This document shows, in pieces, positions 1 to 32,357 of a DNA stretch of 32,357 bases. The DNA lies in NCBI RefSeq assembly GCF_000455285.1, contig NZ_HG005292.1, positions 125,029-157,385 of the forward strand. The letters are read 5' to 3'. Numbering within the stretch: the first letter of the stretch is position 1; each line of letters opens with the position of its first letter. Made by a program: the position numbers and the translations under genes. This stretch comes from Candidatus Stoquefichus massiliensis AP9. GTDB taxonomy: Bacteria > Bacillota_I > Bacilli_A > Erysipelotrichales > Coprobacillaceae. The notes beneath the pieces are model-generated. The model did no database searches. It was not told the DNA's origin and was given only the letters and a program-made list of their open reading frames with translations.

Positions 1-293
1 TGATAGTTTATTTTGGAAAACATAATAAAACACAGTATTTCTACCAATAGTTTTTTTCTTACAGATATATCTTCATATTTATAAATATCTTCTTTTCTAA
101 TTATAGGACCTATATGAATATTTTGCTGACTATAACCTAAATAATCTATATGTTCTAATAATTTATTCAAATTTTGACTTATATCCTGACTTTGATTATG
201 AAACACAAGCGTTAAAATGTAAAAAGGAGACTGGTAATCATATTCACCAAAGTCTTCTGATTCATCAATAAAAAAGAACAATTCTTTCCTCAT
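1..293 (-). CDS. DUF3800 domain protein, N-terminal part (runs off left edge)
   Basis: Reading the minus strand from the ATG at 293 gives about 97 residues without a stop up to the window edge. It begins MRKELFFFIDESEDFGEYDY and continues with SPFYILTLVF. The hydrophobic strand followed by IDES-D-G near the N-terminus is typical of DUF3800, a family with a proposed RNase H-like metal-binding fold (family knowledge; here only the first acidic motif is visible). The usual Gly after IDES is Glu. The frame stays open upstream, so a GTG at 308 is an alternative start; neither has a good Shine-Dalgarno. The gene follows its own promoter and a structured leader. DUF3800 genes are known neighbours of several conserved RNA motifs. 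Function is unknown, and links to defence or mobile elements are only hypotheses. Confidence 0.75.
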   Translation of the reverse strand, partial: MRKELFFFIDESEDFGEYDYQSPFYILTLVFHNQSQDISQNLNKLLEHIDYLGYSQQNIHIGPIIRKEDIYKYEDISVRKKLLVEILCFIMFSKINY

Positions 294-346
294 AAATATA
301 ATCTTCACATATCCATAGTTGTTATTTTTATATTTATAAGAAAAGT

Positions 347-413
347 AGAGGGGACACACACCTCTGATGAGAATTTCTCACTTCCTGGTGGACCCCAATG
401 TCTTTCAACCAGC
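347..413 (-). ncRNA. Structured leader RNA upstream of the DUF3800 gene
   Basis: The predicted transcript starts near 413. It can form a hairpin CUGGU (412-408) with ACCAG (389-385), whose loop carries GGGG (396-393) complementary to CCCC (353-350) downstream, giving a possible H-type pseudoknot. Between them lies a hairpin GUGAG/CUCAU (381-377 with 371-367) with an AAAUU loop. Alternative pairings exist: CACC (390-387) with GGUG (362-359), and AGAGG (365-361) with CCUCU (351-347). Weinberg and colleagues described a series of DUF3800-associated RNA motifs, and this position and size would fit one. Membership was not tested. Confidence 0.5.
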
Positions 414-418
414 CCTTT

Positions 419-446
419 ATATTACAGTGTTATCATATCATAACAA
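419..446 (-). promoter_or_regulatory. Promoter for DUF3800 leader, with inverted repeat between the boxes
   Basis: On the minus strand TTGTTA (446-441) and TAATAT (424-419) are separated by 16 bases, and GGG of the leader follows directly. The spacer region holds an inverted repeat TGTTAT-N6-ATAACA (428-445), a possible operator. Confidence 0.45.
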
Positions 447-462
447 ATCTATTACTTCACTT

Positions 463-1362
463 TTAGCCATTTTTATTCAAACTTTTATTATTAAATATTA
501 ATATAATGATAAAAGAATTTTCCTCAATATCAGCCTTTACTGCTCCACCCATTTTCTCCATGAGTTCTTTCACAATAGCTAACCCAAGTCCCGAAGAAGA
601 ATGACTTCTAGATTGATCCGCTTTATAAAATCTATCAAAAATATGATCAATATCAGGTTGTTCTCCTTTTTTGATTGTGTTTTTGAAAATAAGTTTATCA
701 TGATCTTGAATAATGATTAAATCTCCTATCCCATGTAACAAAGCATTATTGATGAGATTACGCAAAATTCTTTCTATTGCTTCTTGATTGATAATACATT
801 CCATCGATTCATCTTGAAATTGAAGTGTTGGTTCCTGATTGTTTTTTTCAAAAAGATGATAGAAAGAGAATAAAATTTTGGTGAGAATCGGATAAATTGT
901 TATTTTCTCACATTCTAATACATAAGACTTTGATATGAGTTTTGTATAAAGAAATAATTCTTCTAATAATCTCTTTAACTCTTCCATCCTTTCAATAGAA
1001 ATATCCAGATACCTTTGTTTTTTAGCATCATCATGGCACTCCTTTAACATATGCATATAACCCATTGAACTTGTTAGTGGTGTTCTTAAATCATGTGCCA
1101 TATTTTGGATCGTCATTTTTAGCTGTTCTTCTGCATACATAAATGTCATCTGTTTTTGTTGGTATTCATCTAACATTATTTCTAATTGATGATAAAGTGT
1201 GTCAAATGGCTTTGTATGAACTTGTGCCATTAATTGGATATGACTTCCTTCTTGTTTGATCTCGAGTTGTTTAGAAATATTATAAATTTCACGATGAATA
1301 CGCGCTATATAAATAATCAATCCAATAATGGCAAGAATCAAAATCACTACAAGATAAATCAT
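463..1362 (-). CDS. Sensor histidine kinase with minimal N-terminal sensor
   Basis: A 299-residue membrane kinase. Residues 1-20 form one hydrophobic segment, followed by a short linker and a DHp domain with phosphoacceptor His90 in NMAHDLRTPLTSS. The catalytic domain has N-box NLINNALLHG (about 202-211), F-box FDRFYKAD (242-249) and G-box SSSGLGLAIV (255-264). There is no extracellular sensor domain, as in kinases that take their signal from a partner ABC transporter. It is the last gene of the operon, 14 bases after the permease, with a clear ribosome site (AGGAGTGAGGAT before ATG). The likely partner is the OmpR-type regulator at the head of the operon. The signal cannot be read from sequence. 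Confidence 0.9.
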   Translation of the reverse strand: MIYLVVILILAIIGLIIYIARIHREIYNISKQLEIKQEGSHIQLMAQVHTKPFDTLYHQLEIMLDEYQQKQMTFMYAEEQLKMTIQNMAHDLRTPLTSSMGYMHMLKECHDDAKKQRYLDISIERMEELKRLLEELFLYTKLISKSYVLECEKITIYPILTKILFSFYHLFEKNNQEPTLQFQDESMECIINQEAIERILRNLINNALLHGIGDLIIIQDHDKLIFKNTIKKGEQPDIDHIFDRFYKADQSRSHSSSGLGLAIVKELMEKMGGAVKADIEENSFIIILIFNNKSLNKNG

Positions 1363-1376
1363 ATCCTCACTCCTCT

Positions 1377-2180
1377 CTAAACATCCTTCTTTGACAATCC
1401 AAAAATACTAACTGTTGTGTATAATATTGTAAAACCTCCAATAACCAAGAATAACCTCAATAATGAAGTCACATCTAATATTGGAATAAGATCAAGCAAC
1501 CCCGTTACTTGATAAAGTAACGTATAATTCATCAAATCAGCTAAACCTAATATATTTAAAATCGTTGTCACAATCATAATCCATAAACCTGTTGCATAAA
1601 CAATTGCTATGGAAACACATCCTGATTTACTTCTTAACCAAACTGTTAATGCTGTAAACATACTAATAACAGCAATACCAATGAACCATAACAATATCAA
1701 ATATGTAAATATTTCTGTAAAATTATCAACTTTAAAGAAGAATCCTAATCCTAAATTTAAAATCATGAACTCAATAAAACAAACCAGAATTAACCCCATA
1801 ATATATAAACTTTGTACAAGAATCTTACTTGTAATGTAATGCGTTTTATTCACATGAGTACTTAAGACATTTTTAATAAAACCTGTCTCTCTTTCATAAC
1901 AATTAAATAAAACAACAAATAATCCTATAATCAAGACATAGAAATTTTGTGTCATTGATAAATGAAAGAACTGTAATATAGATAAAGTTCTCATCTTATC
2001 TACACCTGAAACTTGAAAAATAAACCCATAAGTACTCAACCATTTTTGGATATCTGGATTTAATGCTACATAAACAGCTAAAAACTGAACAGCTAAAATA
2101 AACACAATAACAGCCAAAATTACATATGTTGATTTAGATTTCTGTAATCTTTTCAAATCCATTCTCATTAAATTAATCAT
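1377..2180 (-). CDS. ABC-2 type transporter permease
   Basis: A membrane protein of 267 residues with about six hydrophobic segments, the first at about residues 14-35 and the last before the basic C-terminal tail (GLSKKDV). This layout is that of ABC-2 type permeases of the BcrB/lantibiotic-immunity kind. It lies directly behind its ATPase; the chosen ATG at 2180 overlaps the ATPase stop by 8 bases (ATGATTAA), with GGGTG just upstream. A GTG at 2192 would add four residues. Together with the ATPase, regulator and kinase it suggests export of, or protection from, a membrane-active peptide or similar stress. The substrate is not shown by the sequence. Confidence 0.85.
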   Translation of the reverse strand: MINLMRMDLKRLQKSKSTYVILAVIVFILAVQFLAVYVALNPDIQKWLSTYGFIFQVSGVDKMRTLSILQFFHLSMTQNFYVLIIGLFVVLFNCYERETGFIKNVLSTHVNKTHYITSKILVQSLYIMGLILVCFIEFMILNLGLGFFFKVDNFTEIFTYLILLWFIGIAVISMFTALTVWLRSKSGCVSIAIVYATGLWIMIVTTILNILGLADLMNYTLLYQVTGLLDLIPILDVTSLLRLFLVIGGFTILYTTVSIFGLSKKDV

Positions 2181-3084
2181 ATGAACACCCACTTTCCATC
2201 AAACTCAAGAAATATTCTTCTAAATCCTGATTATGAAAATAGGATGATATAACTGCTATTCCAGCATTGACAAGATGACCAATCACATCCGCTGAATTAA
2301 GTTGACTATAAATATGCAATGTTGTTTGATTCACAACTTCATATTCAATATTCTGATCAATATTTTCTAATATAACACATGCTTTCTGGGCATTATCGAT
2401 TTCAACAGCTAGATATTCTTTACATTTTTCATCTAATTCTTCTTTAGATATCTGTTGTATTAATTGTCCATCTTTGATAATTCCAAATGTTGTAGCAAGC
2501 TTACTCAGCTCTCCTAAGATATGAGAACTGATAATGATTGTCATACCATATTCTTTATTTAATTGAATTAATGTTTCTCTAATTTCTTTAATTCCTTCAG
2601 GATCCAAACCATTAATTGGTTCATCTAAGATTAATAAATCAGGATTTCCTAATAAAGCCAAAGCTATTCCTAGTCTTTGTTTCATTCCCATTGAATAATT
2701 TTTAACCTTTTTCTTACCTGCACTTGTTAAGTGAACCAATGCCAATACATCATAAATTCTCTTTTTATTCGTTATTCCTAATGACAATGCTTGTAATTCT
2801 AAATTATCATATGCATTCATATTGGGATACAAACCTGGTTCTTCAATTAATATTCCAATTCTTTTTCTTGACATTTCATCATGAACAGGTTTTCCAAATA
2901 ATTCAATATTTCCCTCTGTGCTTCTCATTAATCCTGAAATCATTTTTAGAGTTGTTGATTTCCCGGCTCCATTTCTCCCAATAAAACCATAAATATCACC
3001 TTTTTTAACAACCATATCAATATGATCAACAGATAATTGTTGTCCATATTTCTTTGTTAATTTCTTTGTTTTTATAACATCCAT
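2173..3084 (-). CDS. ABC transporter ATP-binding protein (BcrA/lantibiotic-immunity type)
   Basis: A 303-residue ATPase. Walker A is GRNGAGKST (36-44), the region after it reads IGILIEEPGLYPNM as in BcrA-like proteins, the signature is YSMGMKQR (130-137), Walker B LLILDEP (150-156) and the switch His188 lies in IISSH. A C-terminal domain of about 90 residues follows, usual in this family. The start ATG at 3084 has GGAGTTATT before it. It energises the permease encoded directly downstream. The regulator gene precedes it with an 80-base gap, so the order is regulator, ATPase, permease, kinase. Family assignment is firm, substrate unknown. Confidence 0.92.
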   Translation of the reverse strand: MDVIKTKKLTKKYGQQLSVDHIDMVVKKGDIYGFIGRNGAGKSTTLKMISGLMRSTEGNIELFGKPVHDEMSRKRIGILIEEPGLYPNMNAYDNLELQALSLGITNKKRIYDVLALVHLTSAGKKKVKNYSMGMKQRLGIALALLGNPDLLILDEPINGLDPEGIKEIRETLIQLNKEYGMTIIISSHILGELSKLATTFGIIKDGQLIQQISKEELDEKCKEYLAVEIDNAQKACVILENIDQNIEYEVVNQTTLHIYSQLNSADVIGHLVNAGIAVISSYFHNQDLEEYFLSLMESGCSYD

Positions 3085-3164
3085 AATAACTCCTTCCTTT
3101 CTCTTATAAGAATAAAGGATAAGTATTCAACAAACGTAAAGAAATGTTTAAGAAAAGTTAAAGT

Positions 3165-3824
3165 TTACTCAATGAGTTTAAATCCCATTCCCCAAACAGT
3201 TTGAATATAATGATCTGTCCCTGTTGATTTGAGTTTTGTACGAATATTGCTGATATGCACATGTATCGTTTTATCTCCTACAATATATTCATCTTCCCAT
3301 ACATATTCATAAATATTTTCTTTTGAAAAGACTTTTTGTGGATATTGCATCAATAATTCTATAATTTTAAATTCTCGAGATGTCAATTCAACCATTTGAT
3401 GATTAGCAATCATGGTCATTTTATCTATATCAATTTCCCAATCTTTATAATGTAATTGTCTTTGTTGGGTATCTTGATGACGTAATTGAACTTTAACTCT
3501 TGCAAGTAACTCATTAATATCAAAGGGTTTACAAATATAATCATTTGCACCTAATTCTAAAAGATTAACTTTACTTTCAATTTCATTCTTAGCAGATAGA
3601 ACAATAATTTTAGATTTTTTCACAAGATCCTTGATAAGTTCTTCTCCTGAAATTCCTGGTAGCATTAAATCTAGTAATATTAAATCAAAATGCTCCATCT
3701 CTATTAAAAGCTTTCCTTCACTCCCTGAAAAAGCTTGAAAACAAAGATACCCATGATTCTCTAAAAATTCTTTTAACATATTATTAATATGATTATCATC
3801 TTCGATAATAAGTATTTTTTGCAT
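3165..3824 (-). CDS. OmpR/PhoB-family response regulator
   Basis: A 219-residue regulator. The receiver domain has acidic residues E8-D10, phosphoacceptor Asp52 (LILLDLMLPG) and Lys99 (ICKPFD); the C-terminal winged helix has ELTSREFKIIELL and ends VWGMGFKLIE. The frame is open much further upstream, but the start was set at 3824 because AAGGGG lies nine bases before this ATG and the family begins exactly here (MQKILIIEDD). It heads the regulator, ABC transporter, kinase operon and very likely controls it in response to the kinase at 463-1362. Confidence 0.92.
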   Translation of the reverse strand: MQKILIIEDDNHINNMLKEFLENHGYLCFQAFSGSEGKLLIEMEHFDLILLDLMLPGISGEELIKDLVKKSKIIVLSAKNEIESKVNLLELGANDYICKPFDINELLARVKVQLRHQDTQQRQLHYKDWEIDIDKMTMIANHQMVELTSREFKIIELLMQYPQKVFSKENIYEYVWEDEYIVGDKTIHVHISNIRTKLKSTGTDHYIQTVWGMGFKLIE

Positions 3825-3846
3825 ATATTTCATCCCCTTATAACCT

Positions 3847-3875
3847 ATTATAATCTTTACAATTTTATTTGTATA
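3847..3875 (-). promoter_or_regulatory. Promoter of the response regulator/ABC/kinase operon
   Basis: On the minus strand TATACA (3875-3870), 17-base spacer, TATAAT (3852-3847), about 25 bases before the regulator start. Confidence 0.55.
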
Positions 3876-3878
3876 TGA

Positions 3879-3907
3879 GAAAAGCCATAAATGCTTATTT
3901 ATGACTT
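3879..3907 (-). terminator. Terminator of the diguanylate cyclase gene
   Basis: An 11-bp stem (3897-3907 with 3882-3892, one G-U pair) with a four-base loop begins five bases past the stop codon. It is followed by only a short run of T, so strength is uncertain. Confidence 0.6.
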
Positions 3908-3912
3908 TCGCT

Positions 3913-5796
3913 CTAAGAATTATATATTGTAAATGTATTTCTTCCTTTATTCTTAGAAATATATAATGCCATATCTGCTTTCTTATATAAAGAAACAAAG
4001 TCATTTCCATCATCTGGTACAATAGAAATTCCAATACTGGCAGAAATCTTCATGCAATCACCATCAAGACATATCTCTTGATTAAGCACATCTAGTAATC
4101 TTTTGGCTTTTCCTTCGATAGAGTAGAGACTAGATATTGGAATAAACGCTATAAACTCATCGCCACCTAAACGTCCCACAACATCTTGCGTTCTGAAATT
4201 TTCTTTCAATACTCCAGCAAATTGAGTTAAAACATAATCTCCAAATACATGTCCATATAAATCATTTGTACTCTTAAAATTATCTATATCTAAAATGAAA
4301 AAAGCATACATTTGATTTGTATTTTGATTCAACATCCTTTCAATCATTAATTGAATAGATCCTCGATTATAAAGATTTGTTAACTTATCATAACAAGCCA
4401 ACTGTTCCATTTCCAATTCTACTCTTTTTTCATGATCAATTGTTTTTCGATAAGTAAACATATGCACACATTCATCTTCTTTATTATAATAAATAATAGC
4501 ATCTATACGTATCCAATAATAGTTGATACCATCTTGACTTATCATAAAATCATATCTTAAATCAGTATTTCCTAACTCATATTGCTTCAATACATTTTGA
4601 GTACAAAAAGTATCTATATATCCCTTCCTAAACTCTTCTTTAATTTGTTTCTGAGCAATAATTTGAATACCTTCATCATATGGAATTCCTACACTTACTC
4701 CTAAACTTTCAAAGTATCTTTGGGTACTTGTATTAGCAGTACAATTAAGTGTAATATTCAATTCATAAATATTATCGTATAACTGTTCTGTGACTGTTCT
4801 AAAGGCTTCTTCTCGTTGGAGGACTTGTTTATTAAATTCTTTAATAACTTTTGTAACTATAATCAATATTCCAATAATAATAACGATAATAATTAAAATT
4901 GTTCCATAGAGTTGATTTCTAAATGATTGAATAACACTACCATTATCCTGATCTATAACCAAATACCAGGATAAATCATCAATATATCTTGAAACCATAA
5001 AATTATCATTATGTTTTGTATTATAGTTTTTTGTCCAAAATTGATATTTATCTTTATTATAACTTAATATTTCTTCCTTTTTATCTTCTAAATCTTTTAT
5101 CTTAAAATAATCTTCATTTAAGTTCTTTGTTGATATTTGAACTTTTCCATTATTATCAACTAAATATACATTCACCCCAAATTGTTTTTCATACTCTGCA
5201 AAAAGGGTTTGCAATGATTCTAATTTTACACCTACGCCTACAACTGCTGTGACTTTATTTTGATCATCCAGAATTTTACAATTTACAAAGACTGTCATAT
5301 CATCATGTGCAGCTTCATCATTATCTACATTTAAAGAATAATCTTCTTTTGATTCTAGGAATTCATAATACCAGACATTCTCTAAATTATCTTTTGTCAT
5401 CAAACGATCAATACCATTAAAATTATAATAACATTGACTTTCTGTTGAAATTAAAAACACTGAATCATAATTATATTTCTTTTGGTATTGATCTAAATAA
5501 TTAGCAATTGTTTTAGTATAATTCTGATTATTTAACTCTTGATTTTCATTATCAATATATTCTCTTAAAAGACTATCATTTGCCATTGTAAGGGAAACAT
5601 GAATAGGTTTAGCAAAAGCTGTTGTTAATTGATAATAAATACTTTCTGATGTTAATGAAGAGACTTCTTCTATACTTTTGAGTGATGTAGAATAGTTTGC
5701 CTGATAGCTTAATAACGCAGTTGATAAAAATCCAACGACAATAATCAGACATATCAATAAATTTGTTTTGATTAGTACATTGTCTTTTTTATGCAT
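3913..5796 (-). CDS. Membrane diguanylate cyclase with extracellular Cache-like sensor and PAS-like domain
   Basis: A 627-residue protein making cyclic di-GMP from two GTP. A first membrane helix lies at about residues 9-31, then an extracytoplasmic domain of some 260 residues resembling dCache (NNGKVQIST and similar strands), a second helix at about 295-318, a PAS-like region (about 330-455) and a C-terminal GGDEF domain. The active site is intact (GGDEF at 544-548). An inhibitory I-site RxxD (RTQD) stands five residues before it, so product inhibition is likely. The start has GAGGGAATAGT before ATG. It is probably monocistronic, bounded by the terminator at 3879-3907. The ligand of the sensor is unknown. 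Confidence 0.92.
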   Translation of the reverse strand: MHKKDNVLIKTNLLICLIIVVGFLSTALLSYQANYSTSLKSIEEVSSLTSESIYYQLTTAFAKPIHVSLTMANDSLLREYIDNENQELNNQNYTKTIANYLDQYQKKYNYDSVFLISTESQCYYNFNGIDRLMTKDNLENVWYYEFLESKEDYSLNVDNDEAAHDDMTVFVNCKILDDQNKVTAVVGVGVKLESLQTLFAEYEKQFGVNVYLVDNNGKVQISTKNLNEDYFKIKDLEDKKEEILSYNKDKYQFWTKNYNTKHNDNFMVSRYIDDLSWYLVIDQDNGSVIQSFRNQLYGTILIIIVIIIGILIIVTKVIKEFNKQVLQREEAFRTVTEQLYDNIYELNITLNCTANTSTQRYFESLGVSVGIPYDEGIQIIAQKQIKEEFRKGYIDTFCTQNVLKQYELGNTDLRYDFMISQDGINYYWIRIDAIIYYNKEDECVHMFTYRKTIDHEKRVELEMEQLACYDKLTNLYNRGSIQLMIERMLNQNTNQMYAFFILDIDNFKSTNDLYGHVFGDYVLTQFAGVLKENFRTQDVVGRLGGDEFIAFIPISSLYSIEGKAKRLLDVLNQEICLDGDCMKISASIGISIVPDDGNDFVSLYKKADMALYISKNKGRNTFTIYNS

Positions 5797-5912
5797 ACTA
5801 TTCCCTCTCTCATTTATCTTCTTTTTTATATTGTAACCTTTTTAAATCAAAAATGAAAGTGATAATCCCATATAGTACAACCTAATATATTTTTATAAAC
5901 CTCTACATAAAG

Positions 5913-5949
5913 AATAACCTGAAAAATCTTAAACTTTTTTCAGGTTATT
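5913..5949 (-). terminator. Terminator after the marR gene
   Basis: A 14-bp perfect stem (5936-5949 with 5913-5926) around a nine-base loop contains the marR stop codon. The T-rich part lies within the 3' arm, and downstream T residues are few. Confidence 0.65.
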
Positions 5950-6472
5950 GTTCTTTCTTTTGATATTTCATATGTCTTTGATGCCACTCATCCAAAATTT
6001 TATCTAAAGTAGCAGCAAGTTGTTTTCTTTCTTTTTCATCTAGCATATCAAACAAATCTTCATCATTTGATTTTTTATGATGAACTTTATTTATCCCTTT
6101 TTGTGTTAATGATATAATTGATTTTCTTTTATCTTTTTCATCTTTATATCTTTTAATCAAATCTCTTTGTTCTAACTTAGATAAGATTTCACTCAAAGAA
6201 CCAGCTTCTACACCTAATATTTCCTGAAGTTTCTTTTGCGAAATAGAATGATGTTGAGATAAAATATCTAAAATATTTTCTTGTCCTCTTTTCTTACCAG
6301 TTTTATGCATTAGAATATGCCCACATTTCATAAGTTTACTTGTCAAATCTTGTGCTTGCATGAATTCTAGTTGAGAAATATTTTTTCTTTGATAAAAATA
6401 TTGTTTTCCTTTTTCACATTGTAGTAATGTTTTTAAACAATGATTTGGACAGAGTGTACATTTTTCTTCCAT
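5945..6472 (-). CDS. MarR-family regulator with N-terminal cysteine cluster
   Basis: A 175-residue winged-helix repressor. The DNA-binding core is seen in SQKKLQEILGVEAGSLSEIL (helix-turn-helix), the wing KRYKDEKDKRKSIISLTQKG, and a C-terminal dimerisation helix. Before the core is an extension with Cys5, Cys8, Cys12 and Cys19 (CTLCPNHC, then QCEKGK), which could bind a metal or sense redox state; this is inference. The gene is coupled to the MATE pump: the pump's stop TAA and this ATG share one A (TAATG). Two matching palindromes in the pump promoter are probable operators, so it likely represses its own operon, much as MepR controls MepA in staphylococci, though the gene order differs. Confidence 0.88.
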   Translation of the reverse strand: MEEKCTLCPNHCLKTLLQCEKGKQYFYQRKNISQLEFMQAQDLTSKLMKCGHILMHKTGKKRGQENILDILSQHHSISQKKLQEILGVEAGSLSEILSKLEQRDLIKRYKDEKDKRKSIISLTQKGINKVHHKKSNDEDLFDMLDEKERKQLAATLDKILDEWHQRHMKYQKKEQ

Positions 6473-7815
6473 TATGCCTCCTCCACCATGAATGTTTTCA
6501 TTTCTTTTTTAATTAAATACATAGTTATGATAAATGCAATTAAATCTGCAATAGGCACTGCTACAAAAACACCATAAAGACCAAATATCCATGATAAAAT
6601 TAATATCAGTGGTATCAATAACAAACACTGTCTTAAAAGATTTAAGAAACTTGACTGTTTAACCATTCCAATAGCTTGGAAAAAATTTGCACACATCGTT
6701 TGACATCCTACTAATGGTAAACATATAAACCATATTCTAAGTGCTGAACTTCCTAAATCAATGATTTCTTTTTCCTGATTAAACATTGTAATAATCAAAG
6801 CAGGGAATAATTGTATAGCTAAAAATCCAATGACTGCAATAATACTTGCTCCTATTATTGTATATTTCAATGTTTCTTTGACACGGTCAAAACGTTTGGC
6901 TCCAAAGTTATAACTAATAATAGGCTGTTGTCCCTGAGTCATTCCAGTTAATGGCATCAACATCAGTGTTTGAACACTTGTAATAATACCTACGGTTGAG
7001 ATGGCTATATCTCCTCCATATGTTCCTAACGTTCCATTAATCACAATATTTAATAAACTTGTAGACATTTGCATGAGAAAAGCTGGTAATCCAGTTTTCA
7101 TAATCATATATGTAAAATGTTTTTTGAGTTTCATATGCGCAATCTTGCATTGAATTAAACTACGTTTTCCAAACAAGAAAGCCAATTGCCATACCATACT
7201 TAAAAATTGCCCACCAATTGTAGCAAGTGCTGCACCTTCCATTCCCATATGACATTGTACAATCAAAATATAATCAAATAAAATATTAAATCCTGCCCCT
7301 AATAATTGAGACACCATTGCATTTCTTGCATTCCCCTGTGCCCTAGAAAAGTTATTTCCACACATCGCAACACACTGAAAAATAGCCCCATATAGGATAA
7401 TACTTAAATATGCTTTCGCATGTGGCAAGACTTGATCACTTGCACCTAATACTGTTAACATTGGATCCATAAATAAGTTCCCAAATATCATAAATATCAA
7501 TCCAAATACAACAGTAACCATCAAAGCATTTCCCTGATATAACTTAGCATCCTCGTTTTGTTTTGCCCCTAATGCAATTGAAAAACGTGTTGCCCCACCA
7601 ACTCCAGCCATTAAACTTAAAGCCATTAACACCAATGTTACTGGATAAGAAATTGTAATTCCAGCTAATCCTAATGATCCAAGATGCGGTGCATTTCCAA
7701 TAAACATTCTATCAACAATATTATAAATAGCGTTGACAATCATTCCTATCATTGCGGGTACTGATAATTCTATTAATAGTGGTAAAATCTTACCATTTTC
7801 CATATCTTTCTTCAT
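6472..7815 (-). CDS. MATE-family multidrug efflux transporter (MepA-like)
   Basis: A 447-residue membrane protein with about twelve hydrophobic segments in two halves. The N-terminus (PLLIELSVPAMIGMIVNAIY, then VDRMFIG) and LAGITISYP are typical of the MepA/DinF branch of MATE transporters, which expel cationic drugs and dyes by sodium or proton antiport (family knowledge). The length is normal. The start ATG at 7815 is preceded by GAGGAGAGATTAAA. It is the first gene of a two-gene operon with a MarR regulator. Regulation through two AGGTACCT boxes in its promoter is likely. The substrate cannot be told from the sequence. Confidence 0.92.
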   Translation of the reverse strand: MKKDMENGKILPLLIELSVPAMIGMIVNAIYNIVDRMFIGNAPHLGSLGLAGITISYPVTLVLMALSLMAGVGGATRFSIALGAKQNEDAKLYQGNALMVTVVFGLIFMIFGNLFMDPMLTVLGASDQVLPHAKAYLSIILYGAIFQCVAMCGNNFSRAQGNARNAMVSQLLGAGFNILFDYILIVQCHMGMEGAALATIGGQFLSMVWQLAFLFGKRSLIQCKIAHMKLKKHFTYMIMKTGLPAFLMQMSTSLLNIVINGTLGTYGGDIAISTVGIITSVQTLMLMPLTGMTQGQQPIISYNFGAKRFDRVKETLKYTIIGASIIAVIGFLAIQLFPALIITMFNQEKEIIDLGSSALRIWFICLPLVGCQTMCANFFQAIGMVKQSSFLNLLRQCLLLIPLILILSWIFGLYGVFVAVPIADLIAFIITMYLIKKEMKTFMVEEA

Positions 7816-7831
7816 TTTAATCTCTCCTCTT

Positions 7832-7887
7832 TTAGGTACCTAACGAATATAATATAAACTTATTCAAGGCAATTGTCAAGGTACCTT
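7832..7887 (-). promoter_or_regulatory. MATE-marR promoter with two palindromic operators
   Basis: On the minus strand TTGACA (7879-7874), 17-base spacer, TATATT (7856-7851). One palindrome, AAGGTACCTT (7878-7887), overlaps the -35 box. A second, TTAGGTACCTAA (7832-7843), lies at the expected transcription start. They share the core AGGTACCT with centres 45 bp apart, the arrangement expected for a MarR repressor. Confidence 0.8.
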
Positions 7888-8106
7888 ATAAATATCATAT
7901 TTATGTGAAATCGTTTTGTTAATCACAAATACATATAAAACAAACCACATCCTTTTCTATAAATATGAGGGATGATGAAAGATAAAGCTACAGTTTATCA
8001 AATGACTTAAAGTAAGAATAATAATAAATATTTATTCTTCTACTCCAATCTATCAAAATACAATTTTAAAATATACACTCAAATCAAATGTTTTTCATTC
8101 TAATTA
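7888..8106. other. Intergenic stretch with no gene seen
   Basis: AT-rich DNA between the MATE promoter and the terminator of the DUF1048 gene. Only frames of a dozen codons or fewer are present, and no convincing structure was seen. Confidence 0.5.
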
Positions 8107-8147
8107 AAAAGGATAGATTCAGTATATAACTAGAAATCAATCCTTTT
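8107..8147 (-). terminator. Terminator of the PadR/DUF1048 operon
   Basis: Stem of 12 pairs with one A-A mismatch (8135-8147 with 8107-8119) and a 15-base loop; in the minus direction the stem runs into TTTTT. Confidence 0.7.
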
Positions 8148-8175
8148 AAGTTATAATATTATATATATTAATTCT

Positions 8176-8844
8176 CTAATTCCATAATTCATCAAATAAC
8201 TTATACAAAAGAAATAATCCAACACATAAGCATATACATATTGATATGTGAATAGAAAATACATAATTATTGAGAAATATACGGCTTAATGCAAAGAGAA
8301 TCATCCATATTATAATCATAAATATTAACTTCTTATTTGATTTGGATAAGAACTTACCATTTTCATTGTCAAAAGAATTTTTACAAATATGATCTACAAT
8401 AAATATTGATACAAAGATTAATACAGCATAACTTAAAACATCTCCTAATCTCAAAATTAAAAATGGTAAAGTCTTTTGTCCAATCATTGTTTCAAATAAA
8501 CTTGAAACAAACCATATTATCACAACAATCCAGCTATATAAGCAAAAACTTCCTAACATTGATAGAATTTTCTGGTATGGTTCTTGATGAGGAATTTCTG
8601 CTAAAATATTATCACAAAAATCCTGATAGCTATCACCAAGTACATCATGCATTGTCATTCCTCTTTCTTCACCATCTCTCATCATTTCAATAATATCTCT
8701 ACGAACAAGTTCCTGCTGATATTCACTTATCTATGATGTTTTTAAATATACAACAATATCAGTTAATGTATTTTGATTTACCTGATTTAAACTTTTTTCT
8801 AATTGATTGTTTAATTGTCTTAGTTCTCTCACTTTACGACTCAT
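8176..8844 (-). pseudogene. DUF1048-type membrane protein gene interrupted by an in-frame TAG
   Basis: From the ATG at 8844 the frame reads MSRKVRELRQLNNQLEKS, then TDIVVYLKTS, then TAG at 8733-8731, and continues in the same frame with ISEYQQELVRRDIIEMMRDG and ERGMTMHDVLGDSYQDFCDN into four hydrophobic segments, ending at 8176. Both sides of the TAG match the usual N-terminus of DUF1048 proteins, which commonly sit behind PadR regulators. A single base change in one codon (for example CAG or TAT to TAG) explains it; no shift is needed. The start overlaps the PadR stop by 11 bases with AAAGGTGGTG before it. Either the gene is inactivated, or a shorter protein starts at the ATG at 8685. TAG is a normal stop elsewhere in the window. 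Confidence 0.75.
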
Positions 8845-9178
8845 AATGATCACCACCTTTTATATCTTTTAATAATCGATTAACAGCAAGAGATAATTCA
8901 TCATAACTTTTTTGAAAATTTAAAATCTCTTCATAACCTTTTCTTGTTAATGAATAGTATTTGCGCCTTGGTCCAACATCAGATTGCTTATAAGTTGCTG
9001 TTATTAAATCATTCTTTTCTAATCGTAACAATAATGGATATATTGTTCCCTCAACAATTTTACCAAATCCATAGTTTTCTAGTTGCTGAGAAATCTCATA
9101 ACCATATGTTTCTTTTTGACTAATAATAACCAAAATGCATCCCTCTAATGTTCCCTTTAACATTTGAGATGAAATCAC
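8834..9178 (-). CDS. PadR-family transcriptional regulator
   Basis: A 114-residue winged-helix protein: LEGCILVIISQKETYGYEIS at the N-terminus, the recognition region VEGTIYPLLLRLEKNDLI, the wing SDVGPRRKYYSLTRKG and a C-terminal helix. It starts at a GTG (9178) with AGGGAG seven bases upstream; the ATG at 9163 lies too far from that site. It is the first gene of a pair with the broken DUF1048 membrane gene. PadR proteins commonly repress their own operon, and a long palindrome upstream (9217-9247) is the probable operator. The inducer is unknown. Confidence 0.92.
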   Translation of the reverse strand: MISSQMLKGTLEGCILVIISQKETYGYEISQQLENYGFGKIVEGTIYPLLLRLEKNDLITATYKQSDVGPRRKYYSLTRKGYEEILNFQKSYDELSLAVNRLLKDIKGGDHYES

Positions 9179-9216
9179 TCTATCACTCCCTCTATATTGT
9201 AATGCATAATACCTTT

Positions 9217-9254
9217 GTTAACTATGTTGTATGGCAATATAGTTAACGTGTCAA
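9217..9254 (-). promoter_or_regulatory. PadR operator (31-bp palindrome) beside a -35 box
   Basis: GTTAACTAT (9217-9225) and ATAGTTAAC (9239-9247) are perfect inverted arms. Inside them TTG and CAA pair as well, around a five-base centre. A TTGACA (minus, 9254-9249) abuts the palindrome, so binding would block the promoter. The -10 at 17 bases (TACAAC) is poor. Confidence 0.7.
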
Positions 9255-9619
9255 GAAAAAACACTTCATTACACTACCTTGCAAACACCACTTCATATTT
9301 ATCTTCATTCAACTATTCAAGATGAACAACAAAAGATGTAAACAAGTTTTTCTTACCATTCAAAAACAAATAAATGTGTTTATATAAATTAAAAAAGTGT
9401 TGATTTAAAAAATACAATATGTATTAACACTTCAATTAGAGAACTGTGTAGGTGCACAAAAAACAAGCAATAACTTTTTGCAGAAAAATGAGGGAATCTG
9501 GATTAATATCAATGAAAGGTAAGGGTCAAACAATTATTTACAAAATTGTTAAAGATAATAAATAGTTTATTGTATTATGTAGTTATTTCTTATTTTAATC
9601 GGTCCAAATATAAATAACC
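9255..9619. other. Intergenic stretch, possible gene remnant
   Basis: No convincing gene. A plus-strand frame at 9488-9565 encodes 25 residues ending GKGQTIIYKIVKDNK, which vaguely resembles the end of a winged-helix domain and could be debris. Nothing else was recognised. Confidence 0.35.
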
Positions 9620-9659
9620 AAAAAAGAAGAATTCAATTTCCTACGAATTGAGGATCTTC
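9620..9659 (-). terminator. Terminator of the folD operon
   Basis: On the minus strand GAAGA (9659-9655) pairs with TCTTC (9630-9626) and CAATT with AATTG inside, followed by six T (9625-9620). It lies 50 bases beyond the GNAT stop. Confidence 0.6.
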
Positions 9660-9709
9660 ATTTCTTCTTTCATTTTTACAGTTTAATCATTAATCTATAA
9701 TCAATACTT

Positions 9710-10180
9710 CTATAAATCTTTGATATACCACTTATCGCATGCGAAGTGTGGTCCTTTAATTAATGGTTCATCTAATAAAACAAAACCATTTTTAAGATAA
9801 AACCTATTTGCTGCAATCATATTAGAAAATGTTTCTAAATAACATTTCTGATAATATTTTCTAGCAAAATCCAGTGACAAATCTAATAGTTGTTGTGCAA
9901 CTCCACTTCCACGTATTTCTTGTAAACAATACATCTTCTGAAGTTCACAAACACCTTCAATACCTTCAACAGGACCAATGCCACAACCACCAATAATTCT
10001 TCCATCTTCTTCCACAACAAGATATTGTTTATTTTCAGGTTGATAAACTTCATAAAATTGTCCTAAATCAGGATCTTCCCAGGTACAACCTGGTTTATTT
10101 CCACCAAATTCAAGTAAACAAGTTCTAATCAATTCTTCAACTTTCACATTATCTCTCTTTTGAATTAGACGAATCATCAT
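9710..10180 (-). CDS. GNAT-family N-acetyltransferase
   Basis: About 156 residues with the GNAT layout: a beta strand QYLVVEEDGRIIGGCGIGP, then VCELQKMYCLQEIRGSGVAQ with the acetyl-CoA pyrophosphate loop (RGSGVAQQLL, compare R-x-x-G-x-G/A), and a C-terminal NMIAANRFYLKNGF. It transfers an acyl group to an unknown acceptor. The ATG at 10180 is used here; GGTGAT lies upstream with slightly long spacing, and a TTG at 10189 or ATG at 10177 are alternatives. The start lies within the end of the DUF951 gene, so translation is probably coupled. Third gene of the folD operon. Confidence 0.88.
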   Translation of the reverse strand: MMIRLIQKRDNVKVEELIRTCLLEFGGNKPGCTWEDPDLGQFYEVYQPENKQYLVVEEDGRIIGGCGIGPVEGIEGVCELQKMYCLQEIRGSGVAQQLLDLSLDFARKYYQKCYLETFSNMIAANRFYLKNGFVLLDEPLIKGPHFACDKWYIKDL

Positions 10181-10361
10181 GATGAACAATCACCTTCTTT
10201 AATCGTTTTTCAAAATCTCTACGTGAAAACATAATAATTGCACCACAACCCAAACATTTAATTTTAATATCAGCACCCATTCTAATGATTTGCCACTGAG
10301 TTGACTTCTTACATGGGTGTTGTTTTTTCATTTCAACAATATCATTTAACCCATATTCCAT
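10149..10361 (-). CDS. DUF951 family small protein
   Basis: A 70-residue basic protein. It has the DUF951 pattern: MKKQHPCKKSTQW, then R-GADIKIKCLGCG and MFSRRDFEKRLKKV, with a CxxC (CLGC) that may bind a metal together with the earlier Cys. The role is unknown, and nucleic-acid or ribosome-related functions are only guesses. The start ATG at 10361 lies three bases after the folD stop, with AGAGGGATAGAAT before it inside the folD end. The 3' end overlaps the GNAT gene by about 30 bases. Confidence 0.88.
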   Translation of the reverse strand: MEYGLNDIVEMKKQHPCKKSTQWQIIRMGADIKIKCLGCGAIIMFSRRDFEKRLKKVIVHHDDSSNSKER

Positions 10362-10364
10362 ATT

Positions 10365-11210
10365 CTATCCCTCTCTTTGTGTATATGCTTGTAAAGTATT
10401 TTCCATAAGCATTGCAATAGTCATTGGTCCTACTCCACCAGGAACTGGTGTAATATATGACGCAATTTCTTTCACATCATCAAAATCTACATCACCACAC
10501 AACTTATTATTTTCATCACGATCCATTCCAACATCTAAAACGACAGCACCCTCTTTGATATATTCATGATTAAAGAACTTAGCTTGTCCAATTGCTGCAA
10601 TCAAAACATCTGCACGTTTGCACACTTCTTTTAAATTAGATGTGCGTGAATGAGCAATTGTGACTGTTGCATTTTTATGCAGACATAATAAAGCTACTGG
10701 TTTTCCTACAATATTGCTTCTACCTACTACAACAACTTCTTTTCCAGTTAAATCATAATTGATTTCATCTAATAAAACCATCATTCCTTGTGGTGTACAA
10801 GGAACCAATCCATCTTGTCCTAATAATAATTTAGCAACATTAGATGGATGAAATCCATCAACATCTTTACGTGAGTCAATTAAATCAAGAATCTTCTCTT
10901 CATGTATATGTTGAGGTAATGGCAATTGTACTAATATTCCATCAACATTTTCATCTTTATTTAGTCCCTTAATAACATTCATTAAAGTCTCTTCAGTAAG
11001 AGAAGCATCTAATCTAATAACCTCTGATAACATTCCTACATATTCACAAGCCTTCTCTTTATTTCTCACATATGTCTGACTAGCCTGATTATCTCCAACC
11101 AATATAACAACTAATTTTGGAATTCTTTTTCCTGCTTTTTTTAATTCTTCAATTTTTATTTTCAATTCATCTTTTCTTTTCAATGAAATTTCTTTACCAT
11201 TAATATTCAT
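10365..11210 (-). CDS. folD: Bifunctional methylenetetrahydrofolate dehydrogenase/cyclohydrolase
   Basis: A 281-residue cytosolic enzyme of one-carbon metabolism that oxidises 5,10-methylene-THF to methenyl-THF with NADP and hydrolyses it to 10-formyl-THF. Tyr47 and Lys51 lie in [12 protein letters not shown] (the catalytic YxxxK), VQLPLP is at 93-98, the folate-binding Asp117 is in KDVDGFHP, the dinucleotide loop is [10 protein letters not shown] (161-170) and the [10 protein letters not shown] signature is near the C-terminus. The length is normal. The start has GGGGGATTTTT before ATG. First gene of an operon with DUF951 and a GNAT. Confidence 0.97.
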
Positions 11211-11237
11211 AAAAATCCCCCTTATTTGGTTGTTATT

Positions 11238-11279
11238 ATTATAATGGAAAATATGTTTCTTGTAAACTCAAACAAGAAA
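11238..11279 (-). promoter_or_regulatory. folD promoter with inverted repeat over the -35 box
   Basis: Minus strand TTTACA (11266-11261), 17 bases, TATAAT (11243-11238). An inverted repeat TTTCTTGT-N8-ACAAGAAA (11256-11279) covers the -35 box and could be an operator. Confidence 0.65.
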
Positions 11280-11337
11280 TCTGTTTTCTTATCACAATTT
11301 TCTTTTATTAACATAAGTTATAAAAGGACGTGATTTT

Positions 11338-12213
11338 ATGGAAATAGCTTATAAGGAAACTGTTTATCATGTTTCTTATCTCACAATGATAGGAAACTTC
11401 GTACTTTCTATTTTTAAATTTCTAGCTGGCTTATATGGGCATTCTCATGCAATGATTAGTGATTCTATACATTCTTTAAGTGATGTTATCAGCACCGTTA
11501 TTGTTATGATAGGTGTTCATTTTTCTAGTATGCCTTCTGATCATGAGCATCCTTATGGTCATGAAAGAATGGAATGTATTGCAGCAATTATTCTTTCTAT
11601 TTTATTGGTTTTTACTGGTTTACAAATTGGTTATAATAGTCTTTTATCATTATTACATCCACAAACTATTGTTATACCGCATATTATTGCATTAATTGCA
11701 GCGATTGTTTCGATTATCATCAAAGAGCTTATGTATTGGTATACACGTTATTATGCAAAAAAGATTCACTCCCCTGCATTAATGGCCGATGCTTATCATC
11801 ATAGAAGTGATGCTCTTTCTTCTATTGGAAGTTTAGTAGGTATTGGAGGGGCTATGCTAGGTTTTAAATTCTTAGATCCTCTTGCAGGAGTTTGTATTTG
11901 TTTATTTATATTAAAACCTGGTGTTTGTATATTTTATGATGCAACGATTAAGATGGTAGATCACAGTTGCTCTGATGAGATCAATGATAAACTGATTCAC
12001 TTTATATTACAACAAGAATATATCTTAAGTATTGATTCTTTAAAGACAAGAATGTTTAGTGAAAAATATTATGTTGATTTAGAGATTGGTGTTAATGAAA
12101 ATTTATCGCTTAAAGAAGCACATCAAATAGCACATCGAACTCATGATGCATTAGAAAAGGAGTTTCCTGATATTAAACACTGCATGATTCATGTGAATCC
12201 TAAGACAAATTAG
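11338..12213 (+). CDS. Cation diffusion facilitator (CDF) metal exporter
   Basis: A 291-residue membrane protein with about six helices and a cytoplasmic C-terminal domain of some 85 residues. Metal-site motifs are HSLSD in helix 2 and DAYHHRSD in helix 5, an HxxxD plus HxxxD arrangement usual for zinc-type members rather than the DxxxD of manganese or iron members. The second-loop motif HPYGHERME is also typical. It likely exports Zn2+ or a similar ion by proton exchange (family knowledge). The start has AAAGGACGTGATTTT before ATG. It is transcribed divergently from folD and ends in a strong terminator, so it is monocistronic. The metal is inferred, not shown. Confidence 0.92.
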   Translation: MEIAYKETVYHVSYLTMIGNFVLSIFKFLAGLYGHSHAMISDSIHSLSDVISTVIVMIGVHFSSMPSDHEHPYGHERMECIAAIILSILLVFTGLQIGYNSLLSLLHPQTIVIPHIIALIAAIVSIIIKELMYWYTRYYAKKIHSPALMADAYHHRSDALSSIGSLVGIGGAMLGFKFLDPLAGVCICLFILKPGVCIFYDATIKMVDHSCSDEINDKLIHFILQQEYILSIDSLKTRMFSEKYYVDLEIGVNENLSLKEAHQIAHRTHDALEKEFPDIKHCMIHVNPKTN

Positions 12214-12231
12214 CCTCTCTTGAGGCTTTTT
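12212..12231 (+). terminator. Terminator of the CDF gene
   Basis: AGCCTC (12212-12217), loop TCTT, GAGGCT (12222-12227), then a T run to 12231; it overlaps the stop codon. Confidence 0.85.
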
Positions 12232-12251
12232 ATGATAAAATAAAATAAAGA

Positions 12252-12278
12252 TGAGACATTTTAAAGAGTAAAATCGTA
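12252..12278 (+). promoter_or_regulatory. ECF-sigma-type promoter of the sigma/anti-sigma operon
   Basis: TGAGAC (12252-12257), 17 bases, CGTA (12275-12278), close to the TGAAAC-N16-CGTA consensus of ECF sigmas such as SigW. It stands 22 bases before the sigma gene start, suggesting autoregulation. No good housekeeping promoter was seen in the gap. Confidence 0.6.
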
Positions 12279-12300
12279 TGAATAGTGAAGGAGGGATAAA

Positions 12301-12783
12301 ATGGTATTAAAAGCACATAGTGAAGAAGAAATTATTGATGTATACAATAGAAATGCAGATATGATCTATAGAATATGTTTTTCTTATCTTAAGAACGTTG
12401 TTGACAGTGAAGATGCCCTTTCACAAACATTTCTTAAATATTTAAATTATACAAAATCATTTGATTCCCTTGAACATGAAAAATCATGGTTCATTGTTAC
12501 AGCGAGTAATACATGCAAAGATATGTTAAAACAAGCATGGTATAAAAAGAGAGTTGATCAAGAGATTATCATTCAAACTAACCCTTTTGATATAGATGAA
12601 ACCTTAGAAACTGTTTTAGAGCTTCCTGTTTATTATAAAATGGTTGTTTACTTATATTATTATGAAGGTTATAACAATCGAGAAATTGCTCATATTCTTA
12701 AGATTCCTTCTTCTACTGTTCGTAATCGGTTAGCTCGTGCAAGAAAAATATTAAAAAGAAAATTAGGTGAAAATATGTTATGA
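12301..12783 (+). CDS. ECF-family RNA polymerase sigma factor
   Basis: A 160-residue sigma factor with region 2 (YNRNADMIYRICFSYLKN, SEDALSQTFLKYL, SWFIVTASNTCKDMLK) and region 4 (LELPVYYKMVVYLYYYEGY, then NNREIAHILKIPSSTVRNRL), separated by a short linker, without regions 1 and 3, as in ECF sigmas. It directs RNA polymerase to a small stress regulon. GGAGGGATAAA precedes the ATG. Its stop overlaps the next gene's ATG by four bases (ATGA), linking it to the membrane protein behind it, the likely anti-sigma factor. An ECF-type promoter lies just upstream. Confidence 0.92.
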   Translation: MVLKAHSEEEIIDVYNRNADMIYRICFSYLKNVVDSEDALSQTFLKYLNYTKSFDSLEHEKSWFIVTASNTCKDMLKQAWYKKRVDQEIIIQTNPFDIDETLETVLELPVYYKMVVYLYYYEGYNNREIAHILKIPSSTVRNRLARARKILKRKLGENML

Positions 12784-13412
12784 AAACAATTAAGCAATCA
12801 TATGATACTATCAAAATGAACAATCATAGAAAACAAGTTATTCTTGATAATATCTTAACTCAATCTTCTGTTTCTAAAGAATACTTGAGATATAAGAAAT
12901 TCGTTTTTTCTGTTGTTCTCATTTGTATCATAGCATTTATTGGTATTCAGTATATCTCAACAAATCATGTGAACAATCCTCTTACAAATCATAAATATGC
13001 GTCAGATACCAATACAACATTAGACACAGTCCCTTATAATATCACTCTTCAAGAGCTTCAAGACTTGGATTTTTATATCTTTGCAAATGGTATTATATAC
13101 AATCCTCAAATCATTCATTCATTTATTGATGATATTGATAACACAAAACCAAGCCATGTCAGAATTGCAATAGTTACAGATGAAGGTGATCCTATCCTAA
13201 ATGAGATTTATTATCATCCTCAAAATGGTGTGACGCTTTACAATGATACGACAAGAGATCAATTTGGTCCTAAAAATTTGACAAAAGAGTTTTATCAAAA
13301 AATAGGTGTTTATGATGATGCTATATATGCATATAACACCGAATTAACAAAAGAAACAATAGACCAAAATAAAGCATGTTTTATAACCTATACTCATCAA
13401 AAAAAATTATAG
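12780..13412 (+). CDS. Membrane anti-sigma-like protein with DUF4362-like extracellular domain
   Basis: A 210-residue single-pass protein: about 40 cytoplasmic residues, a membrane helix at 41-60 (FVFSVVLICIIAFIGIQYIS), and an extracellular domain. The domain (about 88-200) has FIDDIDN and HVRIAIVTDEGDPILNE, then NDTTRDQFG, which resembles DUF4362, a family found on secreted Firmicute proteins. Its position, coupled to the sigma gene by an ATGA overlap, and its short basic cytoplasmic part suggest it holds the sigma factor at the membrane and releases it on an outside signal. No classical zinc anti-sigma motif (HxxxCxxC) is present, so the anti-sigma role is inferred from context. Confidence 0.7.
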   Translation: MKTIKQSYDTIKMNNHRKQVILDNILTQSSVSKEYLRYKKFVFSVVLICIIAFIGIQYISTNHVNNPLTNHKYASDTNTTLDTVPYNITLQELQDLDFYIFANGIIYNPQIIHSFIDDIDNTKPSHVRIAIVTDEGDPILNEIYYHPQNGVTLYNDTTRDQFGPKNLTKEFYQKIGVYDDAIYAYNTELTKETIDQNKACFITYTHQKKL

Positions 13413-13428
13413 AAGAGAGGTGAAAACG

Positions 13429-14274
13429 ATGAAAAAAGTCATATTTATAATGATTTCTCTCTTTATGTTATTACCTGGCAATACCTATGCTGATATGGGT
13501 CCAAAGCCAAGCGTTCATATATCACTAGAAGGTATTCATGAAACTGCTTATATGACACTCTTGTCTAAGGAAAAAAGTACAGGTCCTTTTTGTGCATACG
13601 AAAACGAAGATACGAAGTGCTATTTTGAAGAATACGGACCTCAAGAAATATGGCAAGCATTTGTGGATTATAAAGATAAAGATGGATTTTATTTCCTACA
13701 ATATTTTCAGTTATGTGAAGATAGTTTTCAATGGACTTACCATCCTCCTGATGAATTTAAAGTTTTGGTCTACTTCCCTGAATCAGATACTTATATTGTC
13801 AGTCCCAACTCATATGAAAGGTATGCTTTCAAAAGTTATTATACTGTATCTATTATTAATCATTCTCAAAATATTAATGTCACTACAAATCAAGTCACAC
13901 AAACTGATATGACTGTTGATAAAAATTACATATGGAATGAAGCCATGCTAGGATTAGCAATAAGAATGTTATTAACTATTATTATTGAAGTTATTGTTGC
14001 ATTAATGATGAAAATCAATAAAAGAAGAGAATTATTTATTATTGTTGGTGCTAATATTTTAACACAGATAATATTGAATATATTGTTAGAAATATTTGGT
14101 ATTTATGCTTTAGGATATTATGGTGCTTTCTTTTATATTTTATTTGAAACTTTAATCATTATTATTGAAATGAATATTTATAAGAAAACATTCCATCTAG
14201 ATCAGGAAATATCAATAAAAGCATATGTTATTGTAGTTAATATATTATCATTTATAATAGGTTTTATAGTATAG
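13429..14274 (+). CDS. Secreted/membrane protein of unknown function with signal peptide
   Basis: A 281-residue protein starting with a signal peptide (MKKVIFIMISLFMLLPGNTYA) followed at once by ADMGPKPSVHISLEG. An extracellular domain with three cysteines extends to about residue 165, then there are four hydrophobic helices (about 172-195, 203-225, 228-245, 260-280). Proteins with the DMGPKPS motif after the signal peptide occur in many Firmicutes but have no assigned function that I know. GAGAGGTG lies six bases before the ATG at 13429; a GTG at 13420 is less likely. It follows the anti-sigma-like gene by 16 bases and ends in a terminator, so it is the third gene of the ECF operon and probably a stress-response effector or sensor partner. 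Confidence 0.75.
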   Translation: MKKVIFIMISLFMLLPGNTYADMGPKPSVHISLEGIHETAYMTLLSKEKSTGPFCAYENEDTKCYFEEYGPQEIWQAFVDYKDKDGFYFLQYFQLCEDSFQWTYHPPDEFKVLVYFPESDTYIVSPNSYERYAFKSYYTVSIINHSQNINVTTNQVTQTDMTVDKNYIWNEAMLGLAIRMLLTIIIEVIVALMMKINKRRELFIIVGANILTQIILNILLEIFGIYALGYYGAFFYILFETLIIIIEMNIYKKTFHLDQEISIKAYVIVVNILSFIIGFIV

Positions 14275-14304
14275 AAAAACAGAAAGGATAAACTTTCTGT
14301 TTTT
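14275..14304. terminator. Bidirectional terminator between convergent operons
   Basis: AAAAACAGAAAG (14275-14286), six-base loop, CTTTCTGTTTTT (14293-14304). The 12-bp stem has A/T runs on both sides and serves the plus-strand ECF operon and the minus-strand FAD gene. Confidence 0.85.
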
Positions 14305-14306
14305 CA

Positions 14307-15725
14307 CTATTTACTCTTTTCAATAATACTCCTTGCAATGATAATACCATTAGCACCAGCCTGAGCCAATCCTCTTGTTAAACCAGCACCATCACCACCA
14401 ACATATAAACCATCAATTTCACTTTCAAATCCATCTCTCACTTTAGGTCTTGCTGAGTAGAATTTTGCTTCTACACCATAAAGAAGAGTATGTTCATTCG
14501 CAATTCCTGGAGTAACATGATCTAAAGCTTCAATCATTTCTATAATTGATTTCATTGTGTTATACGGTAACACTAGACCTAAATCACCAGGAACTGCTTC
14601 TGGTAATGTTGGAATTGTATAACCTTCTTTTAAACGCTTTTCTGTTGTACGTCGACCACGTTTGATATCACCATATCTTTGAACAATAATGCTACCATGA
14701 GATAACATATTCGCTAAACCAGAAACTTCATGAGCAAATTCATTAGGCTCATTAAATGGTTCACTAAAGACATGTGATACAAGTAATGCAAAGTTTGTAT
14801 TTGGACTACCAAGTTTTGGATCATGATAAGCATGGCCGTTTGCTAGCATCGTTCCAGAATGATTTTCTACAACAACATGTCCACTAGGATTTGAACAGAA
14901 TGTTCTTACTTTTGTACCTACAGATGCATTATATACAAATTTACCTTCATATAAATGAGTATTAATCTCATCCATAACAATATTACTTGTCTCAACACGA
15001 ACTCCAATATCAACTTGATTATTATATAATTCTAATCCTTGATTTTTTAAGACTTTTGTTAACCAAGTTGAACCATCTCTTCCTGGTGCTAAAACAACAT
15101 AGGGTGCATAAATTTCCTCACCATTTTCTAATATAATTCCTTTTACACGATTATCTTCAACAAGAATATCTTTAACAGCTGTTTTAAATTGTTCATCAAT
15201 ATGTTTCTTTAATTCATTTGACATTTCTGTCATAATTCTTAAATTTTCTTCTGTTCCTAAATGACGCACTTTTGCACGTAATAACTTCAATCCAACAGCA
15301 TATCCTCTTTTTTCAATTTCTTTTATTTTATCTGTTGTTGGATCAGTAATCTCTAAAGTTGCTCCATGTTTTAAATACAACTCATCTACATAATGAATGA
15401 CATCTTCCACTTCCTGATTATCCATATAATCAGTCAACCATCCACCAAATTCACTTGTAATATTAAACTTTCCATCAGAGTACGCACCTGCACCACCAAA
15501 ACCAGATGTAATTGAACATGCTGGTAAACACCCTGGTTCATTATCTTTAATAACAGGACAGCTTTTTATTTTCTTATCCTTAATTGGGCAATGTCGAAAC
15601 ATAACATCCTGTCCTTTATCAATCAGCAATACCTTTTTACTTGGATCCTTTAAATAAAATTCATAACTTGCCATAATCCCTGCTGGACCAGCTCCAACAA
15701 TAATAACATCATAATTTTTCTGCAT
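14307..15725 (-). CDS. FAD-dependent dehydrogenase (COG2509-like)
   Basis: A 472-residue flavoprotein. The dinucleotide fold DVIIVGAGPAGIMASYEF is at the N-terminus. A Cys-containing stretch FRHCPIKDKKIKSCPV and GCLPACSITSGFGGAGAYSD follows, and GLYVGGDGAGLTRGLAQAGANG near the C-terminus closes the FAD site. This is the pattern of the uncharacterised FAD-dependent dehydrogenases of COG2509; substrate unknown. The start was set at the ATG at 15725 because GAGGCG precedes it and the family begins here; the frame opens further upstream at 15767, but that lies at or before the predicted transcription start. It is monocistronic, between its own promoter and a shared terminator. Confidence 0.9.
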   Translation of the reverse strand: MQKNYDVIIVGAGPAGIMASYEFYLKDPSKKVLLIDKGQDVMFRHCPIKDKKIKSCPVIKDNEPGCLPACSITSGFGGAGAYSDGKFNITSEFGGWLTDYMDNQEVEDVIHYVDELYLKHGATLEITDPTTDKIKEIEKRGYAVGLKLLRAKVRHLGTEENLRIMTEMSNELKKHIDEQFKTAVKDILVEDNRVKGIILENGEEIYAPYVVLAPGRDGSTWLTKVLKNQGLELYNNQVDIGVRVETSNIVMDEINTHLYEGKFVYNASVGTKVRTFCSNPSGHVVVENHSGTMLANGHAYHDPKLGSPNTNFALLVSHVFSEPFNEPNEFAHEVSGLANMLSHGSIIVQRYGDIKRGRRTTEKRLKEGYTIPTLPEAVPGDLGLVLPYNTMKSIIEMIEALDHVTPGIANEHTLLYGVEAKFYSARPKVRDGFESEIDGLYVGGDGAGLTRGLAQAGANGIIIARSIIEKSK

Positions 15726-15769
15726 AAAAAAACGCCTCATTTCTGGGCATAAATGAATTATCCTCATTT

Positions 15770-15799
15770 ATTATAGACAAAAACAAAGGAAATTGTCAA
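15770..15799 (-). promoter_or_regulatory. Promoter of the FAD dehydrogenase gene
   Basis: Minus strand TTGACA (15799-15794), 18 bases, TATAAT (15775-15770); both boxes are perfect consensus. Confidence 0.8.
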
Positions 15800-15859
15800 T
15801 ACAATAGACACATCTCAAACATTTTATTTCTCTTTAGAACATGTTTTTTACATTAATCT

Positions 15860-15892
15860 AAAAATGAGAACTCCTCAAGAATTCTCATTTTT
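15860..15892 (-). terminator. Terminator of the GH1/FakA-like/AEC operon
   Basis: An 11-bp stem AAAAATGAGAA/TTCTCATTTTT (15860-15870 with 15882-15892) just after the AEC stop, with the T run as its 3' arm. Confidence 0.8.
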
Positions 15893-15894
15893 AT

Positions 15895-16821
15895 CTATAC
15901 TAGAAACAATGCAACAATAAGTGGAATTGTCACTACTGACAACAACGTTGTCATAAAGACCGTTTTAGCAGCCAATGATACATCTCCTTCATATTCAGTT
16001 GCAAACAATACTGCACTATTCGCAACTGGCATTGATATCATAATTAATGTAATCCCTAATATTAATGGGTCTTTAATAAAAAGATTTAATATTGGATAAG
16101 CAATCATAGGCACAATAATTTGTTTAATTATTGTATAAGGATATATACGTAATTCACCAAAGACTTCCTTGAGTGGAATATTTGCAAGTGTTGATCCAAT
16201 TAATAACATAGCCATTGGTGTTGTAATATCACCTACCATTGTGACTGTTGATGAAATCACATCAGGAAAATGAACCCCTGTAAAATATATTAATAAGGCA
16301 ACAAGTGAAGCAATAACACCAGGTGATAATAAATTTTTAGGATCTAGCTTTACACTTTGACCAGTTCCATAATTCATAATAACAATACCTGCCGTGAATA
16401 CAAATAAATTAAAAATCATATTAAAGATAGCTGTAAAAAATACGGCTTCATTACCAAATATAGCTTTCATAACTGGAAATCCCATAAATCCAATATTAGA
16501 GAAAACTGTCATGAAGATATATAGCCCCTGTTGTGGTAATGGCACCCTCATGATTTTTACAATAAAGAACCCTAGCAATGGCATAATTAAGTAAATCGCA
16601 AAGCCAACTGCAAAAACAAATAAAATATCATTAAGCCCTTGAGTCACCGTTGTAGACAAAACAGATGATACAATCATTGCTGGTGTTGTTACTGATAATA
16701 ATAGAGTTGTTAATTTTTTATTTAAATCGACATCTAATAACTTTATCTTAAATAGAAAGTAACCTAATGCTATTACTAAAAATAATTGAATCATCTGCAT
16801 TAATATAATTTGAATATCCAC
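15895..16821 (-). CDS. AEC-family (auxin efflux carrier) permease
   Basis: A 308-residue membrane protein with about ten helices in two halves and typical AEC features: the N-terminal FLVIALGYFLFKIKLLD, the mid-helix break TTPAMIVSSVL and the C-terminal half MISMPVANSAVLFATEY. Bacterial members carry malate or other organic acids; the substrate here is unknown. It starts at GTG (16821) with GGGGG eight bases upstream. It is the third gene of an operon with a 6-phospho-beta-glucosidase and a FakA-like small protein, 12 bases after the latter. The context is odd, since no PTS sugar transporter is linked. Confidence 0.88.
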   Translation of the reverse strand: MDIQIILMQMIQLFLVIALGYFLFKIKLLDVDLNKKLTTLLLSVTTPAMIVSSVLSTTVTQGLNDILFVFAVGFAIYLIMPLLGFFIVKIMRVPLPQQGLYIFMTVFSNIGFMGFPVMKAIFGNEAVFFTAIFNMIFNLFVFTAGIVIMNYGTGQSVKLDPKNLLSPGVIASLVALLIYFTGVHFPDVISSTVTMVGDITTPMAMLLIGSTLANIPLKEVFGELRIYPYTIIKQIIVPMIAYPILNLFIKDPLILGITLIMISMPVANSAVLFATEYEGDVSLAAKTVFMTTLLSVVTIPLIVALFLV

Positions 16822-16833
16822 AACTGTTACCCC

Positions 16834-17087
16834 CTATCCTTTTAATCCATTGGCCTGTCTTTCCATATTTTCCACAACAACATCATAAATTTCTCCTAAT
16901 GTTGCTGCATATTCTAGAACTTTCCAAGGTTCATTTGTATGATAATGAATCTTAATTAATTCATCATCACCAACTGCTAACAAACAGTCTCCCTGAAAAT
17001 GTTCTGTAATATAATCATTAATTTGATCTTCATTAAGATTTTGACCTTCAATTAATAATTGTGTATCAAATTTATATTCTAACATCA

Positions 17088-17088
<1 letters not shown>
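16834..17088 (-). CDS. Stand-alone protein resembling the FakA (YloV) middle domain
   Basis: An 84-residue protein. Residues 4-75 follow the pattern of the middle domain of FakA, the ATP-binding subunit of the Firmicute fatty-acid kinase: EYKFDTQLLIEG, then GDCLLAVGDDELIKIHYHTN, then VLEYAATLGEIYDVVVENME. In FakA the sequence GDSLLVVGDD..K.H.HTN..G.VLE is characteristic (from memory). The DhaL-like ATP-binding domain and C-terminal domain are absent, and flanking genes leave no room for them. It is coupled to GH1 by a TAATG overlap; GGAG lies upstream, and ATG 17085 is an equally good start. The role is unknown: a regulator, a fatty-acid-binding module, or a partner of a separate kinase. Confidence 0.7.
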
Positions 17089-18617
<1,529 letters not shown>

Positions 18618-18640
18618 TTATTTTCAAAAGTTGAAATCAA

Positions 18641-18671
18641 AAAGATAAGGATGATTTATTTCCTTATCTTT
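18641..18671 (-). terminator. Terminator of the PHP gene
   Basis: An 11-bp stem AAAGATAAGGA/TCCTTATCTTT with a nine-base loop; in the minus direction it runs into TTTTTG. Confidence 0.8.
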
Positions 18672-18677
18672 CAAATA

Positions 18678-19568
18678 CTAGATTAAAAAATTTTCTTTTA
18701 ACTGTTTTTCAATAATACATTCATCAATAATACAACGACATTCTCCCAATTCAATAGCTGGTTTTGTCTTTCCGTGATAATCACTACCACATGTTGTCAT
18801 AATATGATACTCTTGTCCTTTTTGATAAAAATATTCTACTGTTTCTGGATTATGATAATTACTGAAACATTCTACACCATCATACCCCAATTTCATCATT
18901 TCATCAAAAACACCAAATTGGCCTTTTAAATTATTACCAGGATGTGCTAAAACTGCTTTACCACCATGACGATGAATTAAATCGATTGTTTCCTTTAAAG
19001 TTGGATAAATAATTTCTGTATAACATGGTTTTCCTTGTGCATAATAATCCCAATAAAAATTAACATAGGGATTATCACTACGTGTACCACCTTCACGATA
19101 CGGAAGTAATAATTCATGATCTTTATATTGATCCATATTTAATAAAACTTCTGCAAACATCTCTCCTGTGTAAACACCATTATCTGAAACCTTATCTAAA
19201 TCATTTTTTGTGATATGAAAACCTAATGCATTTGTTAAGTCAATTTTTTTTAATGAACTTGATAATTCTTGTTGCAAAACATTCTCTTCTAAATCTATAA
19301 AATCTTTATGATGATAATTAATTCCATACCCTAAAACATGTAAATTAATTCCTTCATACGTACAATCTATTTCTACTGCAGGAATATACTTTATTTGCAG
19401 TTCATCAGCGACTTTCTTTGCTTCGTCAATCGCCTTTACACTATTGTGATCAGCTATTGCCATAATTCTTATTCCTGCCTGATAACATTTGTTAACAAGT
19501 TCAGTAGGTGTAAATTCTCCATCATCGCTATAAAGTGAATGCATGTGTAAATCAATAAATTTGTCCAT
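18678..19568 (-). CDS. PHP-domain metal-dependent phosphoesterase
   Basis: A 296-residue enzyme of the polymerase and histidinol phosphatase fold. Metal-binding motifs in order: DLHMHSLYSDD (His8, His10, Asp15), IADHNS (Asp40, His41), VEID (Glu66), LHVLGYG (His77), LAHPG (His209) and GSDYHG (Asp263, His265). Relatives hydrolyse 5'-phosphates of nucleotides or short oligonucleotides (family knowledge); the substrate here is not known. AGGAGAAAAATA stands before the ATG. It is a single gene between the mgtE leader region and its own terminator. Confidence 0.92.
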   Translation of the reverse strand: MDKFIDLHMHSLYSDDGEFTPTELVNKCYQAGIRIMAIADHNSVKAIDEAKKVADELQIKYIPAVEIDCTYEGINLHVLGYGINYHHKDFIDLEENVLQQELSSSLKKIDLTNALGFHITKNDLDKVSDNGVYTGEMFAEVLLNMDQYKDHELLLPYREGGTRSDNPYVNFYWDYYAQGKPCYTEIIYPTLKETIDLIHRHGGKAVLAHPGNNLKGQFGVFDEMMKLGYDGVECFSNYHNPETVEYFYQKGQEYHIMTTCGSDYHGKTKPAIELGECRCIIDECIIEKQLKENFLI

Positions 19569-19675
19569 TATTTTTCTCCTTTTTATTTTTATTATAAAAC
19601 TTGTGGCTATTTGCCATACTATTTAGAAGAGCTGAATGTATTATATAATATGAATATATATTCCTATAAAAATTC

Positions 19676-19700
19676 ACTTTCGTCAACTCTTTACGAAAGT
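19676..19700. repeat. Inverted repeat between the PHP and mgtE genes
   Basis: ACTTTCGT (19676-19683), nine-base spacer, ACGAAAGT (19693-19700). It lies about 110 bases before the PHP start (minus) and 70 before the mgtE -35 box (plus). It may be an operator; no terminator-like T run follows on the plus strand. Confidence 0.45.
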
Positions 19701-19766
19701 ATTATAACGAATATCTTAGTGTTTGTATATCTTTTTTCACAATCAGAAAAAAATAGTTTTTTTATC

Positions 19767-19795
19767 TTGACTTTCCATAATATTTTCATCATACT
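19767..19795 (+). promoter_or_regulatory. Promoter of the mgtE leader
   Basis: TTGACT (19767-19772), 17 bases, CATACT (19790-19795). Transcription would start near 19802, giving a leader of about 97 bases before mgtE. Confidence 0.55.
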
Positions 19796-19814
19796 TTTAT
19801 TGAAAAAGAAAGGA

Positions 19815-19894
19815 TGTGAGATTATGAATAAAGGCAAGCCGAAACCGAATATTACTGATCTCACAAATGTGAGATCTTCTTAAAAGAGGAGGTC
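19815..19894 (+). promoter_or_regulatory. Putative translation attenuator in the mgtE leader
   Basis: Three pairings compete. H0: TGTGAGAT (19815-19822) with ATCTCACA (19858-19865). H1: GATCTCAC (19857-19864), loop AAAT, GTGAGATC (19869-19876), perfect. H2: GATCTTCTT (19873-19881), loop AAAA, GAGGAGGTC (19886-19894), nine pairs of which three are G-U, burying the mgtE Shine-Dalgarno AGGAGG (19887-19892). H1 excludes both H0 and H2. A 19-codon ORF runs through H0 and H1 and ends at the base of the H2 loop. The sequence relations are direct observations; the regulatory role is inferred. Confidence 0.6.
19824..19883 (+). CDS. Candidate 19-residue leader peptide upstream of mgtE
   Basis: A short ORF, MNKGKPKPNITDLTNVRSS, with AAAGGATG about nine bases before its ATG and its TAA 15 bases before the mgtE start. 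Both prolines use CCG, a codon not seen in mgtE itself, where Pro is CCT or CCA; the nearby GGC and AAG are also unusual for this DNA. Leader peptides whose translation is slowed at prolines control Mg2+ transporter genes in enterobacteria (mgtL, mgtP). A similar logic here is inference. The frame is open upstream to 19611 but that lies before the predicted transcription start. It could also be a structured RNA rather than a translated peptide. Confidence 0.55.
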   Translation: MNKGKPKPNITDLTNVRSS

Positions 19895-19898
19895 TAAA

Positions 19899-21251
19899 AT
19901 GGAAAATAAAACACAAATTCAATTAGAAAAACTATTACAAGCTTTGGTTAAACATGATACGAAAGAAATTGATAATATTTATGGACATGTTCAACCAATT
20001 GATTTAGCTCTGGAAATAGAAGAATTAGAAGATAATCAGTTAGAATATTTATGTAACCACATTGATGATGAAAAATTAGCTGAAATATTAGAAGAATCTG
20101 ATGAAGAATTACAAACAGATATTATTGATTGTTTAGATAATCAAAGGATATTAAGATTATTTAATCATCTTCCTAAAGATATTATTGTTGATATTCTTGG
20201 TGAATTACCTATTGGAAAACGTAAACAGTTAATGACACTGATGAAAACAGATGATCAAAAAATTATAGAACAATTACTTGGTTATGCAGAAGACAGTGCT
20301 GGTGGTTTGATGACTACTGAATATATTGCATTAAATGATAGCTTAACAATGATTAATGTCCTCAAAAAAATTAAAGAAATAGGTCCTAAAACAGAAGTTA
20401 TAGAGACAATATTTGTTTTAAATCATAAAAAGCAATTAATTGGTACTGCTGATTTAAGAGATATATTAGTTTCTGATGAAGACACAACTTTAAGGGAAAT
20501 TATGGATGATCAGATTATATCTGTCTTTCCTGAAACAGACCAGGAAGAGGTTTCTTTACTAGTTTCTAAATATGATTTAGCAACAATACCTGTTGTTAAT
20601 AAAAATCAAGCACTACTTGGAATTATTACAGTTGATGATATTATTGATGTTATTCAAGAGGAACATACAGAAGATATGTTACAAATGCATGGTGTAAGTA
20701 AAGAAGAATCTTTAGATTCTACTTTATTTGAATCTATTCAAATGCGTTTACCTTGGTTAGTTGTTAATCTTGCTACTGCTTTTCTTGCTTCTTTCACAGT
20801 TAAAATGTTTGAAAGTACAATTGAACAAATCGTTGCTCTTTCAGCAACTATGACAATTGTTACTGGAATGGGCGGAAATGCTGGTAGTCAAACTTTATCA
20901 ATTATGATTCGAAGTATTGCTTTAGGAGAAGTTCATTTCAAAGATTGCTTTCCTGCATTGATTAAAGAAATATTATTAGGAATTATTAATGGTTTAGTGA
21001 CTGGTGTCATTACTGGTTTTATTGTTTATGTGCTTTATGGTAATTTTTATTTAGGTGTTATTATTTGTATTGCTATGATTGGTAATTTAGTTGTATCAGG
21101 ATTTTTTGGATTTGTTATTCCTGTTGTTTTAAAAGCATTACATGCTGATCCAGCTTTAGCATCATCTATTTTCTTAACGACTGCAACTGATGTTCTAGGG
21201 TTCTTTATCTTCTTAGAACTTGCTAATCTATTTTTACCATTCTTAGTTTAA
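19899..21251 (+). CDS. mgtE: Magnesium transporter MgtE
   Basis: A 450-residue homodimeric Mg2+ channel. The N domain is a superhelix (LEELEDNQLEYL-like repeats; EILEESDEELQTDIIDCL, DIIVDILGELP). It is followed by two CBS domains (about 135-255, ending TVDDIIDVIQEEHTEDML) and a membrane domain with five helices. The selectivity region is seen in TGMGGNAGSQTLSIMIR and the C-terminal ATDVLGFF, both conserved in MgtE. The acidic N and CBS domains close the pore when Mg2+ is plentiful (family knowledge). AGGAGG stands seven bases before the ATG but can be hidden in a hairpin. No M-box riboswitch was seen. It ends in a bidirectional terminator. Confidence 0.95.
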   Translation: MENKTQIQLEKLLQALVKHDTKEIDNIYGHVQPIDLALEIEELEDNQLEYLCNHIDDEKLAEILEESDEELQTDIIDCLDNQRILRLFNHLPKDIIVDILGELPIGKRKQLMTLMKTDDQKIIEQLLGYAEDSAGGLMTTEYIALNDSLTMINVLKKIKEIGPKTEVIETIFVLNHKKQLIGTADLRDILVSDEDTTLREIMDDQIISVFPETDQEEVSLLVSKYDLATIPVVNKNQALLGIITVDDIIDVIQEEHTEDMLQMHGVSKEESLDSTLFESIQMRLPWLVVNLATAFLASFTVKMFESTIEQIVALSATMTIVTGMGGNAGSQTLSIMIRSIALGEVHFKDCFPALIKEILLGIINGLVTGVITGFIVYVLYGNFYLGVIICIAMIGNLVVSGFFGFVIPVVLKALHADPALASSIFLTTATDVLGFFIFLELANLFLPFLV

Positions 21252-21271
21252 AACGATTATACATTGAAAGA

Positions 21272-21294
21272 GGGAGTTCAATTCTTGAACTCCC
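21272..21294. terminator. Bidirectional terminator between mgtE and the EAL gene
   Basis: GGGAGTTCAA (21272-21281), loop TTC, TTGAACTCCC (21285-21294), flanked by AAAG and TTTC. It includes the stop codon of the minus-strand gene. Confidence 0.8.
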
Positions 21295-24106
21295 TTTCAT
21301 CTATTTTAGTGGTTATTCCACAATAAATTTTTTGATTCTGTTCATCAACATAGTGAACAATATGCTGACATACTCTCACTTTTTCTCCTTGATTATTTAT
21401 ATATGAGTAAACAATATCAAACTGTTTATCCCAGTTTCTATAATTATTCATAATTGCAATAACTTGTTCTTGATCATCTTTGCAAATAATATCTAAAGCA
21501 TAATTCATTTCTATCATGTGGCTTAGTTCTTCATGACTATAACCCAAAGTATCTTTAAGCCCATAACTAAGTAATTGACATTCTAAGCTCTCTTCATTTA
21601 CATAGTATTTTATAATATTTCCTGGCATCGTATCCAAAATCATATGAAGTTCTTTTTCTCTTTTCATTTGTTCAGTATAATCACTCACAATACCATAATA
21701 AACTTTTCGATTTGGTTCTTTATGTAAAAAGAATAATTTCAAATGCATCCACATTATTTCTCCATTAAGACGGTATCTCCTAAAAGTTCCATATGCTCCT
21801 AAATGTCCTTTCTTTTGGGCACGTTTAAAAATATTTATAAAATAATCACGATCATCCTCATAAATCTGATTTATAATCGTTTCTGACTTCTCTTTTAAAT
21901 CAACAGGATTACATCCAGTAATATGATAATATCCATCATTAACACTCTTTACTGAAATATGATTTTGATCATCGACTTCGTAAATAGCAATTCCACCAAT
22001 AATATTATTCAATACTGATTCACTCGTAATATCCTTTTTAAATAAATCTTCAATTTGTAAAGTAGGCAATCCTTCAACCATAATATCTCTAGTGTCAACA
22101 TTTTGCTGATGTGAAAGTAGTTCATCAAAATCAAATGCTGGCATTGGTTTATAGAAATGGAATCCTTGCATATATTCACAATTCATATTCAAAAGATGTT
22201 TAACTTGTTCTTCTGTCTCTACTCCTTCAGCTATCAATCCCATCTTCAGCCACTTTGCCATCAAAATAGAAGACTCTAGTACACTCAATCCTTTATCAAG
22301 ACTATTTTCATCCATATCCAAAAACTTCATATCAAGTTTTAATACATCCACTTCAATATCTTTTAACATATTTAAAGCTGAATAACCACTTCCAAAATCA
22401 TCCATTAAAACTCTAAATCCATTTTTTCTTAATTCAGATATTGTTTCTATAAGTTTTACAAAATTATCACTATAGGCACTTTCCGTAATCTCTATTTCAA
22501 TATAACGTTTAGGAATTTGATATTGATCACACAAATCTTCAAATACTTTAAGAAGATTATACTGATAAATATCTAATCTTGATACATTGACAGATAAAGG
22601 AACAATGATTTGATTATTTTGAAGACGTTGATGAAGATATTGAGCAGTTTTTTCCCATACATAATAATCCAATTTATAAATAAATCCACTATTTTCTAAA
22701 ATAGGTATAAATGTATTTGGCATTAATAATCCTTTTGTAGGATGCATCCAGCGAACGAGTACTTCAGCACCAATAATTCTTTGTGTTCTAGCACTACATT
22801 GAGGCTGAAAATAAATTTCAAATTCATGATTATCTAATCCATTCTTCACACTAAATAAAATCTCTTGTTCGTTTTCAAGTTTTAATTTCATTGTTTCCTG
22901 AAACAAGGCAACTCTTTTGGCATAATTTCCTTTAATTGTATTTGCAGCCATAATCGCACGATCACACATTAACGTGATTGGTAATGATCTATTATCAATT
23001 GGATAAATTCCTGCAGCTGGCAAAAATTTATATTCAATATTATAGTTTTGAATCCAATCTACAATCTGATTTTCTACTTCTTCAATATGACAGTTATCAT
23101 AAGGAACTAAACACATAAAATCATCATTTCCCATACGAGCAGCAAAACCTTCACGTGAATTAACAAAATCTTGAATACAATTAGCAACATATATTAATAA
23201 ATTGTCTCCTTGATCTGTTCCATACCATTCATTAAATAATTTGAAATGTTCAATATCAATAGATATAATCGCATACTCTCTTTTATCCTGATATAAAACA
23301 TCTTTAACTATCTCTTGAAATGCACTTTCATTATAGAGAAAAGTTAATGGATCTATTTGTTGATGATAATTTTTATCAAAATGTCTATGTGCTCCATTAT
23401 AACGATCATCAACATTAACAGCATAACAAAGGTAACATTTTTCATGTTCATTTTTTTCTACAGGTTGTAAATATAGTGAAAAGTAATGATAATTATTATC
23501 TGACCTTAAAACTCTAAAATCTTCTACAACATGTCCCATGTTCTCAGTTCTATACTCTAATGTCTTTAAATCAAAGAATGAATAAAAACGTTTGACATCA
23601 TCAGGATATATATATTGTTGACTAAAACCTTTGACAAGTTCATCAATTGTTCCTTGATTTTTTATTTTAACTTGTGAACCATCATTACATAGATATTGAT
23701 ATGTTTGAGAACTAAGATCTAATTCAACTAGTTCATCGTAATGCTGACTTTGATTTATATTTAAAAAGACTCTATGATTTTCATCATTAATAGGATGCAT
23801 TGCTACAAGAAGGCATTTCCCTTCATTAGGCCAATTCAATCTTAAAGTTGTACAATTATCCCAACCATGGTAAAGTTCATTATATTTTAAAATTGTTCTT
23901 GTTGATGCATCAGATTCTTTTAGGAATTCTAGCGGACAATCAGTGCATGGCTGTTTCCTATGACGTAGTAATTGATAACATATAGCATCTTTTTGAAGAC
24001 TAGGATATATTTCTTTTAGTCCTTCATCATAATATACAATTTTATATTGTTCATTAATAACATACACACCTTTGGTGGTAGAACGAATATTATTTTCTTT
24101 ATACAT
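21278..24106 (-). CDS. Cyclic di-GMP phosphodiesterase: PAS, degenerate GGDEF, EAL, two PAS domains
   Basis: A 942-residue cytoplasmic protein without membrane helices. An N-terminal PAS-like domain carries a Cys group (CYQLLRHRKQPCTDCPLEF), and a second sensory region follows. The GGDEF domain has GNDDF (326-330), so it is probably not a cyclase but may bind GTP. The EAL domain is complete: EVL (Glu448), NVSR (Asn507), EIEITES, DDFGSG (Asp569, Asp570), LKLD (Lys590), EGVE (Glu627) and QGFHFYKP (Gln647), so it should cleave c-di-GMP. Two PAS domains form the C-terminus (about 690-810, 820-940), an unusual place. The ATG at 24106 follows GAGGGATAGTACT. It sits behind the ATP-grasp cassette but a terminator separates them. 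Confidence 0.92.
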   Translation of the reverse strand: MYKENNIRSTTKGVYVINEQYKIVYYDEGLKEIYPSLQKDAICYQLLRHRKQPCTDCPLEFLKESDASTRTILKYNELYHGWDNCTTLRLNWPNEGKCLLVAMHPINDENHRVFLNINQSQHYDELVELDLSSQTYQYLCNDGSQVKIKNQGTIDELVKGFSQQYIYPDDVKRFYSFFDLKTLEYRTENMGHVVEDFRVLRSDNNYHYFSLYLQPVEKNEHEKCYLCYAVNVDDRYNGAHRHFDKNYHQQIDPLTFLYNESAFQEIVKDVLYQDKREYAIISIDIEHFKLFNEWYGTDQGDNLLIYVANCIQDFVNSREGFAARMGNDDFMCLVPYDNCHIEEVENQIVDWIQNYNIEYKFLPAAGIYPIDNRSLPITLMCDRAIMAANTIKGNYAKRVALFQETMKLKLENEQEILFSVKNGLDNHEFEIYFQPQCSARTQRIIGAEVLVRWMHPTKGLLMPNTFIPILENSGFIYKLDYYVWEKTAQYLHQRLQNNQIIVPLSVNVSRLDIYQYNLLKVFEDLCDQYQIPKRYIEIEITESAYSDNFVKLIETISELRKNGFRVLMDDFGSGYSALNMLKDIEVDVLKLDMKFLDMDENSLDKGLSVLESSILMAKWLKMGLIAEGVETEEQVKHLLNMNCEYMQGFHFYKPMPAFDFDELLSHQQNVDTRDIMVEGLPTLQIEDLFKKDITSESVLNNIIGGIAIYEVDDQNHISVKSVNDGYYHITGCNPVDLKEKSETIINQIYEDDRDYFINIFKRAQKKGHLGAYGTFRRYRLNGEIMWMHLKLFFLHKEPNRKVYYGIVSDYTEQMKREKELHMILDTMPGNIIKYYVNEESLECQLLSYGLKDTLGYSHEELSHMIEMNYALDIICKDDQEQVIAIMNNYRNWDKQFDIVYSYINNQGEKVRVCQHIVHYVDEQNQKIYCGITTKIDEREFKN

Positions 24107-24194
24107 AGTACTATCCCTCATCATCCATATAAATATCTATATTACTATCATATCATTTCTAACAAAAATCACAATTAAAATTTAAAGAAATAAA

Positions 24195-24217
24195 GAAATA
24201 GGGTTAATCCCTATTTC
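24195..24217 (-). terminator. Terminator of the ATP-grasp/esterase operon
   Basis: GAAATAGGG (24195-24203), loop TTAAT, CCCTATTTC (24209-24217). It contains the stop codon of the last gene; downstream on the minus strand is T-rich (TTTATTTCTTT). Confidence 0.75.
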
Positions 24218-24636
24218 CCACATTTCAATTTAAGTTTTTCATAACAGTCTTTATCTACATTTTCACCCATCATCCATTGATTATTAACATACGAGACTTC
24301 CTGTCCATCATCACGATAGCCTCTTAAACAATGTTTTCCCTCAAGAAAATCATCTGTTAAAATATAAGAATTCTCCGATTCAATATAAATATAAACCTTT
24401 AAAATCATTTTTCCTATTCTTCTAACTCCAGGATCAGATAATCGCATAGCAATATTAAAAGCCAGATTGATATCCATATTTTCAGGTTTATCCCAATACA
24501 ACATCTGATGATACTCTTTTAAGTCAGATTCTGTACATTGATAACCTACACGTTTCGTAACATAATTCATCAATTCAATAATATGTCTTTTATGCAATGT
24601 TGGAAAAATGAGTTCTATATTCGACTCTACATCCAT
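24211..24636 (-). CDS. Unknown protein, last gene of the ATP-grasp cassette
   Basis: A 141-residue soluble protein I do not recognise. It has no signal peptide or membrane helix. The N-terminal half is helical (HKRHIIELMNYVTKRVGYQC, then ESDLKEYHQMLYWDKPENMD). A middle stretch reads RLSDPGVRRIGKMILKVYIY, and the C-terminus has three Cys and several Asp/Lys (DKDCYEKLKLKCGK). The start ATG overlaps the end of the second ATP-grasp gene by 10 bases with GAGGATGGAACTGA upstream, so translation is coupled. That tight overlap argues that it works with the ligases, for example as a substrate-binding or scaffold subunit, but this is context only. Confidence 0.75.
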   Translation of the reverse strand: MDVESNIELIFPTLHKRHIIELMNYVTKRVGYQCTESDLKEYHQMLYWDKPENMDINLAFNIAMRLSDPGVRRIGKMILKVYIYIESENSYILTDDFLEGKHCLRGYRDDGQEVSYVNNQWMMGENVDKDCYEKLKLKCGK

Positions 24637-25835
24637 TCAGTTCCATCCTCACGTTTAAGAATATAACGAATCATTTCAAATAATTCTTCCTGTGTCTTTG
24701 CTTTAACAATAAAGACATGGTTTCCCATTGCAGCTGCTAAAGCTTCTGGAACATCTGTTTCTAATGCTATTAAATCACCATAAGCTCCCCTAATTTGATC
24801 ATAATTATGCATATACCAGATTCCATCTCTACGACCAGTATAAGCTACCCAATATTGACGCTTAATATCATAGAAACACTGGTTATATTTAATCATATCA
24901 GCCCAAATTGTATAAACGTCAACATTATATGCAAAATTCATCATATCAGGCATATAAGCACCTGGAGCACGCATATTAACCTCTAACCCAACGATATCTC
25001 CTTTTTTCCCTAATCCTTCTCTATCTTCATCTAATCTAAAGAATTCAAAGTGGAAGAACCGACTTCGTGTATCAAAAGCCTGAACAGCTTTCTTACCAAC
25101 TTCATATAAATCCAATCCTTCTACAGGCTGTGAATAAAAAGCTGTATCACTTGCTTCATTGACATTATCCATAATTGAATTCAACATCACATGACTCGTC
25201 GCAATTAAAATATTTTTATCTTTATCCGTAATACCATCAAATGTTTCCACATGTCCAGGAACCATTTCTTCAATAATAAACTGAATATGTGAATCTTTAG
25301 TTGCAAAGAAATAATCTAATTCAGCATCATTTTTAAGTTTATAAGTAGAACTTGCACCAACACCATTATCAGGTTTTACAATCACAGGATAGCCAACCTT
25401 ATTAGCAAAAGCTTTTGTTGCCTGATAATCATCAACCATTCTAAATCTAGCTGTTGGAATACCAGCACTCTTATATACATCTTTCATCTTTGACTTATAT
25501 TTCATAGGCGACATATGTTGAATTTTCGTTCCTGTTGTCACATTAAATTCATTACGTAATGTAGCTTCTAATTCTAGCCAATATTCATTTTGTGATTCAA
25601 TCCAGTCAATATGACCATAATGCCATGTATAATAAGCACATGCTCTATAAACAGCTTCATAATCCTCTAAATCATCAACCTTATAATACTCAGTTAATGC
25701 TAACTTTGTATGGTAAGGAAGACTTTCATAGCTGGCATCACCAATTCCAAGAACATTCACTCCTCGTGCTTTAAGACGATCACAGAAATTATAAAAATAT
25801 AATGGAAAGTGTGGTGAAATAAAGATCAAATTCAT
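24627..25835 (-). CDS. ATP-grasp ligase (second paralogue of the cassette)
   Basis: A 402-residue ATP-grasp enzyme, a carboxylate-amine or similar ligase working through an acyl-phosphate. The N-terminal pre-ATP-grasp domain begins MNLIFISPHFPLYFYNFC. The ATP-binding region has Lys154 in VIVKPDNGVGASSTY and IIEEMVPG. The metal-binding part has FHFEFFRL (Glu264) and GLEVNMRAPG (Glu285, Asn287). It is colinear with the protein at 26604-27785 over its whole length, so the two arose by duplication. The start lies one base after the esterase stop, with AAAGGGTGATATAAT before ATG. Substrates are unknown; the C-terminal halves differ more than the ATP sites, suggesting different acceptors. Confidence 0.88.
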   Translation of the reverse strand: MNLIFISPHFPLYFYNFCDRLKARGVNVLGIGDASYESLPYHTKLALTEYYKVDDLEDYEAVYRACAYYTWHYGHIDWIESQNEYWLELEATLRNEFNVTTGTKIQHMSPMKYKSKMKDVYKSAGIPTARFRMVDDYQATKAFANKVGYPVIVKPDNGVGASSTYKLKNDAELDYFFATKDSHIQFIIEEMVPGHVETFDGITDKDKNILIATSHVMLNSIMDNVNEASDTAFYSQPVEGLDLYEVGKKAVQAFDTRSRFFHFEFFRLDEDREGLGKKGDIVGLEVNMRAPGAYMPDMMNFAYNVDVYTIWADMIKYNQCFYDIKRQYWVAYTGRRDGIWYMHNYDQIRGAYGDLIALETDVPEALAAAMGNHVFIVKAKTQEELFEMIRYILKREDGTEWM

Positions 25836-25836
25836 A

Positions 25837-26592
25837 TTATATCACCCTTTCTACAAAATATGGGAACTGTACTCTCCACCATGGCCAATCATGATTAACA
25901 TCATAACCCCAGAGATCAATCCATGCTGGTATATCTTTAAATTCTAAAAGTTCTTTCATACGTGTTGTACTTCTAATCATATCATCTTCCCATGCACCTT
26001 GCCCACAACATAAAACAATTTTACAATGACGATACATATCAACATAAGGATGATCATAACTCATACCATGTAAATATTGTATTGGTGAATTACGATATAA
26101 TATCTCATCATGATAATCATCAAAGAATAAATCACTATCATAATACCCACTTAAAGCAATTGTTCCTTTAAAAATATCAGGTCTTCTAAACATGAAATTA
26201 GCAGCGTGTGTTGCCCCCATTGAACATCCTGTCGTAAAAATACCATCTGCGTATCCACCACCATTACCATAAGAATTAATTTCAAATATTCTAGGAACTA
26301 ATTCATTCATAACATAATAATACCATTGCTCCATCATATAAGTACGATGTCTAGAATCAAGTCCCTTTCCAGACCAAGATTCAGGATCAATACTATCACA
26401 GCAAAACAATTGAATTCTTCCCTGATCAATCAAATGTTCAACAGTATGAACCATACCATTATTTTCAAAATCAAAATAACGTCCATCTTGTGAAGGAAAG
26501 ACCAAAATAGGCTGTCCAGCATGTCCATATACCATAAATTCCATATCTCTATTCAAACATTCACTATACTCTTTAAACCACTCTTTTTTCAT
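25837..26592 (-). CDS. Alpha/beta hydrolase (esterase-like) between two ATP-grasp ligases
   Basis: A 251-residue protein without signal peptide, of the esterase D/COG4947 kind. The nucleophile elbow is TTGCSMGATHAA (Ser124), the probable catalytic His234 is in VNHDWPWW, and an acidic residue for the triad may be one of those in GAWEDD (202-204). The N-terminal strands PILVFPSQDGRYFDF are typical of this group, which may act on acyl or peptidyl esters (family knowledge, weak). It lies 11 bases after the first ATP-grasp gene with AGGAGGAATCAAT before ATG, and one base before the second, so all belong to one operon. It could cleave or transfer a product of the ligases. Confidence 0.87.
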   Translation of the reverse strand: MKKEWFKEYSECLNRDMEFMVYGHAGQPILVFPSQDGRYFDFENNGMVHTVEHLIDQGRIQLFCCDSIDPESWSGKGLDSRHRTYMMEQWYYYVMNELVPRIFEINSYGNGGGYADGIFTTGCSMGATHAANFMFRRPDIFKGTIALSGYYDSDLFFDDYHDEILYRNSPIQYLHGMSYDHPYVDMYRHCKIVLCCGQGAWEDDMIRSTTRMKELLEFKDIPAWIDLWGYDVNHDWPWWRVQFPYFVERVI

Positions 26593-26603
26593 ATTGATTC
26601 CTC

Positions 26604-27785
26604 CTATCCTAACACATAATCAACAAAAGCATTCACTTCATCCATTGTCTCAAAACGTGCTGTATACGTAAAATTCCCCATAGCTCCACTTAAAATATCC
26701 GGCATTCTTTCAGCCATTAATAAATCAAACTGATACTTTTCCATAACATCATTATGACTATGTTTATAATGAATATAATCTCTACGTCCACAATATACAC
26801 AATGATAAGGTCGATGATGATCATAATCACTATGTCCCTTTACAACCATATCTGCATAAATATCATAAACATTAATATCATTTGCATAATTCATCATATC
26901 AGGAGTATATCCACCAGGTGTTCTTAAATTCACTTCTAATCCAATAAGATCTCCCTTTTTCCCAAGTCCTTCTTTATCTTCTAATAATCTAAAGAACTCC
27001 ATATGAAAACATCTTCCTGCTGTACGAAATGTTTTCACACAAGCTTGTCCAGCTAACTTCAAATCATAAGGAATATCCCTTAAAGAATAATAATACATAC
27101 TACTTGCTTCATTAACAACGTCCATAATAGGATTTGGAAAAACATGAGATGTTTCAAATAAAATATCTTTATTTAAATTAGCAATTCCATCATAAGATAT
27201 AATTAATCCATTCACAAACTCTTCCATAATATACTGTGTTGGATGATCCTCTAAATAAAAAGCTTTTAATTCTTCATCCGAAGAAATCTTATAAGTTTTG
27301 GCAGCTCCAACTCCATTATCAGGTTTCACAACGACTGGATAATTTACTTCTTTAATAAATTTCAATCCATCCTCTAATGTTGTTGTTAAATGATATCTAG
27401 CAGTCTTAACACCTGCTTCTTCATAAAATTTCTTCATTTTAGACTTACATTTCATATCTTCAATATCACAACTATGCATTCCAGTAGTAATATTAAAATC
27501 TGTTCTTAAACGAGCATCCTGTTCTAACCAATACTCATTATTTGATTCTAGCCAATCAATATGACCATAATGGAATATAAAGTATCCCATTGCTTTCACC
27601 ATTTCATCATAATTTTCCATTGAATAAACTTGATAATAATCATCAATTGCATTTTTCAATTCTTCTGTTAATTGATCATAAGGTGTATCTCCAATAGCTA
27701 ATACTGTGAGTCCCTTTTCCTTTAAACATTCACAAAATTGATAAAAATTCTTTGGAAAGGTTGGTGATATATATACAAAATTCAT
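26604..27785 (-). CDS. ATP-grasp ligase (first gene of the cassette)
   Basis: A 393-residue ATP-grasp enzyme. The N-terminus MNFVYISPTFPKNFYQFC parallels that of its paralogue, as do HYGHIDWLES, VVVKPDNGVGAAKTY (Lys154), YIMEEFVNG, FHMEFFRL (Glu263) and GLEVNLRTPGG (Glu284, Asn286). All residues expected for ATP and Mg2+ binding are present, so both copies should be active. The annotated relatives that I can recall are only called ATP-grasp domain proteins. It heads the operon: ligase, hydrolase, ligase, unknown protein. GAAAGGGGAATAGTT precedes the ATG. No carrier protein, transporter or regulator is next to the cassette. Confidence 0.88.
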   Translation of the reverse strand: MNFVYISPTFPKNFYQFCECLKEKGLTVLAIGDTPYDQLTEELKNAIDDYYQVYSMENYDEMVKAMGYFIFHYGHIDWLESNNEYWLEQDARLRTDFNITTGMHSCDIEDMKCKSKMKKFYEEAGVKTARYHLTTTLEDGLKFIKEVNYPVVVKPDNGVGAAKTYKISSDEELKAFYLEDHPTQYIMEEFVNGLIISYDGIANLNKDILFETSHVFPNPIMDVVNEASSMYYYSLRDIPYDLKLAGQACVKTFRTAGRCFHMEFFRLLEDKEGLGKKGDLIGLEVNLRTPGGYTPDMMNYANDINVYDIYADMVVKGHSDYDHHRPYHCVYCGRRDYIHYKHSHNDVMEKYQFDLLMAERMPDILSGAMGNFTYTARFETMDEVNAFVDYVLG

Positions 27786-27811
27786 AACTATTCCCCTTTC
27801 TCTTTTTTTAT

Positions 27812-27820
27812 ATTATAGCA
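27812..27820 (-). promoter_or_regulatory. Extended -10 promoter of the ATP-grasp cassette
   Basis: Minus strand TGCTATAAT, an extended -10 box, about 27 bases before the start codon. No clear -35 box. Confidence 0.5.
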
Positions 27821-27877
27821 TAGATATAACTATTATAATGAAAAATTCTTCATTATTTTTTCTAAATATAAAACAAA

Positions 27878-27903
27878 AGAGATAGTTTTTTACGACTATC
27901 TCT
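27878..27903 (-). terminator. Terminator of the XRE/membrane-protein operon
   Basis: AGAGATAGT (27878-27886) and ACTATCTCT (27895-27903), eight-base loop, followed on the minus strand by TTTTGTTTTAT. It overlaps the last stop codon. Confidence 0.8.
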
Positions 27904-28084
27904 AATTTTTACATCTATTTTTAGGTTTGAACAATCCATAAATCATTATTCCAACAGCTACAATTAATGATATAAATCTCAATTCATGTGAAATAAGTTG
28001 TGCATCATACAAAAAATAAGTCCCTGTACTCAATAACAACCCTAGTTCTATATAATAATTTTGTTTACCATTCTTTTGACACAT
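27902..28084 (-). CDS. Small two-helix membrane protein
   Basis: A 60-residue protein of unknown function with two hydrophobic segments (YIELGLLLSTGTYFLYDA and FISLIVAVGIMIYGLF) and a basic tail (KPKNRCKN). The ATG at 28084 has AAGGA ten bases upstream; a GTG at 28093 is closer to that site than usual. It is the third gene of the XRE operon, 13 bases after the four-helix membrane protein. Confidence 0.65.
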   Translation of the reverse strand: MCQKNGKQNYYIELGLLLSTGTYFLYDAQLISHELRFISLIVAVGIMIYGLFKPKNRCKN

Positions 28085-28097
28085 TAATATCACATCC

Positions 28098-28535
28098 TTA
28101 ATATTTATGAAAATAATATACTTTAGCTAACAAAACAATTAGCATTATTGCAAAGATAGTTACTGTTAAAGTATATGCAACAGTTAAGTTCACATACACA
28201 GCAATACTATCAGCAATGAACAAACCTAAAATAGTCACTATTAATGACGATTGACACATCTTTTGCTTGATCAGTTTTCTTCTTTCATCATGTTCTTGAA
28301 TATAAAGTTTTTTTAGCTGTTGTGTATTTTTAAGAATTGTTTCATACCTATAAACCATAAATACACCAATAAATACTAACCCTGTACAAATCCCTAATTG
28401 AAAACTCAATCCAATCTCTAAAGCTGAAGAATCTTTTTGAAACAAATAAAGTAAAATATTAAAAATAATTATTATTCCTAATACTATTCTTATTAGTAAA
28501 CTTCTTTTTTTAATGTCTTTTTCAAATTCTTTCAT
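28098..28535 (-). CDS. Four-helix membrane protein linked to an XRE regulator
   Basis: A 145-residue protein with four hydrophobic helices (about 15-33, 46-63, 94-112, 116-140) and a charged cytoplasmic loop between helices 2 and 3 (LYIQEHDERRKLIKQK). The loop motif EHDERR is common in small Firmicute membrane proteins that follow short XRE regulators; function is unknown, and stress or bacteriocin immunity is only a guess. The ATG overlaps the end of the regulator gene by 14 bases (AATGAAAGAATTTGA), so the two are coupled. Confidence 0.8.
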   Translation of the reverse strand: MKEFEKDIKKRSLLIRIVLGIIIIFNILLYLFQKDSSALEIGLSFQLGICTGLVFIGVFMVYRYETILKNTQQLKKLYIQEHDERRKLIKQKMCQSSLIVTILGLFIADSIAVYVNLTVAYTLTVTIFAIMLIVLLAKVYYFHKY

Positions 28536-28743
28536 TATTTATATCCTCCACATCCGAAAAATCAAAAACATCCTCAATAGTTAAATGAAAATACTTTGCT
28601 ATTTTATAAGCCAATACTAACGAAGCAGTATATTTTTCCTTTTCTAAGGAAATAATAGTTTGTCTTGTTACCCCCACCTCCATAGCAAGTTCATCCTGGG
28701 ATACCTTATTTATCTTTCTGAGTTCCTTTATCTTCGTTTTCAT
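28522..28743 (-). CDS. XRE-family helix-turn-helix regulator
   Basis: A 73-residue DNA-binding protein made almost only of the Cro/C1-type domain: MKTKIKELRKINKVSQDELA, then VGVTRQTIISLEKEKYTASL, then LAYKIAKYFHLTIEDVFDFS. This matches the YozG-like short regulators. The ATG at 28743 has GGAAGTGATGAA upstream; the frame is open further upstream to 28902 but that lies before the promoter. First gene of an operon with two membrane proteins. A perfect inverted repeat over its -35 box suggests that it represses its own transcription. Confidence 0.92.
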   Translation of the reverse strand: MKTKIKELRKINKVSQDELAMEVGVTRQTIISLEKEKYTASLVLAYKIAKYFHLTIEDVFDFSDVEDINNERI

Positions 28744-28762
28744 TTCATCACTTCCTATAAAT

Positions 28763-28793
28763 AGTATAGTATACTTTACATAAAATGTAAAGT
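28763..28793 (-). promoter_or_regulatory. XRE operon promoter with operator
   Basis: Minus strand TTTACA (28791-28786), 17 bases, TATACT (28768-28763). The inverted repeat ACTTTACAT-AAA-ATGTAAAGT (28773-28793) covers the -35 box and most of the spacer, a likely binding site of the XRE protein. Confidence 0.75.
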
Positions 28794-28892
28794 GTATTAT
28801 ACATTTTATTTGCGTAATATCCGCTGAATCTACTTTTTCACCTATTTCCACCAAATTTCTATTTAAATACTTTATAATAGGGTTAGTATTAA

Positions 28893-29015
28893 AAAAGTAC
28901 ACAAAAAATAGTAAAAATTTTCATTAAAAATTACTATAATTGGCAATATAATAAATATTTCAATTATTTATTTAGGATTATTGGATAAATATTAAATACA
29001 AAAAAGTGTACTTTT
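28893..29015. repeat. Distant inverted repeat upstream of the bactofilin gene
   Basis: AAAAGTACAC (28893-28902) and GTGTACTTTT (29006-29015) are perfect reverse complements about 100 bases apart. The second is also part of a local palindrome AAAAGT-GT-ACTTTT ending about 10 bases before the Shine-Dalgarno. It may be a pair of operator sites. Confidence 0.4.
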
Positions 29016-29034
29016 ACAAACAAAGGAGGTTTAT

Positions 29035-29613
29035 ATGAAAGAAAAGCTTAATACATTCAAAGATAAAATTATTGATCGTTATTTTGATGTTATTGAAGAA
29101 GAGAATGAAAATATGATGGAAAATGAGGAGGAACAAGAAATTGTGATAAAAGAAGAAAATAAGAAAGAAAATATTAATACTGAAGTTGCTGTCACATTAA
29201 AACCTACTGTTATTTCAGCTGGTACAGAATTACAGGGTAATCTCATTGGTCAGAACAATCTTGAAATACGTGGAAAGATTGTAGGTGATATTTCTATTAG
29301 TGGTCAATTAATTATTGAATATGGTGAAATTATTGGAAATATTAAGGCCAATAGTGTTCTTATTAAAGATTCAAAAGTCAAAGGTAATATCGATAGTGAA
29401 TCCTTTATACAAGTTCATACTCAAAGTATTATTAATGGTCACCTAAAAGGTAAATCTATAACATTAGATAGTGCTTGTACTGGTAACATTAACTCTGAAG
29501 AATCTCTACAATTGTTATGTCATGCCGTTGTTAAAGGAAACATTACTGTGCAAAAACTAAAAATAGATGAGGGTGCAATAGTAGAAGGACAAATTAAAAT
29601 GAAACAACAGTAA
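29035..29613 (+). CDS. Bactofilin-type polymer-forming cytoskeletal protein
   Basis: A 192-residue protein. An acidic, disordered N-terminal part (about 1-55, Glu-rich) precedes a beta-helix domain of repeated short strands: VISAGTELQGNLIGQNNLEI, then RGKIVGDISISGQLIIEYGE, then GNIKANSVLIKDSKVKGNID and further turns. This is the bactofilin (DUF583) pattern. Bactofilins self-assemble into filaments at the inner membrane and take part in cell shape or localisation (family knowledge). The start has AAAGGAGG before ATATG, a strong site. It is monocistronic with a strong terminator. The long acidic N-terminus may mediate partner binding. Confidence 0.9.
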   Translation: MKEKLNTFKDKIIDRYFDVIEEENENMMENEEEQEIVIKEENKKENINTEVAVTLKPTVISAGTELQGNLIGQNNLEIRGKIVGDISISGQLIIEYGEIIGNIKANSVLIKDSKVKGNIDSESFIQVHTQSIINGHLKGKSITLDSACTGNINSEESLQLLCHAVVKGNITVQKLKIDEGAIVEGQIKMKQQ

Positions 29614-29635
29614 AGATTAATCCTTTACTGTTGTT
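29603..29635 (+). terminator. Terminator of the bactofilin gene
   Basis: AACAACAGTAAAG (29603-29615) pairs with CTTTACTGTTGTT (29623-29635) around a seven-base loop, followed by TTTT. It contains the stop codon. Confidence 0.88.
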
Positions 29636-29745
29636 TTTTCTTTTTAGCAATGAACTTATTTGTCCATTGGCTACTTCTTTATCCAATTTAAGTTTGTTTT
29701 TGACTATCAGGTATGAAAGTAGATTCAGCAGATAATTGAACAAAA

Positions 29746-29779
29746 AAGAAAGAAACTTCTATTTCAAAGTTACTTTCTT
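29746..29779 (-). terminator. Terminator of the orphan response-regulator gene
   Basis: Thirteen-position stem with one T-T mismatch (29767-29779 with 29746-29758), eight-base loop, followed on the minus strand by T residues. It overlaps the gene's last codons. Confidence 0.7.
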
Positions 29780-30469
29780 ATATACATTCATAGGATTATC
29801 AATAAAACGATATCCTTTTCCTCTTACTGTCTCAATATATTGTTTATCAGTAACTGTATTAAGTTTCAATCTTAAATCAGCTATTCTCGCTTGTAATGTA
29901 TGTAATCCTTTATTTAATGGCGCAAGCCATATTTTATCATAGATTTGTTCATATGAATAAATTCTACCAGGTTGGTTTACTAATAACATTAGGATATCAA
30001 ATTCTATACGTGCTAGAACAACAGACATATCTTTATAGTAAACTGTATAACTTCCAGTATCAATTTTAAAATCACCAAACTTAATAATTTCTGGAATTCT
30101 ATTCGCAAAACCTCCTTGAATTCTTAATTGAACTCTTAATTCTAATTCTTCAAAAGAAAATGGTTTACAGACATAATCATCTGCTCCCATATTTAATCCA
30201 TAAATACGATCATCAAATTCAGTATAGTTAGATAAGATAATAATTGGTTTAGATGTAAATCCTCTAAGTTTCTCACAAACTTCAAATCCATCTATATCTG
30301 GCAGTTTAATATCTAAGATAATACAATCATATCCTTTAGATTGACTAAGTTCTAATGCTTTGAATCCACTTGGAGTTATATCTATATAATATCCATGTTC
30401 AGTAAAATAATGTTTTGCTTCATCCAATAACAATTCTTCATCATCAATAAATAATAATTTATATACCAT
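29759..30469 (-). CDS. Orphan OmpR-family response regulator
   Basis: A 236-residue regulator. The receiver has Asp9 and Asp10 (FIDDEE), phosphoacceptor Asp53 (IILDIKLPD) and Lys102 (YVCKPF). The DNA-binding domain has VVLARIEFDILMLLVNQPGR and ends IETVRGKGYRFID. No histidine kinase is next to it in the window. The helix region KGLHTLQARIADLRLKL is the recognition part. The start has GGAAGCTGATAAAA before ATG, and TATACT about 30 bases further up could be its -10 box. It is convergent with the bactofilin gene. Target genes are unknown. Confidence 0.9.
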   Translation of the reverse strand: MVYKLLFIDDEELLLDEAKHYFTEHGYYIDITPSGFKALELSQSKGYDCIILDIKLPDIDGFEVCEKLRGFTSKPIIILSNYTEFDDRIYGLNMGADDYVCKPFSFEELELRVQLRIQGGFANRIPEIIKFGDFKIDTGSYTVYYKDMSVVLARIEFDILMLLVNQPGRIYSYEQIYDKIWLAPLNKGLHTLQARIADLRLKLNTVTDKQYIETVRGKGYRFIDNPMNVYKKVTLK

Positions 30470-30582
30470 TTTTATCAGCTTCCTTTTCTTAAGTATAACT
30501 TATCTTTTTATTTTTTTCATTCTTTTTAGTCCGCTGAATATCCTTTCTGATTGTCTTTCTTTCAAAAGATCATTAATTTCTA

Positions 30583-31109
30583 TTGTTTGGCAATCTATTT
30601 TTTCTTGTAGAAGCAACCATTGATTGTAAAAAATATAATAGTAACGTTGCTGTTATGAATAACGATACATCAACTTTTAATAATTTTGAAGGTGGATGTG
30701 TTGTAGATATCACTCCTGACAATGATCAACAAAATACCCCAAATAATAACTCTAAAGATGATGTTAATCTTATTACTAATAGTAATTTAAATGAAAATAC
30801 TCAAATTATTCATAAAGATAATTCAACAACAGATACAGTAGATTCCAACAAAGAAACTCCATTTCAACTATAAAACCTTCATTAACTCCTAAAGTCTCTC
30901 AATCACTATCAATAAAAAAAGAACTGTCACCTTCAACTAAAGAAAACTCGTCATCTCAACAATCAGTTCAAACTACTAAAGAAACTACTTAACTATCAAC
31001 AACAAATCATACATTTACATATCAAATTATCATTGGATTTTTATGTTTAATAACGATTTATATATTAACAAATATTATTTATAAGAAATATTGCAAAAAT
31101 ATTCACTAA
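30583..31109 (+). pseudogene. Decayed cell-surface protein gene (frameshift and nonsense)
   Basis: The first frame (TTG at 30583 to TAA at 30871) encodes an Asn/Asp/Thr-rich piece, for example GGCVVDITPDNDQQNTPNNN. After a change of frame at about 30843-30873 a Ser/Thr/Pro-rich linker follows (KPSLTPKVSQSLSIKKELSP) up to TAA at 30990. The same frame then continues with STTNHTFTYQIIIGFLCLIT, a membrane helix, and a basic tail (IYKKYCKN) to TAA at 31107. This is the end of a wall- or membrane-anchored protein: linker, helix, positive tail. No ATG or Shine-Dalgarno marks a start, so the 5' end is missing too. The family is not recognisable. Confidence 0.6.
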
Positions 31110-31155
31110 TTTTTTCTATTTATGAAATAATAAAGCGTTTTCATCATTGTTTCAG

Positions 31156-31161
31156 TATAAT
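31156..31161 (+). promoter_or_regulatory. -10 box of the MFS gene
   Basis: TATAAT at 31156-31161, about 28 bases before the start codon. No good -35 box was found. Confidence 0.4.
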
Positions 31162-31189
31162 GATATTGTTATGTGGGAGGAATTTTATT

Positions 31190-32357
31190 ATGAAAGATAA
31201 AAATATATTGAAGTTTCAAGCCTTCTATTTCTTATTAATAGGGGCAGTAGGATGCTTTACTCCATATATTAATGTTTATTTGGAGAATAGTATCGGACTA
31301 AATGGATCTCAAATTGGTTTAATTACAGCTATTTCACTCATATTGGGTGTATGTGTTATTCCTCTATGGGGAATTATTGGTGATAAAACAAGAAAGTATA
31401 ATTTATTATTAATGTTTTCTTTAGCAGCAAGTATTGTTGTTTTATACTTCTATTCGAAGCAAACTGTTTATCTTGGTTGTGTGATATTTGCATTATTGCT
31501 AGAAGTCGTAAGATTAGGTTCTACACCTATGGCAGATACGATTGCAATGAATTATACGGCTAAAACTAATGGAAACTATGGTTCTATTAGAGGTATGGGT
31601 TCTTTAGGATATATGTTAGGAAGTATGGCAGTTGGTTTTCTAGCTGATATCTTCGGCTTAGATGGGCCACTCTTTACAAGTTATATGATATTACTTGGTG
31701 TTGCTTTATTAATTTGTTTTACTTTTCCTAAAGCTGATGAAAAAGAAGCAGAGAAAGAGAAACCTAAAAAAGGTAATTTTAAAGATTTACTGCTCAATAA
31801 GAATTTCTTGTTTATGTTAATTCTCGTTATTATGACTCAAATTGTTGTAGATAGTTCAGGGGCTTATGCTGGCAATCATTTGATTACTACATTAAAAGGT
31901 GATAATTCATTGATTAGCTGGTTAACGTTTGTTCAAGTTTTACCTGAATTTTTATTCCTAATGATTGCAACTAGAGTCATTAAAAAATTAGGATATAAGA
32001 AATTCTTCTTATTAGCAACTATTCCTATGGCTTTACGTATGTTTACATATGCACTGGTTCCTAATTCATATGTCTTTGTTATTGTGAGTATTGTCCATTG
32101 TCTTGGAGTCGCTTGTTCAACAGTTGCAAGTCTTGCTTACATTCAAGAAACAGTAAATCCAGCAGTTTTTGGTACTGCAGTGACATTATTAAATGCTGCT
32201 ATGAATATTGGAAAAGCAATATTTGGATATGTTTTTGGTAATGTTTATCAATACTATGGTTCTTATAATTTATTCCTAATTGGTGCTATCATTGTCACTC
32301 TTGCTATTGTAATGATTTTATTTACTAAGAGACTAGATATTGATCAAGTCCGAATAC
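31190..32357 (+). CDS. MFS transporter (cut by right edge)
   Basis: 389 residues are visible, with about eleven or twelve hydrophobic helices in two halves joined by a basic cytoplasmic loop (ADEKEAEKEKPKKGNFKD, about 182-199). The helix 1-2 region reads FQAFYFLLIGAVGCFTPYIN. The loop 2-3 motif GIIGDKTRKYN corresponds to the MFS signature G-x-x-x-D-(R/K). The pattern with a two-fold repeat and the N-terminal YINVYLENSIGLNGSQIG resembles the MFS_1-like/LacY-NhaX group that carries sugars or nucleosides, but the substrate is not shown. TGGGAGGAATTTTATT precedes the ATG. The C-terminus lies outside the window, probably a few residues only. Confidence 0.88.
   Translation, partial: MKDKNILKFQAFYFLLIGAVGCFTPYINVYLENSIGLNGSQIGLITAISLILGVCVIPLWGIIGDKTRKYNLLLMFSLAASIVVLYFYSKQTVYLGCVIFALLLEVVRLGSTPMADTIAMNYTAKTNGNYGSIRGMGSLGYMLGSMAVGFLADIFGLDGPLFTSYMILLGVALLICFTFPKADEKEAEKEKPKKGNFKDLLLNKNFLFMLILVIMTQIVVDSSGAYAGNHLITTLKGDNSLISWLTFVQVLPEFLFLMIATRVIKKLGYKKFFLLATIPMALRMFTYALVPNSYVFVIVSIVHCLGVACSTVASLAYIQETVNPAVFGTAVTLLNAAMNIGKAIFGYVFGNVYQYYGSYNLFLIGAIIVTLAIVMILFTKRLDIDQVRI

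Follow-up and report, generated by a model that had tools for sequence, protein, structure and literature searches.

A candidate leader-peptide switch upstream of the magnesium transporter gene mgtE in Candidatus Stoquefichus massiliensis and its relatives

The window, a 32,357-nucleotide stretch of the Candidatus Stoquefichus massiliensis AP9 genome, carries an mgtE gene encoding a Mg2+ transporter in which the N, CBS and membrane domains are all present, according to Pfam (Table 1). The position of a TTGACT-17-CATACT element suggests a transcript start near 19802, and counting from this likely start the 5′ leader of mgtE is ~97 nt long. Similar elements (TTGACT or TTGACA together with a CATACT-like sequence) lie in the same place upstream of the leader at three related loci (L003, L004 and L007). 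Within the leader there is a predicted short ORF with a TAA stop codon at 19881–19883, its end lying 15 nt upstream of mgtE. The sequence around its ribosome site, GAAAGGATGTGAGATTAT, does not vary across the four leaders of this type.

Folding of the leader RNA was computed to give three stems: H0 (19815–19824 with 19856–19865, −13.8 kcal/mol), H1 (19857–19864 with 19869–19876, −11.8 kcal/mol) and H2 (19872–19881 with 19886–19895, −11.2 kcal/mol), the last of which covers the AGGAGG of mgtE at 19887–19892. The stretch ATGTGAGAT (19867–19875) is a direct repeat of arm 1. The leader has a folding z of −4.36, and none of 200 dinucleotide shuffles folded equally well. According to these computations, stems 1:2 and 3:4 are mutually exclusive with 2:3, and 3:4 hides the mgtE ribosome site, which is the arrangement of an attenuator. 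An earlier note, made from the sequence alone, had described a 19-codon ORF with its own ribosome site, competing stems and a hairpin over the AGGAGG of mgtE; all three were recovered here, with its arm coordinates right to within one or two bases.

Table 1 Features of mgtE and its leader in the window
Feature	Position	Strand	Basis or remark
Candidate promoter TTGACT-17-CATACT	19767..19795	+	consensus scan 9/12; consensus match only
Ribosome site AAAGG of leader ORF	19809..19813	+	sequence; ends 10 nt before leader ATG
Arm 1 (H0 5′ side), between leader ribosome site and start codon	19815..19824	+	pairs with 19856–19865
19-codon leader ORF MNKGKPKPNITDLTNVRSS (predicted)	19824..19883	+	sequence; frame kept in L003, L004, L007
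Codons 6–8 CCG AAA CCG (Pro-Lys-Pro)	19839..19847	+	codon usage, relatives, tRNA search
Arm 2 TGATCTCACA (H0 3′ side, H1 5′ side)	19856..19865	+	pairs with arm 1 or arm 3
Arm 3	19869..19881	+	19869–19876, H1 3′ side; 19872–19881, anti-Shine-Dalgarno side of H2
Arm 4, mgtE ribosome site AGGAGG (19887–19892) paired in H2	19886..19895	+	exposure energy varies with ribosome position
mgtE, Mg2+ transporter, 450 aa	19899..21251	+	Pfam MgtE_N, CBS and MgtE above cut-offs
Candidate terminator 3′ of mgtE	21269..21297	+	terminator-like hairpin, 13 pairs

The M-box riboswitch, which the same note had reported missing, is indeed absent: an Rfam search of the window gave no match, and the gathering score of the M-box (RF00380) was not reached in the window or anywhere in the genome. 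Searches of 17 related loci and of 11 leaders likewise gave no Rfam RNA, M-box or other, and a search of the plasmid collection gave no match. Our search of the open-access literature found no Firmicute mgtE leader peptide, and a named mgtE riboswitch candidate has been reported only from Thioalkalivibrio (PMC11109978).

We modelled the free energy for exposing the mgtE Shine-Dalgarno sequence, both for the leader without a ribosome and for a ribosome placed on each codon of the leader ORF in turn, using a model that folds only the RNA downstream of the ribosome footprint and ignores kinetics, later ribosomes and co-transcriptional folding. Exposure is predicted to cost 8.9 kcal/mol in the free leader RNA, 2.6–3.0 kcal/mol with a ribosome at codons 1–6, 5.4 kcal/mol at codon 7 and 9.0–9.6 kcal/mol at codons 8–12. 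From codon 14 onward the modelled cost is ~1 kcal/mol with H2 melted, the ribosome itself then nearing the mgtE site. This OFF-ON-OFF profile is robust to footprint size, a shorter footprint extending the ON state to codon 7. Expressed as a switch (OFF-ON-OFF) index, it reaches 6.3. Sixty shuffles of the leader body gave no more than 2.75 (0/60 reach the native value), and a control set of 182 ordinary genes with free space upstream, taken from the window and from 31 genome stretches belonging to the order, stayed at or below 2.85. Among mgtE genes lacking a recognised leader, one of 56 exceeded an index of 3.5 (4.76, with one of two assumed start positions). The modelled index, lying beyond all 60 shuffles and all 182 genes, supports the previous suggestion that the state of the switch depends on ribosome position.

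We propose that in the free RNA H0 and H2 would form together, H2 hiding the mgtE ribosome site (OFF). With a ribosome on the initial leader codons, arm 1 would be blocked, arm 2 would then take arm 3 to form H1, and the mgtE site would open (ON); on moving past codon 7 the ribosome would melt H1, allowing H2 to re-form (OFF). Ribosomes held or repeatedly aborted within the first 6 or 7 codons would in this way raise mgtE translation. The hold-up could arise from pausing at Lys-Pro-Lys-Pro with its rare proline codons and, in relatives, from early Asp, Glu or Pro residues, and the most likely signal would be low Mg2+, by making ribosomes unstable or slowing the decoding of proline. Comparative evidence from sequence and modelling strongly suggests that the leader is a ribosome-controlled translational switch. 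We consider it fairly probable that it acts as a translational attenuator of mgtE, in which early pausing or drop-off turns the gene on, presumably at low Mg2+. From the anatomy, conservation and model behaviour of the leader, we infer that the ORF is translated and that the switch operates in cells.

The same type of leader precedes mgtE in G001, G019 and G014 (loci L003, L004 and L007), making four genomes from three genera in all. Arms 1 and 2 are nearly invariant across these four leaders, while the remainder is variable. In the model, L003 and L004 have the same OFF-ON-OFF profile as the window leader (0/60 shuffles each), and the switch of L007 is weaker, with an index of 1.4 that 4/60 shuffles reach. 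L007 has a spacer between arms 1 and 2 that is one base shorter, and its start codon is shifted too, the frame being held through DLT..RSS; retention of the frame despite the shorter spacer is evidence that the leader ORF is translated. At the next relatives, L005 and L006 (MgtE 77–78% identical), the leader ORF is absent. These two loci have, within 100 nt before mgtE and just after a candidate promoter, a simple 5′ hairpin (CCGGATRTTG...CAATATCMGG) with compensating base differences.

A second set of leaders, group B (‘EDHLPP’), is unrelated in sequence to the window leader and gave 13 strong covariance-model matches in five genera, all of them before mgtE. Group B arms, as seen for example in L025, L061, L063, L070 and L073, are AGGTGGTAAATG (arm 1), GAGGATCATTTACCACC (arm 2) and AAATGATCCTCC (arm 3, anti-Shine-Dalgarno), and the peptides have (E/Q)DH(L/I/V)P(P/L) in common, a motif that largely reflects arm 2. 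Most members are OFF-ON-OFF in the model, with 0/60 shuffles reaching the index of the five just named; L027 and L034 are weak (3/60 reach), and L154 and L161, matches from outside the model-building set, have the same profile. The reading frame is conserved over three spacer lengths. Covariation in the stems, proposed in the earlier note as a check, was seen in part: the four window-type sequences, whose stems barely vary, gave none, and group B has compensatory changes, with 97% of cells paired vs 42–63% in slid controls. A third unrelated sequence, L018 (a GTG start, then EGDNSKQSILPESS...), shares the modelled profile (0/60 shuffles), and the MPD(A/P)SQ leaders L075–L077 are predicted to have a similar but weaker switch, ON at codons 1–6. 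These last peptides, starting MPDASQ or MPDPSQ, are much like MgtL (MEPDPTP) in composition.

The three-state profile was absent from the modelled leaders of groups C, D and H and of L059, and our claim of a shared RNA switch does not extend to them. Weak covariance-model matches (~1e-4 to 1e-3; L162–L164 and L169–L171) lie beside unrelated genes and were discarded, and a class-wide search returned, at the cut-off used, one similar mgtE outside the order. Counting strong ribosome sites only, a short leader ORF lies near the start in 24 of 89 mgtE upstream regions, which include close relatives and thus are not 89 independent cases, vs 9 of 182 other genes.

Other arrangements also occur before mgtE. 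The second mgtE of the same genome (L091/L137; G000, contig C7, near 152700–153200) has a leader ORF, MFYSNNDVPEPLS..., overlapping the start of mgtE; its modelled folding lacks the three-state profile, so overlap may be its mode instead. Its relatives (L036, L088, L089 and L093–L095) have NDVPEP in common, with a long stem over the start of the leader ORF itself and 5′ bases pairing in the region where mgtE starts. At L016/L017 the region ~128 to 57 nt upstream of mgtE contains a leader ORF, MDKTDSVPRSSYNTLLLRA(C/Y)LY, and large hairpins follow its stop codon. Here the mgtE ribosome site is hidden at nearly all modelled ribosome positions, and a different mechanism would therefore be needed.

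The original proposal placed the sensor in the CCG codons of the leader. CCG is rare in this genome (26 of 528 Pro codons; 1.43 per 1000 codons, with CCC at 1.04 per 1000), where the sole tRNA-Pro found has the anticodon UGG. Conservation of the KPKP codons held in L003 and L004, which keep KGKPKP with one synonymous change (codon 6 CCG to CCC, giving CCC AAA CCG at codons 6–8, CCC still being a rare proline codon), and failed in L007 (G014). The L007 peptide, MDGEQNSNIIDLTILRSSY, starts MDGEQNSN and is acidic, with no proline, no KPKP and no lysine; the window leader is basic near its start, not acidic, with prolines at positions 6 and 8, whose codons fall outside the stems. In the model, the OFF edge has been reached or passed by the time a ribosome stands at the second proline (codon 8), the ON state covering codons 1–6 (to 7 with a shorter footprint). 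A sensor made of CCG codons, which are not conserved as such and are absent from L007, is weakened by these observations. The single proline codon of mgtQ–mgtB acted only via base pairing and its acidic residues via translation (PMC8092293), which advises further caution about giving the CCG codons a sensing role. In mgtL, on the other hand, the alternating prolines have an effect (PMC6460261), and TrmD, a tRNA methyltransferase that depends on Mg2+, can link Pro codons to Mg2+ (PMC6335274).

As a group, the mgtE leader ORFs across the order have early Asp, Glu and Pro as a common peptide feature. Over the ten residues after the start, D/E/P make up 28%, vs 12% in genome proteins and 10% in control ORFs, in a comparison based on 18 representative leader ORFs picked after viewing, so that its p-values are optimistic. 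By analogy with MgtL and MgtQ, this feature points to early ribosome drop-off or pausing.

The M-box is present in 32 of 316 genomes of the order, and in three of them (G011, G023 and G029) it precedes one mgtE copy while a group B leader precedes a neighbouring copy ~2.6 kb away. Since M-box and leader stand at the same kind of gene, the leader may also answer to Mg2+; this is the best comparative argument for the signal, and low Mg2+ is likely to be what the mgtE leader senses. At L136 (G029, contig C34, 13600–18051) two mgtE genes adjoin, one with an M-box and the other with an EDHLPP leader ORF. At L044/L135 (G178, contig C3, 256573–256957), where mgtE is 61% identical to that of the window, an M-box lies ~220–380 nt upstream, with a short ORF (MEASVPDRR...) between it and mgtE; L059 has a similar ORF (MDASVPER...). 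M-box and leader ORF at L044/L135 may be two stacked devices. For the order Erysipelotrichales as a whole, we regard as an evenly balanced proposition that sequence-unrelated leader-peptide switches before mgtE sense Mg2+ via ribosome destabilisation or pausing, replacing the M-box or standing beside it.

An attenuator of the same build could instead sense a signal other than Mg2+, for instance how much charged tRNA-Pro or tRNA-Lys is available, how active EF-P is, or translation stress in general. This would suit KPKP with rare Pro codons in a genome where a single tRNA-Pro was found, and in Salmonella the mgtP and mgtL leaders likewise respond to Pro-tRNA or EF-P (PMC6460261, PMC8092293). 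However, the L007 leader has neither Pro nor Lys, the other leader types have early D/E/P in common and not one amino acid, and the regulated gene is always mgtE, alternating with the M-box, which makes such a signal unlikely. More doubtful still, and in our view improbable, is that the short ORF senses nothing and serves just for translational coupling with mgtE or for holding the leader open. The 15-nt distance from the ORF end to mgtE and the melting of H2 by modelled ribosomes at codons 14 and later would fit coupling, yet coupling needs no H1, while H1 and re-closing at codons 8–12 recur in unrelated sequences; in Salmonella mgtQ–mgtB, the transporter falls with more leader translation (PMC8092293).

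The palindrome GATCTCACAAATGTGAGATC, a perfect inverted repeat lying shortly after the promoter, might be a transcription-factor operator in the DNA, with RNA pairing as a by-product. We think this very improbable: GATCTCACAAATGTGAGATC occurs once exactly in the 3.5-Mb genome and has no one-mismatch copy there, an operator leaves arm 1 and the pairing of the ribosome site unexplained, and in groups B and E the RNA design persists although the sequences differ. Transcription attenuation by intrinsic or Rho-dependent termination in the leader, the latter being controlled by leader translation in enterobacterial mgtA (PMC11282234), is the least credible reading of all, given a leader of this length in which no terminator-like (intrinsic) site was found and H2 sits exactly on the ribosome site.

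Ribosome stability or speed has been described as a Mg2+ sensor for the enterobacterial mgtA and mgtB leaders. If a Mg2+-sensing translational attenuator is the right reading in gut Firmicutes, one design built from different peptides and RNA sequences would be a general solution and not an enterobacterial peculiarity, and ribosome-based Mg2+ sensing, on a translational platform, would have emerged more than once outside Proteobacteria. A switch of a type known from Salmonella magnesium genes would then occur in a phylum for which the open literature we searched held no description of one. It would offer a testable answer to how Mg2+ uptake is controlled in Firmicutes lacking an M-box, and M-box and leader-type mgtE side by side in one genome make a direct comparison possible within the order.

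Among known systems, the M-box (ykoK leader, RF00380) likewise precedes mgtE in this order, and in some genomes a leader-type mgtE copy accompanies it, but it is a 169-position RNA that binds Mg2+ directly and is absent from this genome. In erm-type attenuation of Firmicutes, ribosome position in a leader ORF selects between stems and frees a hidden Shine-Dalgarno sequence; there the signal is a macrolide, and gene, peptide and sequence are unrelated to those of the window leader.

Salmonella mgtQ–mgtB, whose 1:2/3:4 vs 2:3 logic has been proven by mutation, resembles the window leader in its short ORF with its own ribosome site, in stems 1:2 and 3:4 opposed to 2:3, in 3:4 hiding the ribosome site of a Mg2+ transporter, in 2:3 being slightly more stable than 3:4, and in early slow or aborted translation turning the transporter on, as we propose for the window leader (PMC8092293). 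It differs in being an 8-aa ORF of the Gram-negative mgtCBR operon upstream of a P-type ATPase. Arm 1 lies inside the ORF in mgtQ and before the start codon in the window leader, and acidic D2 and E5 stand against Lys-Pro-Lys-Pro, with no sequence relation seen. Enterobacterial MgtL of mgtA (PMC11282234, PMC6460261, PMC6335274) also places a short peptide ahead of a gene for Mg2+ transport, with prolines that come early and alternate: at 3, 5, 7 and 9 in MgtL, at 6 and 8 in the window leader, and in relatives within MKPEPN, MPDPS and NDVPEP; MgtL works through Rho-dependent transcription termination, whereas the window leader, with no terminator seen, would hide a ribosome site. Ribosomes drop off at the EPDP of E. 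coli MgtL at low Mg2+ (PMC11282234), and MKPEPN, MPDPSQ and NDVPEP in leaders of the order resemble this motif. Related genomes support the earlier idea that the window leader is a Firmicute equivalent of the Mg2+ leader peptides known from enterobacteria.
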